A stretch of DNA of 64,000 nt from Coleofasciculus sp. FACHB-1120 (GTDB taxonomy: Bacteria; Cyanobacteriota; Cyanobacteriia; Cyanobacteriales; FACHB-T130): contig NZ_JACJTV010000025.1 in the NCBI RefSeq assembly GCF_014698845.1, positions 1-64,000 of the forward strand. The letters run 5' to 3'. The notes beneath the pieces were generated by a model. The model searched no databases. It was not told where the DNA came from and saw only the letters and a program-made list of their open reading frames with translations. The translations under genes and the position numbers were made by a program. This document shows, in pieces, positions 1 through 64,000 of this stretch (position 1 is its first letter; each line of letters opens with the position of its first letter).

Positions 1-98
1 ATTAAGAAGGCGTTGGGCTAACAAATCTTTAAACATCTTTATCGAGGCTTTAGAGGCATTTCGGACAGCGATGTCTTTCCGTTTTGTAGAATGGCTGA

Positions 99-356
99 AC
101 CACAACTAGGACGTATTTTTGGCTTACAAAGCTGCTTTGGGCTTTATCTGGGCTTAAAATCTGTTTAAGTCCTATTAAGGATGTCACGCTCCAAAAAGAT
201 TACCCTCCTCGTCGAGGGGGATATGCCCCGATTAGTTGGGCAATCTTTAATTGGTTTGTGATTACTTTAGCTCGTCGTTTAGGCTGCCGTACTGTTCCCG
301 ATTGTATCCGCGCTCTCGCCAATCAGGTTCACCAGGTTTTTCTCTGGCTAACATGA
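99..356 (+). pseudogene. C-terminal remnant of a probable transposase
   Basis: An open frame without a start codon runs from 99 to a TGA at 354-356. The translated part from about 198 onward (DYPPRRGGYAPISWAIFNWF, then LARRLGCRT and a hydrophobic end) looks like the tail of a DDE transposase. The family could not be named, and the upstream part of the frame is low complexity and probably decayed. No terminal inverted repeat was found next to it. I treat it as a broken mobile-element fragment. It could instead be the end of an unrelated gene that begins before the window. Confidence 0.4.
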
Positions 357-645
357 AACCACCCTGCTTTTCAAGGGGGATTTAGGGGGATCGGAGAGCG
401 TTTCGCATCCTGTACGAGATGTGTGTACACGGTAGTACAAGGGACGGGGGGAAAGATCCCTTCCAGATAAAAAATTCCTTCTTCCCGCTCCTAATCGGAG
501 CGGGAAGAGAGAGGCCAAGGGGGCTGGAGGTCATGTTTTTTGTTGTCTGGTGTAGTAAAAATTAAATCCTTGCTTTCTTTACCTCATTGTGAGGGTTTGG
601 GGGAAAGCGCGATCGCTTATGAAAGATAAACAGACGGGATCGCAC
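357..645. other. Intergenic spacer between the remnant and pyk
   Basis: No gene is visible. The stretch holds a short G/C-rich palindrome-like segment around 362-395 (CCCTG...CAAGGGGGA followed by TTTAGGGGGATC, a motif type often scattered in cyanobacterial spacers), a hairpin at 480-508 and a HIP1-like site near 610. Confidence 0.5.
480..508 (-). terminator. Hairpin, probable terminator of pyk
   Basis: A perfect 12-bp stem (TCTTCCCGCTCC at 480-491 with its complement at 497-508) encloses a 5-nt loop. Read on the minus strand, the stem is followed shortly by a T-rich run (GGAATTTTTTATC), as in an intrinsic terminator. It lies about 140 bp beyond the pyk stop codon. Confidence 0.55.
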
Positions 646-2430
646 TTAAACTGGCAGTGCCGGAGTCGTCGGAGAAGTCCCTGCCATCGCCCCCGAGTAA
701 ACCAGACCCCGTTGCATATCTAGCGTCAAAATTGCCCCATCCCGAATCATTTCCGTCGCCTTCTTGACGCCCACAATGACCGGCACCCCAAGGCGTAAGC
801 CAATCACAGCTGCATGACTGGTTAGGCTTTCATCCTCTGTAATAATCCCAGATGCCTTGCGAATTGCTTCCACATAATCGGCATTTGTGCCGGGTACTAC
901 CAAAATTTCCCCATGATTGAAATTTCCTACCTCTCTAGCAGTGCGAGCTACTCGCGCTCGACCGCTCACCGATCCCTGACCAATCCCAATTCCCTTACCG
1001 AGAACGGATGTCACCACCTCAACTTTAATCAGGTCGGTTGAACCAGAGATGCCTTGGAGCGTCCCGGCAGTCATTACCACCAAATCTCCTTCAGCCAGTA
1101 GATGTTTCTCCAGCGCCACGTTGATTGCTGCTTGGAACGTCTGACCCGCAGAAGGTAAATCCAGCACCAGAAGTGGCTTCACGCCCCACACCATCTGCAA
1201 CTGCCGCGCCACATCCACATGGGGAGTCACTGCCAGAACGGGCGTAGAGGGTCGAAACTTAGAAACATTTCGGGCAGTGGCACCGCTTTTAGTCAACGAC
1301 ATAATCGCTGCTGCGCCTAGCTGCTCGGAAATTTGACCAACCGCCTGACTAATGGCATTCGTGATCGAGCGCGTGGTGCCCCGGACGTTACGGGCGATTT
1401 GTTCTTGCTCAATCCGCACGGCAATTCGCGCCATCGTCTCCACCGCTTCGACGGCGTATTTACCCACCGCTGTCTCGTTGGAGAGCATCACGGCGTCGGT
1501 TCCGTCCAAAATTGCATTGGCGACATCGGAAATTTCAGCACGGGTGGGACGGGGATTGTTCACCATGCTGTCCAACATCTGAGTTGCCGTAATCACCGGA
1601 ATCCCCAGTTGATTCGCTGTGGCAATCAACCGCTTTTGCAGGATTGGGACATCTTCCGCAGGCAATTCAACGCCCAAGTCACCACGAGCTACCATGACAC
1701 CATCGCTGAGCGAGAGAATGGCTTCCATTTGGTCGATGGCTTCGTGCTTTTCAATCTTGACAACCACTGGCACTTGCTTACCAGCACTAGAAATCAGCTC
1801 TTTAATTTCCAGTACATCCTGGGGGTTGCGGACAAAGCTCAGCGCTACCCAGTCAACGCCTTGGTCAAGACCAAACATCAAGTCTTTACGGTCTTTGTCA
1901 GTCATCGCCTTGATTGACAGATAGACGCCGGGGAAATTCACTCCTTTGTTATTAGAAAGTGGGCCGCCGACGACAACGCGACAGTGCAATTCCCGCGCCG
2001 TGCGGTCTACCTGCTCCACCCGCATTTCCACTTTGCCATCGTCCAAGAGAATCACTGCCCCAGCCGGGACTTCATCTGCTAGAGGTTCGTAGGTGACAGA
2101 GCTAATTTCTTGGGTGCCTGGGACGAGGTGACTGGTTAGAATAAAGCGATCGCCCTTATTCAGGACGATAGACCCCGTTTCAAACCGTCCCAAACGAATT
2201 TTCGGGCCTTGCAAGTCTTGCAAAATGCCCACCGGCTGATTCAGTTCAAAAGCCGTCTGGCGTATCAAGCGAATGCTACGCTGATGGTCTTCATGAGTTC
2301 CATGAGAAAAGTTGAGGCGCAGGGTCGTCGCACCCGCTTCAATTAAAGCCCGTAAGACCTCTGGACTACTGGTAGCAGGGCCAATCGTAGCGACAATTTT
2401 TGTCCGGCGCTGGGGATTTCGCAGTTGCAT
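646..2430 (-). CDS. pyk: Pyruvate kinase with C-terminal PEP-utilising mobile domain
   Basis: Catalyses phosphoenolpyruvate plus ADP to pyruvate plus ATP, the last step of glycolysis, in the cytoplasm. The 594-aa product has the N-terminal RRTKIVATIGPAT start of the barrel, the catalytic-lysine segment VVVKIEKHE (about 222-230), the Mg/PEP motif MVARGDLGVELP (about 246-257) and ITATQMLDSM (about 280-289). An extra C-terminal phosphohistidine-type mobile domain (about 495-585, with GEILVVPGTNADY and TEDESLTSHAAVIG) is seen in many cyanobacterial and Bacillus enzymes. I chose the ATG at 2428-2430 because the family alignment begins there. The frame extends to a TTG at 2481, but that adds 17 unconserved residues. 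The gene stands alone, with the pentapeptide genes upstream on the same strand. Confidence 0.96.
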   Translation of the reverse strand: MQLRNPQRRTKIVATIGPATSSPEVLRALIEAGATTLRLNFSHGTHEDHQRSIRLIRQTAFELNQPVGILQDLQGPKIRLGRFETGSIVLNKGDRFILTSHLVPGTQEISSVTYEPLADEVPAGAVILLDDGKVEMRVEQVDRTARELHCRVVVGGPLSNNKGVNFPGVYLSIKAMTDKDRKDLMFGLDQGVDWVALSFVRNPQDVLEIKELISSAGKQVPVVVKIEKHEAIDQMEAILSLSDGVMVARGDLGVELPAEDVPILQKRLIATANQLGIPVITATQMLDSMVNNPRPTRAEISDVANAILDGTDAVMLSNETAVGKYAVEAVETMARIAVRIEQEQIARNVRGTTRSITNAISQAVGQISEQLGAAAIMSLTKSGATARNVSKFRPSTPVLAVTPHVDVARQLQMVWGVKPLLVLDLPSAGQTFQAAINVALEKHLLAEGDLVVMTAGTLQGISGSTDLIKVEVVTSVLGKGIGIGQGSVSGRARVARTAREVGNFNHGEILVVPGTNADYVEAIRKASGIITEDESLTSHAAVIGLRLGVPVIVGVKKATEMIRDGAILTLDMQRGLVYSGAMAGTSPTTPALPV

Positions 2431-2576
2431 GGGGCAAAATTCAGGGAGAGCAGAAGAGGACTGCGTGTAACAGGAAAGCAAAGGGATACTATCACATTTG
2501 TTCCAACTCCTATTAGGGCTTTGGAGCGGATTCCCCTCTCTACTGTGTGGGTATTATACTAAAAAGCTTATTGATT

Positions 2577-3080
2577 TTACGGGTTTATCGGTTCGCTGCG
2601 GTCTGGGTTGAGGGGTTGCCCGGTCTCAGGTGCCGGTTTCTTTTGTGCCTCAGCAAGCGGCTTGTAAACTAGACCGGAAGGCATGATTGTCCCGGTGAGA
2701 TCGGCACCTGTCACGTCAAATGCTTCCTTTGCTTTGACTCCTTGTAGACTCGCATACTGCAAGTTTGCAAACCGCATCTTCGTACCGCTAAGGTTCGCGC
2801 CATTGAGAACCGCATTGTTCAAATTCGCCTTCTCCAAGGTGGCTGCTGTAAGATCGGCTCCAGCTAGCACGACACTGGTGAGATTGGCATTGAGTAGATT
2901 GGCACCCTTCAACTTGGCACCGCTGAGGTCATACCCGGTCAAGTTCACATTGCTCAAGTCACAAAATTGGCATTCTTTATAAATTAATAATCTCTGAACG
3001 TGTTCTGGATTCTCTGCTTTGACCGACACTGCAAAGCAGATAGGCATCAACAGGGCGGTCGCGAGGATTCCTGGTTTCAT
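2577..3080 (-). CDS. Exported pentapeptide-repeat protein (short paralogue)
   Basis: Function unknown. The protein begins with a signal peptide (hydrophobic run ILATALLMPICFAVSV, likely cleaved after VKA). It continues with the segment HVQRLLIYKECQFCDLSNV and then about 18 pentapeptide units of the A(D/N)LXX type, which form a right-handed quadrilateral beta helix in known structures. The C-terminus is a proline-rich, low-complexity tail. The start is the ATG at 3078-3080. A longer frame to 3221 would put about 47 residues ahead of the signal peptide and is unlikely. It shares the VQ(K/R)LL...CxxCDL head with the larger protein encoded just upstream, so the two probably arose by duplication and may be co-transcribed (137-bp gap). 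Confidence 0.8.
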   Translation of the reverse strand: MKPGILATALLMPICFAVSVKAENPEHVQRLLIYKECQFCDLSNVNLTGYDLSGAKLKGANLLNANLTSVVLAGADLTAATLEKANLNNAVLNGANLSGTKMRFANLQYASLQGVKAKEAFDVTGADLTGTIMPSGLVYKPLAEAQKKPAPETGQPLNPDRSEPINP

Positions 3081-3217
3081 GGGAGGGTAGCCAACTGAGG
3101 AGATGAGTATTGATTGAACTGCCAAGACGCTCTCTGCTCGCTTGGTAGCCATGCGCGATCGCTTATAGAATGCACACGATCGGAACAAAAGAGTCAATGG
3201 GGAGAGAATGCGATCGC

Positions 3218-4510
3218 TCAATATCCCTTCAATCCAATGACACCTTTGAGCTTAGCATCCTTCCAGTTAGTACCCGTTAGGTTGGCATTCGCTAAGCTCG
3301 CTTGACCCAAATCTGTTTGAGTCAAGTTGGCATAACTCAGATTAGTATTTCCTAAATTGGCACCCCTGAGATCGGCACTGGTGAAATTGGTGTAACTCAA
3401 ATTGGCTCCTGTCAAAATAGCATTCGTCAGATTGGCACTTTCTAGATTGGTACCCATCATCGACGCACCGCTTAAATTGGCTGACCGCAAATTCGCCCCG
3501 CGTAAGTTTACACCGCTGAGATTCGCACCGCTGAGATTGGCACTATCCAGATAAGCATCCAGGAGGTTAGCACCCGCTAAATTAGCGTTGGTGAGGTTGG
3601 CAAGCGGCAATTTGGCATTGGTTAAATCAGCATCGTTGAATTTAGCACCCGTCAAATTGGCACGATTGAAACCAGCACCCGTCAAATTGGCACCCGTCAA
3701 ATTGGCACCCGTGAGCGTAGCACTTTGCAAATTCGCTGCTGTCAGCGACCCTTTTTGCAGATTGGCACCCGTGAGAATTCCACCATTTAAGTCAGCATTA
3801 TTCAAAGAAGCCTGACTCAAATCAGCATTGCTCAAGTTGACACTATCCATATTGGCAGTCTCTAACTGGGCATTATTCAACTTGGCACCTGTAAGATTGG
3901 CACCGGCTAAGTTAACAATTTGCATCTGAGCATCTTTTAGGTTTGCCCCGCCTAAATTGGCACCCGAAAGATTCGCTTCTATCAAATTAGCTTGTCCGAG
4001 ATTTGCACCGACTAACTGAGCAAAATTTAGTTGAGTTTGGGCTAGCTGGGCACGCTCTAGCTTAGCGCCCGTGAGGTTCGCGGCATATAAGTTTGCCCCT
4101 CGCAATTTAGCGTCTGTTAAATCAGCAACAATTTTATTTGCCGCCGCCAATTTTGCCTGTCTCAAGTTCGCCTTTTCCAAATTTGCGGCAGTTAGTTTGG
4201 CACCGTTGAGCTGGGCACCCTCAAGCTTAGCGCCCGAAAGGTCAGCAGCCGTTAAATCCGCACCGTCAAGCTGGGCATTCTTCAAGTCGGCGTTTCTGAG
4301 ATTAATCCCCCTGAGTTGGGCATCTTTTAGGTCACATCCAGGGCAAGTTTTCAGCGTCAGTAACTTTTGCACGTCTTTGGAGTTTGCTGCTTGGGCTGGG
4401 GTTGGTAAGCCAAGCGTTAACACTCCGACGACTGAAGTCGCGGTTAAACAAACCAAGCCCGCGAAGGCGGGCTTAAGGACAGCGAATTGATTAACTGGTT
4501 TTGGGCGCAT
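3218..4510 (-). CDS. Exported pentapeptide-repeat protein (long paralogue)
   Basis: A 430-aa protein with an N-terminal signal peptide (about residues 1-42, cleavage likely after PAQA). A short conserved head DVQKLLTLKTCPGCDL is followed by some 70 consecutive pentapeptides dominated by GANLTxANL-type units up to the end. Such arrays fold into a long beta helix, here predicted in the periplasm or thylakoid lumen. No enzymatic motif is visible. The two cysteines in CPGCDL recur in the downstream paralogue and could form a disulfide after export. The start is the ATG at 4508-4510. The strongly repetitive coding DNA produces several spurious antisense reading frames. Role unknown; fold call firm. 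Confidence 0.88.
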   Translation of the reverse strand: MRPKPVNQFAVLKPAFAGLVCLTATSVVGVLTLGLPTPAQAANSKDVQKLLTLKTCPGCDLKDAQLRGINLRNADLKNAQLDGADLTAADLSGAKLEGAQLNGAKLTAANLEKANLRQAKLAAANKIVADLTDAKLRGANLYAANLTGAKLERAQLAQTQLNFAQLVGANLGQANLIEANLSGANLGGANLKDAQMQIVNLAGANLTGAKLNNAQLETANMDSVNLSNADLSQASLNNADLNGGILTGANLQKGSLTAANLQSATLTGANLTGANLTGAGFNRANLTGAKFNDADLTNAKLPLANLTNANLAGANLLDAYLDSANLSGANLSGVNLRGANLRSANLSGASMMGTNLESANLTNAILTGANLSYTNFTSADLRGANLGNTNLSYANLTQTDLGQASLANANLTGTNWKDAKLKGVIGLKGY

Positions 4511-4543
4511 GGGGCAGTTCTTTGAGCCGCGATTAACAACTAC

Positions 4544-5902
4544 TCAAGAGCCACGATACTGGATGCGGTAAATCCGGTTATTGGCTTCTTCCGTCAGCAG
4601 CAAACTCCCATCGGGTAGCACGAGTAACCCCACCGGACGCCCCCAGGTGGTTGGGACAGAGGGGTTAAGCAGGAACCCAGTGAGAAAGTCTTCATAGTAG
4701 CCCTGAGGACGCCCGTTAGAGAAGGGGGCAAAGACAATTTTGTAGCCGGTGCCTTGGTTACGGTTCCAGGAACCGCGAAAGGCGACAAAAGCGCCATTGC
4801 GATATTTTTCTGGAAAGGTATTACCGTCATAAAACTGCAATCCCAAAGCAGCGGAGTGGGCTTGGAAAAGAACGTCGGGCGTCTTTGTTTTCGCTACCAG
4901 GTCGGGACGTTTGCTCTTTCCGTTGACCAGATGACGCGGGTCAAGGAGATTTGGTGCCAGGTAGGAGTAGGGCCAGCCATAGAATTCTCCCTGTTGAATG
5001 CGGGTTAGATAGTCGGGTACCAGGTCGTCGCCCAGCCCGTCTCGTTCATTCACTGCGGTATAAAGTTCGCCAGTGGTGGGGTGAAAGTCGAGTCCGACTG
5101 GGTTGCGTAAACCGGAAGCAAAAGTTTGCTGATTGGAACCGTCTAGGTTCATCATCTGTACAGAGGCGCGAGGGATGGGTTCTTCGGAAGCGTTGGATGC
5201 CGACCCAATTGAGACGTAGAGCTTTTGCCCATCGGGTGAGGCAACGACATTGCGTGTCCAGTGCTGGTTGTAGCCACCGGGGGTTAATTCAGCGATTTTT
5301 TCGCCGGTTCCGGTGAGTTGTTGTTGTCCTTGCGTGTAGGGATACCGCCGAACTTCGCCTGTGTTGGCGAGGAAGAAGTATCCGCCCGCAAAGGTCATAC
5401 CAAAGGGGATATTTACCCCATTTTGGGAACTGGCGAAGGTTTGGCGGACATCAGCGACGCCATCGCCGTTGGTGTCGCGCAGCAAGCGAATCTGGTTTTG
5501 TCGAGTTTCGGTGACTAATACATCGCCGTTAGGGGTGAGTGCCAGCCAGCGGGGTGCATCTAATCCATCGGCAAAGACGTTGACGACGAAGCCAGCCGGG
5601 ACGCGCAGGGTGGGGTTTTGCGGGATGGGCACTACGTTGGGCGAATTGGAGGCACTGTCGCTGGCGTAGGGTTTGGGTAAGTTATTGAGGGTGATGCGAA
5701 TCGGTTGGGGTGTGAGTGGTTCGGTTCGCACCACGTTGTTGGTTTGTGTCGCTTGGGAAAGCTGTTGGTTCGGCTGTGCCGGAGTTTCTGTCGGTTGTTC
5801 GGTTGGTTGGGTTGTCTGGGTGTCGAGGGATGCCTGAGTTGAGCCACAGGCGGCGGCTGTAGTCAGGATGAGCAGAAGCAGCAAGAAACGTATCGATTTC
5901 AT
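4544..5902 (-). CDS. Lipoprotein PQQ-type sugar/sorbosone dehydrogenase family protein
   Basis: A 452-aa predicted lipoprotein: a hydrophobic signal ends in TAAACG, with the lipobox cysteine at residue 19, followed by a Thr/Gln/Pro-rich linker to about residue 95. The rest resembles the six-bladed beta-propeller of the glucose/sorbosone dehydrogenase family. Typical segments are LRVPAGFVVNVFADGLDAPR, LTPNGDVLVTETRQNQIRLL, YVSIGSASN, GLRNPVGLDFHPTTGELY and the C-terminal PVGLLVLPDGSLLLTEEANN. Family members oxidise sugars or sugar aldehydes with PQQ as cofactor. Substrate and cofactor cannot be read here, and many cyanobacteria do not make PQQ. The start is the ATG at 5900-5902. It lies 33 bp upstream of the long pentapeptide gene on the same strand. 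Confidence 0.85.
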   Translation of the reverse strand: MKSIRFLLLLLILTTAAACGSTQASLDTQTTQPTEQPTETPAQPNQQLSQATQTNNVVRTEPLTPQPIRITLNNLPKPYASDSASNSPNVVPIPQNPTLRVPAGFVVNVFADGLDAPRWLALTPNGDVLVTETRQNQIRLLRDTNGDGVADVRQTFASSQNGVNIPFGMTFAGGYFFLANTGEVRRYPYTQGQQQLTGTGEKIAELTPGGYNQHWTRNVVASPDGQKLYVSIGSASNASEEPIPRASVQMMNLDGSNQQTFASGLRNPVGLDFHPTTGELYTAVNERDGLGDDLVPDYLTRIQQGEFYGWPYSYLAPNLLDPRHLVNGKSKRPDLVAKTKTPDVLFQAHSAALGLQFYDGNTFPEKYRNGAFVAFRGSWNRNQGTGYKIVFAPFSNGRPQGYYEDFLTGFLLNPSVPTTWGRPVGLLVLPDGSLLLTEEANNRIYRIQYRGS

Positions 5903-6019
5903 GTCAACAAGGTGGGAACTCTAATTCCAGGGTAGTCATTGAAGACTAGAGTGCGATCGCGTCCTTAGTTGCACGAGTATTGGTTAATTACGGCTCGCCC
6001 TAAATCTTTTTCTACATAA

Positions 6020-7105
6020 TTATTGTTTGAAGTAATTACTCATCAATTTTTTTGATTCCTGCTCCACTTGCTCGATTAGAGTTTGCTGACTTTTTTTTGG
6101 TAAGGTTTTTAAAATGCTTTCATAGGATTCATTAAATGCTTCCAACACGTCATTTACGAACAATTGAAAAACTTTCTCCAGCTTTTTTGTGTCTTCCCCA
6201 GAAACCCGCCCTACTTTCGACATAGTATTAATCAATCGATTTTCTGTAACTAGCGCAAGCACCGCCTCTTTCAACCATCTTTCATCACCAAAAGAGTTAG
6301 TAGCTGTTGCTGATTTTTGGCTAGTCCATTTCTCTGCCTGATGATATCGGTTTTCTTCAGCAAACTCTGGAATTTTTCTCTTCAAGACAGGTCTAACTCT
6401 TCCCTTGGGCGTATCTATATAGATTGACTTTACAGGTTTAATGACAATGCCTTCCGCCTTATTGCTAAACGGCAATTTTGGTAAACCTAATAAGGCAGGA
6501 ATGGTAGATTCAAACTCTATATTCTGTGCAACTGCTTGTTCATATTTTCCGATAAATAGCGGTTTTGCAGACAGCATTTCTACTTGCTGAAATATTTTTA
6601 GCGCTTTGTCATAATCGATATAATCTCGCTTTGCAGCTTTGCTATTCTCTTCAACAGCAATATCAAAAGCACAAAACTCGATTTTAGGTGAATAATAGAT
6701 GCCTGTTTGGACAGCCTGCACGTTAGGAGTAACGGGCACATCTGGATGCGGATATTCTCCACCAAATAATTCCCCATATACAGAAACTATAAACGTTTGA
6801 GGACGTTCAGCCTGGAGATTCTGGAAAATATCTTTAACTTGTTGAGCTAATTTAATTTGAAGGGATTGATGCCCAAAAAAGTCTTCATCTGGCTGCAAGA
6901 ACTCTTTTCTTTTGGCAAAGCGAACTTCCGAGCCATCAGTGATTATACAAAAATTAGCTCCGTGAATTTTTTCAGTTACCACCCAGGCAGTTTTCTTAAA
7001 AGCGCGAAAATCTGATTCTGCCAACTTCCAATTATTCGGGTTTTCCGGTATTTTTTCATAGCTGATATGCGTCCAGCCGGTGAAGTTGCTTTCTTGTTTG
7101 TCCAT
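6020..7105 (-). CDS. Rnl2-type RNA ligase family protein
   Basis: A 361-aa protein with all nucleotidyltransferase motifs of the T4 RNA ligase 2 family. Motif I is EKIHGANF, with the adenylated lysine at about residue 46 (KxHG rather than KxDG). Motif III is VYGELFGG (about 109-116), IIIa is EFCAFDIAV (about 143-151), IV is AEGIVIKP (about 217-224) and V is PVLKRKIPEF (about 239-248). The roughly 110-aa helical C-terminus matches the Rnl2 C-terminal domain in position. Such enzymes seal nicks in double-stranded RNA using ATP. The biological substrate is unknown. The start is the ATG at 7103-7105. No repair partner (Pnkp, Hen1, RtcB) or toxin is adjacent, and the local composition is AT-richer than the neighbours, which hints at transfer. 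Confidence 0.88.
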   Translation of the reverse strand: MDKQESNFTGWTHISYEKIPENPNNWKLAESDFRAFKKTAWVVTEKIHGANFCIITDGSEVRFAKRKEFLQPDEDFFGHQSLQIKLAQQVKDIFQNLQAERPQTFIVSVYGELFGGEYPHPDVPVTPNVQAVQTGIYYSPKIEFCAFDIAVEENSKAAKRDYIDYDKALKIFQQVEMLSAKPLFIGKYEQAVAQNIEFESTIPALLGLPKLPFSNKAEGIVIKPVKSIYIDTPKGRVRPVLKRKIPEFAEENRYHQAEKWTSQKSATATNSFGDERWLKEAVLALVTENRLINTMSKVGRVSGEDTKKLEKVFQLFVNDVLEAFNESYESILKTLPKKSQQTLIEQVEQESKKLMSNYFKQ

Positions 7106-7318
7106 CGGTTTTATCTTTTTGGAAAGAAGCTGAGAGAATGCGATCGCGTATCTGGTTGAGAGATGCGATCGCGCTTGAGCCGCTTGTGCGTTGAGTGCCT
7201 ATGTAATTCAGATCACTCGAAAGGCTGAGAATTTTCACACGTTACTCATCGAAGCGATCGCTCGGCGGGACGGAAAGGGGTGAGATATTAAATATCGTAG
7301 AGTTGACGCCCAACAACC

Positions 7319-7534
7319 ATGCTTCCCCAAATCCAACTGCTCCCCGGTGCTATCTCTGAAATCCTAGCCTCTGTCAGCGAAACTGGTATTCTGACTCTGG
7401 CTGACCGTTATGGACTGATGGCAGCTGCTCTGGATGAGTCCTTGGATGAAGAAGAAAGAGGTTGCGTCAACAGACTGCTGCGTTCTGTACTCAAAGGACG
7501 GGTAACAGTAGTGGCTGACCTCTCTGCTGCTTAA
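7319..7534 (+). CDS. Small conserved-looking hypothetical protein
   Basis: A 71-aa acidic protein beginning MLPQIQLLPG at a clear ATG (7319). The middle (ILTLADRYGLMAAALDES followed by LDEEERGCVNRLLRSVLKGR) is predicted helical, and the end is VTVVADLSAA. There is no signal peptide or membrane segment. The composition resembles small antitoxin-like or regulatory proteins, but no family is recognised and no toxin follows. It is transcribed divergently from the RNA ligase gene. Confidence 0.6.
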   Translation: MLPQIQLLPGAISEILASVSETGILTLADRYGLMAAALDESLDEEERGCVNRLLRSVLKGRVTVVADLSAA

Positions 7535-8058
7535 TCCCGAAGTAAGGAAATGTGCATTGCTGCTGCCAGGACAATGGGCGTTGAACTCAGCAGCGATCGC
7601 ATTCTAAAATTTTGAACCAAAATTGCAACTAGAGGAAGCTTCAGACTGAGCGAGAGCGATCGCGTGGTTGGCTGAAGGGATGCGATCGCCATCTGATTCC
7701 CTCATGTACCTGAGATTTCAACTCCAGGCACATGAGGGTAGGTATCTAGTTGTCTTTGACTTGCTCAGAACAGTTGGGATTGCGATCGCTTAACCTACTT
7801 GACCAATTTCGTTAACAACACATCTACAAGCGCCTCGCCCATTTGAATTAAAAGCTAGATAATGAAATCTATCGAGATGACCTCAATTGCTTAACTGTGT
7901 GAAGTGACTCCCGCAGTACGACAGGAAAGTGAGGACATATTGTTATTATCCATTCCCGAAATTGAGAAGCCTGGACTAGGTATGAGTCCGAGGCGAGCCA
8001 AGCGGACACACCCTCAAATCTCAATTAGATATTCCTTTATAAAAAAGTAATATTAACT
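7535..8058. other. Intergenic spacer with an imperfect hairpin
   Basis: No gene is supported. The stretch holds several HIP1 sites and a hairpin at 7699-7738 (CCCTCATGTACCTG against CAGGCACATGAGGG, 14 bp with one mismatch and a 12-nt loop) that may end transcription of the small gene before it. Confidence 0.5.
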
Positions 8059-8385
8059 ATGACAATCAAAGAATTAGAAAATCAACTTCTTGCCTTGAAC
8101 TCAGTTGAGAAAGCTGAAGCCATACAGATATTAACCCAAACTTTAAGTAACGGTTCACAAGGAATTACTAAGACTCCCACCGTGTGTGGCGGTGATGCCT
8201 GTATTGCGAAAACTCGCCTTCCAGTTTGGCTGTTCGTGAGTTTGCGTCAGCAAGGTGCAAGCGATGCCGAACTTCTAAAGTTTTATCCCCATCTTAGTGC
8301 TGCTGACTTAGTGAATGTCTGGGCTTATGCTGATGCACACCCAGATGAAATTGAAACAGCACTGCAAGAGCAAGATGAAGCATAA
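8059..8385 (+). CDS. DUF433 family protein, putative antitoxin
   Basis: A 108-aa protein. An N-terminal helix (TIKELENQLLALNSVEKAEA) precedes the DUF433 core: TPTVCGGDACIAKTRLPVW, then LRQQGASDAELLKFYPHLS and LVNVWAYADAHPDEIE. DUF433 proteins carry a helix-turn-helix-like fold and are commonly encoded directly ahead of a DUF5615 PIN-like protein, as here (3-bp gap). The pair is therefore read as an antitoxin/toxin-like module in which this member would bind the partner and possibly its own promoter. That role is inference from gene order. The start is the ATG at 8059. Confidence 0.85.
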   Translation: MTIKELENQLLALNSVEKAEAIQILTQTLSNGSQGITKTPTVCGGDACIAKTRLPVWLFVSLRQQGASDAELLKFYPHLSAADLVNVWAYADAHPDEIETALQEQDEA

Positions 8386-8388
8386 TCG

Positions 8389-8724
8389 ATGGCAAGTCTC
8401 TATGCTGATGAACAAGTTCCGTTGCCAGTGGTGGAATTGTTACGCACTTTAGGTCACGATGTTTTGACAGTTCAAGAAGCAGGGAATGCCGGAATGTCTG
8501 ACCCAGAGGTGTTAGCCTTTGCAGGGAGTAACAATCGTGCAGTTTTGACCCAAAATCGGCGCGATTTCATCCGATTACACATTCAACAACCTGACCATGC
8601 TGGCATCATTGTTTGCACAGCGGATAAAAACTTAGAGAAGTTAGCAACACGCATTAATGAGGCTATTTCTACGGAAAAAACTTTGAGAGGTAAATTGATT
8701 CGGGTGGTGCGTCCGCAGGGATGA
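8389..8724 (+). CDS. DUF5615 PIN-like protein, putative toxin
   Basis: A 111-aa protein of the DUF5615 PIN-like group. It has the early acidic residues in SLYADEQVPLPVVELLR, the central LGHDVLTVQEAGNAGMSDPE, RAVLTQNRRDFIRLH and HAGIIVC. PIN-fold proteins are Mg-dependent ribonucleases that use clustered acidic side chains; D7/E8, the D/E of SDPEV and D of RRDF fit that pattern. It begins three bases after the DUF433 gene stop, implying co-translation. RNase activity is not proven for this branch, so toxin is a working label. Confidence 0.85.
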   Translation: MASLYADEQVPLPVVELLRTLGHDVLTVQEAGNAGMSDPEVLAFAGSNNRAVLTQNRRDFIRLHIQQPDHAGIIVCTADKNLEKLATRINEAISTEKTLRGKLIRVVRPQG

Positions 8725-8772
8725 AGAAGCGATCGCGAGTTCAACGAATATTACAAAAAATGGCTAGCAAAT

Positions 8773-9456
8773 TCACCGACTCGCGTTTGGCTTAACCCAT
8801 CGAAACTGATAAGGTTCGCCTTTTGATCCCCAAACTTGATTACCAGCGGCATCAAAAGCCCGATCTAAAGTGTCCATTCCCGTAGAATGCAAGACAATTC
8901 GGTTTGTTACTTTGACAGCGCCTTTATAGTCGCTGGGACAACCCGCCTCTGGTGTCTCGCCAATGTAGTGATCGCCGTCGCGTTTCAAGAATACACTACA
9001 CTTGGCAGAACCAACGTCGCTCAATCTCACAACCCGCTTGGCTTCTGGCTGACTGCACAACCCAATGAAAGCTTCTGGGGTTGGGGGTTTAAAGGATTGC
9101 GATTCAATGCTTTGATTATCGGTAGTGGGGGCTATTTTCAAGAATCTCTGCCGGTAAGGTTTAGCAAGATTCTCAGACATGGCTTGTTCTTGATAGAGAA
9201 AAACTGTCTGGGGATTTTTCTTAGTATCCGCCACACTAACTTTACAGGTCGTCATTCTCACATTTGGAGCTTTTGGTTTGGCTTGCGCTTGTGCAGAAGT
9301 ATCCATCACTCCTACCAAATGCGACACCACTTCCCCGACTTGCTGCTGAATGGGTAACGATGCTTGGAGGTTGTTCGCCGGACACGAATAAGCCGCTGTG
9401 CCAGTTGAGGAGACAAGGGCGATCGCGATCAAACTCCGAGTTCTTGTATTCTTCAC
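8773..9456 (-). CDS. CpcT/CpeT-family protein with an export signal
   Basis: A 227-aa protein whose C-terminal two thirds match the CpcT/CpeT chromophore lyase family: PYRQRFLKI, EAKRVVRLSDVGSAKCSVFL, EAGCPSDYKGAV and the closing GNQVWGSKGEPYQFRWV. In phycobilisome assembly, CpcT attaches phycocyanobilin to Cys-153 of the phycocyanin beta subunit, in the cytoplasm. This copy instead starts with a probable signal peptide (SLIAIALVSSTGTAAYSC) and a spacer to about residue 65, so it may act outside the cytoplasm on another ligand. The start is a GTG at 9456, preceded by a GGGAG ribosome-binding site. No phycobiliprotein gene is nearby. Confidence 0.78.
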   Translation of the reverse strand: MKNTRTRSLIAIALVSSTGTAAYSCPANNLQASLPIQQQVGEVVSHLVGVMDTSAQAQAKPKAPNVRMTTCKVSVADTKKNPQTVFLYQEQAMSENLAKPYRQRFLKIAPTTDNQSIESQSFKPPTPEAFIGLCSQPEAKRVVRLSDVGSAKCSVFLKRDGDHYIGETPEAGCPSDYKGAVKVTNRIVLHSTGMDTLDRAFDAAGNQVWGSKGEPYQFRWVKPNASR

Positions 9457-9471
9457 AATAGTCTCCCAGTG

Positions 9472-9888
9472 CTAATCAAAAACATAACGTTCGGCAACGC
9501 GCCAGTAGCGAGAAAAGCGCTTAAGGTCAATATATCCGTCGTATTTCACAAACGGCTCAACAGGTAACACTTCGATAGGCAGCGATTCCTCAATTTTGTC
9601 GCAAATGCGGTCAAAACGGGGGCTAGGACTTTCTGTTGTAACGATTCCATCGGCATTGTGTTCCTTGGCACAAGCGATAACTTCAGCAGCGACATCCCCG
9701 CGTCGAATCGTTACTGGAAGTTCTAGCAAACATTCATAAATAAAAGTAATTCGCTTGAGACTCAGCTGCCACTCTTCAATCAAAGCATCATCCCAAACCC
9801 ATATTGCAGGGCTTTCAGGGTAGGCTTGCAAGGCGGGATTTTCCGGACTTAAAACATCTCCATGCACCCAAATAATCGGCTGTTTCAT
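9472..9888 (-). CDS. Photolyase-like N-terminal (Rossmann/antenna) domain protein
   Basis: A 138-aa protein corresponding to the N-terminal alpha/beta domain of photolyases and cryptochromes. It shows PIIWVHGDVLSPENPAL, AIWVWDDALIEEW, ECLLELPVTIRRGDVAAEV, IVTTESPSPRFDRI and a final LPVEPFV. In a full-length photolyase this domain precedes the FAD domain and may bind an antenna chromophore. Here the FAD domain is a separate gene just upstream on the same strand (about 50 bp away), so the two probably form one split enzyme. The ATG at 9886-9888 fits the domain start; a GTG at 9918 would only add residues encoded by a short tandem repeat. Confidence 0.75.
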   Translation of the reverse strand: MKQPIIWVHGDVLSPENPALQAYPESPAIWVWDDALIEEWQLSLKRITFIYECLLELPVTIRRGDVAAEVIACAKEHNADGIVTTESPSPRFDRICDKIEESLPIEVLPVEPFVKYDGYIDLKRFSRYWRVAERYVFD

Positions 9889-9900
9889 TAATTCAAGACT

Positions 9901-9936
9901 CACGCACTCAAAACTCACGCACTCAAAACTCGCGCA
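9901..9936. repeat. 15-bp tandem repeat between the two photolyase genes
   Basis: CACGCACTCAAAACT is present twice back to back (9901-9915 and 9916-9930), followed by a partial third copy (CGCGCACT). It fills the gap between the FAD-domain gene and the Rossmann-domain gene. Confidence 0.85.
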
Positions 9937-10806
9937 CTACCGACGCTTCTTCCCGCGCTGAAAACTCTTGCTACCGCCACTTCGATCGAAGCTTTGAGCT
10001 TTAGGAAACAATCGCTTCTCTAGTTCATCGTAGCTGCCCTCGAAGTCACAATGACTGTACAAAGGGCATTGGCGACAATAGACGCCATCCGTATAGCGTT
10101 CTAAGTTCTCCCGGTTAAAGAAATAAGGCTTTTGGCTAAAGGTGCTGGCAACCCACTGCCAGGAGAGATTATTGCTGGCTGGATCGCCATCCAGTAAGTG
10201 TTGCAAAAACCATCTTGCCCCGACTTGCCAACGAATCCGCCGCCAGTGAACTAAGTAAGCGGCTAGCCACATTCTCCCGTGGTTGTGCAGGTAGCCAGAG
10301 GTGTGCAAGTCGCGGCTAAAACTATCAATACAGACCATGCCGGTGCTACTTTTATCAACATCTTCCGGTAACTTTTCGGCATAGTCTTGGGCTATGTAGC
10401 CTGTCTTGTAAGGCTCTTGGTCTTCCCAAATGTCGTTTCCCAGTTTGGCATAGAGACGCTGCCAGTAATCGCGCCAGCCGAGTTCGTTGATGAGTTTTTG
10501 TGCGTCATCTCGGTTTTCCACTTTGTCCAGCACAGCATCCCGCACTTCTGCCAAGCTCAAGACGCCGTAGCGGAGATAGGGCGAAAGGCGCGTGACTGCG
10601 CCACTAAAAGAATTGCGCGTTTTGGCGTAACGGGCGGGATTTACTTGACTTAAGAAGGCTTCTGCGGCTTTACGTCCTCCTACGGTGGTAGCGATCGCGT
10701 CATCGCGTTCGGTAGCGGCGGGGAATTGTTCGCGCAGATAGGTAATTAAATCGTCGCGGCTGGCAAATTCCCGCCGCATATCTCGATTATTTGGCGTGGC
10801 GTTCAT
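9937..10806 (-). CDS. Photolyase/cryptochrome FAD-binding domain protein with a cysteine set
   Basis: A 289-aa protein that contains only the helical FAD domain of the photolyase/cryptochrome family. Diagnostic segments are LSPYLRYGVLSLAEVRD (about 74-90), NELGWRDYWQRLYAKLG (107-123), GYLHNHGRMWLAAYLVHWRR (171-190), HLLDGDPASNNLSWQWVAST (203-222) and NRENLERY. Its only four cysteines are C159, C244, C247 and C253; the last three form CxxCx5C. This resembles the one-plus-three arrangement that binds a 4Fe-4S cluster in bacterial FeS photolyases. Cluster binding is inference. The missing N-terminal domain appears to be supplied by the next gene downstream. The start is the ATG at 10804-10806. 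Confidence 0.88.
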   Translation of the reverse strand: MNATPNNRDMRREFASRDDLITYLREQFPAATERDDAIATTVGGRKAAEAFLSQVNPARYAKTRNSFSGAVTRLSPYLRYGVLSLAEVRDAVLDKVENRDDAQKLINELGWRDYWQRLYAKLGNDIWEDQEPYKTGYIAQDYAEKLPEDVDKSSTGMVCIDSFSRDLHTSGYLHNHGRMWLAAYLVHWRRIRWQVGARWFLQHLLDGDPASNNLSWQWVASTFSQKPYFFNRENLERYTDGVYCRQCPLYSHCDFEGSYDELEKRLFPKAQSFDRSGGSKSFQRGKKRR

Positions 10807-10887
10807 CGGTTAGCGATCGCTCCAAACTGATCGTTCCAAACTTATCGAGTGTATCAAGCGAATCGCCTTCTCGCGTTCGTCAAAAGC

Positions 10888-10922
10888 AAAAAACCCGCTT
10901 TCTCAAAGAAAACGGGTTTTTT
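10888..10922 (-). terminator. Intrinsic terminator after the SLH gene
   Basis: AAAAAACCCG (10888-10897) pairs perfectly with CGGGTTTTTT (10913-10922). After one mismatch the stem continues for 5 bp around a CAA loop. Read on the minus strand it ends in a T run directly after the SLH gene stop. The symmetry means it could also work on the plus strand. Confidence 0.88.
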
Positions 10923-10927
10923 GGAAC

Positions 10928-11611
10928 TCACTGGATTGGTAAACTCGCTGGCGAAGGTAAATCTTCTTCCAACATCGGTGCGGGTGCTTCTTGTCGTTCC
11001 AAAAATTTACTCAAGGCGTAAGCCATATCTCCTCTCGTCATCGGATTTAGGGGATTCAGATTACCTTGTTCATCGGTATTGGCAAATCCCTCATAAAGTG
11101 CAGTTGCCATCGATTTTTTAGCCCAATCCGGTATATTTCCTGAATCTGGATACTTCGCCAGAATTTTAGCAACGGTGTCATTGGGAAACTGAAATACACC
11201 GTGAGCTTGGGCAAAGATGGATAAAGCTTCAGCGCGATTGATTTTTTGGTTGGGGAAAAACATATCTCCCCGATATCCCTTCATAATGCCAGTTTTTAAA
11301 ACTGTCTGAATGTCGTTATATGCCCAGTGGGAAGAAGGTACATCTTGAACTGAAATAACTTCTTGTTTGGTGGCACCCGCTCGTTTATCAAGCTTAAAAG
11401 TTTTGACCAAAATTGAGGCAAGTTCTGCACGACTGATGAATTGTTCTGAACGAAACTGTCCATCAGGATATGCAGTCATTAATTTGGCAGCAATCACCTG
11501 TTCGATAGGGTCAGAGGGGGCATCTGAAGTAGGTTGTGTTTGAGCAGAAACAACTGCTGGAAAACATTGTAGAAGCCCCAATAGAGAAAGAGTGCCCAGG
11601 ATCTGACGCAT
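10928..11611 (-). CDS. Exported SLH-domain protein
   Basis: A 227-aa secreted protein. The signal peptide MRQILGTLSLLGLLQCFPAV ends near VSAQ. The rest is three S-layer homology units: AAKLMTAYPDGQFRSEQFIS RAELA (about 40-75), VPSSHWAYNDIQTVLKTGI with YRGDMFFPNQKINRAEAL (about 90-135), and IPDWAKKSMATALYEGF with NPLNPMTRGDMAYALSKFL (about 160-205). SLH domains tether proteins to peptidoglycan-linked polymers. Here they make up nearly the whole protein, so it may be an anchor or adaptor. I prefer the ATG at 11609-11611, because it gives a standard signal peptide, over a GTG four codons upstream. Confidence 0.85.
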   Translation of the reverse strand: MRQILGTLSLLGLLQCFPAVVSAQTQPTSDAPSDPIEQVIAAKLMTAYPDGQFRSEQFISRAELASILVKTFKLDKRAGATKQEVISVQDVPSSHWAYNDIQTVLKTGIMKGYRGDMFFPNQKINRAEALSIFAQAHGVFQFPNDTVAKILAKYPDSGNIPDWAKKSMATALYEGFANTDEQGNLNPLNPMTRGDMAYALSKFLERQEAPAPMLEEDLPSPASLPIQ

Positions 11612-12209
11612 AATTAAAATCACTTTTCAGTTGCTAACTTCACTGTATAAACACTGTAACCAAGTCTTCATCGCCCATTCGGGTCAATCCAAACGGGGAT
11701 GTTGGCGATACAGATGGTGACGAATCTGGAATTTGCAAAGTTGCAAGCAGTGCTAAAAGCGCAGATGCCTGCAAGGAGCAGCGCTAAGAGCCGATAGGAG
11801 GAAGAAGGCGATCGCAACAATCAGCCTAGATACTCCCAACCTAGACAAGCGCAACCTCTCGAATTATTAACTACCTTAGGAATCTCCAGATTAGCTTCTG
11901 ATCGCTGTGTCATAATTACAATCCCTAGATATCAAGTTCTTAACTAGGTGTAGCTCACCCACTTTATTTTTATGAACTTTCACAGCGAAAACAGAAATTC
12001 CTACTCCTAAGCTGGTGAACTAGGATGAGAAGGGACAACTGGGAAGAGGGGAAAGATGAAGTCTCAAAAAAGGCGTACACCCACTTTCTTTATCGGCTAT
12101 CCCTGGTTTGCCGGATTGCGCGGCTACTCGCTCTAGCGGATGCCGCTAACTGTAACTGTTCGCGTAGCAGTTGCATAAAATCATTCAACCTGCGTTCGTT
12201 CTCTCACAC
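11612..12209. other. Intergenic spacer, divergent promoters likely
   Basis: This region separates the divergent SLH and kinase genes and should carry promoters for both, though no consensus was convincing. A 27-codon frame at 11714-11797 is too short to support. Just before the kinase lie inverted-looking CGGATGCCGCTAACTG / CGCGTAGCAG stretches of the kind found in dispersed cyanobacterial repeats. Confidence 0.4.
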
Positions 12210-14006
12210 ATGAGCAACTTTCCAGACTTATCCAGCCACGGTTATCAGGTCGTCCGAGAATTAGGACACAACCGCGCCGGTGGTCGAGTAACCTACCTGG
12301 CGCTCAATCTGAAAACACGGCAACCCGCCGTCATTAAAAGGTTTCAGTTTGCTAAAATCAACGCCACCTGGTCAGACTACGACGCCTACCAGCGTGAAAT
12401 TCAAGTGTTACAGGGGCTGAATCATCCCGGAATCCCCCGCTACCTGGATTCCTTCCAGACATCCGATGGATTTTGTATGGTTCAGGAGTATAAAAAAGCA
12501 CCGTCTTTAGCCGTGCCTCGTAGCTTCGATCCCGATGAAATAAAGAAAATTGCAGTTTCTTTATTAGAAATTCTCGTTTATCTGCAAAATCGCATTCCCA
12601 CTGTTATTCATCGAGATATTAAACCTGAAAATATCTTGGTTGATAGCAACATCAATGTTTTCTTAGTTGATTTTGGTCTGGCTCGAATTGGGGATGGGGA
12701 AGTGACGATGAACAGTGTGGCAAAAGGAACTTTAGGGTTCATGCCGCCCGAACAATTATTCCATCGTCAACTCACTGAAGCCTCAGATTTATATAGTTTG
12801 GGAGCAACGCTGATTTGCTTATTAACTGGCATCAAATCTGCTGAGATCAGCCAGTTAATTGATGATGATTATCGAATTAATTTCAAGCATCTCGTTCCCA
12901 AACTCAGTCTGCGGTGGATTGACTGGTTGCAAAAGATGGTGGAAATTAAACCAAAAGACCGCTATCCTAACGCAGCGATCGCGTTGGAAGCACTCAATCC
13001 CATTTATGTGATTCGCGTACCAGAAGCGAAGCTGAGTAAACCCATCCTGGAATTTAAGGCAAGAAAATTAGGTGAAAGGGTGACTCAAACAATCGCAGTT
13101 ACAAACTCGATTCCTGATACCCTTCTGGAAGGAAATTGGGAAGTGGCACCCCACGAAAGCGATCCCCCTCATACACCAGATACTCACACTTGGATTTCTT
13201 TTGATTTCGTTAAGTTTGAGAACAATCAGGCAAAGTGCAAAATCAATGTGAATACCAGCCGTTTGATGGCAGATAAAACCTACGAGCGACATCTGTTATT
13301 ACACACAAATTCTCTGCCAGAAACTCACGATATTACTGTTAAGATTCAGACTGCGCCAGTTCCGATTGCGAACAAAAAACTACCTTATATCGCTCTCGCT
13401 TTACTGGTGACACTTGCTGCTTCAGCGGCTTGGATTGAGGGAATCGCTTGGGGCGGAACGATTGCCCAAGTTGGGGCGATGGGTGTGGTAATGGCTGGGT
13501 TTGTAACGCTGTTTGTCGCTGCATTTGGTGTGGCAGCAGCGGCTACGGCGGCGGCTGGGGCTGTGTTTGTCGCTAAGCTTCTGTCCAAGTATAAAGTTAA
13601 GTTTGCGGGTATAGACACGGTGGTAGCTTTATTGGTGGCGGGAATTGTCGCTTTTTTTGTGACAGGTTTTGGCGAGCAGTTTAGAGCGGCAAATTCGGCG
13701 GCGGTTGGGTTTGAAACGGTAGATTTTGCTGTATTTATGGCTGGGTTTGGGGCACAGAGTCTAGCCGTTAGTTGTTTGAAAAGAGGATTTAGTCCCAATC
13801 TGGCGATTGGGGTGTCGCTATTAGCAATGGCGTTAGGCATGACTTTAGGAATTGGCTTCCAAGTTGGGTTGCTAAATCCTTTGGTGATGGGCGCTGTTTT
13901 GGCAGTTGGTTTGCCTTTGGGAACCATCTTGTTTTATCCCCCTTTTGAGCGGGCAAGGTTGATTGGTAACTATCGCAAGTTTGAGCAACATTTGATTAAG
14001 CCGTAG
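12210..14006 (+). CDS. Membrane-anchored Ser/Thr protein kinase
   Basis: A 598-aa protein with an N-terminal Hanks-type kinase domain (about 10-275): ATP lysine in PAVIKRF (K43), catalytic loop VIHRDIKPENILV (HRD 134-136), VDFGLAR (DFG 154-156) and GTLGFMPPEQL. The first glycine-loop residues are atypical (LGHNRAGGRVTYLA). Residues of about 285-390 look like a beta-sandwich domain (LEFKARKLGERVTQTIAVTN; ISFDFVKFENNQAKCKINV), possibly sensory. The C-terminal 200 residues hold five or six hydrophobic segments, so the kinase domain is cytoplasmic and membrane-tethered. The start is the ATG at 12210; an in-frame TTG at 12171 is less likely. The target is unknown. It stands upstream of the exopolysaccharide genes. 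Confidence 0.9.
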   Translation: MSNFPDLSSHGYQVVRELGHNRAGGRVTYLALNLKTRQPAVIKRFQFAKINATWSDYDAYQREIQVLQGLNHPGIPRYLDSFQTSDGFCMVQEYKKAPSLAVPRSFDPDEIKKIAVSLLEILVYLQNRIPTVIHRDIKPENILVDSNINVFLVDFGLARIGDGEVTMNSVAKGTLGFMPPEQLFHRQLTEASDLYSLGATLICLLTGIKSAEISQLIDDDYRINFKHLVPKLSLRWIDWLQKMVEIKPKDRYPNAAIALEALNPIYVIRVPEAKLSKPILEFKARKLGERVTQTIAVTNSIPDTLLEGNWEVAPHESDPPHTPDTHTWISFDFVKFENNQAKCKINVNTSRLMADKTYERHLLLHTNSLPETHDITVKIQTAPVPIANKKLPYIALALLVTLAASAAWIEGIAWGGTIAQVGAMGVVMAGFVTLFVAAFGVAAAATAAAGAVFVAKLLSKYKVKFAGIDTVVALLVAGIVAFFVTGFGEQFRAANSAAVGFETVDFAVFMAGFGAQSLAVSCLKRGFSPNLAIGVSLLAMALGMTLGIGFQVGLLNPLVMGAVLAVGLPLGTILFYPPFERARLIGNYRKFEQHLIKP

Positions 14007-14060
14007 TCAGGAAATTTGACTCACGCCGGGTGCAACTTTTTTCAGGGAGTTCGGGCAAAG

Positions 14061-14089
14061 GCTTTCAACCTGTTTTACAGGTTGAAAGC
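14061..14089 (+). terminator. Hairpin after the kinase gene
   Basis: GCTTTCAACCTG (14061-14072) pairs perfectly with CAGGTTGAAAGC (14078-14089) around a 5-nt loop, 55 bp after the kinase stop. The T run after it is weak, so it may be a terminator or an RNA-stability hairpin. Confidence 0.5.
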
Positions 14090-14782
14090 TTTAAGGTAAG
14101 AGATTTATCTTCAAGCTGAGGGACAGTCTCATTCAGGCAGGAAGGATATTCATGCAGTGAATCCTGGCAATCGTCCTATTTGTTAAGGCTGGTGGTAATC
14201 TCTTTGGGTAAAGAATAATTGTATGTTTATACAGATATCTCAGAATTTTGAGAGCGATCGCAAAAAGCAGAAATATGTTCCCAGATATTTGTGACAAATT
14301 AATCTTCCAGTTACTCCGGTAATCGTCCCAAAAACTGTCTCCGATATGACCTAAAATATTTCCGAATCAATTCTTTGAGTCATTCTATAGCGATCGCGCA
14401 GTTAATCCTGCTTTAAGATGTAAGCTTAAGGTGCTTTCATCCAAAGCGATCGCACTTCTACTCTTTGCCATACTCCTGTTGTGCGTCAGCACCAAAACAA
14501 ATTTCAAGAGCCAGCTCTTGTTAATCCCTCTTATCTAGAGCTGCCAGCCGAATGCTACGGCATACAGCTTTAAGCTCATCCTTTGCTTGATTAACAGTTT
14601 TTTTAATCACTCCAACTTTCACTAGCCTTGTTAGGATACAATTGTCGGCTGAGTAAGAACTACCAGATGCTGCCTCTTGATAAGCGAGGAAATAGTCTAC
14701 ACTGCAAGGACTCGCTTCTGGGAGCGGCTAATACACCTGCCTCCAAAACAACCTTATTACCACTCTCCTACACGAGCCTCTT
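14090..14782. other. Long leader ahead of the wzc-like gene
   Basis: About 690 bp without a supported gene. It holds three HIP1-type sites and AT-rich tracts and probably includes the promoter and untranslated leader of the exopolysaccharide copolymerase gene. A short frame at 14628-14813 overlaps the wzc start and has no recognisable content. Confidence 0.4.
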
Positions 14783-16996
14783 ATGGAAACTAGACAATAC
14801 ACAGAAGATATAGATTTTAAAAAATACTGGCTTATCCTCAAACGGCGTTGGCTACCCGCCACCACCGTCTTTGTATTTACAGTTTCAGTCGCTACCGCAT
14901 TTGCATTCTTAAAAAAGCCTACCTACGAAGCCGAAGGGAGGCTTTTGTTTAAGAAGCAAAATACGACTTCTGCCTTAGTCACAGAGGCAGGAGCAAAAAT
15001 CGGACAGTTGGAACCGCTAAACGTCTTAAACACGCCTCTAGATACAGAAGCAGAGATAGTCCGTTCTGAGCCTCTGATACAAGAGACGATAAAATCCCTA
15101 AAGCTAAAAGACCAAAAGGGAGACCCTCTAAAAACGATTGATTTCCTAAAACAGCTTACGGTAAAAGGAATCAAAGGAACTGATGTTTTGCAGATATCCT
15201 TTAAAAGTAAAGATCCCGAAGAAGCTGCAAAGATAGTCAACAAGGTGATGACTCTGTATCGCGAGAAGAACATACTGAATAACCGCGCTCAAGCAGCTGC
15301 GGCTCGCGAATTTATTACGAAGCAGCTACCCAAGACTGAAGCGAATGTTCGTCAAGCAGAAGCCGCTTTGCGTAGTTTCAAAGAACAGAATAACATTGTA
15401 GCTCTAGAGGAAGAAGGAAGCTCAGCGGTAAAAGCGATCGCAGAGCTAGACAGCAAAAAAGCTCAAACTCAGGCTGAACTTGAAGATGCAAGTGCTAGAG
15501 TCGCCGCCTTTCAAAATAAGATAGGTCTGAATTCACAGCGGGCTATGGCACTAAACTCGCTTAGTCAATCTCCCGCAGTTCAGCAAGTGTTGATAGAACT
15601 CCAAAGAATTGAAGGGGAGCTGACAGTCGAGCGTACCCGCTTTCAGGATGAAAGCCCCAAAATAATTAATCTCGAAAGTAAACGAACGGCATTAAAAGGT
15701 TTACTACAGCAACGGGTAAACCAGGTTGTTGGCAGTAACCAACAAGTGTCCGGAGAAAATTTACAAATTGGTGAACTTGAGCAAAAACTAACCGCAGAAT
15801 TAGTCAATGCAGAAGTGCAACGCTTAGGTTTGGCGAATCAAGTCGGTTTTCTATCTCGCGCTCAGTCGGCATACAAACAAAGAGCTAACATTTTACCTAG
15901 ATTACAACAGGGTCAGCGGGATTTACAACGGCAAGTAGAAGCCGCGCAATCTACCTATCAAATTCTTTTGAAAAATCTTCAAGAGGTACAAATTGCGGAA
16001 AATCAAAATGTAGGTAACGCTAGTTTAATTGCCGCCGCTACAGTTCCAGAAAAGCCCGTAGGTACTCGCAAGATAATCATCCTAGCAGCCGGAATTGTGG
16101 CAGGCAGTCTACTTTATGTAATCACTGCTTTCCTTGTAGACCTGAAAGATCCAACCATCAAAACCGCCAAAGAGGTACGAGAGTTATTTAAGTATACCGT
16201 CTTGGGAATGGTTCCTTCTTTGAAGAAAAAAGTAACTTTTCGCAGTAAGAAGCTAGAAAGAATTGTTCCGCAGCTTCCCGTTAGAGATAATCCACATTCG
16301 GTGATTAGTGAAGCTTACCGAATGCTTCAGGCAAACTTGAAGTTTCTCAGTCCAGATCAAGAGCTGAAAGTCATTGCGGTGACAAGTTCTGTTTCTAAGG
16401 AAGGCAAGTCTACGGTTTGTGCCAACTTGGCTATCGCTATGGCTCAACTGGGAAGACGAGTTTTATTAATAGATGCGGATCTGCACCATCCCATGCAGCA
16501 TCACATCTGGGACTTGACTAATGCAATGGGTCTGAGCGATGTCATCGTTAATCAAGCTGAGTTTGAGATGGCGGTGCGCGAAGTGATGGATAACCTGGAT
16601 GTGCTTCCTTCGGGCGTAATTCCTCCTAATCCTTTGGCTCTTGTTGACTCAAAACGGATGGCTGGATTAATTGAAAATTTTTCTAAAAACTACGATTTTA
16701 TAATCCTTGATACGCCTCCAATCGTTCTGGTGGCAGATGCTCTGGCAGTAGGCAAGATGACCGATGGTATTTTATTGGTAGTTCGCCCAGGCGTGGTTGA
16801 TACTGTCAGCGCTGCTGCTTGTAAGCAATTTTTGGTGCAATCAGGTCAGAAGGTCTTGGGTTTGGTCGTCAATGGTGTGATTGTGGAAAACGAACCTGAT
16901 AGTTATTTCCACCATGCCAAGGCATACTACAAGGAAGATGCCAGTACGCCAAAAATGCTGACAGCGAAGGCTCCTAAAAACAGCGATCGCTCTTAA
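14783..16996 (+). CDS. Wzc-like polysaccharide copolymerase / BY-kinase
   Basis: A 737-aa inner-membrane protein of the Wzz/Wzc type that sets chain length and drives export of polysaccharide. The N-terminal Wzz domain begins DFKKYWLILKRRW with the first membrane helix at about 20-42. A long periplasmic coiled-coil section follows (about 180-400), then the second helix at about 430-450 (IILAAGIVAGSLLYVITAFL). The cytoplasmic ATPase has Walker A SSVSKEGKSTVCANLA (lysine about 540), Walker A' RRVLLIDADL and Walker B FIILDTPP. The tail has only a few tyrosines (SYFHHAKAYYKED) instead of a long Tyr cluster. The start is the ATG at 14783. It heads the exopolysaccharide locus. Confidence 0.93.
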   Translation: METRQYTEDIDFKKYWLILKRRWLPATTVFVFTVSVATAFAFLKKPTYEAEGRLLFKKQNTTSALVTEAGAKIGQLEPLNVLNTPLDTEAEIVRSEPLIQETIKSLKLKDQKGDPLKTIDFLKQLTVKGIKGTDVLQISFKSKDPEEAAKIVNKVMTLYREKNILNNRAQAAAAREFITKQLPKTEANVRQAEAALRSFKEQNNIVALEEEGSSAVKAIAELDSKKAQTQAELEDASARVAAFQNKIGLNSQRAMALNSLSQSPAVQQVLIELQRIEGELTVERTRFQDESPKIINLESKRTALKGLLQQRVNQVVGSNQQVSGENLQIGELEQKLTAELVNAEVQRLGLANQVGFLSRAQSAYKQRANILPRLQQGQRDLQRQVEAAQSTYQILLKNLQEVQIAENQNVGNASLIAAATVPEKPVGTRKIIILAAGIVAGSLLYVITAFLVDLKDPTIKTAKEVRELFKYTVLGMVPSLKKKVTFRSKKLERIVPQLPVRDNPHSVISEAYRMLQANLKFLSPDQELKVIAVTSSVSKEGKSTVCANLAIAMAQLGRRVLLIDADLHHPMQHHIWDLTNAMGLSDVIVNQAEFEMAVREVMDNLDVLPSGVIPPNPLALVDSKRMAGLIENFSKNYDFIILDTPPIVLVADALAVGKMTDGILLVVRPGVVDTVSAAACKQFLVQSGQKVLGLVVNGVIVENEPDSYFHHAKAYYKEDASTPKMLTAKAPKNSDRS

Positions 16997-17026
16997 ACAA
17001 GCATTCGTCGATACTTCTAGATCCAA

Positions 17027-17067
17027 CCATAAGCGTACCGTTGTAGAGACGTTCTCTACGCTTATGG
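17027..17067 (+). terminator. Hairpin after wzc, possible terminator
   Basis: CCATAAGCGTA (17027-17037) is the exact complement of TACGCTTATGG (17057-17067). An inner GTAGAG/CTCTAC pairing overlaps the right arm, giving alternative folds. It lies 31 bp past the stop of the copolymerase gene. Confidence 0.5.
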
Positions 17068-17115
17068 CAAATCATCTTCTCCTAACCGTTTTCGGGGTAG
17101 GGGAATTTTGTTATG

Positions 17116-17138
17116 GGAAAGGGGCTAGTCCCCTTTCC
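17116..17138. terminator. Strong GC-rich hairpin
   Basis: GGAAAGGGG (17116-17124) pairs perfectly with CCCCTTTCC (17130-17138) around a CTAGT loop. There is no clear T run on either side, so termination is possible but not certain. Confidence 0.45.
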
Positions 17139-17377
17139 GGGCAGAGAAGACCGCTGATATACACTTGCTCAAATGCCGTTACTCAAATGCCGTTACGTTG
17201 ATAGCTCTCCCCCGATAGGAAAAGTAAGCAAATTCGCTCTTGCAGGCTGCTACTGCGGATCGGTAAAGAAATATTTTTTAAGTAAAGAATATTAAATAAA
17301 ATTGTATTTTTGTATAGTGACTGTCAAATTCCACTTTGAACTTTTAAATACGGACTTCATTCGCAGTTTATGTCCGA

Positions 17378-17623
17378 TGCCTCGGAAAGTTAATTGTAAA
17401 GTCAGAAAGTACAATTTATACAATTAAGTGGTTTTACGTAGAAACTCAGCCTGCAACTGCCATAAGAAGTTTTTTATAATTCCTATCTCTGATAGTAGTA
17501 TGCCTCAAAAAGTTAATTGTAAAGTCAGAAAGTACAATTTATACAATTAAGTGGTTTTACGTAGAAACTCAGCCCACATCTGCCATAAGGAGTATTTTAT
17601 AACTCCTACTTTTGGTAGTAGTA
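17378..17623. repeat. 123-bp direct tandem duplication in the EPS spacer
   Basis: Two head-to-tail copies, 17378-17500 and 17501-17623. The core from GTTAATTG through CGTAGAAACTCAGCC is essentially identical, and the 3' third has diverged (CTGCAACTGCCATAAGAAG against CACATCTGCCATAAGGAG). Each copy has a perfect 9-bp inverted repeat (TTAATTGTA / TACAATTAA) about 20 nt apart. There is no open reading frame. It may be a duplicated regulatory region or tandem small-RNA unit. Confidence 0.85.
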
Positions 17624-18007
17624 ATAGCAGTGGCGAGTTCTCCTTTAGGGTAGTATTAGATTTGGTAAAAGCTTAGGAATGGCTTGGTCAGGGCTTTCCG
17701 GGATTGGGAGGAATTATTGTGCAGTGTTAACATTGAGCAAATTCTTTAGCTTCCTAGCATCTTGCACCTCATTATAAAGTTGCCATGAAGTCAAGTAGGA
17801 AATTTGAGAATTTTCTGTAAAATCTGGCAAATTCAATTTACTTAGGTGGGGTTTTACAGTAATCTAAGCAATCATAAGGAAGGAAATCTCAGACTCTCAA
17901 GTCAGCTAAGCAATCATGCTGAAATAAATCTACTGAGAGGCTGCTTAATTAATCTTTAGTTACAACAAAAAATTACCAGTACACCTAGCTATATAGGTAT
18001 TCTTGTT

Positions 18008-19255
18008 ATGCGTAAACCTGTTTTGACTATCTTCTACCAGTTCAATCCGAGTGGCATTAGCATTGGGGGGATTCAAACAGTCATACGTACCTTTGTCAAA
18101 TATGCTCCCAGCGAGTTTGAAATTAGGCTGGTAGGAACGGAGAACGATCCATCACAACCCATAGGAGTATGGAGAGACGCCCAGTTGGCAGGCAGAGAGA
18201 TCCGCTTTATGCCCTTGTTTTTTATAGAAAACGATAACTTTAAAAAATTAGTACCAACCACTATTAAATATACGGCTGCCCTTTTGGGTCGGAACTTGAG
18301 TTCGGATTTCATGCACTTTCACAGGCTGGAACCGACGCTTTTTACTCGCAACTGGTCAGGAGAAAAGACTCTTTTTATTCATAACGATATTCAAAAACAA
18401 ATTAATTCTGCGGATAAAAAAAATGCGATTCTATGGCAACGTTTTCCAGCAGCGTATTTTGCTATCGAACGCTATCTTGTAAGTCAGTTTTCTCAAATCT
18501 TGTCGTGTAATACTGAATCGGTGCAACATTACCAACAGCATTACCCAGAGATAGCAGAGCGCATTTCCTACGTCAAAAACACAGTAGATAACGAAATCTG
18601 CTACCCATTGACCTTAGATGAACGAGAGGAAGGTAGGCGCACACTTGCACAGCAGATGGGTTTAGCGGAAGATACGCGCTTTATTCTATTTGCTGGCAGA
18701 CTTCACCCCCAGAAAGACCCTCTGTTGCTAGTCCGCTCCATTGCCGCCCTGAACGATGCAACTGTTCACCTCCTCATAGCAGGCGATGGGGACTTAAAAG
18801 AGGAGATAAATTCTGAGATTTCCCGCCTTGGATTGTCCGAACAGGTAACGCTGCTGGGTGCGTTAGCCCAGACAGAACTTGCACAGTTGCAGCGCGTATG
18901 CAGTGTTTTCGTCCTAACGAGCGCCTATGAAGGTCTTCCGATGGTCGTTCTCGAAGCGCTTGCCAGCGGTACGCCAGTAGTGACAACTCAATGCGGCGAA
19001 ACTCCAAATCTACTCACTGCTGGAAGTGGAGTTGTCTGCGAAGAGCGATCGCCAGCCGCAGTTGCAGATGCCTTGCGGAAGGTACTGCACAACGGTGGAG
19101 ATTATCCAATCGAGGCGTGCGTTCAAGCTGCCAAACCTTACGGTGCCAAGACCGTCGTGGGTGACATCTACAGCAATATGCTAAGCCGCTGGCAACAGCG
19201 AAATTGGTCTACTAGCCAGATTAATCAAAAAAGCTTTACCGGGGTTTCACAATGA
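18008..19255 (+). CDS. Family 4 glycosyltransferase (EPS locus)
   Basis: A 415-aa GT-B enzyme. The N-terminal half (LTIFYQFNPSGISIGGIQTV) should bind the acceptor. The C-terminal GT4 half has ILFAGRLHPQKDPLLLVRSI (about 225-244), HLLIAGDGDLKEE, EQVTLLGALAQTELA and the nucleotide-sugar motif SAYEGLPMVVLEALASGTPV (about 302-321, E-x7-E). It is expected to move a sugar from an NDP-sugar to the lipid-linked repeat unit on the inner face of the membrane. Donor and acceptor cannot be deduced. The start is the ATG at 18008. Its TGA overlaps the ATG of the next glycosyltransferase (ATGA), indicating translational coupling. Confidence 0.92.
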   Translation: MRKPVLTIFYQFNPSGISIGGIQTVIRTFVKYAPSEFEIRLVGTENDPSQPIGVWRDAQLAGREIRFMPLFFIENDNFKKLVPTTIKYTAALLGRNLSSDFMHFHRLEPTLFTRNWSGEKTLFIHNDIQKQINSADKKNAILWQRFPAAYFAIERYLVSQFSQILSCNTESVQHYQQHYPEIAERISYVKNTVDNEICYPLTLDEREEGRRTLAQQMGLAEDTRFILFAGRLHPQKDPLLLVRSIAALNDATVHLLIAGDGDLKEEINSEISRLGLSEQVTLLGALAQTELAQLQRVCSVFVLTSAYEGLPMVVLEALASGTPVVTTQCGETPNLLTAGSGVVCEERSPAAVADALRKVLHNGGDYPIEACVQAAKPYGAKTVVGDIYSNMLSRWQQRNWSTSQINQKSFTGVSQ

Positions 19256-20457
19256 AAAGTGCCAATGCCAAAATGAAAATTGCCGTAATCGGAGCAAAAG
19301 GGCTGCCTGCCAAACAGGGTGGGATTGAGCATCACTGTGAAGAAATTTATTCACGGGTTGTGGAACAGGGTCATGAAGTGGATTTGTTTGCCCGTTCCTC
19401 CTACACAGGAGATATTTCGCTCAGCGCTTATAACGTTCATGGTGTGCGGGTTGTTTCCATCCCCAGCTTGAATATCAAGGGAATGGATGCCCTGTTGAGT
19501 TCGGCGCTGGGAGCGATCGCTTCCAATGCGAAGCGTTATGATATCGTTCACTTCCACGCTTTAGGACCAGCCCTCTTTACCTGGATGCCCAAAATTGCTT
19601 CCTCGGCAAAAGTTGTTGTTACCTGTCATGGCTTAGACTGGCAACGTGCCAAATGGAACAAAGCTTCTAGTGACCTAATCCGTCGCGGCGAACGTGCTGC
19701 TGTCCGCTTCTCTGATGGGATGATCGTCGTATCAGAGGAACTGCGCTCATACTTTAAGGAAACTTACGGTAAAGAGACAATTTATATTCCTAACGCACCC
19801 TCAAATATGGGTGATTCAGACCCTACTTTTAGCTATGGAACTTCGTTAGGTCTAGAACAGGGACGCTATATTCTATTTTTAGGTAGACTCGTACCGGAAA
19901 AGTGCCCCGACTTACTCATCAAAGCCTTCCAAAATCTTCAGCAAGAAGGATGGAAACTCGTCATGGTGGGCGGTACGAGCGATACCAATGAGTTCACCTC
20001 GGAAATAACCGAGATGGCGGCGAATAACAAGAACATCATATTCACAGGTGAACTTAGAGGTCCCCGTCTGGCAGAAATCCTTCGGGGCGCGGGATTGTTT
20101 GTACTTCCTTCTGAGTTGGAGGGATTACCTCTATCAATGTTGGAAGCAATGCAGGAAGGTGTTCCCGTACTCGGTAGTGATATTCCCGTGCATCAGCAAT
20201 TGCTCCGCAAAGATCGAGGGATGCTTTTCCAGGTGAAAAATGTAGATTCCTGCCTCCGCAGCTTGGAATGGGCAATCAATCACCAGAAGGAATTGGCGGT
20301 AATGGCTAAAAACGCCCAGCGTTATGTGCAAGCAAACTATACCTGGAACCAGATTACTAGCGAAACGTTGGACTTGTATAGCACACTCACCGCCCTTGTT
20401 CCAATAAAACCAGACCCAAAACGAGACTCAAAACGGTCAATTCCAGTTTCAATCTAA
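19252..20457 (+). CDS. Family 4 glycosyltransferase, rhamnosyltransferase-like
   Basis: A 401-aa GT4 enzyme. The N-terminus KIAVIGAKGLPAKQGGIEHH is the pattern seen in GT4 rhamnosyl- and related transferases of the DUF1972 type. Further motifs are HFHALGPALFTW, the donor-site RYILFLGRLVPEKCPDLLIK (about 203-222) and SELEGLPLSMLEAMQEGVPV (about 286-305). It starts inside the stop codon of the preceding glycosyltransferase (ATGA, 19252-19255), so the two are almost surely translated together and act on the same repeat unit. The exact sugar is unknown. A second methionine at residue 8 (MKIAVIG) could be the true start. Confidence 0.92.
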   Translation: MKSANAKMKIAVIGAKGLPAKQGGIEHHCEEIYSRVVEQGHEVDLFARSSYTGDISLSAYNVHGVRVVSIPSLNIKGMDALLSSALGAIASNAKRYDIVHFHALGPALFTWMPKIASSAKVVVTCHGLDWQRAKWNKASSDLIRRGERAAVRFSDGMIVVSEELRSYFKETYGKETIYIPNAPSNMGDSDPTFSYGTSLGLEQGRYILFLGRLVPEKCPDLLIKAFQNLQQEGWKLVMVGGTSDTNEFTSEITEMAANNKNIIFTGELRGPRLAEILRGAGLFVLPSELEGLPLSMLEAMQEGVPVLGSDIPVHQQLLRKDRGMLFQVKNVDSCLRSLEWAINHQKELAVMAKNAQRYVQANYTWNQITSETLDLYSTLTALVPIKPDPKRDSKRSIPVSI

Positions 20458-20492
20458 ATTGTCAATATAACTTAATATTTTTTGTCAGGGGA

Positions 20493-20528
20493 TAGGGGCG
20501 CACAAATAACTGTACGCCCCTACTATTT
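20493..20528 (+). terminator. Terminator after the glycosyltransferase pair
   Basis: TAGGGGCG (20493-20500) pairs with CGCCCCTA (20515-20522) and is followed by CTATTTTTT. The same GTAGGGGC...GCCCCTAC palindrome type recurs at 30211-30242, so this is also a dispersed repeat. Confidence 0.65.
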
Positions 20529-20817
20529 TTTGTCTTGGAATTTGTTTTACCAGTTCACCAATGTTATAAGCGCGACTCCCATGCTTACACCAAATTACCT
20601 ATGTACGTACTAGCACCATTCAGTTATAAAACTGAGCTTTTAGGACAAATTAACCACGAACCCTTGAAATGGCTGGTAAAAAATTATACTTAAGGAGATT
20701 TCCCTAGGTTTGCGGATTTATCAAGGAGTTCCTTACAATTAATTAAATAAATACACTGATGCCAAAGCCACGTACTATCTCCTATGGTGGAGACGTAAAG
20801 AAAGCTACATCAGAAAA
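20529..20817. other. Spacer before the small membrane gene
   Basis: About 290 bp, AT-rich, with no HIP1 site and no supported gene. It probably carries the promoter of the small membrane protein. Confidence 0.35.
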
Positions 20818-21024
20818 ATGAACACCTTTATCAAGAAACTAATTGCTACGAGCGTCATGTTTCTCTTTACGGCTGCTGGTTTCGTAGTATTGGCATTTTC
20901 CGTAGTCTTGATGACGGTTGAATCCCTTGTCTCGCAAGTGTTGTCACAAGTAACAGCACTACAAAAGCATTCTTTAACAGAACGTGTCAGCGTCGTGAAA
21001 GCACCGTCTTCTGTTAAAGGCTAA
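20818..21024 (+). CDS. Small single-span membrane protein
   Basis: A 68-aa protein with one strong hydrophobic segment (ATSVMFLFTAAGFVVLAFSV, about residues 10-29), a positively charged N-terminus (MNTFIKK) and a polar C-terminal tail. No family is recognised. It starts with an ATG and ends 34 bp before the convergent GH74-like gene. Its place inside the exopolysaccharide locus suggests an accessory membrane role, but this is speculative, and the call as a gene rests on its hydrophobic, non-random composition only. Confidence 0.5.
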   Translation: MNTFIKKLIATSVMFLFTAAGFVVLAFSVVLMTVESLVSQVLSQVTALQKHSLTERVSVVKAPSSVKG

Positions 21025-21057
21025 TGCCTTGGTACTTAGCAGATAAGGTACCAGTAT

Positions 21058-23277
21058 TCAGGGGCGAATTGCGTGTACGGGCGCGGAAGATAAAGCAGCC
21101 TGCTCCTTAGAATCGTCAGGAGTTCCGTAGTAAATGCCCCTGCCATTGGTGCCAATAAAGACCAAGCCAAACTTCTGCCAACTCGCCTCCATCACATTTG
21201 GCTCGCCACCGATGGGATTTTGGCTAGAACCGATGCTTATCCAAGTTTTGCCTTTGTCGAGAGAACGGAAGATTCCCTCGCCCATACCAGAAATTTTTCC
21301 ATACAAATAAAGCACCGGAGTTGTACTTCCTGTCTGCGGTTTTCCGAAAGTAAACAAATGCGCCTTTTCTACTGAAGGCAGCTTAGCGAACGTTTTGCCA
21401 CCGTCTGTGGAGTGGAATAAACCTTCCCAGTCTAAGCTGAGCCAGACTTCATTTTTCGCATCTGGAACTGTTTTCAGCGCATACGAATAGTAGTCACTCT
21501 TAATATTGGGAATCGATGAGTTGACAACGCTAAAGGATGCACCTTGGTCAGTGCTGCGGTAAACTTTGCCGTCGCTGTAATAGTAAAAAGTATTTCCATC
21601 TACTTTATCCGCCACCAAGGGCTGACCCCAATACCACGGACCTTCTGGGCCATTCGGTAGTCCTGACACTGCACTCCATGAAGCGCCGCCATCAGTGGTA
21701 CGTAAGGGTGGAGCTTTACTGACAGCTACAACGAACAAGTTTGGGTTAGTTGCGGATATCGCTACGCGCAGCGGCATTGATGCCGGAAATGAGGCAAACC
21801 TCTTCCAGGTTAATCCGCCGTCTGTTGAAGTTGCTCCTGTATAAGTTGAGTTCCACCTCGAACCGCCAACGCGGACGAGGCGCAAGGGATCGCTTTGGGA
21901 GTAGGCGATGCCATAGGTGTCGCGATTGGCGTTATTGATTAGAGAAATCCCTTCAAACCTTTTGGCGGGAAAGGCGTTAAGCCCATTGTTGTGATAGAAA
22001 CCGTCTACATCGGCTACCCCACTCAACAAGAGTGCGCCTTTGGGAGGTGCAGCGATCGCAAAAGCGACGACCTCTTCATGTCCTTGCTCATAGTTAGTCC
22101 AAACGACCGGATTGGCGTTGATATTGTCTGTCTGCCAAATTCCGAACCCGTCAGTTAACCATGCTTTCCCTGCCACTTTTGGGTCAAACTCAATAGCGGA
22201 AGTCCACAGGGAAAACATGGAGTCATCCCACCAAGGAACCGTATGCTTTATCGATGCCTTTAACTCTTTCCAAGTGGCACCACCATCTGAGGTTCTGTAG
22301 ATTTTAGTAGCGGTAGATTGACCCAAGGCTACCAGTAAATCGTTGGGATTATTTGGGTTAACGCCCAAGGCATTAAAAGCTACTGGTTTTTTTTCTGGGG
22401 TGATGTTGCTCCAAGTCCCGTTTTGATACTTGCTAACCCCCGCCATGTGGGTTACATACAGAATACTGTTGTTAGCAACAGCCATTCGCTGGGCTTGTAC
22501 TGGACTTCCCGCTATTTTGCTCCACGTAACACCCGTGTCAGTGGACTGATAAATGCCGTCTCCGTAAACATTCGCATAGACTAAACCGGGTACTTGGTTG
22601 TCAAACACAATTCCCAAGATGCCAACGCCTTTGGTAAACGTTGGGGATAAAGTTGCGACTTTCGCCCATGTCGCGCCTGCATCTGAAGACTTCCACAGCC
22701 CATCGTGCCGCGAACCAAAGAAAATAACGTTGGAGTTGGCTGGATTGACAGCTAGCCTTTTTCCCGCCCAACGATGGTCGTCATTGCTGTCCATCCCTAA
22801 GTCTAGGTTTAGTTTAGTCCAGTTTTTTCCTCGATCTGTGGACTTAAAGATTGACCCTTTGGGTTGCCACTGGGAGTATTTACCGGCTGCCATGTAGACG
22901 ATATTTGGGTTGTTGGGATCTGTTGCGATCGCTTCTCCCCCGTAATATGTTTTCTCTTGACTTTTGAAGCTGTCATTTAATGGAATCCAGGTTTTATCTT
23001 CGGCATTCCAGCGATAAAAGCCACCAACGTCGGTTCTGATATAAACCAGATCCTTTTGTGCGTTGTGGATATAAACACCTGTAACAAACCCTCCGCCGCC
23101 TATCGACACGTTAGCCCAGCGATACCCATTTGCCCCAGCGACGGAGGAAGTGGGTGCCATCGGTACGGACACAAGATCCGCGCCGACAATCGGCTGTTGG
23201 TTGCTACTAGCAGTACACCCAAGCATAATGCCAATAAACACAGGAGCCACAGCTCGATGGAGAAGGTTTAATATCAT
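21058..23277 (-). CDS. GH74-like (xyloglucanase family) lipoprotein
   Basis: A 739-aa predicted lipoprotein (signal ending MLGCT, Cys21) with the two-propeller layout of glycoside hydrolase family 74. It has YRWANVSIGGGGFVTGVYIH (about 52-71), LVYIRTDVGGFYRW with the candidate catalytic Asp at about 83, DDHRWAGKRLAVNP, several BNR-type STDxGxTW turns, and LLSGVADVDGFYH with the second candidate Asp at about 420. GH74 enzymes cleave beta-1,4-glucan backbones such as xyloglucan. It lies antiparallel inside the exopolysaccharide locus, so it may trim or release the polymer rather than digest plant material. The start is the ATG at 23275-23277. Family call firm, substrate unknown. Confidence 0.87.
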   Translation of the reverse strand: MILNLLHRAVAPVFIGIMLGCTASSNQQPIVGADLVSVPMAPTSSVAGANGYRWANVSIGGGGFVTGVYIHNAQKDLVYIRTDVGGFYRWNAEDKTWIPLNDSFKSQEKTYYGGEAIATDPNNPNIVYMAAGKYSQWQPKGSIFKSTDRGKNWTKLNLDLGMDSNDDHRWAGKRLAVNPANSNVIFFGSRHDGLWKSSDAGATWAKVATLSPTFTKGVGILGIVFDNQVPGLVYANVYGDGIYQSTDTGVTWSKIAGSPVQAQRMAVANNSILYVTHMAGVSKYQNGTWSNITPEKKPVAFNALGVNPNNPNDLLVALGQSTATKIYRTSDGGATWKELKASIKHTVPWWDDSMFSLWTSAIEFDPKVAGKAWLTDGFGIWQTDNINANPVVWTNYEQGHEEVVAFAIAAPPKGALLLSGVADVDGFYHNNGLNAFPAKRFEGISLINNANRDTYGIAYSQSDPLRLVRVGGSRWNSTYTGATSTDGGLTWKRFASFPASMPLRVAISATNPNLFVVAVSKAPPLRTTDGGASWSAVSGLPNGPEGPWYWGQPLVADKVDGNTFYYYSDGKVYRSTDQGASFSVVNSSIPNIKSDYYSYALKTVPDAKNEVWLSLDWEGLFHSTDGGKTFAKLPSVEKAHLFTFGKPQTGSTTPVLYLYGKISGMGEGIFRSLDKGKTWISIGSSQNPIGGEPNVMEASWQKFGLVFIGTNGRGIYYGTPDDSKEQAALSSAPVHAIRP

Positions 23278-23665
23278 GATTGCCTAAATACTGGTAAGAT
23301 TACAGACCTTTTGCAGAGAATAATTGAGTTATCTATTTCATAAAGTTGAAGTTCTCATGAAAAATTATCAAGCATTCCATCGCTCAATACCAAATGTGTA
23401 AATATTAAGTGTCTTTATAAAAGCTTTAAACTTTGGGGGCAAATTCTCACAAATCCACACAGTTGTCTGTGGTAAATTAAACTTGCTTGCTTAGGAAGAG
23501 ATTGGCACCCAATTACAATCACTTTAACTGCTACTGAGATATTTTTGCCAGTCTGTACTAGCATTAGTGGCAATTGACTATTTATTCAATGAAATATGCT
23601 GACGACCTTAGAAGGCCGTCTACTGATGCAGTAGCGATGAACCAAGGCAAACTGAGGAGAAAAAT
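23278..23665. other. Divergent spacer between GH74-like and flippase genes
   Basis: About 390 bp of AT-rich DNA with no supported gene. It should hold promoters for both directions. No convincing operator was found. Confidence 0.4.
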
Positions 23666-23851
23666 GTGCTGGAGCTGAGCCACCTGCTCAAAAAAATGAT
23701 GAGTATTCTACCGATTTTCCCGAATCTTGCGCCGCTAAAGACTCCCAAGTTGCGATCGCTATCGATAAATCTCTTTTTCTGGAAGTCTTCATTGGTAGAA
23801 CATCAAGGATTTCTCCGTAATATTTGCGACTTTGAGGAACAACAAGCATGA
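23666..23851 (+). CDS. Possible small ORF coupled to the flippase gene
   Basis: A 61-aa frame that starts at a GTG preceded by a good ribosome-binding site (GAGGAGA at 23653-23659, 7-nt spacing). Its stop overlaps the flippase start as ATGA. The product (LSHLLKKMMSILPIFPNLAP, ending CDFEEQQA) matches no family known to me and carries no clear membrane helix. It may be a leader peptide that couples translation to the flippase, or a chance frame. The RBS and the 4-bp overlap are the only support. Confidence 0.35.
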   Translation: MLELSHLLKKMMSILPIFPNLAPLKTPKLRSLSINLFFWKSSLVEHQGFLRNICDFEEQQA

Positions 23852-25248
23852 GCTTAAAAACTCAAGTCATGCGGGGAGGAATCTACCTAGTACTACGTCA
23901 GGGGCTAGGAGTATTCATCAGTCTGGCAGGAGTGATGCTAGTTACCAAGGTCATCGGGCCGGAGAACTACGGGCTTTATGCTGCCGCTGTTAGTATATTT
24001 TTGTACCTTCAAATGCTTAGTCAGCTAGGCATTGAAGTTTATCTGGTGCGGCGGGAAGGGGAAGAAGAACTAGGAGTCTACCACCAAGCTTTCACCCTAC
24101 TGTTATTTCAAGCGTTGGCAGGAATGCTTTTAGCTTTTTTGGCGCTTCCTTTAATCGAAAGCTGGGTAAAAATCCAAGGGTTTCGCCCGGTAGCGCAAGT
24201 CTTGTTTCTGGGACTTCCCGTCGTTCTCCTCAATCAAGTCCCGATGGCTCGGCTAGAGCGCAATCTAGATTACAAACGGGTCGCTTTAATTGAACTTCTC
24301 GGTCAGTTAGTTTACTACGTGATAGCCTTTCCGATGGCTTTTCGGGGATCCGGAGTTTGGGCGTTGGTGGCTGGATGGTGGCTACAGCAAGTTCAAACTC
24401 TAGCACTACTCTACTGGAGTGCAGGCTATCGTCCCCGCTTTGCTTGGAAGTTGGATTTAGTTAAGCAGATGTGGGGGTACAGCATGAGCTTCTCCGCATC
24501 AATTTGGGTGTGGCAACTGCGTACCCTAATCAACCCCTTGCTAGTAGGTAGGTTCGCCGGGGCGGAAGCGGTAGGATACGTGGCTTTAGCCATTCGCATT
24601 ATCGAGATTCTTGGTTTTGTCAAAGCTGCAACCTGGCGAATTTCTATTGCTACCCTCTCCCGCTTGCAGGGGGACAAAGAACGCCTAGTAAAAGCTGTAA
24701 CGGAAGGAATGGGTTTACAGATATTAGCAGTGGGCCCGCTGTTAGTCGGAGTTAGTTGGGTTGCTCCTTGGCTAATTCCGCTAGTATTTGGCGATCGCTG
24801 GATTCCTGTAGTGCAAGTTTATCCTTTTATCGCCTTGGGCTATCTGACCAACTCCCTGTTTAATATGCACTCCTCAGCACTCTACGTTCTGCGGCGAAAC
24901 TGGGAAGTTACAGCCTTTCACATCGTACACATGGCTCTTTTTGCGGGAGCAGCATTTTTGCTTTTACCCCGCCTGGGATTAATCGGATACGGTTGGGCTG
25001 AGGTAGTAACTCTGGCGAGTTACGTTGTAATTCACTTCTACTTGGTGCGGGATATTGGCAACCCAGACTATCGACTGACTGGCTTATGGTGGAGTGCTTT
25101 TGCCGCTGCTCTGTTTGCTTATCAGTTAGGATGGTGGGCGGCGCTGGGATTAGTAGCAGTGGCTTTGTTGCCCAGTACCCACCAAAAGCTGAGAGATTAC
25201 ATGACAAGTATCAGGGGAGCAAAGTCTGAAGGCGCGTCTTCAAGTTAG
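23848..25248 (+). CDS. Wzx-like polysaccharide flippase
   Basis: A 466-aa integral membrane protein with about 12-14 predicted helices, of the polysaccharide transport (MATE/MOP superfamily) type. It starts LKTQVMRGGIYLVLRQGLGV and includes VTKVIGPENYGLYAAAVSIF in the second helix region. LRTLINPLLVGRFAGAEAVG and APWLIPLVFGDRWIPVVQVY are further family patterns. It is predicted to flip the undecaprenyl-linked repeat unit across the inner membrane before polymerisation. The start is the ATG at 23848. The polymerase-like gene follows 163 bp downstream. Confidence 0.9.
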   Translation: MSLKTQVMRGGIYLVLRQGLGVFISLAGVMLVTKVIGPENYGLYAAAVSIFLYLQMLSQLGIEVYLVRREGEEELGVYHQAFTLLLFQALAGMLLAFLALPLIESWVKIQGFRPVAQVLFLGLPVVLLNQVPMARLERNLDYKRVALIELLGQLVYYVIAFPMAFRGSGVWALVAGWWLQQVQTLALLYWSAGYRPRFAWKLDLVKQMWGYSMSFSASIWVWQLRTLINPLLVGRFAGAEAVGYVALAIRIIEILGFVKAATWRISIATLSRLQGDKERLVKAVTEGMGLQILAVGPLLVGVSWVAPWLIPLVFGDRWIPVVQVYPFIALGYLTNSLFNMHSSALYVLRRNWEVTAFHIVHMALFAGAAFLLLPRLGLIGYGWAEVVTLASYVVIHFYLVRDIGNPDYRLTGLWWSAFAAALFAYQLGWWAALGLVAVALLPSTHQKLRDYMTSIRGAKSEGASSS

Positions 25249-25284
25249 CGCGATCGTACCTGCGGACTCTCAATGTTAAAAGTT

Positions 25285-25372
25285 ATACCATTGGATTTTG
25301 GAATTGTCGTCGATAAAATCGTGAAATCCTTTACAGGCAAGGTTTTCCCAATCCAAAATCCAAAATGGTATT
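25285..25372. repeat. Imperfect inverted repeat between flippase and polymerase genes
   Basis: ATACCATTGGATTTTGGA (about 25285-25302) faces TCCAAAATCCAAAATGGTAT (about 25353-25372), complementary except for a 3-bp bulge. The CCAATCCAAAATCCAAAAT motif is a common spacer element in filamentous cyanobacteria (from memory). Confidence 0.6.
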
Positions 25373-25411
25373 AGCGGCTGCTCAGAAAATTTAGATTGAT
25401 TTTCCTTCCCT

Positions 25412-26740
25412 ATGTCACCAGCTCAACCTGTAGGCCCTCTCCTAAACTTCATTGAAAAGAGATTCGCCATTCTTACCCTGGTAGTCTTCACAGGGGTCTT
25501 GAATTTTGCCAGCTATTACAATGTGTCTGAGGGCGTACCAGGATACGGCTTTTACGTCTCGTCCTCCTTTGACCGGATGGTGTCGCTGCTGCAATATGGG
25601 ATTTATGCGACAACTTTATTCTTTATTATTGCCCGGTTTAAAAGTGTTGTTCGCCCTGCGCTGAGAGACCCATTCTTATTAGTTTTGATAGGGCTTATTG
25701 TCACCTCATTTTTCTGGTCTGATTTCCCAAGTATATCGAGGAAAGCTGGCGTATTTGCATTAATAACAACCTTATTTGGATTGTATCTGGCTTCCCGCTT
25801 TAGCTTAAAAGAGCAATTAAGGATAATCGCTTGGGCGTTGGGTATAGTTGTCGTATTTAGCTTATTGTATACGCTAGTTTTGCGAGGATCGGGAATAGAG
25901 AATGGGACTCATTCGGGAGCTTGGCGAGGACCTTTATTACACAAAAACCTCTTTGCTCGGCTGATGCTAGTATGTGCGTTTCCTCCATTACTGGCTGCTC
26001 TGGATCTTCGTAACAAGTACCGCTACCTTGCGTTTGGTGTTGCTGGTCTGGCAACTGCTCTAATTATACTTTCAACTTCAAAAACTGCCCTAGTTATCTT
26101 TCTTACTCTAATAATTCTTTTACCTCTGTATAGAGCTTTGCGATGGAGCGATAACCTGGCAATTCCCTTCTTCATCACTTTGATATTAATAGGAGGAAGT
26201 ATGGCTACATTTACTGTAGCCAGTTGGGATAATTTGTTGTTTAGTTTAGGGAAAGATCCTACTCTGAGTGGTCGTACAGAGATTTGGGAAGCAGTCATGC
26301 ATAAAATTTGGGAGCGTCCTTGGCTAGGTTATGGGTATCAAGCTTTTTGGATAGAAGGAGGAGAGTCAGATTATGTGTGGCGCGTACTTCGATACAGGGT
26401 GTATCAGGCTCACAATGGCTTTTACAATATAGGAGTAGAAATTGGTTTATTAGGAGCCTTGTTTTTTGTAATTAGCGTGGTTTTTGCTTATATACGGGCA
26501 ATCAGATATATGCGTTCAAGTAAAACATCAGAAGCTCTATGGCCTCTAATCTACTTAACGTTCTTGCCTATGTATAATTACACCGAAAGTACGATTGTCG
26601 AACCAAATTCTATTTATTGGGTTTTGTTTGTCTCAATCACTTTCTCTTTAAGAAATATCCAAACACTAACAACTAGGAAAGAAAGCGAAAGATTCAGGGA
26701 AGAAAGTGTTAGCCAAACAGGGGTAGAAAGCTTTCCTTAA
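25412..26740 (+). CDS. Wzy-like O-antigen/EPS polymerase
   Basis: A 442-aa membrane protein with about 11 predicted helices and the O-antigen ligase/polymerase (Wzy_C) domain. Conserved parts are GPLLHKNLFARLMLV, a large loop with LSGRTEIWEAVMHKIWERPW and LGYGYQAFW, then YQAHNGFYNIGVEIGLLGAL. These proteins polymerise lipid-linked repeats or ligate glycans on the periplasmic side. Position beside a flippase and a Wzc-like protein favours the polymerase role. The start is the ATG at 25412. The charged C-terminus (TTRKESERFREESVS) is cytoplasmic. Confidence 0.9.
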   Translation: MSPAQPVGPLLNFIEKRFAILTLVVFTGVLNFASYYNVSEGVPGYGFYVSSSFDRMVSLLQYGIYATTLFFIIARFKSVVRPALRDPFLLVLIGLIVTSFFWSDFPSISRKAGVFALITTLFGLYLASRFSLKEQLRIIAWALGIVVVFSLLYTLVLRGSGIENGTHSGAWRGPLLHKNLFARLMLVCAFPPLLAALDLRNKYRYLAFGVAGLATALIILSTSKTALVIFLTLIILLPLYRALRWSDNLAIPFFITLILIGGSMATFTVASWDNLLFSLGKDPTLSGRTEIWEAVMHKIWERPWLGYGYQAFWIEGGESDYVWRVLRYRVYQAHNGFYNIGVEIGLLGALFFVISVVFAYIRAIRYMRSSKTSEALWPLIYLTFLPMYNYTESTIVEPNSIYWVLFVSITFSLRNIQTLTTRKESERFREESVSQTGVESFP

Positions 26741-26943
26741 TGTTCCAGATTAACCAGACTGGAATAGGAGGAACCTCGACCCTCACAAGCAAAAAACTTG
26801 CGGAGAATGTGAGAGAGAGCCTCACAGTCAGCATTTCCCCGCTCAGCCTGGGAAGGAGATAACAAGATATCAGAGTAAGCTGGTTATGCCTTTCGTCCGA
26901 TAAATTACTTGACTCTACCTATCAAAAATAAAGGGATTATTTC

Positions 26944-27912
26944 ATGAATACCCAGATGAAACTATCGGAAAATACGCAACAATTGCTCAATTGTCCAGTT
27001 TGTCAGTCAAAGTTAGAATTGGTCAAAGAGGAATTTGAATGTACAAATTCTGAGTGTAAGGCTCATTTTCCGGTAGTTGATGGGATACCTGTTTTAATCA
27101 ATGAGTCTTCAAGTATCTTTTCTTTTAGCGATTTTTTAAATCGTCAAGATACAACTTTCAATTTTCAATCTCAGTCAAAATTGAAAAAGGTTATTGCAAA
27201 TTTACTTCCGGATATTCATGCCAATATCAAGGGAAAAGACAATTATGATCAGTTTTTAAAGCTGGTGATGAAGCTGAATGAAAAACCTAAGATATTGGTG
27301 GTTGGTGGGGGTATCGTGGGAGATGGAATGGAAGCTGTTTTTTCCAATCCCGCTCTGGAAATTGTTAGCACTGATGTTTCTTTTGGTCCTTGCACAGCAT
27401 TAATCTGTGACGCTCACGACATACCCTTTGCTGAAAACTCGTTTGATGGGGTAATTGTACAAGCTGTACTTGAACACGTTCTAGATCCCAACCGATGTGT
27501 AGAAGAAATTTATCGGGTACTTAAAAAAGGAGGAGTAGTTTACGCAGAAACTCCCTTTATGCAACAAGTACACATGGGAAGATATGATTTTACTCGATTT
27601 ACTCATTTAGGACATCGCCGTTTGTTTCGTAAGTTTGAAGAAGCTTCTAGTGGCGCAGTGTGTGGCCCAGGAATGGCATTAGCTTGGTCATATCAATACT
27701 TTCTTTTGAGTTTCGTGAAATCTGATGCGGCAAAATCGGCGGTGAAAGCTTTTACCCGATTGACTTCCTTTTGGTTAAAATATTTAGACTATTTTTTAAT
27801 TGATAAGCCTGGTACATTTGATGCAGCATCAGGATATTATTTTATCGGGACAAAGAGCGATCGCGTTCTTTCTGACCGAGAATTGCTTAAACTCTACAAA
27901 GGGATACAATAG
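26944..27912 (+). CDS. SAM-dependent methyltransferase with zinc-ribbon head
   Basis: A 322-aa protein. The N-terminus resembles a Trm112/UPF0434-type ribbon (LLNCPVCQSKLELVKEEFEC with a later CTNSEC, then FPVVDGIPVLI). A class I methyltransferase core follows: motif I ILVVGGGIVGDGME (about 118-131), the acidic residue in IVSTDVSF, DAHDIPFAENSFDGVIVQAV and LEHVLDPNRCVEEIYRVLKK. It would transfer a methyl group from SAM, most likely to a sugar or lipid-linked glycan given the surrounding glycosyltransferases. The substrate is inferred from context only. The start is the ATG at 26944. Confidence 0.85.
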   Translation: MNTQMKLSENTQQLLNCPVCQSKLELVKEEFECTNSECKAHFPVVDGIPVLINESSSIFSFSDFLNRQDTTFNFQSQSKLKKVIANLLPDIHANIKGKDNYDQFLKLVMKLNEKPKILVVGGGIVGDGMEAVFSNPALEIVSTDVSFGPCTALICDAHDIPFAENSFDGVIVQAVLEHVLDPNRCVEEIYRVLKKGGVVYAETPFMQQVHMGRYDFTRFTHLGHRRLFRKFEEASSGAVCGPGMALAWSYQYFLLSFVKSDAAKSAVKAFTRLTSFWLKYLDYFLIDKPGTFDAASGYYFIGTKSDRVLSDRELLKLYKGIQ

Positions 27913-27958
27913 AGTTTTTGCTGATTAAGATTGGTAAAAATTTATTGCCGGATTCAAA

Positions 27959-29053
27959 ATGTCTAAGGTGGCAATTTTTCTCACCTCCCTGGAAGGTGGT
28001 GGCGTTGAGAGAGTGCTAGTTAACTTGACTCGTGGTTTTATCGAGCAAGGTTTAAGCGTAGATTTAGTTTTAGTTAAGGTCGAAGGACCTTTTTTGCCCC
28101 TGGTTCCGCCAGAAGTAAACATCATAGACTTACAGGGGAAGCGGCTAATCACTAGTCTTCCCGCGCTGGTACGCTATCTAAAAGAAAACAAACCGCAAGC
28201 TTTACTTTCGGCTTTGGAAGATACGAACTTGGTGGCTTTGTGGAGTCGAAAACTAGGTGGTGTATCAACTCGAATAGTCGTTAGCGTACATAATACTCTT
28301 TCAATAGAATCCAAAAATTCAACTCAACTCAAAAGGCGAATTTCACCTTATTTGGCACGCTGGTTTTACCCGTGGGCTGATGCAGTTGTTACAGTCTCTC
28401 AAGGGGCGGCGGATGATTTAACAAAATTGGGTTTACCGAAGGAACTGGTTAAAGTAATCTACAACCCAGTTGTTACCCCGGAACTTTTTAAAAAAGTTGC
28501 TGAACCTTTGGATCATCCTTGGTTTAAACCAGATTCCCCTCTAGTGATTTTGGGTGTAGGACGCTTGGAAAAGCAAAAAGATTTCTCAACGCTGATTCGC
28601 GCTTTTGCACAAGTGCAGCAGCATCGTCCGGCAAAGTTGATGATTTTGGGTGAGGGAAAAGAACGACCCCAGCTTGAGGCTTTGGTGCAGGAACTAGGTT
28701 TAACAGAAGTTGTAGCTTTACCTGGGTTTGTGGCGAATCCTTATGCTTACATGGCTGCATCGGCGGTGTTCGTTCTCTCGTCTTTATTCGAGGGATTGCC
28801 TACTGTATTAATTGAGGCGATGGCTGGAGGAACCGCGGTTGTTTCTACTGATTGTGAAAGTGGGCCAGCAGAGATTTTAGAACAGGGTCGCTATGGGAAA
28901 TTAGTACCTGTGGGAGATGTGAAGCGTATGGCAGAGGCTATTATTAACACTTTAGATGAGCCTCGAAATTCTGAAGCTTTACAGCAAAAGGCTATGGAAT
29001 ACTCTCTTGTAAATGCTTTAACAGCGTATCGGCAGGTGTTGGATGTTAGCTAA
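27959..29053 (+). CDS. Family 4 glycosyltransferase
   Basis: A 364-aa GT4 enzyme with a well-conserved N-terminus (VAIFLTSLEGGGVERVLVNL), VSVHNTLSIESKNS, the C-terminal VILGVGRLEKQKDFSTLIRA (about 194-213), KLMILGEGKERPQLE and SLFEGLPTVLIEAMAGGTAV (about 276-295). Such proteins add hexose or N-acetylhexosamine residues in capsule and EPS synthesis. The start is the ATG at 27959, 46 bp after the methyltransferase stop, on the same strand. They are probably one transcript with the following GT2 gene. Confidence 0.92.
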   Translation: MSKVAIFLTSLEGGGVERVLVNLTRGFIEQGLSVDLVLVKVEGPFLPLVPPEVNIIDLQGKRLITSLPALVRYLKENKPQALLSALEDTNLVALWSRKLGGVSTRIVVSVHNTLSIESKNSTQLKRRISPYLARWFYPWADAVVTVSQGAADDLTKLGLPKELVKVIYNPVVTPELFKKVAEPLDHPWFKPDSPLVILGVGRLEKQKDFSTLIRAFAQVQQHRPAKLMILGEGKERPQLEALVQELGLTEVVALPGFVANPYAYMAASAVFVLSSLFEGLPTVLIEAMAGGTAVVSTDCESGPAEILEQGRYGKLVPVGDVKRMAEAIINTLDEPRNSEALQQKAMEYSLVNALTAYRQVLDVS

Positions 29054-29199
29054 CGTTATTTTCTTCCTTTGATTCTGGTTTAATCGGAGAAATTTATTAG
29101 GCTGGATTGAGGAACGAACCGATAGATTCAGTAAGTTTTTGAGTGAGAAGAAAGTAACATAGCAATGGATAGAATTTAAAAAGTTTGAAGAGATAAAGC

Positions 29200-30150
29200 A
29201 TGAACAATAATCCGAAAGTTAGCATTCTCATCAACAACTACAATTATGCTCGTTTCTTGGCGGAAGCGATTGACAGCGCTCTCAACCAAACTTATCCTCA
29301 CACTGAGGTAATTGTAGTAGATGACGGTTCTACTGATAATTCACGGGAAATTATTGCCGGTTACAAAGATAAAATTACCCCAGTGCTAAAGGAAAATGGG
29401 GGGCAAGCTTCGGCTTTTAATGCAGGTTTTGCCGCGAGTACTGGAGATATCATTTGTTTTTTAGATGCTGACGATATCTATGTGTCAGAAAAAGCGGCAG
29501 AAATTGTAGATGCGTTTAGCGATCGCGCAGATTTAGGATGGTGTTTTCACTCGCTTAAGTGGGTGGATGCTGAGGGGAAACCTTCTCTCACTCAAAATGG
29601 CAATGAAGCTGCATCCATTCCTAAAAAAGGTGATGAAAATCTTAAGCGGGAATACGATCTGCGAGAACACATAAAAAAGGGCAAGCTGAAGGATAAATTA
29701 GACAATCTTCCTTCTACCACAGCTCTATGTTTTAGGCGATCGCTTCTACAGCAGATTCTGCCAATGCCTGAAGCCAAGCGAATTGGTCTTAATGATGGTT
29801 ATTTAGAATTTGCTTCAATAGGGCTGAGTAAAGGGCTAATTTTTGATAGAGAATTAGCCCTTTATCGAGTACATGGCTCTAATGCCTATTCTATGAGGAA
29901 GGATAAACAAAAGGTGCAAGCCCGAATCATTGTCCTTACCGCTTATTGGCTCAAGAAGAATTTCCCATCGCTTTCTAAGTTTACCAATAACTTGTTGGCA
30001 ACAGGTTTGGGGATGTATCGTCGTTCTGGAGGAGTTGAGGAGGAATGTCAGGAATTTGTTAAACGTTATTTATCTTCGGTGACGCTACCAGAAAAACTTG
30101 AAATTTATCTGAGAGCGTTTTACAATTACCTGAAAAATACTAAGTTTTAG
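29200..30150 (+). CDS. Family 2 glycosyltransferase
   Basis: A 316-aa GT-A enzyme. The N-terminal fold is complete: VSILINNYNYARFLAEAIDS, EVIVVDDGSTDNSRE, ENGGQASAFNAGF and the metal-binding CFLDADDIY (about 86-94). A substrate-binding section follows with RRSLLQQILPMPEAKRIGLN, and the C-terminal part is helical. There are no membrane segments, so it is cytosolic. The start is the ATG at 29200 with GAAGAG upstream. It is the last gene of the exopolysaccharide run before a strong palindrome. Confidence 0.9.
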   Translation: MNNNPKVSILINNYNYARFLAEAIDSALNQTYPHTEVIVVDDGSTDNSREIIAGYKDKITPVLKENGGQASAFNAGFAASTGDIICFLDADDIYVSEKAAEIVDAFSDRADLGWCFHSLKWVDAEGKPSLTQNGNEAASIPKKGDENLKREYDLREHIKKGKLKDKLDNLPSTTALCFRRSLLQQILPMPEAKRIGLNDGYLEFASIGLSKGLIFDRELALYRVHGSNAYSMRKDKQKVQARIIVLTAYWLKKNFPSLSKFTNNLLATGLGMYRRSGGVEEECQEFVKRYLSSVTLPEKLEIYLRAFYNYLKNTKF

Positions 30151-30210
30151 GTAAGTCAATCAATACTCTGGTCTGACTTTAATATTACTCATAAATTGCT
30201 GCTGATAAAG

Positions 30211-30242
30211 TTGTAGGGGCACAAAGGTTTGCGCCCCTACAA
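30211..30242 (+). terminator. Palindrome at the end of the EPS run
   Basis: TTGTAGGGGC (30211-30220) and GCCCCTACAA (30233-30242) pair perfectly around a 12-nt loop. It sits between the convergent GT2 and ycf37 genes and is related in sequence to the element at 20493. Confidence 0.6.
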
Positions 30243-30299
30243 TCGTTACGTTTTATTTGAGTTTCACCGGAGGCAGAGCCTCATGGATGACAAGGAGTC

Positions 30300-30827
30300 T
30301 TAAGTCGAGGGAACCAACCGTTTCCGCAAGGATTCGGCGCGTCGTTTGGCGGTGCCATTGTCAGGCTCGTGCTTCAGCGCTTCCTCATAGCTTTCCAACG
30401 CCTGAGCAGTTAACTTCTTCTTCTCGTAAACATGACCCAGATTATTGAGCGCCGTGACATAATCTGGAACTATCTTCAAAGCTTCTTTGTAGTTGCGAAT
30501 TGCTACGTCGTACTGCTCTTGGGAGAAGTAAGCAAAGCCCAAAGCATTGTAGATAGGCGCGAGAGTTTCTTCGCCAGCATCCTCAGCTTTGAGAGCTTTT
30601 TGAAGCAGCGAGATCGCCTGCGTGTAAAGTTTTTTATCTAAATAGATGCTGCCGAGTTCGTAAAACTCCTGGGTTGTGCATTTGTCGTTTTGCAGCTTAT
30701 TTTGCAGCCGGGAGAGGACACTTTCAACTTTGCGGGTTTTGAAAACCTGGCGCACAACTGCCCAACCGGCAACGGCAAGCAGTACCAGCAACAAGGAGAG
30801 ATAAAAAATTGCCAGAGAGTTATCCAT
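30300..30827 (-). CDS. ycf37: Ycf37-like membrane-anchored TPR protein
   Basis: A 175-aa protein with one N-terminal membrane helix (LAIFYLSLLLVLLAVAGWAV) and three tetratricopeptide units (about 57-165): TTQEFYELGSIYLDKKLYTQ, APIYNALGFAYFSQEQYDVA and VTALNNLGHVYEKKKLTAQA. Size and layout match Ycf37, which in Synechocystis and algal plastids helps assemble or stabilise photosystem I. The start is the ATG at 30825-30827. It is not grouped with other photosystem genes here. A generic TPR protein is the alternative. Confidence 0.78.
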   Translation of the reverse strand: MDNSLAIFYLSLLLVLLAVAGWAVVRQVFKTRKVESVLSRLQNKLQNDKCTTQEFYELGSIYLDKKLYTQAISLLQKALKAEDAGEETLAPIYNALGFAYFSQEQYDVAIRNYKEALKIVPDYVTALNNLGHVYEKKKLTAQALESYEEALKHEPDNGTAKRRAESLRKRLVPST

Positions 30828-30924
30828 TGCCCTTCAAATACAGAGATTAATTTGCTTTCTCTATTCATTATGGGACGTGATTGCGGCAGAGGTGGATCGC
30901 CACAGATGCCCTAGCGGAAGTTTT

Positions 30925-31752
30925 CTAAAATCGGTTGGTATCGCTCTGGGGGAGTCCCCAATACTTAACCCGTTCTTGTAGCCAGCCTTCTCGCTTCCAA
31001 CGCGCGATCGCATCATTTACCCGTTGCCGCAGTTGATTGTACTGCAACCCTTTGGGCATCACTACGGCTAGCGGTTCCCCTGATAAGCGTACCGGCAACA
31101 GTCGGTACTGGGGATATTCCTGCACCCAGCCGCTGAGAATGGTGGCATCGGCGGCGAAGGCATCGGCGTTACCCGATTCTAGGAGCGATCGCGCCTGTTC
31201 GTAGGAATCTACGCCAACTAGCTGAACTTGGGGGATAAGATAGCGCACCGTAGAAATCGTATCCGAGCCTTTCAGAACGGCGACTTTTCTCTGTTGCAGA
31301 TCGTTAAGCCTTTGTAAGGATGCGTCCTGGGTAACTAAAGCGGTGCCGTCTAGGTAGTAAGGAATGCTGAAGTTAACCAAGCGATCGCGCGAAGCATTTT
31401 GTGTCACCCTCGCGATCGTCAGATCGACTGTTCCATCCACCACTACCGAGAGCCGATCTCGATTCGCCACCGGCTGCAACTTTACCGCATCGGGTTGATC
31501 TAGGAGTTCTGCTGCTAAACGCTGGGCAATGTCAATTTCTAGCCCTTGCAGTTTGCCTTCCCCATCCCGAAAAGCCAGGGGACGGACATTGTCTTTCACT
31601 GCAACAATTAGGTAGCCGCGCTCCACAATCTCTTGTAGCTCGGCAGCAACCGCTAAATTTGGCGATTTTATACTGGCAAAGAGCCAAAGAAAAAACATTC
31701 CCAGGCATTGCCTGGGAACGAGGCACGGCAACAGACGAGTGGCGAGCTTCAT
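30925..31752 (-). CDS. Periplasmic amino-acid-type substrate-binding protein
   Basis: A 275-aa ABC-type binding protein of the SBP_bac_3 family. The mature part starts near AVAAELQEIVERGYLIVAVK and has PLAFRDGEGKLQGLEIDIAQ, VVDGTVDLTIARVTQNASRD and VNFSIPYYLDG, which form the two-lobed ligand pocket for polar amino acids. No permease or ATPase gene is adjacent. The signal region is odd: part of it is encoded by a dispersed palindromic repeat (31698-31718). The ATG at 31752 gives a 38-residue leader; the ATG at 31698, inside the repeat, would give a shorter, normal signal peptide (MFFLWLFASIKSPNLAVAAE). Confidence 0.85.
   Translation of the reverse strand: MKLATRLLPCLVPRQCLGMFFLWLFASIKSPNLAVAAELQEIVERGYLIVAVKDNVRPLAFRDGEGKLQGLEIDIAQRLAAELLDQPDAVKLQPVANRDRLSVVVDGTVDLTIARVTQNASRDRLVNFSIPYYLDGTALVTQDASLQRLNDLQQRKVAVLKGSDTISTVRYLIPQVQLVGVDSYEQARSLLESGNADAFAADATILSGWVQEYPQYRLLPVRLSGEPLAVVMPKGLQYNQLRQRVNDAIARWKREGWLQERVKYWGLPQSDTNRF
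31698..31718. repeat. Dispersed palindrome inside a signal-peptide region
   Basis: TTCCCAGGCA (31698-31707) and TGCCTGGGAA (31709-31718) form a near-continuous palindrome followed by CGAGG. This motif is a familiar scattered intergenic repeat in cyanobacteria (from memory). Here it lies within, and codes for, part of the leader of a binding protein. Confidence 0.7.
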
Positions 31753-31797
31753 TCATCCCACCCTTCGGGAAGGACAAAGCCCTAGATGCTTCATCCT

Positions 31798-32154
31798 TTA
31801 CCCTTGAGCCTGTGTAGCTAGTTGCAGCACCTTGTCAAAGCCGGCGGGATCGAGAACAGCCATCTGCGCCAGCATCTTGCGATTAATCTGGACATTCGCC
31901 TTTTTCAATTTGCCCATCAGCTGGCTATAGCTAATGCCGTGCTGACGTGCTGCGGCGTTGATGCGGGTAATCCAGAGGCTGCGGAAATCGCGCTTGCGCT
32001 TCTTGCGATCGCGGTAGGCGTTACGCAGCGCCTTCATGACCTGTTGATTGGCTGTCCGGAACAAAGTTGAGTGAGAACCTCGGAAGCCTTTGGCTAGTTT
32101 GAGAATTTTTTTGCGGCGTTTGCGAGCAACGTTACCGCGTTTTACCCGTGTCAT
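31798..32154 (-). CDS. rplT: 50S ribosomal protein L20
   Basis: A 118-aa basic protein of normal length for L20, starting [20 protein letters not shown] and containing the conserved [40 protein letters not shown] and [20 protein letters not shown]. It binds 23S rRNA early in 50S assembly. It follows rpmI by about 98 bp on the same strand, the usual rpmI-rplT order. infC is not in this cluster. Confidence 0.98.
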
Positions 32155-32252
32155 GGCTAATTATGAGTTGTTATTGATCGGTGGTCAGCAGTCATTCGTC
32201 ATTAGTCATTAGTAATTGACTAGAGACTCGTCATCGAAAGCAAATTGCTTCC

Positions 32253-32450
32253 TTACAAATAGGGCAGCATCAAGCGCACATTTTCTTCATCGCGTTCATG
32301 CACCAGAGCCATTTTAGAGATCCGCCGTTTCCGGTCAGAACTCTTGTGCTGTAGCAGGTGACTTTTGAAGGCTTTGCGGTGGACGATTTTGCCGCTGCCG
32401 GTGGCTCTAAAACGCTTTGCCGCTGCTTTACGGGTTTTCAGTTTAGGCAT
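32253..32450 (-). CDS. rpmI: 50S ribosomal protein L35
   Basis: A 65-aa, strongly basic protein of standard L35 length: [56 protein letters not shown] and ending LMLPYL. The ATG is at 32448-32450. It is the first gene of the rpmI-rplT pair and is transcribed divergently from the ComFB-family gene; the 134-bp gap should carry both promoters. Confidence 0.98.
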
Positions 32451-32584
32451 GAATGGTCTTTAATTCGACACAATCTATAAAGTTAGCACTATTTAGTCTA
32501 ATTAGACAAGTTATGAATTTCAAATCTAAGGCAGAATCATAGCAGGTTTGCCGTTTTGAAATGCGATTGTCAGGGAGAGGCGCG

Positions 32585-33025
32585 ATGAGTCTGGAAAAGC
32601 TCACGATAGAAACGATTGTTGAACAAGCTTTGCAGGATGGATATATGACGCCGACTCTAGCCCAAGAGATTGGCAGCATCTGCGAAATTTCGGAAATTTC
32701 TGTTGACGACTACATTGCTTTAGATCGTTTATTCGGGCAACTTTTAACCGATGAAGCGATCGCGATTCCCGGAAAACAGTTCATCAATGTGATGGAAGCA
32801 TTGGTGCTAATAGAAGCGAGTGTGCAGGTGCTAAAAATGGAAGTAACCAACCCTTGCCTTCTGGATCTGGGAGAGATTGCTGCTTATGCGCTCAATCGAC
32901 TGCCACCCCTCTATGCCACCACTGAGGAAGGCGCTAGCTTTCAGCGTCAGCGTGGCAAGGAGGAACTTCGAGCGTTAATTACCCAGAAAGTTCAAGAAGC
33001 GATCGCGTGCAAGCCGATGCCCTAA
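32585..33025 (+). CDS. ComFB-family protein, possible c-di-GMP receptor
   Basis: A 146-aa protein. The N-terminal half (IETIVEQALQDGYMTPTLAQ, YIALDRLFGQLLTDEAIAIP) is the helical extension seen in cyanobacterial ComFB proteins. The C-terminal half is the ComFB domain: QFINVMEALVLIEASVQVLK, DLGEIAAYALNRLPPLYATT and FQRQRGKEELRALITQKVQE. ComFB members in cyanobacteria have been shown to bind cyclic dinucleotides, so a signalling role in motility, competence or cell size is plausible. The zinc-type cysteines of Bacillus ComFB are missing. I chose the ATG at 32585 because GGGAGAGG lies just upstream, over the ATG at 32561. Confidence 0.85.
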   Translation: MSLEKLTIETIVEQALQDGYMTPTLAQEIGSICEISEISVDDYIALDRLFGQLLTDEAIAIPGKQFINVMEALVLIEASVQVLKMEVTNPCLLDLGEIAAYALNRLPPLYATTEEGASFQRQRGKEELRALITQKVQEAIACKPMP

Positions 33026-33081
33026 TGATTCGGCTGCTCGCCCTTCCCCTGAGTGTATAAAGTGTATAACCCTGCTAAGTC

Positions 33082-34164
33082 TTACTGAACCAGAATCCGT
33101 CCGGTGTAACCCGATCCGTTGTAGCGTTGAAGTACATTTTGAGCGATCACTTCCGCGTTCCCAGCCTCCACCAAAGCAACGCAAGCGCCCCCAAAACCAG
33201 CACCCGTCAAGCGTGCGCCGAATACACCACGGGTTTCTTGCAATATCCTCACCAGCGTATCCAACGCCGGGACGGAAACTTCGTAATCGTCCCGCAAACT
33301 GGCATGAGAAGCATTCATTAACTCCCCAAAGCGCTCCGCAGAGACTCCCTGTATCGCCTCCAGCACCCGGTTATCCTCTGTAACCACATGAAGAGCGCGA
33401 CGCCGCAGCGGCTCCGGTAAAGACTCTACAGCTTGCGGATCGGTGATATCTCTGAGCGCCTTCACTCCCAACAACCGCGCTGCTTCCTCACAATCAGCGC
33501 GTCGCTGGTTGTAGCCACTTGCCGCCAGGGTACGAGGCACGCCGCTATCGATTACCACAATTTCTGCTCCCTTTGGGAAAGGAAGAACTTGACGTTCCAG
33601 CGTGCGCGTGTCCAGAAACAGCATCGAATCGGTGTCAGCAAGGCTCGACGCCATCTGATCCATAATTCCGCATTGCACGCCAGCATAGTGAATTTCTGCC
33701 TGCTGGGCGAGTTGGGCGATTTGCACATCATCGAGAGTTAGTGAAAGTAGCGATGGCTTCGCCTCGGCTAACTTACGCAATGCTCTGAGAGTCGCCACTT
33801 CCAGCGCCGCACTGCTAGACAAACCCGAACCAATAGGAACGGAGGATGTAACGTACACATTAACCGGCGGGATGGTATTACCTTGCTGCTCTAAAAGTCG
33901 GATACACCCAACTATATAACTTGCGAAACTAGATGGCGTATGAGTGCTTTCTAAAACGTCTACTTTTTCGTCGAGTTCCGCAGAGTAAAAGTGGTGCTGT
34001 TCATCTTTGCTAAATCCCAATTGTACCGTCGTTTTTTGGGGGATAGCTGTTGGGAGGACAAACCCATCGTTATAGTCAGTGTGTTCGCCTAGTAGGTTTA
34101 CCCGTCCTGGTGCGCTGGCTTCGATTTCTGGTTCTGTACCGAATACTTGTTGAAAATTCATCAT
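33082..34164 (-). CDS. galK: Galactokinase
   Basis: Phosphorylates galactose to galactose-1-phosphate in the Leloir pathway. The 360-aa protein carries the galactokinase signature [19 protein letters not shown] (about 21-39), the GHMP phosphate loop [20 protein letters not shown] (about 107-126), [18 protein letters not shown] with the catalytic Asp, and the C-terminal [20 protein letters not shown]. Length is normal for the family. The start is the ATG at 34162-34164. No galT, galE or galM gene is adjacent. It may help recycle galactose for polysaccharide synthesis. Confidence 0.94.
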
Positions 34165-34200
34165 GGTTTGTTGAGAGAAAGTACCTGGTGATGTTTACAA

Positions 34201-34246
34201 TCGCAACTTCTACCCCCCTTCTGTGGAAGGGGGGTAGAAGTTGCGA
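34201..34246. repeat. Perfect 20-bp inverted repeat upstream of galK
   Basis: A 20-bp arm (34201-34220, TCGCAACTTC then TACCCCCCTT) is followed by the 6-nt loop CTGTGG and its exact complement (34227-34246). The run of six C and six G makes the stem very stable. There is no T run after it on either strand. It lies 37 bp upstream of the galK start codon, between galK and tspO. Confidence 0.9.
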
Positions 34247-34345
34247 GAGCTTGTATCAAACGAAGTCTGTTTTCGCTGACTGTCGAGAGGCAAAATTTCG
34301 GGTCTTTACAAATAGATTTCAAACCGGCTTAGAAGCCTTTCCTAA

Positions 34346-34819
34346 CTATATAGACTCAGGATTCAGTTGAATCATCTCCCAAGTCGTATAGGTTCCAACC
34401 GGACTCCAAAGCACATAAGGGAGTAATAAAAGAGCCGCTAATCCAGAAATCGGTAATACAACCAATGCCAAAAGAACTCCTAAAATAACGCCCGAACCTC
34501 CTAATACCGTACCGACTGTAAGGCTGCGGAGTCTGAGCGTGGTAGGAATGTAAGCAACTGTGACAATTTCCAAGAGTAGATAAAGTGCCATTAATAAACA
34601 AGTTTTCAGGCTACCTGGATCTTGTTCCCAAATTATGGTTGCTGATAAAGCTCCGCCTGCAAAAACAATCGTCCAGATAAACGGAATCAGAGGCTCAAAA
34701 ACAAGCCAACTAGGTCGGGTCAAGTTTTTGACCCATTGAGTATCGCGCGGTCTAAACAAGAGACTTCCTAGCGCAACGAATAAGGTCACGCCCCCAATAA
34801 TCATCATTGAATTGATCAT
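34346..34819 (-). CDS. TspO/MBR-family membrane protein
   Basis: A 157-aa protein with five predicted helices, matching the tryptophan-rich sensory protein family. The first loop has LTRPSWLVFEPLIPFIWTIV, and the last helix ends LLLLPYVLWSPVGTYTTWEM before LNPESI. TspO proteins bind tetrapyrroles and respond to stress or light. Conservation of the porphyrin-site tryptophans looks partial, so this is a divergent member. The start is the ATG at 34817-34819. galK lies downstream on the same strand, across the strong hairpin. Confidence 0.75.
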   Translation of the reverse strand: MINSMMIIGGVTLFVALGSLLFRPRDTQWVKNLTRPSWLVFEPLIPFIWTIVFAGGALSATIIWEQDPGSLKTCLLMALYLLLEIVTVAYIPTTLRLRSLTVGTVLGGSGVILGVLLALVVLPISGLAALLLLPYVLWSPVGTYTTWEMIQLNPESI

Positions 34820-35501
34820 TCTTTTACCCTCTGCGATCGCCTAGCGTGCCAAATGGTTTATCGCTATACTTGCGCTCCCGAGCGAGCTGAAGCAACCTGT
34901 ACAAATCGATCGTGTCAATTTCAAGAATGACTTTAATCAGTCTTTGGTGTGAGAGTGTGGGCAGTTTTGACTGTTATCGGCTTCATAGCACACTTTATCT
35001 ATCAAAAGATAGATTCAAAAAATCAATCCATTCTACGTCTAGAACTTACAGTTTTTCCTACTATTTCTGTGGTAGTAGATGAATCTCAAAAAGAAGGAAA
35101 TTTAAATAAAACATTCATTATGCATCTACCTTAAGCCTGACTTGTTTTATCTAAACCAAAACTTCATATAGTCTCAGTAGAACCACTTAAAGCTAGACTG
35201 ACCGAATCATCAGGGCTTTAGCGGTTTTCTCGGTTTCCTGGCTCTTCAAAGTTTATTGTTTTGATAAAGATTCAGTATAACTACTATCATTTTCGTAAAA
35301 AAAATGTGAAGCTTTCATGAAAGGCGAAAATACTGTAAAACTCAGGCGATCGCCAGATTACTAGCCTAAATAATTTCCGCAAATATTTATCGCTCCTGTT
35401 GAGCGCCAAAGATACACAGTTGCTCTTGGTAGGACAATCGTGGCGATCGCTCTTTGTGAAATTCCAACTATCAATATTCAGGTTTACGGAGGGTTATTTT
35501 T
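34820..35501. other. Spacer ahead of the PEP-CTERM block
   Basis: About 680 bp, AT-rich, with a few HIP1 sites near its end. A 61-codon GTG-initiated frame at 34949-35134 has one hydrophobic stretch (VWAVLTVIGFIAHFIY) but no ribosome-binding site, so it is not called. Otherwise I see nothing here. Confidence 0.4.
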
Positions 35502-36146
35502 ATGTCTACTTCAACAATGTGGAAGAAATTGTCAATGGCTGTTAGTGCAGCCTTTTTGGCTCTGGGAACAGTTAATTTAGCTCCGGCGAACGCCATAACA
35601 TTTAACTTTCAAGGGGATGTTGCTATCGACGGAGCGATAAACTCACTCGAAGGCAGCTACACCGTCGCCGATGATCTCCTCGAATTCTTAGTTAGCGATG
35701 TACGAATACAAGATCCTTACCTACAGGTAGAGAATCCTCTCGAATTTTTTTCCTTGAGCGTGAATGGCAATAACGTCTTTAGTGGCAAGCCATCAAACTC
35801 ATCTTTAACATCTTTGATTCCGGTAAATGGAGTCTTTTCTTTCAGAGAGCTTTTAAGGCTAGATGTTCAGGATGACTTTTTTGTCCTTCGGCTAAGTGTA
35901 GCAACCGCTGATAATGGGCCAGATGAACCTGTTGCTCAGTGTTTAGTTAAAGAATGTCAAGGATTTACGATTTTTGGCTTTGGAAGTGGAAGCCTTCCAG
36001 GCGTTCTCGGAGATGGATTTGTTTCCCATAAACCCGTGAATGTCGCAGAACCCGTACCAGAACCAACGGTAGCGATCGCGCTTGGTCTGATAGGCGCTTC
36101 CATGCTAATCCGCAAAAGAAAATTATCGTCCTCGTCACACGCCTAA
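35502..36146 (+). CDS. PEP-CTERM exported protein, paralogue A1
   Basis: A 214-aa secreted protein. It has a signal peptide (LSMAVSAAFLALGTVNLAPA, cleaved near NA), a beta-rich body beginning ITFNFQGDVAIDG, and a C-terminal PEP-CTERM sorting tail PVPEPTVAIALGLIGASML followed by IRKRK. PEP-CTERM tails are recognised by exosortases, which cut the PEP motif and release the protein to the cell surface or matrix. No exosortase gene is in the window. The start is the ATG at 35502 with GGAGG upstream. Its closest relative is the next gene. Confidence 0.88.
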   Translation: MSTSTMWKKLSMAVSAAFLALGTVNLAPANAITFNFQGDVAIDGAINSLEGSYTVADDLLEFLVSDVRIQDPYLQVENPLEFFSLSVNGNNVFSGKPSNSSLTSLIPVNGVFSFRELLRLDVQDDFFVLRLSVATADNGPDEPVAQCLVKECQGFTIFGFGSGSLPGVLGDGFVSHKPVNVAEPVPEPTVAIALGLIGASMLIRKRKLSSSSHA

Positions 36147-36291
36147 ACTAGATTTCAATTATCAATATTTGCCAGAATCAACTGCTTTGCAACAGTCTGC
36201 GATTACTCAAGTTTTGGCAGATTGATGGCGATTCCTTAAGCAGTAAACAGCACCGATTTTATCAACCTTTAGCTTTACCGAGGATGATTTT

Positions 36292-36885
36292 ATGTCTACT
36301 TCAACAATGTGGAATAAATTGTCAATGACTGTTATTGCAGCCTTTGTTTCTCTGGGGACAGTTAATTTGTCTCCCGCAAATGCAATAACATTCAATTTTC
36401 AAGGAGAGTTTGAAGATGGAAGAACAATTGAAGGGAGCTACGGCATAAACGAGGATATCTTTGAAGAGGTTGCAACAACACCACCTTTTTCTACTGACCT
36501 TGACGTTGTTTTAGACTTTTTCTCGTTAACGGTAGACGGTATCAACATCTTTAATGGTGTTCCGGAAATTGCAAGACTCAATAACAATATAGTGCTGAAT
36601 GGAAGCCCCTTAGTTTTTAGAGATGTGTATTTATCAGTGCCTCAATTGCAGTTCACTTTAGGCTTAGATGTGCCTGCTGAGTCTTGCCTTTTGGGTGAGT
36701 GTATGGGTGTATTGGCATATTTCAAAGATATTCCTACTGATAGTATTCCATATGCTGATGTCATTCAGAAACCTGTGAATGATGTCGAACCCGTACCAGA
36801 ACCAACGGCAGCGATCGCATTAGGTGTGATAGGCGCTTCTATGCTAATCCGCAAAAGAAAATTATCGTCCTCGTCACAAGCCTAA
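36292..36885 (+). CDS. PEP-CTERM exported protein, paralogue A2
   Basis: A 197-aa protein nearly identical to its upstream neighbour at both ends (MSTSTMWNKLSMTVIAAFVS; VPEPTAAIALGVIGASMLIR) but diverged in the middle, where only ITFNFQGEFEDG, the FFSLTVDGINIFNG strand and LLGECMG are shared. This is a tandem duplication with conserved export and sorting signals and a fast-changing passenger. The start is the ATG at 36292, behind GAGGATG. Function unknown; probably extracellular. Confidence 0.88.
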   Translation: MSTSTMWNKLSMTVIAAFVSLGTVNLSPANAITFNFQGEFEDGRTIEGSYGINEDIFEEVATTPPFSTDLDVVLDFFSLTVDGINIFNGVPEIARLNNNIVLNGSPLVFRDVYLSVPQLQFTLGLDVPAESCLLGECMGVLAYFKDIPTDSIPYADVIQKPVNDVEPVPEPTAAIALGVIGASMLIRKRKLSSSSQA

Positions 36886-37020
36886 ACTAGCTCCCAATTA
36901 GCAATATTTGCCAGAATCAATTGCCTAACTCAATCCTGCACATTCTGGCAAATTTTTGGTAGTTGCAAAACAAGTAATTCCTCTTGTCGCTAGTCACTCC
37001 ATTTCAAAAGAGAAATAGCT

Positions 37021-38304
37021 ATGAAATTACACTTGAGCATTCCCACAGTATTGATGGGCTTTTCCCTCAGCCTCTTAACAACTGGAGAAGCACACGCTGC
37101 CAGCTTCAACTTTACGAAAATTGCGGATACCAATGGCTCCTTCAGCTCTTTCTTTGATGCTCCCGCCATCAATAATCAAGGAACTGTTGCCTTCAGAACT
37201 AGCGAAGGAATTTTTACTGGAAATGGAGAAACAATTACTACCATTTCCAACACCAGCGTCTCCCCGGTATTCCCAATTATCGCCTCTAGCGATCTCTCTA
37301 TCAACGATGAAGGAACCGTTGCCTTTATTGCCGATTTAGAGACAATAATACTTCCCCCACCAGCTGACTTTGTGATATTCAGGAAAGGCATTTTTACAAG
37401 CAACGGAACCACAACAAACACTATTAGGAATGATTTTGTAACATCTGGACGTAGCGGCATTACCATCGATTCTCCATCGCTCAATAATCAAGGAACTGTC
37501 AGCTTCTCATATAGCTTTCAAGGGTACGGGTTCGAGGAGACAGCTTTCAGCACAGTTGTGACAAGTAATGGAACCACAACCACCTTCATCGCCAGTGGTG
37601 AAGCTCCTAATTTCGATGGTGGCACTCTCGGTCGTTCCGTCGAGTCCAACTCGCTCAATAATCAAGGAATCGTCGCTTTCAGAAGAGGTTTAATTGGGGG
37701 AGGTAGTGGAATTTTCACAGGCAACGGCACCACAACGACTACGATTGCCGATACTAGCGGCATCTTTAGCAACCTTGGTCCTGGCTCGATCAATGATGCC
37801 GGAACAGTCGCCTTCAACGCTGACTTAGATGCCGGGGGAGAAGGCATCTTTACAGGTAACGGCACCACAGCGACTACCATTGCCGATACAAGTGGCATCT
37901 TTAGCAACTTTGGTGCTGCCTCTATCAACAATGCAGGAATCGTCGCCTTTTTAGCGGGTCTGGATGCGGGAGGGACAGGTATCTTTACTGGCTCCAATTC
38001 TTTAACTAATAAAGTTATCGCCACTGGTGATACCCTGTTTGGTTCCACCGTAACGTCCCTTGGCTTTTTCCGGGAAGGATTCAATAATCCCGGTCAGCTG
38101 GCGTTTTTTGCCAGCCTTGCTAATGGCACTACTGGCATTTTCCGTGCCGATCATCAGGGAGTGCCTGGGGAACCTCCAAAGGATGTTCCCGAACCTGCTT
38201 CCGGCTTGGGTTTACTCGCATTGGGTGCTTTGGGTGCTGGTTCAATGATGCAGCGTAAACAGAAACAGCAGACTAATACTCAAGCAGTTGTAGGAAAGAA
38301 ATAG
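37021..38304 (+). CDS. PEP-CTERM repeat protein, paralogue B1
   Basis: A 427-aa secreted protein. It has a signal peptide (PTVLMGFSLSLLTTGEAHAA) and six to eight beta repeats of the form 'SINNxGTVAF...GIFTGNGTTTTTIADTSG' at about 45-residue spacing. A linker ends QGVPGEPPKDVPEPASGLGL and is followed by the PEP-CTERM helix LLALGALGAGSMM with QRKQKQQ. The repeats resemble propeller-like units of surface proteins called DUF7453 or choice-of-anchor types, so an extracellular structural role is likely. The start is the ATG at 37021, with AAAGAGAAA upstream. Its stop is two bases before the next paralogue's GTG start. Confidence 0.88.
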   Translation: MKLHLSIPTVLMGFSLSLLTTGEAHAASFNFTKIADTNGSFSSFFDAPAINNQGTVAFRTSEGIFTGNGETITTISNTSVSPVFPIIASSDLSINDEGTVAFIADLETIILPPPADFVIFRKGIFTSNGTTTNTIRNDFVTSGRSGITIDSPSLNNQGTVSFSYSFQGYGFEETAFSTVVTSNGTTTTFIASGEAPNFDGGTLGRSVESNSLNNQGIVAFRRGLIGGGSGIFTGNGTTTTTIADTSGIFSNLGPGSINDAGTVAFNADLDAGGEGIFTGNGTTATTIADTSGIFSNFGAASINNAGIVAFLAGLDAGGTGIFTGSNSLTNKVIATGDTLFGSTVTSLGFFREGFNNPGQLAFFASLANGTTGIFRADHQGVPGEPPKDVPEPASGLGLLALGALGAGSMMQRKQKQQTNTQAVVGKK

Positions 38305-38306
38305 CC

Positions 38307-39599
38307 GTGAAATTCCACTTCAGCATTCCCACCGCATTGATGGGCTTGTGCCTCAGCTTCTTGGCAGCAGGAGAAGCACAATCTGCCAGCTTCACCTTTA
38401 CGAAAATTGCAGATACAAGCGATCGCTTCAGTTCCTTTCTGTCATCTCCCGCCTTAAATAATGCTGGAACCGCTGCATTTTTGGCTGGACTAAATACAGG
38501 AGGCATAGGTATTTTCACGGGTAATGGCTCTACAATTACCACGATTGCCAACACCAATAATTTTTTTAGTAGCTTTCGTACTCCTCTCTCCATTAATGAT
38601 GGAGGAACCGTCGCCTTCAGCGCTGTCCTAGCTGCGGAGGTAGCCACAGGTATTTTCACGGGAAACGGAACAACAACGCCCACTCCTGTCGCCCTTGCTT
38701 TCCCGCAATCCGGCTCGAATGATGTTGAGTCACCCTGGATTGATGATGACGTTATTGTAGCGAAGGACTACTTTAGTGATTTTTATTCGCCCTCGATTAA
38801 TAATGCAGGAGTTGTAGCTTTTATAGAGACACTCTACCGGGGACAGGGTATTGTCACCAGCCAGGGAAAAGTTATCGATACTACCTTTTATGGCAGCGTC
38901 AATTCTCCAATTATCAATGATAAAGGAACTGTAGCCTATAGAGTTCAAAGCGGGGGTCCTAGCACGCAAATTATCACGAGCAACGGCACCACAACGACCC
39001 TTGTTGCCAGCATTGGAAATAATTATCCTGAGGATTCTGCCTTTGGTTCCCCTGCCCTCAATAATGTAGGAACTGTTGCCTTTTATGCTCCTCCGGCTAT
39101 TGATATAAGCAATGATTGGTATACTCCGCCAGTGCCATTTGTAGGAGGAAAAAATGAAGCTCTGTTCGCTAGCAACAGCATAACAACGACCTTAATTGCA
39201 GACACGAGCGGCTCCTTTAACGGCTTTCTTGGCGTTCCCTCAATTAATGATGTGGGAACCATTGCCTTTTTTACTAAACTGGATGCAGGAGGGACAGGGA
39301 TCTTCACTGGAGCCGATCCGCTAAAAGATAAGGTAATTACTACTGGTAATACTCTATTTGGTTCCACAGTGGAAAGCCTTGGTTTTTCCAGAGAGGGATT
39401 AAATAATGCCGGTCAGGTAGCGTTTTTTGCCAGACTTGCGGATGGTACCAGTGGCATTTTCCGCGCCGATCCCGGAGTGTCTAGCGAACCTCCAAAGGAT
39501 GTTCCCGAACCCGCTTCCGGCTTGGGTTTACTTGCATTGGGTGCTTTGGGTGCTGGTTCAATGATGCAGCGTAAACAGAAACAGCAGATCAACGACTAA
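38307..39599 (+). CDS. PEP-CTERM repeat protein, paralogue B2
   Basis: A 430-aa protein from a second tandem duplication. The leader (MKFHFSIPTALMGLCLSFLA) and the end (EPPKDVPEPASGLGLLALGA) are almost the same as in the gene before. The body holds similar GTxAFLAGLxxGGxGIFTGNG repeats, with a longer insertion in the middle (about 130-270). It begins with GTG at 38307, two bases after the previous stop and behind a GGAAAG site, so translation is probably coupled. Expected to be exported and exosortase-processed; function unknown. Confidence 0.87.
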   Translation: MKFHFSIPTALMGLCLSFLAAGEAQSASFTFTKIADTSDRFSSFLSSPALNNAGTAAFLAGLNTGGIGIFTGNGSTITTIANTNNFFSSFRTPLSINDGGTVAFSAVLAAEVATGIFTGNGTTTPTPVALAFPQSGSNDVESPWIDDDVIVAKDYFSDFYSPSINNAGVVAFIETLYRGQGIVTSQGKVIDTTFYGSVNSPIINDKGTVAYRVQSGGPSTQIITSNGTTTTLVASIGNNYPEDSAFGSPALNNVGTVAFYAPPAIDISNDWYTPPVPFVGGKNEALFASNSITTTLIADTSGSFNGFLGVPSINDVGTIAFFTKLDAGGTGIFTGADPLKDKVITTGNTLFGSTVESLGFSREGLNNAGQVAFFARLADGTSGIFRADPGVSSEPPKDVPEPASGLGLLALGALGAGSMMQRKQKQQIND

Positions 39600-39617
39600 T
39601 TATAGATAGCGATCGCA

Positions 39618-39667
39618 TTGCACTTTCATCAAGTTATAACTTTTGCACTTTCATCAACTTATAACTT
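39618..39667. repeat. 25-bp tandem repeat before the fifth PEP-CTERM gene
   Basis: Two adjacent 25-bp copies (39618-39642 and 39643-39667) of TTGCACTTTCATCAA(G/C)TTATAACTT, one mismatch apart. The repeat lies in the leader of the following gene. Confidence 0.85.
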
Positions 39668-39675
39668 TTGGAAAA

Positions 39676-40413
39676 ATGATTCGTATGGCTACCTTAAGAA
39701 AAACATTTTCAGCCTTAACCTTCAGCACAATCTGCTCAGTTTCTTTATCTACGCTGATGGCACCTAGAAGCATACAAGCTGCCACATTGACCACATTGAC
39801 TTTTAATGAACTACCCACTCAACCAGTAGATGATTTAAGTTTTAAGGGAGTCACCTTTGATTTCAAAGTAGATGGAATAGACTCAACTGCTGCCACCTAC
39901 AATGTTGTAAGAACTTTGGATCTATCAGAAATAGCAGGTCGCCCACCAGGAACTATACTCTATAACTTAGATTTATCACCCCCCGTTTTAGCAACCAATG
40001 CCCCTGGTATCCTTACACTTGACTTCACCATGCCGACGGCAGAACTCATGTTCGACGTGGCAAGTTTAGTGAATTTTCAATTTCAGCCTATGCCTACATT
40101 TACTATTGAACTCTTTAATGAGGCGTTAAGTTCTATTAGCATCCAGCAAGTGCTTCTGGATGAAGACATAATCGACGTGTTTCCCTCTCCGGTAAGAGAG
40201 GCTGTTGTGGGTAAAACTTTTGCATACAACGGAACTTCAGTAAAACGGGCAGTTATAGATTTCAGCAACACAGGTTCAGTTGGATTTGACAACTTGACTT
40301 ATCAAGCTGCTACTCAAACCGCTTCGGTTCCCGAACCCGGTTCTGGATTGGGTTTACTGGCATTGGGTGCTTTGGGTGCAACTTCACGACTTAAGCGCAA
40401 ACAGAAAAAGTAA
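39676..40413 (+). CDS. PEP-CTERM exported protein
   Basis: A 245-aa secreted protein with a signal peptide (about residues 1-35, ending SIQAA), a beta-rich domain starting TLTTLTFNELPTQPVDDLSF, and a C-terminal PEP-CTERM tail SVPEPGSGLGLLALGALGA followed by KRKQKK. The body pattern (FKGVTFDF; SVGFDNLTY near the end) matches the general 'PEP-CTERM domain with lectin-like fold' proteins. I prefer the ATG at 39676 behind GGAAA; a TTG at 39643 lies inside a tandem repeat. The gene converges on the helicase gene with one base between stops. Confidence 0.82.
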   Translation: MIRMATLRKTFSALTFSTICSVSLSTLMAPRSIQAATLTTLTFNELPTQPVDDLSFKGVTFDFKVDGIDSTAATYNVVRTLDLSEIAGRPPGTILYNLDLSPPVLATNAPGILTLDFTMPTAELMFDVASLVNFQFQPMPTFTIELFNEALSSISIQQVLLDEDIIDVFPSPVREAVVGKTFAYNGTSVKRAVIDFSNTGSVGFDNLTYQAATQTASVPEPGSGLGLLALGALGATSRLKRKQKK

Positions 40414-40414
40414 A

Positions 40415-42826
40415 CTAACTCGGCATCCTAGACAAAGCAACCACCGATTTAGGAAAGCGACTCTTCAACGCGGGTATCACCGGACACGGTTTTTTCTCCT
40501 GTAAATTGTCTTGATTATTCCAGTTGAAGGTATTCCAGCGAAAAGGTCCCTTTTGAGCAGCTGCCATCCAGAGTAGGCGCTTCGCCCGTGTCATCGCCAC
40601 GTAGAGGAGGCGGAATTCCTCTGCATTTTTGAGTTGTCCCGCTTGTTCCCAGGCTGCGGGTGCTGGGGGTAAGGGATATTGACCGTGAAGACTGGCGCGA
40701 ATCTGTGCCCTAGCGACCTCTGCTAGGGTAAAATCGCCCAGAAATTGGGCAGCAGTGGGCACCCAAGGACTGCCGGGAATGCTATCTTCGTGCAAAAACG
40801 GCATAAAGACATAATCCCAGTCCAGTCCCTTGGCTTTGTGCATGGTGATGATGGTGAGTTGACCGGCGCGGACATAGCGGGCGTCTGTGTCCTCAGTTTC
40901 TACGGGTTCAAAGCGCTCGGAATTCACAATTTCGCTTAAGACTTCCAGAGTGGAACTCATAGAACTGTTGCCGTAGGTTTGTTGGGCGATACGTTCGGCT
41001 AATTTATCCGCTGTGGCGAGTTCGGACGGGTCGTATTTTAAGGTGAGAGCGAGAAAGGTCGGCAATTGGTAGTGGGGCAGTTCCAAGCGGGCGCGAAGCA
41101 AACTGCGACAGTACCGCGCCGCCTGATGCACGGGCGGCGTTTGGGGAGGATCGAGCGGCCCGGGATAGAGAAATTGCTCTGGAAAAGTGGCGAGGGCGTT
41201 GAGGTCTTGGGTGGGAATCAGCTGACGCTGTACGAGTACCTCTAGTGCGGCTTTTATGTAGTCGGGGGAGTGGGGACGATCGAGAAATTGTAAGAGGGCG
41301 AGGATTTCGGTGGGGACGTTAGAGTGGCGATCGCTCTGGGAAACATCGTACACCTGAATTTTGTGCTGAGCTTGCAGATAACTCAGCCTTTCAGCCACAA
41401 ATCGGGCTTGCCGATTTTCCCGCACCAAAACCGCCGCCCGACCTTTGGGATTTTTCTCAAATAATTCGATCGTCCGTTCTCCGATCAGCTGGACGGTATG
41501 GTAAATGTCGCGGGGGGTATAGATTTCCAATCCTCGACCCGTTGGTTCGGGGTTGGCGTCAGATTGGGGATCTCCTGAGTCAACGGGATGAATCGTTTGG
41601 GGACGAAAGGGAAGTTCAGTTGGGTTTTGGGAGGATTTTGACGCGGTAAGCGGACTTGTGCCCCTACGGTCGGGTTTGCCTCCATAGGTGTGATTCACCC
41701 ACTCCAGGACGAAGTTCGCGGCATCAACAATGGTTTGACTACTTCGACCCGCGCGATCCATCGTTGCCAACCGTTCCTGGGCTTCGCAGGCTTCGCAGAA
41801 GCGACGGAAGTAAATCGGATCGGCAGGGGTGAAAGTGGAGTTAATCGCCTGGTTGGGGTCTCCCACGCGCACCAAGTTGAGGGCTGGGGAATTGCTGGCG
41901 GGTGGAGCGGCGAGAATTTCTAAAAGTCGGCTTTGGAGGGGGCTAGAGTCTTGGGCTTCATCTTCAAAGACGGCAAAGACTTGATTTTGCCAAAGTTGGC
42001 GGGCGCTTTCGTTTTGCAGCACCCGCAGGGCACCGAGAATCATTTCGTCGTAGTCGATCAAGTCGCGCGATCGCAATAAAGCTTGATATTGCTCGTACAA
42101 CCCAGCAGCTACACTCAAAATTCCATAATCATCCGGCGTCTGTCTTGCTAGTTCCCACAAATTCTCCGGCAACAATCCAGAGCTTTTTGCTTCGTGAATG
42201 ACTGTGTTAGCAAGACTGGGCAACACTTCGGTACGTAAGACTGCCTGACGGCGCAACCGCTCGGTTTCTTCCCCATCAAATTGCAATCCCTCCAGCAGCG
42301 TGGAGTAGCGCTGAGGATTGTGAGAAATCCATCGCTCTACGCAGTCCCGAATTAAGCGGTGACTTTGGTTCGGAGAAACCAAAGTTACCGTTTCCAAATT
42401 CAAACCCGATAGCTCTGGATGGCGGGTAGCAATATTCAGTGCCAAACCGTGTAACGTATGGACAACAAAGCCAGTTTGCGGTAGTCGCAAATCCTCCCGC
42501 AGGCACTGCCGAATCTTGGCTTTAATATTTGCCGCAGCCGAGCGAGTAAAGGTGACAACGACTAAATAGCGTCGAGTATGCAATTGGTAACGAGCGATCG
42601 CTAAAGCCGCCGCCACTGCCATCCCGGTCGATTTACCCGCACCGGGTACGGCAGACACCGCCAAAGGGCCACCTCGCCAGTCAGCCATGCTTTGCTGCCC
42701 CGCTCGCAACCCATTGCGGAGTCGCTGCATTGCCTGTTCGCGCACTGCTGCTAGCGACACCTGAGCCAAATCCGGCACCATTTGGGCTGCTGTACCATCT
42801 GGGTGAATAAGATTATCGTCATTCAT
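40415..42826 (-). CDS. UvrD/PcrA-type ATP-dependent DNA helicase
   Basis: An 803-aa superfamily 1A helicase. Motifs in order are Walker A SAVPGAGKSTGM (about 59-70), Ia TFTRSAAANIKAKI, Walker B VFEDEAQDSSPLQ, III VGDPNQAINSTFTPAD, V TMHKAKGLDWDYVFMP and VI LLYVAMTRAKRLLWMAA. The Walker B box reads DEAQ, as in UvrD/Rep. It unwinds DNA 3' to 5' and would act in repair or replication restart. An insertion around residues 385-430 (KSSQNPTELPFRPQTIHPVD) is low complexity. The start is the ATG at 42824-42826. Which of UvrD, PcrA or a cyanobacterial subgroup it is cannot be decided. Confidence 0.92.
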   Translation of the reverse strand: MNDDNLIHPDGTAAQMVPDLAQVSLAAVREQAMQRLRNGLRAGQQSMADWRGGPLAVSAVPGAGKSTGMAVAAALAIARYQLHTRRYLVVVTFTRSAAANIKAKIRQCLREDLRLPQTGFVVHTLHGLALNIATRHPELSGLNLETVTLVSPNQSHRLIRDCVERWISHNPQRYSTLLEGLQFDGEETERLRRQAVLRTEVLPSLANTVIHEAKSSGLLPENLWELARQTPDDYGILSVAAGLYEQYQALLRSRDLIDYDEMILGALRVLQNESARQLWQNQVFAVFEDEAQDSSPLQSRLLEILAAPPASNSPALNLVRVGDPNQAINSTFTPADPIYFRRFCEACEAQERLATMDRAGRSSQTIVDAANFVLEWVNHTYGGKPDRRGTSPLTASKSSQNPTELPFRPQTIHPVDSGDPQSDANPEPTGRGLEIYTPRDIYHTVQLIGERTIELFEKNPKGRAAVLVRENRQARFVAERLSYLQAQHKIQVYDVSQSDRHSNVPTEILALLQFLDRPHSPDYIKAALEVLVQRQLIPTQDLNALATFPEQFLYPGPLDPPQTPPVHQAARYCRSLLRARLELPHYQLPTFLALTLKYDPSELATADKLAERIAQQTYGNSSMSSTLEVLSEIVNSERFEPVETEDTDARYVRAGQLTIITMHKAKGLDWDYVFMPFLHEDSIPGSPWVPTAAQFLGDFTLAEVARAQIRASLHGQYPLPPAPAAWEQAGQLKNAEEFRLLYVAMTRAKRLLWMAAAQKGPFRWNTFNWNNQDNLQEKKPCPVIPALKSRFPKSVVALSRMPS

Positions 42827-42849
42827 GGCTAATGGCTTGTGAGAGTTTT

Positions 42850-42935
42850 GAGTTGTAGAGTCGCGGTTTGTCGCGTCTAAGGTTTAAGTTTTGAGGTTTG
42901 AGTTGTAAAGTCGCGGTTTATCGCGTTTGAGGTTT
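42850..42935. repeat. Diverged tandem repeat, period 50 bp
   Basis: GAGTTGTAGAGTCGCGGTTT (42850 onward) recurs as GAGTTGTAAAGTCGCGGTTT (42900 onward), and the similarity runs for about 36 bp in each copy. It lies between the divergent helicase and glycosyltransferase genes. The CGCGGTTTGTCGCG part is itself nearly palindromic. Confidence 0.75.
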
Positions 42936-43012
42936 GAGTTCCAAGAGAATTTTTTAGTTCAAAATTTAACACTTAAAACTTTTTACTAATTAGCAGCTAA
43001 CAACAGAAAAAC

Positions 43013-44833
43013 ATGAATCGCCTAAAGTTCTTTCTACATTATTTAGCGCTAGCTGGGGTAATTGTCTTGGGCGCTGCTTTGCGGTTTTGGCATCTTGACC
43101 TGAAACCGCTGTGGCTAGATGAGGTGATTACAGGGTTATTTAGTTTGGGACGGACTTACAATGATGTCCCGCTCGACATAGTTTTTCCCCTATCAACCTT
43201 AAAGCAAATTTTTACCCTGAAGCCAGACGTTAGCTGTGCTGAAATTGCTCATACACTTGCAACTCAGTCTACCCATCCTCCCCTATTTTTTTGTCTGATG
43301 CACGGCTGGCTAAAATTACTCAGCCATGAGTACGGACACGGCGCTACCGTCCCCCTACTTCTCAGCACGGACTTGCGATCGCTCCCTGCAATTTTCGGAG
43401 TCGGCGCGATCGCGGCAATTTACTGGCTGGGTCGCATCGCCTTCTTCCCCGCTGTCGGTTTGATGACCGCCGCAATCATGGCGGTTTCCCCTTTTGGCGT
43501 CTACCTCTCCCAAGAAGCACGGCACTACACCCTCCCGGTGCTGTTGATTACCTTGGCACTGGTAGGATTCATTCAAATTCAGCAAGACCTGGAAAAAAAT
43601 CGGCAGACGGGATGGCGCGTTTGGCTTGGCTGGGGAGTTGTCAACAGTATTGCCTTCTACGTCCACTACTTTTTTGTCTTGGCTTTCGTGGCGCAGCTGG
43701 TGACGCTCCTGACGATATTTTACTGGCGGCGGCGATCGCTCAAAATTCACACCTGGGTTGGGCTGAGTCTGACAATTTTGGGGATTGTACTCAGCTTTCT
43801 GCCTTGGTTGCCGGTACTACTGGGACATTCTGGACGTTCCGAAACCAGTTGGCTTCCGTCTCCTCATAATGTTGCTCCTTTATACCAAACTTTGGTCGGT
43901 TGGCTGCTGATGGCGATCGCCCTACCCGTAGAAAGTCAGCCTTTATGGATTGCGATTCCATCGGGGCTGTTGATGCTTCTGTTTGGCTGTTGGCTGGGAT
44001 GGCAAATTTATAATTTTTTCAAGGGAAAGACGCAATTAACCGCCTCTGGAGGACGCACGCAGGTAAATCCAAGTCGTTTTAAGCCCCTCTCCTACTCAGC
44101 AATTTTCACCTTGGGTAGTTTCACCCTTTGCGTGCTGCTGCAATTCTTAGCCATTGTCTACCTGCTAGACAAAGACATCACCATTGCCCCCCGCTATCAC
44201 TTTGTCTATTACCCAGCTTTGTGCGCCCTTTTGGGAGCTATGCTGACAATTGGGAATGCGGCAAAAGAATTGCCGACTGAAAATGCCCAAGAAAATTTTG
44301 ATGGAAATGCACGAACTCAGCACAAAAGGCAAGATCGATACTTACTCCTGAGTCCTCAGTCCTCAGTTGTACTGCTAGTTTCCCTTCTCAGCAGTGTCTT
44401 TGTTGTTTCTAACCTGGCATTCTTAAAGCCCTTTAACCCCTTGCAAGTCTCCCACCACATGAACTTAGAACCCACCGTTCCCCTCATGGTTGTGGTGGGA
44501 TACCACGATTCCCAGGATGTCGCTTTGGGATTAAGCTTTGCCCTGGCAGTCGAAAAAATTCGGGCACCCCGCATCGGTGATTTTGAGCCGGAGGACGAGA
44601 AAGCCTACTTTGCTTTCTTAAACGCGAAACCTACTTATGATGCCCTTTGGCAAAATCTCTCGGCTATCCAAACTCCATTGGAATCGCCGCTGAACTTGTG
44701 GGTGGTTGCCCCTGGACTCAAGCGGGTCGATTATCCCCAGTCTTTGGCACTTGCCGAGCCAACGAGTTGTACGATTGACTCTACTCAGCACTACCGAATC
44801 GGGGTTCCTTATCAGCTATATCGGTGTCGTTAG
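43013..44833 (+). CDS. GT-C type membrane glycosyltransferase
   Basis: A 606-aa protein with about ten membrane helices and the first-loop acidic motif LKPLWLDEVITG (about 31-42) expected of ArnT/PMT-like (GT39/GT83) enzymes that use polyprenyl-phosphate sugars. Further hallmarks are YLSQEARHYTLPVLLITLAL and FYVHYFFVLAFVAQLV. The C-terminal 170 residues form a soluble, probably periplasmic domain (VPLMVVVGYHDSQDVALGLS). The acceptor may be a lipid, protein or polysaccharide. The start is the ATG at 43013. It is alone, not part of the EPS run. Confidence 0.85.
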   Translation: MNRLKFFLHYLALAGVIVLGAALRFWHLDLKPLWLDEVITGLFSLGRTYNDVPLDIVFPLSTLKQIFTLKPDVSCAEIAHTLATQSTHPPLFFCLMHGWLKLLSHEYGHGATVPLLLSTDLRSLPAIFGVGAIAAIYWLGRIAFFPAVGLMTAAIMAVSPFGVYLSQEARHYTLPVLLITLALVGFIQIQQDLEKNRQTGWRVWLGWGVVNSIAFYVHYFFVLAFVAQLVTLLTIFYWRRRSLKIHTWVGLSLTILGIVLSFLPWLPVLLGHSGRSETSWLPSPHNVAPLYQTLVGWLLMAIALPVESQPLWIAIPSGLLMLLFGCWLGWQIYNFFKGKTQLTASGGRTQVNPSRFKPLSYSAIFTLGSFTLCVLLQFLAIVYLLDKDITIAPRYHFVYYPALCALLGAMLTIGNAAKELPTENAQENFDGNARTQHKRQDRYLLLSPQSSVVLLVSLLSSVFVVSNLAFLKPFNPLQVSHHMNLEPTVPLMVVVGYHDSQDVALGLSFALAVEKIRAPRIGDFEPEDEKAYFAFLNAKPTYDALWQNLSAIQTPLESPLNLWVVAPGLKRVDYPQSLALAEPTSCTIDSTQHYRIGVPYQLYRCR

Positions 44834-44965
44834 CCAGTTTTGAGTTTTGAGTTTAGGAGTTACGAACCAGGAACGGAAAAATGAACTGCGTAAGTGTTGC
44901 GAAGCGCGATCTCAATCCTAAATGATTCATGAAATCTTGGCTCTCTCTTCTTACTCTTCCTAATG

Positions 44966-45311
44966 GGACTTAGGCAAAAACCACGGCGAAAATGGCTTAA
45001 AACCTAAACAGAGAAAGACTTTCAGCTCGAATATGCATAAATCCAGTGTTTACAAGGGTTTCAGGCGTTTTTATGTCATCGACGTCTTTCCCTTGCCTGG
45101 AAAGCTTTTCAGCCTTTTTAGAGCCTTGAAATTTGTTTAAGTCCCGCTAAGCGCTTCGCGCAGGCTACGCCAACGCGCTCTATAGCGCTAACGCGCATGG
45201 CTTCGCTAGTGCGTCTTCGCGGTTCCTAAAAAAAATTTACAACTCAAATAGGACTGCTATATCTTCGCTTTAGACAAGAATAAGAGTTTGAGAGTGTTTT
45301 TGCCTAAGTCC
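44966..45311. mobile_element. MITE-like element with 15-bp terminal inverted repeats
   Basis: GGACTTAGGCAAAAA (44966-44980) and its exact complement TTTTTGCCTAAGTCC (45297-45311) bound a 346-bp segment with no open reading frame. The interior contains HIP-like, CGCTTCGCG-type palindromic stretches (about 45150-45225). No clear target-site duplication is seen in the flanks (CTAATG / TGGAAT). It looks like a non-autonomous transposable element whose transposase is elsewhere. Confidence 0.7.
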
Positions 45312-45362
45312 TGGAATTAAAGAATTCTACTGTAACTCAAAACTCCGATCGCCCATTGACAA

Positions 45363-46463
45363 CTATTCCTCAATCTGCCATAAATCCTTAGTCATGTCTT
45401 CATCGACAATTTTCTTCGGACGCAACACCAGGAGGATTTGTCCCAAGATGGGCACAGTAGGAGCATCGGGGAACCAGTGAAGTTGCAGCTCTCCTGACTG
45501 GTCAACGATAAAATAGCTGCTGTCATTCCATTCTTGTCGAGATCGATCGATGAGAACTAGAATTCCTTCCGGTTTGTTGGTATGTTGGCTGGGCAACTGG
45601 CTGCTGTTGCAGAGAATGACGACCGGGTCTTGTGCGTTCAAGACGACTTGCCAACCGGGTAGAGATACCCAAGATCCACTCCAAGAAGTTTGCACTAAGC
45701 GGAACGGCTCAATTTGTTCCACTGGGGGAACCAATTGTAAGTCTGCGGGTGTCAAAGGCAAGGCACCGGCGACGGGTATCGTCCGAGGGAGTTGTTCGTC
45801 CTCGTCCAGTCGGTACAGGGGCAAAGAGGGGGCGCGACGAGGGGCAGCACCAGCGACTCCTTCAGTTAGCAGCTGTTCGATTTGATTTCGAGCAGTTTGG
45901 CTGTGAGCAAACATTAAGCCGCGTGCAAGAAAACGCGATCGCTCTTGCAAATTACTTAATTGTTTTGCCCGTCTCCAATACTGATAAGCAACCGCGTCTC
46001 CAGGATGGTCGGTAAATCCCTGTGGCAGAGTCCGCATCCGGGACAATTCTTTCACGTCTTTGGCGACTTCACGGGCAACATCGGAGTCGAGGTTTCTGGC
46101 TCGGATAAAGTCTGCCGCTGCGACCCGTTCTGGCTCAGTGAGAATCCGCAACTCGTATAAAATATCACTGCCAGTGCGAGAATAGTGCGATCGCACTTCT
46201 TCTACCGCCCCACCATTCACCAACGACGTATAAACCTGTGAGCCTACAATTACTTGATTCTGATGCACCGGCTCAAAGCCGGTTGCCTCAAAAATCGCTT
46301 GGGTACTGTAACCAGCTTTTTGCAATTTGGCACAGGAGTGTCCCCAGTCAACCCAGGTTCCTTCTTTACGTCGGAGCAACAACAGCAAATCTTCGGCATT
46401 CACGTTCTCTGATTCTGGTTGAAGGCTACGATCGGGAGTGTCTGAGGAAGGTGTATCAGTCAT
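45363..46463 (-). CDS. raf1: RuBisCO accumulation factor 1 (Raf1)
   Basis: A 366-aa protein matching the two-domain Raf1 chaperone that binds and assembles RbcL dimers into the L8 core before RbcS joins. The N-terminal helical domain has EDLLLLLRRKEGTWVDWGHS, KAGYSTQAIFEATGFEP, VYTSLVNGGAVEEVRSHYSR and AYQYWRRAKQLSNLQERSRF. The C-terminal beta domain begins near SLPLYRLDEDEQLPRTIPVA and includes WSGSWVSLPGWQVVLNAQDP. Length is as expected. The start is the ATG at 46461-46463. No RuBisCO gene is nearby, which is usual. The MITE-like element starts 52 bp beyond its stop. Confidence 0.93.
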   Translation of the reverse strand: MTDTPSSDTPDRSLQPESENVNAEDLLLLLRRKEGTWVDWGHSCAKLQKAGYSTQAIFEATGFEPVHQNQVIVGSQVYTSLVNGGAVEEVRSHYSRTGSDILYELRILTEPERVAAADFIRARNLDSDVAREVAKDVKELSRMRTLPQGFTDHPGDAVAYQYWRRAKQLSNLQERSRFLARGLMFAHSQTARNQIEQLLTEGVAGAAPRRAPSLPLYRLDEDEQLPRTIPVAGALPLTPADLQLVPPVEQIEPFRLVQTSWSGSWVSLPGWQVVLNAQDPVVILCNSSQLPSQHTNKPEGILVLIDRSRQEWNDSSYFIVDQSGELQLHWFPDAPTVPILGQILLVLRPKKIVDEDMTKDLWQIEE

Positions 46464-46698
46464 AATGACCCCAAAAAGCTTTTCATCGCTATCAAGCGAC
46501 CAGGAACGTTTTTAAATGTATCGCGTTCGGGTCACGAATAAATTTACATCGCAAGTTTTAGTTTGGATATCCCTGAAACCGGAAATTCCTGGTTATATCA
46601 TTTCTCCCGAAAGTGCTACTAAACAATCGGTCTTAAGATAGATGTTTTGTGTATCTGAATTTGCATTAACAAGTTGACCAAGAGTTTGTTGTATCGTT

Positions 46699-47646
46699 AT
46701 GGACAATGCTATTCCAGAGCTTGATAGTATCAGCCGTCAGTTAATGAGCCTAGAACGCCCCAAGAAGCCCAAAATGTTGGTGGTAGACGATGAGCCAGAT
46801 AATTTAGACTTGCTCTACCGCACTTTTCGACGAGATTTCAATGTGCTGAGAGCCGAAAGCGGTATTCACGCCCTGGAAGTGCTGGCGACAGAAGGGGAAG
46901 TAGCCGTGATTATCTCCGATCAGCGGATGCCAGAAATGAAGGGAACGGAATTTTTGAGCAGAACCGTGCCCAAGTTCCCGGATACGGTACGAATTATCCT
47001 CACGGGTTTTACCGATGTGGAAGATTTGGTAGAAGCGATTAATTCTGGACAAGTCTACAAGTACATCACCAAGCCTTGGGACCCCAACGAATTGAAGGCG
47101 GTAGTCCAGCGGGCAGCAGATACCTATGAATTGCTGAAGCAACGCACGGAGGAACTGTATCGCGCTCAAGCACAAACGGCACTGCTGGCAACGATTGTGC
47201 AAGTGGCTCAGGAGTCTCCCAATGTGGAAGCAACCCTAGAACCCATTGCCAGTGCCTTTGGCAGGAATTTCGCAGCAGATGGCTGTATTTTACAGCAGGT
47301 ACAAGGCAATCAGCTGGTAGCGGCAAAAGGAACTTATAGTGCCGGAGGCGACACGGAAAACTGGCTGGAAAAAGACCCTCTGGTACAGGATGCGATCGCA
47401 TCCGGGAAACTTCAGATTTGGGTGAATACTCCGGGAAATCCCCCTCCAGAGAGTATCGAACAATACCAAGCTTCCGGTCTTCAGGCGCATCTGGTAATCC
47501 CCATCATCTACCGAGGCGACGTGCTAGCGTTGCTATCACTCCAGTGGAAACGACCCTGCAAACTGCGCGAAGATGAGTTGAGACTTATTCACCTATCTGC
47601 CCAGCAGGTTGCTCTGGTTCTGACCACAACCCGCACTCATCAGTAA
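46699..47646 (+). CDS. Response regulator with GAF domain
   Basis: A 315-aa two-domain signalling protein. The receiver domain (about 24-140) is complete: acidic pair VVDDEPDN (D30/D31), phosphoacceptor IISDQRMP (D74), ILTGFTD (T102) and KYITKPW (K125). A short coiled-coil linker (AADTYELLKQRTEELYRAQA) leads to a GAF domain (about 160-310) that may bind a small ligand or chromophore; no bilin cysteine motif is obvious. There is no DNA-binding or enzymatic output domain, so it may pass signals by protein contact. The start is the ATG at 46699. No histidine kinase gene is adjacent. Confidence 0.9.
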   Translation: MDNAIPELDSISRQLMSLERPKKPKMLVVDDEPDNLDLLYRTFRRDFNVLRAESGIHALEVLATEGEVAVIISDQRMPEMKGTEFLSRTVPKFPDTVRIILTGFTDVEDLVEAINSGQVYKYITKPWDPNELKAVVQRAADTYELLKQRTEELYRAQAQTALLATIVQVAQESPNVEATLEPIASAFGRNFAADGCILQQVQGNQLVAAKGTYSAGGDTENWLEKDPLVQDAIASGKLQIWVNTPGNPPPESIEQYQASGLQAHLVIPIIYRGDVLALLSLQWKRPCKLREDELRLIHLSAQQVALVLTTTRTHQ

Positions 47647-47698
47647 TGGAAGACTGGCTAATTGGGTAAATTAATTTCCCATTAGCCAGTCTTCCATT
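47645..47698 (+). terminator. Long hairpin after the regulator gene
   Basis: AATGGAAGACTGGCTAA (47645-47661) pairs with TTAGCCAGTCTTCCATT (47682-47698) in a perfect 17-bp stem, and a further TGGG/CCCA pairing follows a bulge. It begins inside the regulator's stop codon and ends 22 bp before menG. It may stop read-through or be a mobile palindrome. Confidence 0.6.
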
Positions 47699-47720
47699 CG
47701 CCATTCGCAACTGTAACATC

Positions 47721-48422
47721 ATGACTTCTGAGCATATCCAAGCCATTTTTGACCGCATTGCACCCGTTTACGACCAGCTTAACGATCGCTTAAGTCTGGG
47801 ACAGCACCGCGTATGGAAGCTGATGACGGTGAAGTGGAGTCATGCCAGTCAGGGAGATATTTGCTTAGATGTCTGCTGTGGGAGTGGTGACATTGCCCAG
47901 CTACTGGCGCGACAGGTGGGAGAAAAAGGTCAGGTCTTTGGGGTGGATTTTTCACCGGCGCAATTAGCGATCGCCAGAGAGCGGTGCGAAAATAGGGACA
48001 CCCAAAACAAGTGCCCCATCACCTGGATAGAAGGAGATGCCCTGAATCTCCCCTTCCCCGACAACCATTTCGACTGCGCCACAATGGGTTACGGACTTCG
48101 CAACGTCACCGATATTCCCCGCTGTCTTGAGGAATTGCACCGCGTCCTCAAGCCGGGTGCCAAAGCCGCTATCCTAGACTTCCATCGTCCCAGCAACCCT
48201 TTAATGCGAAGCTTTCAGCAATGGTATCTCGATACCATCGTCGTCCCAACTGCCAAACAAATGGGATTGACTGAAGAATATGCCTACATTAGCCCTAGCT
48301 TAGATAAATTTCCCACGGGCAGCAAACAAGTAGATTTAGCCGGAAAAGCGGGATTTACCGCCGCTACCCACTATCAAATTGCGGGTGGGGTGATGGGCGT
48401 ATTGTTAGTAACCAAAGCCTAA
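47721..48422 (+). CDS. menG: Demethylphylloquinone methyltransferase (UbiE/MenG)
   Basis: A 233-aa class I SAM methyltransferase of the UbiE/COQ5 family: FDRIAPVYDQLNDRLSLGQH near the N-terminus, motif I CLDVCCGSGDIAQLL (about 48-62), DALNLPFPDNHFDCATMGYG and GLRNVTDIPRCLEELHRVLK. The C-terminal YAYISPSLDKFPTGSKQV and GGVMGVLLVTKA are typical of the cyanobacterial enzymes, which methylate 2-phytyl-1,4-naphthoquinone to phylloquinone, the PSI secondary acceptor. The start is the ATG at 47721. It lies between a regulator and a DUF445 gene on the same strand, without clear operon spacing. Confidence 0.94.
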   Translation: MTSEHIQAIFDRIAPVYDQLNDRLSLGQHRVWKLMTVKWSHASQGDICLDVCCGSGDIAQLLARQVGEKGQVFGVDFSPAQLAIARERCENRDTQNKCPITWIEGDALNLPFPDNHFDCATMGYGLRNVTDIPRCLEELHRVLKPGAKAAILDFHRPSNPLMRSFQQWYLDTIVVPTAKQMGLTEEYAYISPSLDKFPTGSKQVDLAGKAGFTAATHYQIAGGVMGVLLVTKA

Positions 48423-48562
48423 GATGGTAGTAGGGGGTAGCAGATGAGTTTTGAGTAATCAGTGTTGAGTTATGAGTTATGAATTGACCCTAACTCAATG
48501 CTTGAAACTCAACATTCATAACTTCCCTTAAAACGTAACCCCTGCCTAATTGGATCGCCGCC

Positions 48563-49792
48563 TTGAATTGGTCTAACCTCTGGCTTTACGTCAGCCCCCC
48601 GATTGTTGGTGCAATTATTGGCTATTTCACCAACGATATCGCCATTAAAATGTTATTCCGCCCCTATCGGACTCTTTACATCGGTGGGCGGCGCGTCCCT
48701 TTCACGCCTGGATTGATTCCCCGAAATCAGGAACGCCTAGCCAACCGGGTTTCTGACACCATCATGGGTTCTCTGCTGACGCCAGAAGAATTGCAAAAGC
48801 TGGCACGACGGCTACTGCATACCGAACGGGTGCAAGGAGCGATTCTTTGGTTACTCCGACTGGCGCTAGAGCAGGTGAAACCCGATGCCGAGCAGAAAAC
48901 CGCTAAAATCATGGCGGGAATTCTGCGGGATTTGCTGGGGGAATCGTTTCCTCGCCTGCTGAAAGTTTTAGCCCGCCGCGAGGATTTTCTGGAAGTCCAA
49001 CTCAACCAAATTTTTGATAAGGTTTTGCTGGAATTTCAGCTGAATGACGATCAGGCAAAGAAGCTTTCTGACTGGATATTGCAAGTGGTGCTACCACCAG
49101 ATATTGTGCGGCAAGCTTTGATAGATTTTTTGACTGACCGCAATATTCAGGTGATTGATGAAGGCTTTCGGGCAAAGACGAGTGGCACTTACTGGGTGGT
49201 GGCGAATTTATTTGGTCTTCGCAACACGCTGACGCGCCTGCGGACGTTTTGCCTGGATGAAAAAGAGGAAACAAATCAGCGGATAACAGAGTTGATTCTC
49301 TCGTTGGGAATTCGAGAACGTTTGCAGGAATGGCTGCAAAATCTCTCTTTACAAAACTTGCCCGTTTCGACAGTGCGCCAGTTGCGGAAAACGATGCGCG
49401 ACAGCGTCCGCAGTTATATTCAAGAGCGGGGCGCTGACTTGTTGCAGGGATTGAGTGACTCTGTGGACTGGGAAAATATTGCTAAGTTAATTCTGGGTCG
49501 GCTGCGAACATCGCCTGCTGTGAACGCTTCCTTAGAAGTGGTTAGCAAAGAATTGGCTTTAATTTTAGAGCGTTATTTGGAGCGGGATCTCGAAAAAATT
49601 GTCGCTCAAGTAATTCCGATTTTGTCGATCGATCAGGTAATTATTGACCGAGTGAAGGGAACATCGGCGGCGGAATTGGAAATGGCAATTCAAGGCATCG
49701 TCAAAAGTGAACTGCAAGCAATTGTTAATTTAGGAGGCATTTTAGGGTTTGTCGTGGGTTTGTTGCAGGGGGTTTTGCTGTTGCTGCGTTAA
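48563..49792 (+). CDS. DUF445 family membrane-associated protein
   Basis: A 409-aa protein of the DUF445 family, function unknown. The N-terminal helix [20 protein letters not shown] leads into the conserved [20 protein letters not shown] and [20 protein letters not shown]. The long middle is helical (about 80-370), and a C-terminal helix ([20 protein letters not shown]) closes the protein, so both ends are in the membrane. The only reasonable start is a TTG at 48563: an in-frame stop lies 27 bp upstream, and the first internal ATG would delete the first helix. It follows menG by 140 bp. Confidence 0.9.
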
Positions 49793-49838
49793 ACTGTGCA
49801 AAAATTAACACGGTTCGTCTTGGAGTCTTTCGTAAGCT

Positions 49839-51221
49839 ATGGCTTGGGCAGCTGGGCAGAGGTTATACGGCGATCGCTATATCATCGAAAGACCGCTGGG
49901 TCAGGGTGGTGTTGGGATTACCTATCTTGCTAAAGACAGAAAAGGCAATCAAGTTGTCATCAAGACGCTGAAAGAGGATGTCCTCAACAACCCAGAACTC
50001 GCTTCTTTCCGGGATAAATTTCAGCGGGATTTCCGAGATGAGGCGCTACGCCTCGCCTTATGTCGTCACCCTCATATCGTGCAGATTGACAATGCTTTTC
50101 AGGAAGGCTCACTTCCCTGTATGGCGATGGAGTATGTAGAAGGGGAAGATTTATGGAAGCGGGTGAACAGGTGGGGACTGCTATCGGAAATAGAAGCACT
50201 GCGCTACATTCAGCAGATTGGCGAAGCCCTGACTGTCGTTCACGATAAAGGGTTGCTGCATCGGGATGTAAAGCCGCACAACATCATGCTGCGTTCTGGA
50301 AAATTAGAGGCAGTTTTGATTGATTTTGGGATTGCACGGGAGTTTATCCGGGATACTACCCAAGCTCATACTCAAGCTTTAACCCACGGTTTTGCACCGA
50401 TTGAGCAATATGCTGAGGAAGCGAGGCGAGGCGAGTATACGGATGTCTACGCCCTCGCTGCAACTCTGTATTACTTACTCACGGGAAAGCGCCCGACTCC
50501 GGCTTTTGCTAGGGCGGCGAAAGTTTCCTTAGAAGCACCGAGACAAATTAATTCCAGTATTAGCGATCGCATTGAGTTGGCAATTCTCCAAGGTATGGAG
50601 TTTGAACCAGAGAATCGCCCTGCTTCCGTGCAAGCTTGGTTGGATTTATTCAATTTCAGCAGTCTGAATCAAGATGCGGCGACGTTACCCATCCGAAACG
50701 TTGAATCGGTCATTACTACGTCTAACACCACGCTTCCCACGACAATGTTTGTCCCTTCAGACGCTTCCCACAACAAGCTGAGTCCGGAGGCGGGGGAAAA
50801 TTACCGTCATCTGCGAGATTTATTGGCAGCAGGGAAGTGGAAAGAAGCCGATTTGGAAACGGCGGCGATTATGCTGAAGGTAGCCCGTCGGGACGAAGAA
50901 TGGCTGGATTACGAACACATTGAATCGTTTCCAGGGCAAGATTTACGCACCATCGATACTCTCTGGGTAAACTATAGCAACGGACGCTTTGGCTTGAGTG
51001 TCCAGAAGCGCATTTACCAAGAGTGTGAAAATAATTTTGTCACGTTTGGCGATCGCGTGGGTTGGCACGTCAACGACACTTGGTTGTGGTGGAATGACCT
51101 CAATTTCACTTCGGATGCTCCCCCCGGACATCTTCCTGGGTGGAGAGTCGGGGGTTCGGGGGGTGTCTGGGGTTGTTTTGTAACGGTTGGCGAGTCGCTG
51201 TTGGCACGTCCCGATTTGTAA
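49839..51221 (+). CDS. Ser/Thr kinase with C-terminal GUN4 domain
   Basis: A 460-aa fusion. The kinase (about 14-270) is intact: glycine loop LGQGGVGITYLAK, ATP lysine VVIKTLK (K42), HRDVKPHNIML (HRD 141-143), IDFGIAREF (DFG 162-164) and HGFAPIEQYAEEARRGEYTD. After a linker, residues of about 315-460 form a GUN4 domain: NYRHLRDLLAAGKWKEADLE, AIMLKVARRDEEWLDYEHIE, FPGQDLRTIDTLWVNYSNGR and GLSVQKRIYQE, ending near GHLPGWRV. GUN4 binds Mg-porphyrins and stimulates Mg-chelatase in chlorophyll synthesis. This fusion may couple tetrapyrrole sensing to phosphorylation; that is inference. The start is the ATG at 49839. Confidence 0.93.
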   Translation: MAWAAGQRLYGDRYIIERPLGQGGVGITYLAKDRKGNQVVIKTLKEDVLNNPELASFRDKFQRDFRDEALRLALCRHPHIVQIDNAFQEGSLPCMAMEYVEGEDLWKRVNRWGLLSEIEALRYIQQIGEALTVVHDKGLLHRDVKPHNIMLRSGKLEAVLIDFGIAREFIRDTTQAHTQALTHGFAPIEQYAEEARRGEYTDVYALAATLYYLLTGKRPTPAFARAAKVSLEAPRQINSSISDRIELAILQGMEFEPENRPASVQAWLDLFNFSSLNQDAATLPIRNVESVITTSNTTLPTTMFVPSDASHNKLSPEAGENYRHLRDLLAAGKWKEADLETAAIMLKVARRDEEWLDYEHIESFPGQDLRTIDTLWVNYSNGRFGLSVQKRIYQECENNFVTFGDRVGWHVNDTWLWWNDLNFTSDAPPGHLPGWRVGGSGGVWGCFVTVGESLLARPDL

Positions 51222-51289
51222 GCTGATAAACAAAGAGCGATCGCTTTGTTTTTGAGAAGCAGGTTAGCAATATATCTCGAAATTAATCC

Positions 51290-51745
51290 TTAAACCAGTT
51301 GAGTTTGAAAACTTTCCATTGCTTGTTTTTTCTGGGCGTAGAAACTCCGCAACCGCTGCAATTGAGCCTCTGACAGCACAGATTTAATGACGCTCAGCAA
51401 TTCACCCCATCTGTACATTTCTGCCAAAGAAGGGGCTGTTTTTAGTTTCTGCTCGTAAAATTTTACCCAAAAGCCGGGGGCTTTATATTGATTGTTTCGC
51501 CAACGCTTGCGCCATCTAAGGAAATCTCTAGCAGAGGGTGTCTCCGCTCCTAAAATGGGTGGCAGATCCGCATAGCTGACAAACGTACTCACGCCTTTGC
51601 CAACAACGTGGATGACATATTGCCAGCAGTCGATCCGATATATCTGTTGCGGGTTGAGGTTAAGCAAAAGAGCGATCGCTTCTTTCGTCACAAACCGAGC
51701 CAATTGATGAACAACCCTTGCTTCAGGCTGTGAGCTTGATATCAT
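51290..51745 (-). CDS. Conserved-looking hypothetical protein
   Basis: A 151-aa basic protein. The N-terminal part (FVTKEAIALLLNLNPQQIYR followed by IDCWQYVIHVVGKGVSTFVS) looks like a small winged or ferredoxin-like unit. The rest (RDFLRWRKRWRNNQYKAPGF; SVLSEAQLQRLRSFYAQKKQ) is helical. No catalytic motif, signal peptide or membrane helix is visible, and I do not recognise a family. I chose the ATG at 51745 because TTGGAG lies about 9 nt upstream, over the ATG at 51766. It is transcribed divergently from a small HTH regulator gene. Confidence 0.65.
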   Translation of the reverse strand: MISSSQPEARVVHQLARFVTKEAIALLLNLNPQQIYRIDCWQYVIHVVGKGVSTFVSYADLPPILGAETPSARDFLRWRKRWRNNQYKAPGFWVKFYEQKLKTAPSLAEMYRWGELLSVIKSVLSEAQLQRLRSFYAQKKQAMESFQTQLV

Positions 51746-51863
51746 AAGAATTAACTCCAATATCATGGAGTTTTTGTGGAATTAGCGATCGCTCTTCAGT
51801 TTCCGACGCCAAAGGGCGATCGCTTTTTACTGGATAAAATATTTTAGTCGAAATTTAAACTCT

Positions 51864-52085
51864 ATGTCAAGAACAGAGTTAATAAAGTTGCGGATTAGGG
51901 AGTTTGCCGCCAAGGAAGGCTGGACGCTGAAGGAGGTTTCCGAACGTTCCGGAGTCTCATACAGCACAATTAAAACTTATGCAGTGTCACCGGGAATGGT
52001 GATGGCTGACTTAGCTGCTTTACGAAAGTTAGCGCGAACGTTTGATGTGTTAATTGAAGATTTGTTGGAAGTAGTGCAAGAATAA
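51864..52085 (+). CDS. Small XRE-family helix-turn-helix regulator
   Basis: A 73-aa Cro/CI-type DNA-binding protein: LRIREFAAKEGWTLKEVSER, the recognition helix region SGVSYSTIKTYAVSPG, then DLAALRKLARTFDVLIEDLL. The whole protein is one HTH domain, as in phage or toxin-antitoxin repressors and short XRE regulators common in cyanobacteria. It may repress its own promoter and that of the divergent gene, with which it shares an approximately 120-bp spacer containing two HIP1 sites. The start is the ATG at 51864. Confidence 0.85.
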   Translation: MSRTELIKLRIREFAAKEGWTLKEVSERSGVSYSTIKTYAVSPGMVMADLAALRKLARTFDVLIEDLLEVVQE

Positions 52086-52176
52086 GCGATCTCGTAACAT
52101 TCAATAAAGTTTAAGTGAGCGATCGCTTTCTTGATACTGTGCCAAAATGAACCCAAGCGTCTCGGAATTATAGGAA

Positions 52177-52269
52177 ATGCCTTGGGTAGCAGGACAAAAA
52201 CTACATGATGGTAAGTACACCATCGAGAAAGAATTAGGCGAAGGTGGCTTTGGTATCACCTATCTTTAG
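52177..52269 (+). pseudogene. N-terminal remnant of a GUN4-type Ser/Thr kinase
   Basis: An ATG at 52177 opens a 30-residue frame, MPWVAGQKLHDGKYTIEKEL then GEGGFGITYL, and stops at TAG 52267-52269. It is clearly the start of a kinase paralogous to the GUN4 kinase at 49839 (MAWAAGQRLYGDRYIIERPL and GQGGVGITYL). The frame ends exactly inside a perfect 21-bp fold-back, and the kinase body is missing. The C-terminal end of the same gene is found at about 52852-53007. Confidence 0.85.
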
Positions 52270-52291
52270 CAAGATAGGTGATACCAAAGCC
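52246..52291. repeat. Perfect 21-bp fold-back inside the kinase remnant
   Basis: The glycine-loop coding stretch (52246-52266, starting GGCTTTGGTATCACC) is repeated as its exact complement at 52271-52291 after a 4-nt loop TAGC. Such a snap-back of coding sequence is a typical scar of aberrant repair or replication, and it supplies the stop codon of the remnant. Confidence 0.9.
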
Positions 52292-52414
52292 TCTAAGTAA
52301 GCAACATCCAGATTCATTTTAGAAGCTTTGGTTCGCTAAAACACTATAGTTTTCCTATGCTGTTGCTAGTAAGTTAGGGGTAAGTAAAAATTAAAACTTT
52401 CAGCAGAATTTATG

Positions 52415-52810
52415 CTATTCCTTTAAATCATCAACAGAAAATTCCTCAGCAATAATCTTCCAGCTAATCCATGCTTTTGGTTCTAGCAATACTCCTTCCA
52501 CACCATATTCTTCATAAGCTTTATTAGGTTCAGGCTCACTTACCTTATCAAAAACTTTCTTAGTTTCTTTGAATCCATCTTTTTTGGGATCTCCTGCATA
52601 AATAGAGAAAGTTCTTTGGGATGACACTACATTTTTAAATATTAAGCAACAGGGAGCTGACATTGTATGGCTATTTGCCAAGGGATGAGGAGGATAAATT
52701 TCTAGACCAGAATGTATATCGATCATTAGGTCGTTGCCCACAATATTAAATCCACTAATATTACTTTCAGTGAAGTGGATGTCATCATAAAAGCCTTTAA
52801 CTAATACCAT
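52415..52810 (-). CDS. Hypothetical protein inside the disrupted kinase gene
   Basis: A 131-aa acidic soluble protein starting MVLVKGFYDDIHFTESNISG and containing DLMIDIHSGLEIYPPHPLAN, APCCLIFKNVV and EPKAWISWKIIAEEFSVDDL. No family is recognised. A good ribosome-binding site (GGAGAAGG) precedes the ATG at 52808-52810. It is AT-rich, lacks HIP1 sites and lies antisense between the two ends of a broken GUN4 kinase, so it was probably acquired with the disruption. Its beta-rich, acidic character is compatible with an immunity-type protein, but nothing proves this. Confidence 0.7.
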   Translation of the reverse strand: MVLVKGFYDDIHFTESNISGFNIVGNDLMIDIHSGLEIYPPHPLANSHTMSAPCCLIFKNVVSSQRTFSIYAGDPKKDGFKETKKVFDKVSEPEPNKAYEEYGVEGVLLEPKAWISWKIIAEEFSVDDLKE

Positions 52811-52851
52811 TATTGAACCTTCTCCAAACTTGTAGTTAAAACGTACTGGTG

Positions 52852-53007
52852 CTCTATTTCACTTACCTCCAGCTTGGATGTACCAGCAGGACATCTTCCT
52901 TGGATGCAATCGCTTAATTTATATCTTAGGGGTGACGTGGGTTCTTCATTTTTAATTGTGGAAATGTCTTCTCTCGCGTCGAGACTGGCAACTTGTAGCC
53001 AAAAGTA
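52852..53007 (+). pseudogene. C-terminal remnant of the disrupted GUN4 kinase
   Basis: Frame ending TAA at 53005-53007, translated as LDVPAGHLPWMQSLNLYLRG then DVGSSFLIVEMSSLASRLAT. This aligns with the end of the intact GUN4 kinase (APPGHLPGWRV and GGVWGCFVTVGESLLARPDL). There is no start codon or upstream domain in frame (stop at 52837-52839). Together with the 52177 fragment it brackets a lost gene body. Confidence 0.7.
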
Positions 53008-53143
53008 ATTTATAGCGGTTTGTAAAATTTGTAAAAGACGAGTGATGGGAAGCGATCGCTCTTTCTGGCAATCTAGTTTTCACAAGCGATCGCTTCTGGC
53101 AAGATAAGGAGAAGCGTCACATTCACAAAGGTCATCAGTTGCT
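53008..53143. promoter_or_regulatory. Leader of the exported methyltransferase gene
   Basis: A 136-bp stretch with two HIP1 sites and AAGGAGAAG about 30 bp upstream of the ATG. No clear promoter consensus was identified. Confidence 0.3.
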
Positions 53144-54043
53144 ATGCGTTTAAAGCGAATCCTTGGCTTTTTGGTGTTGTGTGTGGGTGTTAGCAGCCTC
53201 TTCATCTGGCAAGAAGGGCGATCTCTATCCGTCTCCCAGGCTCAACCTCCACCCCTGCCGGAGGGGGTGCGATCGCAGACTGATGTGCCCTATGTGCCAA
53301 CGCCTAACGAGGTGGTGACAGCGATGCTAAAGATGGCTGGCGTCACAAAAGATGACGTCGTCTACGATCTGGGTTCTGGCGATGGCAGGCTGGTTATCGC
53401 AGGGGCGAAGGAATTTGGTGCGAAAGGTGTCGGTTTCGAGATTAACCCCCGGCTGATTCAGGAAAGTAACGAAAAAGCTAGATCGGCAGGTGTGAGCGAT
53501 CGCGTGAAGTTTGTCGAGCAAGATTTGTTCCAAACTGACCTCAGCGAGGCTACCGTGGTGACGCTTTACCTGTTGCCTAAAGTTAACGTCCAACTGCGAC
53601 CAAAACTGCTGCGCGAACTCAAACCGGGAACGCCCGTTGTCTCTCACCAGTTCGATATGAAGGAATGGAAACCCGATCGTACTGAAGTGTTGCGGGTCGG
53701 TTCTCGCATTCACAGAGTTTTCTATTGGGTGATTCCAGCACAGGTAACAGGAACTTGGCAATGGAATATGCAATCCGTTGGGAGCAAAAACCCTTACACG
53801 TTGCAACTACGTCAACAGTTCCAAGAAGTTACGGGAACGGTGAGAATGAGCAATGACGAAATACCGATTACTGAAGCGAAATTAACCGGCGACCAACTTA
53901 GTTTTAAAGTTACACAGCCGAAGCAAGGGAAGCTCGTAACCATGCAGTTTAATGGGCGCATTTCTGACAACACCATTATTGGAAGCGTAGATATATTAGG
54001 CGGTGCGAAAGTAGATAGACGCAACTGGTCAGCCCGACGCTAA
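53144..54043 (+). CDS. SAM methyltransferase with export signal and beta domain
   Basis: A 299-aa protein. The N-terminus is a signal peptide or anchor (RILGFLVLCVGVSSLFIWQE, possible cleavage after SVSQAQ). A class I methyltransferase core follows: DVPYVPTPNEVVTAMLKMAG, motif I VVYDLGSGDGRLVIAGA (about 72-88), the acidic GVGFEINPRLI, and VVTLYLLPKVNVQLRPKLLR. The last 100 residues (GTWQWNMQSVGSKNPYTLQL, and later TMQFNGRISDNTIIGSVDI) look like a small beta-barrel of the lipocalin-like kind. SAM is not expected in the periplasm, so either the N-terminus is a membrane anchor with the enzyme inside, or the protein has lost methyl transfer. The start is the ATG at 53144. Confidence 0.85.
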   Translation: MRLKRILGFLVLCVGVSSLFIWQEGRSLSVSQAQPPPLPEGVRSQTDVPYVPTPNEVVTAMLKMAGVTKDDVVYDLGSGDGRLVIAGAKEFGAKGVGFEINPRLIQESNEKARSAGVSDRVKFVEQDLFQTDLSEATVVTLYLLPKVNVQLRPKLLRELKPGTPVVSHQFDMKEWKPDRTEVLRVGSRIHRVFYWVIPAQVTGTWQWNMQSVGSKNPYTLQLRQQFQEVTGTVRMSNDEIPITEAKLTGDQLSFKVTQPKQGKLVTMQFNGRISDNTIIGSVDILGGAKVDRRNWSARR

Positions 54044-54058
54044 TCGTGCCCTTCTTGC

Positions 54059-55231
54059 TTATTCATCTTCCATCTTTCCTGAAAAATCAGTGTCTTGATA
54101 CACTTGGTCAAGCGCCTGCTGTTGAGTCCGACGGGAAGGACGACGGTATTTTTTGGCTTCTAACCGGGGTTCGTATTGACTGTGCCCTTTACCCTTCGTT
54201 TTCATTTTCAGGGTTGCATCGGGATCGGCTTGTTGGTTCAGATGAGTAGAAAGCGCGATCGCATCTTTCAGAAAATCTAGATAATGCTCGTAACGTTCCC
54301 AATCCCCCCTCACCGCACAATTCGGCTCATCCCGATGCAGGCAATCACTAAATTGACATCGGGCAACCGCTAAGCGCTGCCGTGCCTCTGGGAAATAATG
54401 CACCAACTCTTCCGGAGTCGCATCCAAGTCTGGTTGGTTGAATCCAGGGGTATCTGCAATGAATCCGCCTGTCGGTAATTCAAACAATTCAACGTGTCGC
54501 GTCGTATGACGCCCTCGGCTGAGTTTGCCGGAAACTTCCCCGACGCGCAGATTGACGCTGGGAATAAGATAGTTTACGATGCTGGATTTCCCAACGCCAG
54601 AAAGACCGGCAAAGATAGTAATTTTATGATTCAGCTGATGCTGGAATTCTTCTAGACCTTGACCTGTGTGGACGCTGATAAATATCGGTTGGTAGCCCCA
54701 CCCTTGCAAGCGATCGCGCCATTGGTTGAGTTGGTCAGTTGTCACCAAATCGCTTTTATTTAAACAAAGGCAGACCTCTAAGCCAGTAGACTCTCCTTTT
54801 ACCAGAAAACGGCTCAATTGATAGGCATCCAACGTAGGTTCTTCCAGAGCAAAAACCAGAAGAATTTGCTGGGCATTTGCCACTGGAGGACGATCCAGTT
54901 CGGTTTTGCGGGGGAAAACTTCGGCGATCGCACCCCGTCCCCCTGCCCAGTCCGCTTCCTCAACCAGAACGCGATCGCCTACCATCACCTTCTGACCGAT
55001 TTTTTTTAGCCTTGCCCGACGAGTACAAAGGAGAAAGGGAGTTACGAGTGGGGTGTGAACTCCCAACTCCGGACTACGGAGGTCTAGCCGCACTTGGTAG
55101 AAATTCGCCTGTACAGCCACCACCGTCCCCATTAACGGCGAAGAAGCTTCCAACCGTTCAACCGGATCTGGAAATTGCTCCTCACTCTTCTCTCCTGTCG
55201 GCGGCAGCGAAGGAGGTGGTACAGAACTCAT
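54059..55231 (-). CDS. rsgA: Ribosome small subunit-dependent GTPase A
   Basis: A 390-aa circularly permuted GTPase that assists late 30S maturation. An N-terminal OB domain (about 35-110) precedes the permuted G motifs: G4 CLNKSDL, then G1 TIFAGLSGVGKSSIVNYLIP (about 230-249), G2/G3 with RGRHTTRHVELFELP and FIADTPGF, and a zinc site C-x-C-x...H-x-C in ARCQFSDCLHRDEPNCAV. The C-terminal tail is basic. The ATG at 55229-55231 overlaps the tusA stop as ATGA, so it is translationally coupled and the last gene of the chaperone block. Confidence 0.95.
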   Translation of the reverse strand: MSSVPPPSLPPTGEKSEEQFPDPVERLEASSPLMGTVVAVQANFYQVRLDLRSPELGVHTPLVTPFLLCTRRARLKKIGQKVMVGDRVLVEEADWAGGRGAIAEVFPRKTELDRPPVANAQQILLVFALEEPTLDAYQLSRFLVKGESTGLEVCLCLNKSDLVTTDQLNQWRDRLQGWGYQPIFISVHTGQGLEEFQHQLNHKITIFAGLSGVGKSSIVNYLIPSVNLRVGEVSGKLSRGRHTTRHVELFELPTGGFIADTPGFNQPDLDATPEELVHYFPEARQRLAVARCQFSDCLHRDEPNCAVRGDWERYEHYLDFLKDAIALSTHLNQQADPDATLKMKTKGKGHSQYEPRLEAKKYRRPSRRTQQQALDQVYQDTDFSGKMEDE

Positions 55232-55506
55232 AGGGAAGCTGGACGCCGCACCCTCAGGGCAAAAAAGCCTGTGCGGTCTTCAGACGCAATGAATCGCGTC
55301 TCTTCAATTGTGTAGCCTGCCATCGCTAAACTATCAGGAACCTGCTCAATTGGCTCACCCGGATCTAACCACACTTCTAATAAGCTGCCGGGTGCCATTT
55401 GTTCCAGGCGGAGTTTAGTGCGAACGAAGTTAATCGGGCAAGGCGTCCCCCGCAAGTCCAGCTGAGCGTCCGGCACATCCGTTGCAGTCGCTGGATTGTC
55501 GATCAC
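55228..55506 (-). CDS. TusA-family sulfur carrier protein
   Basis: A 92-aa protein of the TusA/SirA/YeeD fold: [20 protein letters not shown] with the active-site CP motif (Cys at about 23), then [20 protein letters not shown] and GFFALRVRR. Family members carry a persulfide for tRNA thiolation or cofactor synthesis. The gene sits between dnaJ and rsgA. It starts at a GTG whose last bases form the dnaJ stop (GTGA) and ends in an ATGA overlap with rsgA, so all three are translated in series. The role of a sulfur carrier in this context is not known to me. Confidence 0.88.
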
Positions 55507-56627
55507 TTGAATAACCCTCCCAAAAATCCTTCTAACCCGCCTTTCCCAGTGCGATCGCCTTTGATTTTAGCCAATTTCTCCAGCAGTTCCCGTTCTTCAG
55601 CCGTAATCCGATTGGGAATATCAATTCCTACATTAATCAGGTGATCTCCCCGGCTGACTGGGTTTCCTAGTTTAGGTACCCCATGATTTTCTAGTGTCAG
55701 CACCGTATTCGGTTGCGTTCCCGCCGGAATGGTTAACTCTACCGGCCCATCCACTGTATTCACTTCCAGACGGCATCCTAAGATCGCCTGCAAGTAGCTA
55801 ATCTTAATCTCTGACAGGACGTTAATCCCATCCCGATGAAACTCTGCGTCTTCCTCAACAAACAAATAGACGTACAAATCTCCCGGAGGCCCACCGCGCA
55901 GACCAGCGTCTCCTTCTTTAGAAACGCGCAGCCGGGTTCCATTATCTACCCCTGGAGGGATAGTAATTTTTAGCTTTTTCGTCTCCTGTTTGCGCCCGAC
56001 GCCTCCGCAAGTTTCACACTTGTCCTCAATTACCTGCCCTTCACCGTTACAGGTAGGGCATACAGAGACTTGGGTAAAGCTACCAAACGGAGTCCGTGTC
56101 GCACGACGCACTTGACCGGAACCACTGCAAGTCGGACAGGCTCGCGGTCGCGTTCCCGGCTTGGCACCCGCACCACTACAGGTAGCACAAGTTTCTAGAT
56201 GGGGAATCCGGATTTCTTTTTCGCCCCCAAACACGGCTTCTCGAAATTCCAACTTTAAATCTAACCGCAGGTCGTCACCGCGCACGGGACCGCTACGTCT
56301 GCGAGCAGCCGTTTGACCCCCGGCACCCCCAAACCCACTGAAGAAGCTTTCAAAAATATCGGCAAAGTTACCGAGATCGCCTAAGTCTGGGCTAGCTCCG
56401 GCACCCGAAGCTACTCCGGCTTCCCCATAGCGATCAAAGCGACTTCGGGTTTCTGGTTCCGAAAGGACTTCGTAGGCGCGATTAATTTCTTTAAAGCGTT
56501 CTTCCGCCCCTGGCTCTTTATTGACATCCGGGTGATACTTCCGGGCCAGACGGCGATAGGCACGCTTAATTTCCTCTTTGTCTGAGTCACGGGAGACCCC
56601 GAGAATTTCATAGTAGTCGCGGGCCAT
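55503..56627 (-). CDS. dnaJ: Chaperone protein DnaJ (Hsp40, type I)
   Basis: A 374-aa cochaperone. The J domain (about 1-70) has [20 protein letters not shown] and the HPD tripeptide (YHPDVNKE). A Gly/Phe-rich linker (about 75-115) leads to four CxxCxGxG-type zinc repeats at about 145-215 ([38 protein letters not shown]). The C-terminal substrate domains (about 220-350) end in a tail [13 protein letters not shown]. It stimulates ATP hydrolysis by DnaK. The start is the ATG at 56625-56627, 88 bp after dnaK; its stop overlaps tusA. Confidence 0.97.
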
Positions 56628-56663
56628 AGAACGCTGCTTCTTTAGGGGTTAAGGGTTAGGAGA

Positions 56664-56711
56664 AATTAAAAATTAAAAATTTAGAGATTCGTCAATTTTT
56701 AATTTTTAATT
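56664..56711. repeat. AT-rich 18-bp inverted repeat between dnaK and dnaJ
   Basis: AATTAAAAATTAAAAATT (56664-56681) and its exact complement (56694-56711) flank a 12-nt loop. A hairpin of pure A/T is weak, but it fills most of the dnaK-dnaJ gap and reads AATTTTTAATT on both strands. Confidence 0.7.
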
Positions 56712-56714
56712 GAT

Positions 56715-58673
56715 TTAGTCAACTGGTTCGTAGTCAGCCTGAACGGTATTATCGTCATCGAATCTAAAGTCGTCGTCATCGGGTGTGGAATCAGGCGTTT
56801 CACTAAACTCTGGGGATATCTCACTTTCCAGGCTTTCGTAATCATCCGGTGACTCGCGTCCGCTGGCTTGCTGGTACACGGCGGCACCAATTGCAAACAG
56901 TGTCTGTTGAAAATCGTCAATCTGTTGTTTGATCTCCTCAACACTGATTGAGGGGTTAGCCAGTGCTGCTCGCACCGTTGTAGCCTTTTTATTTGCCTGC
57001 GTCTTGAGATCCTCGGCAACCATCTCCCCGTTGTCATTTAACGTCGATTCATAGCTGTAGAACAAGCTATCAGCCTGATTTTTCAGCTCCACTACTTGCA
57101 TCCGACGCTGGTCTTCTTCGGCATAGGTTTCAGCTTCGTGCCGCATCCGTTCGACTTCGCTGGCACTCAAGCCGCCGGTATTGCTAATCCGGATACTCTG
57201 CTCTCTACCAGTGCCTTTGTCTTGAGCCAATACTTTGAGAATTCCATCAACGCCAATTTCAAAGGACACTTCAATTTGAGGGATGCCTCTGGGAGCGGGG
57301 GGAATTCCTGCTAGGAGGAATTTCCCAAGACTTTTGTTGTCTTTCGCCATCGCCCGCTCACCCTGCAAGACGTGAATCTCTACGCTTGTTTGTCCGTCAG
57401 TGGCGGTGGAAAAAACTTGGGATTTCGTAGTGGGAATTGTAGTATTGCGCTCAATAATTTTTGTGAAGACTTCTCCCAAGGTTTCAATGCCCAAGCTTAG
57501 GGGGGCAACATCCAATAGCAGCAAATCCTCGACTTCGCCGCTTAAGACGCCACCTTGGATCGCTGCTCCGAGCGCCACTGCTTCATCTGGGTTAATCGAG
57601 CGATCGGGTGCTTTGCCGCCAAAAAACTTCTTAATGGCATCTTGAACGGCAGGAATTCGGGTTGAACCTCCCACCAGGATGATCCGGTCAATCTCATTGG
57701 CTGTCAAACCGCTATCTTTGATCGCCTGAGCCACTGGCTCAATGGTACCTTCTACCAAATGGTTGACGAGTTCTTCAAACTGGGCACGGGAAAGTTCCAT
57801 CTCCAAATGTTTGGGTCCGGTTTCATCGGCAGTGATGAATGGCAAATTGATGGAGGTGCTGCCCATGCTGGAAAGTTCTATTTTGGCTTTCCCCGCTGCC
57901 TCCCGCAGCCGCTGGAGAGCCATTTTGTCAGTTCCCAGGTCGATCGAATCTTCCTGTTTGAAGTTTTCGATCATCCAGCGGACAATGCTGTTGTCAAAGT
58001 CATCTCCGCCTAGATGGTTGTTTCCAGAGGTAGCTTTGACTTCAAAAACGCCGTCACCCAATTGGAGTACGGAAACGTCAAAGGTGCCGCCACCTAAGTC
58101 AAACACCAGAATGCACTGCTCTTGATCTTGTTTATCCAAGCCGTAGGCAAGAGCGGCTGCGGTGGGTTCGTTGATGATCCGTAAAACTTCCAGTCCGGCA
58201 ATGGTACCGGCGTCTTTTGTCGCCTGCCGTTGAGCGTCTGTGAAGTAGGCTGGTACAGTGATTACTGCCTGGTCTACCTGTTCGCCCAGAAAGTTTTCTG
58301 CATCCTGCTTTAGCTTTTGCAGGATCATCGCTGAGATTTCTTGGGGGGTGTAGTTGCGTCCCCGAATTTGGACATCGACGGTATCATCGCGACCTTTGAT
58401 ACAAGTGTAGGGCACGCGCGATCGCTCTATTTCGGTGTCATCCCAGCGGCGACCGATAAAGCGTTTAATGCTGTATACCGTATTTTCGGCATTAGTAACA
58501 GCTTGCCGTTTCGCCAATTGACCGACTAAGCGATCGCCTCCCTTGCCAAATCCGACGATACTGGGGGTCGTTCTCCCGCCTTCTGTGTTAGAGATGACGA
58601 TGGGTTGCCCCCCCTCTAAAACAGCCACGCAACTATTGGTCGTGCCCAAGTCGATGCCAATGACTTTTCCCAT
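56715..58673 (-). CDS. dnaK: Chaperone protein DnaK (Hsp70)
   Basis: A 652-aa Hsp70. The ATPase domain has all three family signatures: [18 protein letters not shown] (about 5-22), [20 protein letters not shown] (about 193-212) and [20 protein letters not shown]. The substrate domain follows ([40 protein letters not shown] type), then a helical lid and an acidic C-terminus [20 protein letters not shown]. It refolds proteins with DnaJ and GrpE. Cyanobacteria carry several DnaK paralogues; the grpE-dnaK-dnaJ order is the usual context of the essential DnaK2, but the tail sequence is not diagnostic. The start is the ATG at 58671-58673. Confidence 0.97.
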
Positions 58674-58818
58674 AGCTAGCTGTAGTAAAGGTGTGCAGGA
58701 TTTGTTGAGTAGTCGTCGAATTGTTTGTCCGGAATGGTTCGGACCCGGCTCCAGATTTCCATCAATTTGATTGTAATTTCTGACGCCTTCAACCGTCGAT
58801 GCAGTGCATCAAACTCCA

Positions 58819-59601
58819 TTAACTTTCGCCAGAAAGCGGATGATCTTCCTCTGAGGGTACCACGGGCTCCATAGCCGCAGCAACTTTGACGAGGGCGTGG
58901 CGCAAGACGCGATCGCCCAAGAAATAGCCCCGCACTAGCTGTTCGCTTACGGTGCCTTCTGGATACTCATTTGTTGGCTCCCGCATTACCGCCTCGTGGA
59001 GATTGGGATCGAAATCTTGCCCCTCCGGACGCATGGGAGATACTCCGATGCGCTTGAGAGCGTCCGCCAGCTGTTTGTAGACACTCTGGTAGCTTTTGTG
59101 GATGCTCCATTCTCCATCAGTTTGCGGCTTGATTTGCGATCGCGCCCGCTCAAAATTATCCACTACGGGCAGTAACTCAGTAATGGTGGCGCACTTGATC
59201 TGCACCTCTGAGTCTTCCTTCTCTTTGAGAGTCCGCTTGCGGAAATTTTCAAAATCTGCGGCTATCCTCATGTACTGAGTTTTGAAAGAATCACACTGTT
59301 GCGTGCGTTCTTCCACTTGCGCTTTTAAAGCCTCCACTTCCCGCGTCAATGCTTCCATAGCCGCTGCGTTACTGGCTGCTTCTACGTTACTTTCCTCTGT
59401 ACCGATTGCTCCGGATGTTGCACTGGCATCTGATACCGCATCAGATGATTGGCTTGTTCCATATACTGACGCCTCCCCTGAAGGTTCTCCATTCAAGGTT
59501 CCCGTTTCAGATAATGGTTCAACCCCCATTCCCTGTGCCACCGCCTGGTCATCAACCATGGGAGATGAAGTATTGTCTTGCTGATTTTCTTCCTCGTTCA
59601 T
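58819..59601 (-). CDS. grpE: Nucleotide exchange factor GrpE
   Basis: A 260-aa protein. A long acidic, low-complexity N-terminus (about 1-85) precedes the paired coiled coil ([40 protein letters not shown]) and the GrpE head: [60 protein letters not shown] and [17 protein letters not shown]. GrpE releases ADP from DnaK. It is the first gene of the block. The start is the ATG at 59599-59601. No CIRCE (TTAGCACTC-N9-GAGTGCTAA) was found upstream, so HrcA control is not supported here. Confidence 0.96.
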
Positions 59602-60455
59602 TGGGCTCTCATCCCAGCTAAGAGACTGCTCGCGCTTGTTTAATGGGTAGTCCTGTCGATGTCGCCAGTATCACCTCCCCTTCTGTATCAGGTTGGTGTC
59701 CCACCGCTCCCTGAGGTAGGGATGGAGAGAACAGGCGCATCGCTAAAAAACTTTCCCCTTTTTAGAATCATAGTGTGCCCAGGCATCCTGCCAATACTCT
59801 TTACGGCTTTTAGCTTGACTTTCTGACAAGGCTTGGGTGGGAAAACCGTATAAACACGCCAACCCTAAATTGTGTCAAGCGATGCCAGTGCCAAGCGATG
59901 CCATCTGCTGGCATTTGCACAAAATTTTCTTATAGAAGCGATTTGCCTATTTTCAGATTGTAACGTCATCTTCACGAATTTCCGGACACCCATTGAACGA
60001 GTGAGCGTGCCAGACACCAGAATCTAGACAATAGGCACAGTAAACTATGTATAAATCGCAAAATTAATTAAGACAATCCTGCGCCTAAGACTTGGTTAAG
60101 GCTATTATCGTGAATGTTCCCTACCACATTCAGCCTTACACGCTCTTTGTCATTAACCAAGTCATGCCTGAGTTTTCCAATGCTCCGGCAGGTCTTAAAT
60201 CTTAAAACTTACAGCATCGTTGTACGGATATTACTGCTTGCGGCTAGTGAGGAGCAACATTGGCTTATCGCCTCAGCTTTGCCCTTAAATAGCGCCACAA
60301 CAACTCAGAATAAATGAGGAAACGGTCTGGTGATACTGCGGGGGTGCAAGCCCCAGTCGGTTGTCTAAACCGTAAAAATTTGGTTTTTGGCTGACGATAG
60401 CAATTTTGCCTCATGGTTTTGGGAACAATTTGTAAAGAGGTATTCTCACGGATCT
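59602..60455. other. Divergent spacer between grpE and pilB
   Basis: About 850 bp. No stable gene is supported; short frames at 60114-60317 and elsewhere have no recognisable content. A small hairpin GGGG-TGCAAG-CCCC lies near 60340-60356 and may be part of the pilB leader. Promoters for both directions must be here, but none was recognised with confidence. Confidence 0.4.
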
Positions 60456-62447
60456 ATGACTCAATCCTCACCACGAAATCGCGCCCTTGCTGTCCGCAAT
60501 GAGTTTTCGCCCTTCGGCAACCAGCTGATTCAGGCAGGTTATGTTGACACGGACCAAATGCGGCAGGCTATGGTCGAAAGCCGCAAGTCTGGTAGACCCT
60601 TAACCGAGGTTCTAGAAACGATTACTGGGCGATCGCTTCCTCCAGATTTGCTACGTCAGTATAAAAAACAACAGCTTTTTGAACTCAAAATTCTTTACGG
60701 AGTTGAATCGCTAGATCCGGAAATCAGCCAAATTCCCACTCCTCAGATTGGGTCATTGATTGAAACCCTGATTCCGATTGATATCTGTAGTCGCTATAAA
60801 CTGGTACCCTTAACAAAAAATGACACCCAGCCCCCCTCGGTACTGGTGGCAATGGTCGATCCGGATAATTTAGCGGCTCAGGACGATCTCAACCGCATCT
60901 TGCGACCCCAGGGCATCGCCTTGCAGCGAATGGTAATCACTCTGGAAGACTGTTTGAATCTAATTAACCAATTCAAGGATGAGCAAACAAGGAAAGAGGA
61001 AGTAGCGCGAATCCAAAAGTCTGTGGATGTCTCAGACGTTCTGGATAATTTGAACGACTTAGGAGATGCGCCTCCTGAAATTGAAGATGACCTGAATGTA
61101 GAGGATGCACAGGGCGCTCCCGTCATCAACCTGGTTAACAGAATCCTCCTCAAGGGTTTGCAAGAACAGGTTTCAGACATTCATATTGAACCTCAAGAAG
61201 AATTTTTACGCATTCGCTTCCGGAAGGATGGGGTGTTACAACAAGCCTTCGATCCGTTCCCGAAAAAAATCATCCCAGCCGTCACAGCTCGCTTCAAAAT
61301 CATGGCTGAGCTAGACATTGCCGAGCGGCGGATGCCCCAAGATGGTCGTATCCGGCGGGTATTTGAAGGGCGTAAGGTTGACTTCCGGGTGAATACCTTA
61401 CCCAGTCGCTACGGCGAAAAGGTGGTCTTGCGAATTCTCGATAACTCTTCCACCCAGCTAGGTTTGGATAAGTTAATTTCCGATTCAGAATCGCTAGAAA
61501 TTGTCAGAGAAATGGCAAGCCGTCCCTTTGGCTTGATTTTGGTAACCGGGCCAACTGGGTCTGGTAAATCTACCACCTTGTACTCGGTTCTGGCAGAACG
61601 GAACGATCCGGGAATTAATATCAGTACGGCAGAAGACCCAATTGAGTATGCCTTGCCTGGGATTACTCAGGTACAGGTAATTCGAGAGAAGGGGATGGAT
61701 TTTTCCTCGATCTTAAGAGCCTTCATGCGCCAAGATCCGGATGTCATTCTGGTGGGTGAAACGCGGGACAAAGAAACGGCAAAAACCGCAATTGAAGCAG
61801 CACTAACCGGACACTTGGTGCTGACAACCCTACACACCAACGATGCCGCCGGTGCGATCGCCCGCTTAGACGAAATGGGCATCGAGCCATTCATGGTATC
61901 GGGTTCGCTGATTGGCGTTCTGGCACAACGTCTGATGCGGCGTGTTTGTAGCGAGTGTCGCCTTTCCTATTCACCCACTTCACAAGAACTCGGTCGGTTT
62001 GGTTTATCAGCTTCTGGGGACGGGGATTTTACCTTCTACAAAGCCAATACTTTACAACCCGATGAAGCGAAGGAAGCCAAAAGCAGAAATGCTCTGTGCC
62101 AAAAATGCAATGGCATTGGCTATAAGGGACGTGTAGGTGTTTATGAGGTCATGCGCGTGACCGAACGGTTGCAAAATTTAATCAGCCAAGGTGCCCCCAC
62201 CGAGCGCATTAAAGAAGCAGCCGTGGAAGAAGGGATGAAGACATTGCTGGCATACAGCTTAGACCTGGTACGGCAAGGTTATACCACTCTCGAAGAAGTA
62301 GAACGGGTGACATTTACAGATTCTGGTCTAGAGGCAGAACTCAAAGCCAAGCGGAAGAGCGGTCTAGAATGTGTCACTTGCACTGCTGAGTTAAAACCAG
62401 AGTGGCTAGATTGTCCTTACTGCATGACGCCTCGCTTTTCAGAATAA
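60456..62447 (+). CDS. pilB: Type IV pilus extension ATPase PilB
   Basis: A 663-aa cytoplasmic ATPase that powers pilus assembly. The N-terminal MshEN-type region (PFGNQLIQAGYVDTDQMRQA, LPPDLLRQYKKQQLFELKIL) may bind c-di-GMP. The T2SSE core has LVTGPTGSGKSTTLYSVLAE (Walker A, lysine about 369), AEDPIEYALPGITQVQV, Walker B DPDVILVGETRDKETA and the His box VLTTLHTNDA. A zinc site has CSECRLSYSP and CQKCNGIGYKGRVGVYEVM. A final CVTCTAELKPEWLDCPYCM ribbon closes the protein. The ATG at 60456 matches the usual PilB start (MTQSSPRN); the frame runs to a TTG at 60387. pilT follows 13 bp downstream. Confidence 0.96.
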   Translation: MTQSSPRNRALAVRNEFSPFGNQLIQAGYVDTDQMRQAMVESRKSGRPLTEVLETITGRSLPPDLLRQYKKQQLFELKILYGVESLDPEISQIPTPQIGSLIETLIPIDICSRYKLVPLTKNDTQPPSVLVAMVDPDNLAAQDDLNRILRPQGIALQRMVITLEDCLNLINQFKDEQTRKEEVARIQKSVDVSDVLDNLNDLGDAPPEIEDDLNVEDAQGAPVINLVNRILLKGLQEQVSDIHIEPQEEFLRIRFRKDGVLQQAFDPFPKKIIPAVTARFKIMAELDIAERRMPQDGRIRRVFEGRKVDFRVNTLPSRYGEKVVLRILDNSSTQLGLDKLISDSESLEIVREMASRPFGLILVTGPTGSGKSTTLYSVLAERNDPGINISTAEDPIEYALPGITQVQVIREKGMDFSSILRAFMRQDPDVILVGETRDKETAKTAIEAALTGHLVLTTLHTNDAAGAIARLDEMGIEPFMVSGSLIGVLAQRLMRRVCSECRLSYSPTSQELGRFGLSASGDGDFTFYKANTLQPDEAKEAKSRNALCQKCNGIGYKGRVGVYEVMRVTERLQNLISQGAPTERIKEAAVEEGMKTLLAYSLDLVRQGYTTLEEVERVTFTDSGLEAELKAKRKSGLECVTCTAELKPEWLDCPYCMTPRFSE

Positions 62448-62460
62448 ATGTCAATCGCTA

Positions 62461-63654
62461 ATGGCGAATGGCAATCACCCAAGCTACGCCCTTAGTCAAG
62501 GAAAATTAGCAACTGAGAAATCAAGAATCACCCCAGGAGACAGCCTCATGGAATTAATGATTGAAGACTTGATGGAGCAACTCATTGAAATGGGCGGCTC
62601 AGATATGCACATTCAGGCAGGAGCGCCGGTTTACTTCCGAATCAGTGGGAAACTCAATCCCATCGGTGACGAACCGCTTCCTCCCCAGGAGTGTCAGAAA
62701 CTCATCTTCAGTATGCTGAACAACACGCAGCGTAAGGAATTAGAGCAAAACTGGGAACTAGACTGCTCTTATGGGGTTAAGGGATTGGCTCGCTTCCGGG
62801 TCAATGTGTACAAAGAGCGGGGTTACTATGCGGCGTGCTTAAGAGCGTTGTCTTCTAAAATTCCGAACTTTGACCAGTTGGGTCTGCCAGATGTGGTGCG
62901 GGAATTGACTCACAGACCCCGAGGAATGGTGTTGGTGACTGGGCAAACGGGTTCTGGTAAAACCACCACCCTGGCTGCGATGCTCGACTTGATCAACCGG
63001 ACGCGGGCAGAACACATTCTCACGGTGGAAGACCCGATTGAATATGTTTACCCGAACATCAAGAGCTTGTTTCACCAGCGTCAAAAAGGCGAAGATACCA
63101 AGAGCTTTGCGAATGCGCTGAGAGCCGCGCTCCGGGAAGACCCGGATATTATCCTGGTAGGGGAAATGCGCGACTTGGAAACCATTGGTCTGGCGGTGTC
63201 AGCGGCTGAAACGGGTCACTTGGTGTTCGGCACCTTGCACACCAGCTCAGCAGCAGGTACTATCGACCGCATCTTGGACGTGTTCCCCCCAGAGCAACAG
63301 CCCCAAATCCGCGCTCAGTTGTCTGGTTCGTTATTGGCAGTCTTCAGCCAATGCTTAGTGCCCAAACACAATCCGAAACCGGGTGAATATGGTCGGGTAA
63401 TGGCTCAGGAAATCATGCTGGTAACGCCAGCGATCGCTAACTTGATCCGAGAAGGAAAATCTGCTCAAATTTACTCTGCTATTCAGACTGGAGCAAAATT
63501 GGGAATGCAGACGATGGAACAGGCTCTAGCTGGCTATGTCAAAGCTGGTGCCATCTCCTTTGAGGCGGCGATGGGCAAATCATCTAAACCTGAAGAATTA
63601 CAGCGTATCCTGGGAACATCACCCGCGACGGGAGCAAAAGCGGGCGCTCGGTAG
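62461..63654 (+). CDS. pilT: Type IV pilus retraction ATPase PilT
   Basis: A 397-aa ATPase that depolymerises pili for twitching motility. It has LMEQLIEMGGSDMHIQAGAP near the N-terminus and Walker A VLVTGQTGSGKTTTLAAMLD (about 157-176). The Asp box is TVEDPIEYVYPNIKSLFHQR and Walker B is REDPDIILVGEMRDLETIGL, with VFGTLHTSSAAGTIDRILDV as the His box. The C-terminal VTPAIANLIREGKSAQIYSA and AGYVKAGAISFEAAM are typical. The start is the ATG at 62461, 13 bp after pilB. Together with the pilC start downstream it gives the usual pilB-pilT-pilC order of cyanobacteria. Confidence 0.96.
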   Translation: MANGNHPSYALSQGKLATEKSRITPGDSLMELMIEDLMEQLIEMGGSDMHIQAGAPVYFRISGKLNPIGDEPLPPQECQKLIFSMLNNTQRKELEQNWELDCSYGVKGLARFRVNVYKERGYYAACLRALSSKIPNFDQLGLPDVVRELTHRPRGMVLVTGQTGSGKTTTLAAMLDLINRTRAEHILTVEDPIEYVYPNIKSLFHQRQKGEDTKSFANALRAALREDPDIILVGEMRDLETIGLAVSAAETGHLVFGTLHTSSAAGTIDRILDVFPPEQQPQIRAQLSGSLLAVFSQCLVPKHNPKPGEYGRVMAQEIMLVTPAIANLIREGKSAQIYSAIQTGAKLGMQTMEQALAGYVKAGAISFEAAMGKSSKPEELQRILGTSPATGAKAGAR

Positions 63655-63695
63655 GTTTAAGGTGGTGTAAAACCTATTGCAATCAGCTGGTGTGA

Positions 63696-63742
63696 TGCCA
63701 GGTAGCCCAGACCGAAACATATTCACTCAGGGCTACCTGGCA
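63696..63742. repeat. Perfect 13-bp inverted repeat between pilT and pilC
   Basis: TGCCAGGTAGCCC (63696-63708) and GGGCTACCTGGCA (63730-63742) pair exactly around a 21-nt loop. It lies 42 bp after pilT and 100 bp before pilC. There is no T run, so it may moderate rather than stop transcription into pilC. Confidence 0.8.
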
Positions 63743-63842
63743 GCCCTCAGCAGAAATTGTCAAAAACCTCCCCGGAACGACACCCTCCAATTACAAAAAT
63801 TTTCCTTTAAAAAGCCATTCTTCTTTCATTTAGAGGTGAGGT

Positions 63843-64000
63843 ATGCCTACCTATATTGCTGATGTTCGGGACTCTAAAGGAGCCGCTAAGAAAGACAAAA
63901 TTGTTGCCGACTCCCTTGGCAGCGCCCGCGACGCCCTACGCGAAAAATGGGTTTCTGTTGCAAATATCAAAGAAACTCAAAGCTTTGACCTGAGCAAATT
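63843..64000 (+). CDS. pilC: Type IV pilus inner-membrane platform protein PilC, partial
   Basis: The first 52 codons of a gene cut by the window end. The product starts MPTYIADVRDSKGAAKKDKI and continues VADSLGSARDALREKWVSVA, matching the start of the PilC/GspF platform protein, which holds PilB and PilT at the base of the pilus. A strong ribosome-binding site (GAGGTGAGGT) precedes the ATG at 63843. The order pilB-pilT-pilC supports the call. Confidence 0.9.
   Translation, partial: MPTYIADVRDSKGAAKKDKIVADSLGSARDALREKWVSVANIKETQSFDLSK

Follow-up and report, generated by a model that had tools for sequence, protein, structure and literature searches.

A two-gene, FAD-first photolyase of the Phr4/Phr5 type with predicted iron-sulfur ligands and CPD-type active-site residues in Coleofasciculus sp. 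FACHB-1120

Introduction

Two neighbouring genes that each encode one domain of a photolyase may be the pieces of a broken gene or the halves of a two-subunit enzyme, a question raised by a window of 64,000 nucleotides from Coleofasciculus sp. FACHB-1120, to which all coordinates below refer. An earlier note, made from the sequence alone, had proposed here a split FeS-type photolyase of unusual architecture with two co-operating halves. Cysteine alignment, natural fusions and co-occurrence of the genes support the split enzyme and the co-operation of its halves. The architecture is indeed unusual, but it had already been published: the system of the window is of the Phr4/Phr5 type described in 2022 in marine Synechococcus by Haney et al. 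(PMC9426592), who also found Phr6, a fused form with the FAD domain first, in two Cyanobium strains and reported that Nostoc punctiforme has the same set of phr genes. A literature search beyond PMC9426592 found no further paper on the Phr4/Phr5 pair.

Results

Two genes in reversed order and not a local frameshift

The locus consists of the following features.

9937..10806, minus strand: phr4-type gene for the photolyase FAD (catalytic) domain, 289 aa, assigned by Pfam, cysteine alignment and structural model
9893..9938, no strand: spacer made of a 15-bp unit repeated 3.1 times; the alpha/beta frame follows the FAD stop TAG in phase, and no further stop lies between
9472..9888, minus strand: phr5-type gene for the photolyase alpha/beta (N-terminal type) domain, 138 aa, assigned by Pfam and co-occurrence

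The FAD gene lies upstream of the alpha/beta gene on the minus strand, so that the domain order is reversed relative to a conventional photolyase, and the two separate genes in reversed order that had been claimed are found with the FAD gene first. Between the two frames, which are in phase, there is a single TAG and 16 codons, most of them within the tandem repeat. The alpha/beta protein has 138 residues when counted from an ATG and 148 when counted from an upstream GTG.

A local frameshift of a normal photolyase was considered and rejected. The identical split recurs within the genus (97% identity) and in three further genomes of the family, both halves being absent from a fifth. The dN/dS values against same-genus and same-family genomes, 0.09-0.14 (FAD gene) and 0.07-0.13 (alpha/beta gene), show purifying selection on both genes. 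Natural fusions exist, but with the FAD domain first. The strain-specific frameshift that the earlier note had named as its own refutation is therefore excluded, by the split in the relatives and by the FAD-first fusions.

The synonymous distances of the two genes are unequal, as seen when the alpha/beta gene is compared with L220 and L221. To the same-genus genome the distance is 0.25 for the alpha/beta gene and 0.085 for the adjoining FAD gene, and to another genus the values are 0.25 and 0.71, respectively; judged from these sequences, gene exchange is possible.

The flanking genes (8773-9456 and 10928-11623) encode a CpeT/CpcT-family protein and an S-layer-homology protein, neither of them obviously connected with DNA repair. 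The window also holds a toxin-antitoxin-like DUF433/DUF5615 (PIN-like) pair (8059-8385 and 8389-8724) and a gene whose product has a protein kinase domain and, after it, a hydrophobic C-terminal region (12171-14006). The genome (6.2 Mb, 79 contigs) contains one other photolyase, a complete class I enzyme on a different contig, and no PF04244 protein was matched in it. Compared with the A. nidulans photolyase, this class I enzyme (L001:664-2112, contig C2) has Tyr for W314 and Pro for W367, which are two positions of the classical Trp triad, and it also has Trp at the position of G381.

The catalytic half and its four cysteines

Searching both proteins against photolyase families, a check proposed along with the original claim, returned Pfam FAD_binding_7 for the FAD protein (E=1.8e-23) and DNA_photolyase for its partner. 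Sequence comparison places the FAD domain closest to class I and DASH proteins (E=9.5e-25, versus 0.007 for PhrB). The closest solved folds to its model (pLDDT 84.5, pTM 0.81) were FeS (6-4) photolyases by VIA-align (Z 16.4-16.8; class I 15.9), scores less than 1 Z apart that count as a tie by the VIA-align rule. A phage origin was tried and rejected, the phage matches being photolyase-like with only about 30% identity and at most 78% query coverage.

The FAD protein has cysteines only at positions 159, 244, 247 and 253, and the 289-residue domain with exactly four cysteines thus stands as first described, in its coordinates and in the cysteine positions. In an hhalign comparison (E=1.8e-10, a single comparison), all four fell on the four cysteines of six cyanobacterial FeS-BCPs, and a KPY motif before and a CPF/CDF motif at the last Cys are common to the FAD protein and the FeS-BCPs. 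Of 123 family rows, not all of them independent, 122 retain the four; L204 and G229 (L066) have lost all four together and still have the partner gene. The loop before the last Cys is 5 residues long in 100 rows and 6-7 in 16; one row has 10 and two rows have 13. The search pattern missed four rows, in three of which Val follows Cys. The likeness to a 4Fe-4S set that had been read from the spacing is hence backed by the alignment with the FeS-BCP ligands and by the all-or-none loss, and the shorter last gap, also pointed out before, belongs to a loop that varies in length.

We predict from these alignments that Cys159, Cys244, Cys247 and Cys253 very probably hold a [4Fe-4S] cluster as its ligands. 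Zinc sites too can have short C-x2-C-x5-C motifs, and the four cysteines might bind zinc or be structural without any Fe-S cluster; with all four aligned to the [4Fe-4S] ligands of FeS-BCPs and with the KPY and CPF/CDF motifs shared, we regard this as very improbable.

Active site and lesion

The residues at the FAD and CPD sites are those of class I photolyases: E108, W111, N175, M179, W216 and W218 correspond to E283, W286, N349, M353, W390 and W392, respectively. Where FeS-BCPs carry GYAHHIQRLM with its His-His pair, the window protein reads GYLHNHGRM (His174-Asn175), and the His-His (6-4) site is absent. In PMC9649867, an FeS-bearing short photolyase-like protein (SPL) is described as a CPD photolyase. 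On the grounds of the class I-type residues and of this SPL, the most likely lesions are CPDs, against the published (6-4) guess.

That guess, made by Haney et al. from the Fe-S cysteines (PMC9426592), would give the same two-subunit enzyme a (6-4) specificity. It agrees with the characterised FeS-BCPs, which are (6-4) photolyases, with a phr4 mutant phenotype that is stronger after UV-C than after UV-B (PMC9426592) and with the nearest folds of the model, though these lead class I by less than 1 Z. We nevertheless consider it rather unlikely, since the window keeps the CPD-type Asn175 and Met179, His-Asn replaces His-His, the FAD sequence is nearest to class I/DASH rather than to PhrB, and one FeS-bearing SPL is described as repairing CPDs.

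The alpha/beta half

The match of the alpha/beta protein to Pfam DNA_photolyase (PF00875) is weak and under the gathering score (E=9.1e-5); the same family is matched by 19 of 20 relatives. The alpha/beta protein also has a conserved C-terminal motif, DLKRFSRYW. The open reading frame at 9472-9888 and this family match uphold the separate gene for a 138-residue Rossmann-type domain. A search of solved structures with the alpha/beta profile gave chance-level matches only (best calsequestrin, E=0.014), and the assignment of the fold therefore rests on Pfam and on the model of a fused homologue (L207; pLDDT 91.3, pTM 0.91), whose second half is a five-stranded alpha/beta domain. FAD-domain matches predominate in structure searches with the fused model. 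Three rows, all Drosophila cryptochrome, reach residue ~410 of this model, close to where the conserved C-terminal helix of the alpha/beta domain begins, and are taken as a lead only.

Co-occurrence and linkage of the halves

Co-occurrence of the two genes across cyanobacteria, likewise put forward earlier as a check, proved near-perfect. In a phylum survey of 386 genomes, 81 had both halves, one the FAD half only, two the alpha/beta half only and 302 neither, so that the pair is present in 81 of the 84 genomes having either half (Fisher P=4e-80, uncorrected for kinship); the co-occurrence is due in part to shared ancestry. The FAD-only genome (G026) has a longer protein without the cysteines. 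In one alpha/beta-only genome (G342) the match begins at a contig end, and in the other (G385; L106, G385:C1:3525500-3528200) the gene is broken into two frames and the FAD half is absent, which is joint decay of both halves. At L103 (G284:C1:292500-294900) both genes are present a second time, truncated and still side by side.

Among the 81 genomes, the halves are adjacent with the FAD gene first in 57 and fused in two. In the remaining 22 they are not adjacent: in 12 they lie on one contig at distances of 26 kb to 4.9 Mb, and in ten on different contigs of draft assemblies, where distance is not proven. The adjacent pairs (n=95) occur in all three phases (32/17/46) and with all three stop codons.

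Haney et al. did not decide between one polypeptide and two, with a programmed frameshift as an option (PMC9426592), and in the window strain a fused protein might also arise by read-through of the TAG. The in-phase frames with a single TAG between them and the existence of fused Phr6-type genes would fit such recoding. The mixed phases and stop codons, however, indicate that a conserved recoding signal is not the rule, and together with the genes that lie far apart they favour two polypeptides in trans; recoding we regard as hardly credible.

The FAD half could also be a stand-alone SPL enzyme, with the alpha/beta gene doing something else. SPLs are described in PMC9649867 as functional without the N-terminal domain, and at many loci no alpha/beta gene lies within 4 kb. 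Nearly all genomes of the survey with the FAD gene, though, also have the alpha/beta gene somewhere, the halves have decayed jointly in G385, and several phyla have them fused, which makes this reading quite unlikely.

Spread beyond cyanobacteria

The family was also found in Chloroflexota, Acidobacteriota, Deinococcota, Planctomycetota and Eremiobacterota. A contig scan recovered split pairs from MAGs of Chloroflexota and Acidobacteriota and from one labelled Tatlockia; FAD-first fusions were recovered from Cyanobium-type cyanobacteria and from assemblies of Planctomycetaceae, Eremiobacterota and SZAS-1. Misbinned contigs may lie behind some of the MAG labels. On Deinococcus plasmids there are three fused genes and one split pair. 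Branches in the family tree are long and few of its forks are well supported; the best topology implies five changes between the fused and split states, of which the supported branches require only one.

Discussion

A probable two-subunit photolyase

We conclude that the locus probably encodes a two-subunit, FAD-first photolyase of the Phr4/Phr5 type, composed of an FeS-bearing Phr4 and a Phr5 acting in trans, with CPDs as the most likely substrate. Phr4 (289 aa) would be the catalytic half, binding FAD, accommodating the lesion in a pocket of the class I/III CPD type and holding a [4Fe-4S] cluster through Cys159/244/247/253. Phr5 (138 aa) would be made as a separate polypeptide and dock on Phr4 in trans to complete the enzyme as a heterodimer, probably as an antenna-type subunit (antenna holder) or as a lid covering the pocket. 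Light-excited FADH- would then repair UV lesions, most likely cyclobutane dimers. In strain RS9916, the only strain so studied, mutation of phr4 lowers the resistance to UV-C, and phr4/phr5 protects photolyase-less E. coli (PMC9426592). What speaks against the proposed enzyme is that this protection after UV-C was light-independent and that the effect with UV-B was small (PMC9426592).

Beyond the 2022 paper, our analysis adds the spread of the pair and the frequent separation of its halves in the genome. Two points left open in PMC9426592 become testable: the number of proteins, for which the unlinked genes favour two, and the lesion, for which the residues favour CPD. Whether cyanobacterial SPLs are really one-domain enzymes is called into question, because a gene for their other half usually lies at another place in the genome. 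Natural pairs that carry the Fe-S cysteines and others that lack them also offer a way to study the role of the cluster. More tentatively, and with somewhat less than even confidence, we suggest that the family is a multi-phylum two-subunit photolyase with its alpha/beta domain in trans and with an Fe-S cluster yet CPD specificity; cyanobacterial 'short' photolyases would then be split enzymes and not primitive ancestors with one domain, and splitting would be a route between the conventional and the FAD-first order.

Comparison with known systems

The window system and Phr4/Phr5 of marine Synechococcus share the leading FAD gene, the separate gene for the second photolyase domain, a cysteine spacing of 85/3/6 (C169/C254/C257/C263 in RS9916 Phr4; PMC9426592) and fused FAD-first orthologues. 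They differ in that the window frames are in phase behind one TAG, whereas marine Synechococcus keeps a frameshifted junction, and the CPD-type residues of the window argue against the proposed (6-4) role. SPLs (Xu et al. 2021, as cited in PMC9649867 and PMC9178010) resemble the window FAD protein as lone FAD domains near class I/III with four cysteines; the alpha/beta domain supposed to be missing from them is absent from the window FAD protein itself but encoded in the next gene.

The NewPHL/Phr7 single-strand CPD photolyases have the FAD domain first and the same E/W/N/M/W pocket residues as the window protein, but are single chains without Fe-S cysteines, in contrast to two genes and four cysteines. 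In profile comparisons, the C-terminal domain of the NewPHL/Phr7 proteins of the Persicobacter/G026 type may be homologous to Phr5 (E=7.5e-6, probability 84), and that of the alphaproteobacterial (Ruegeria/Asticcacaulis) type, in a small alignment, gave no match. Phr7 is described in PMC9426592.

With the FeS-BCPs, or prokaryotic (6-4) photolyases (PhrB, CryB), the system has the four homologous cysteines and the fold (Z 16.4-16.8) in common. Unlike them it lacks the PF04244 N-domain, its partner matching PF00875 instead, and the His-His site, and it consists of two genes in reversed order. Class I CPD photolyases (A. nidulans 1owl and the genome's own copy) share its FAD- and CPD-contacting residues, but they place the N-domain before the FAD domain in one chain and have no Fe-S ligands, whereas the window system is divided between two genes with the order reversed.
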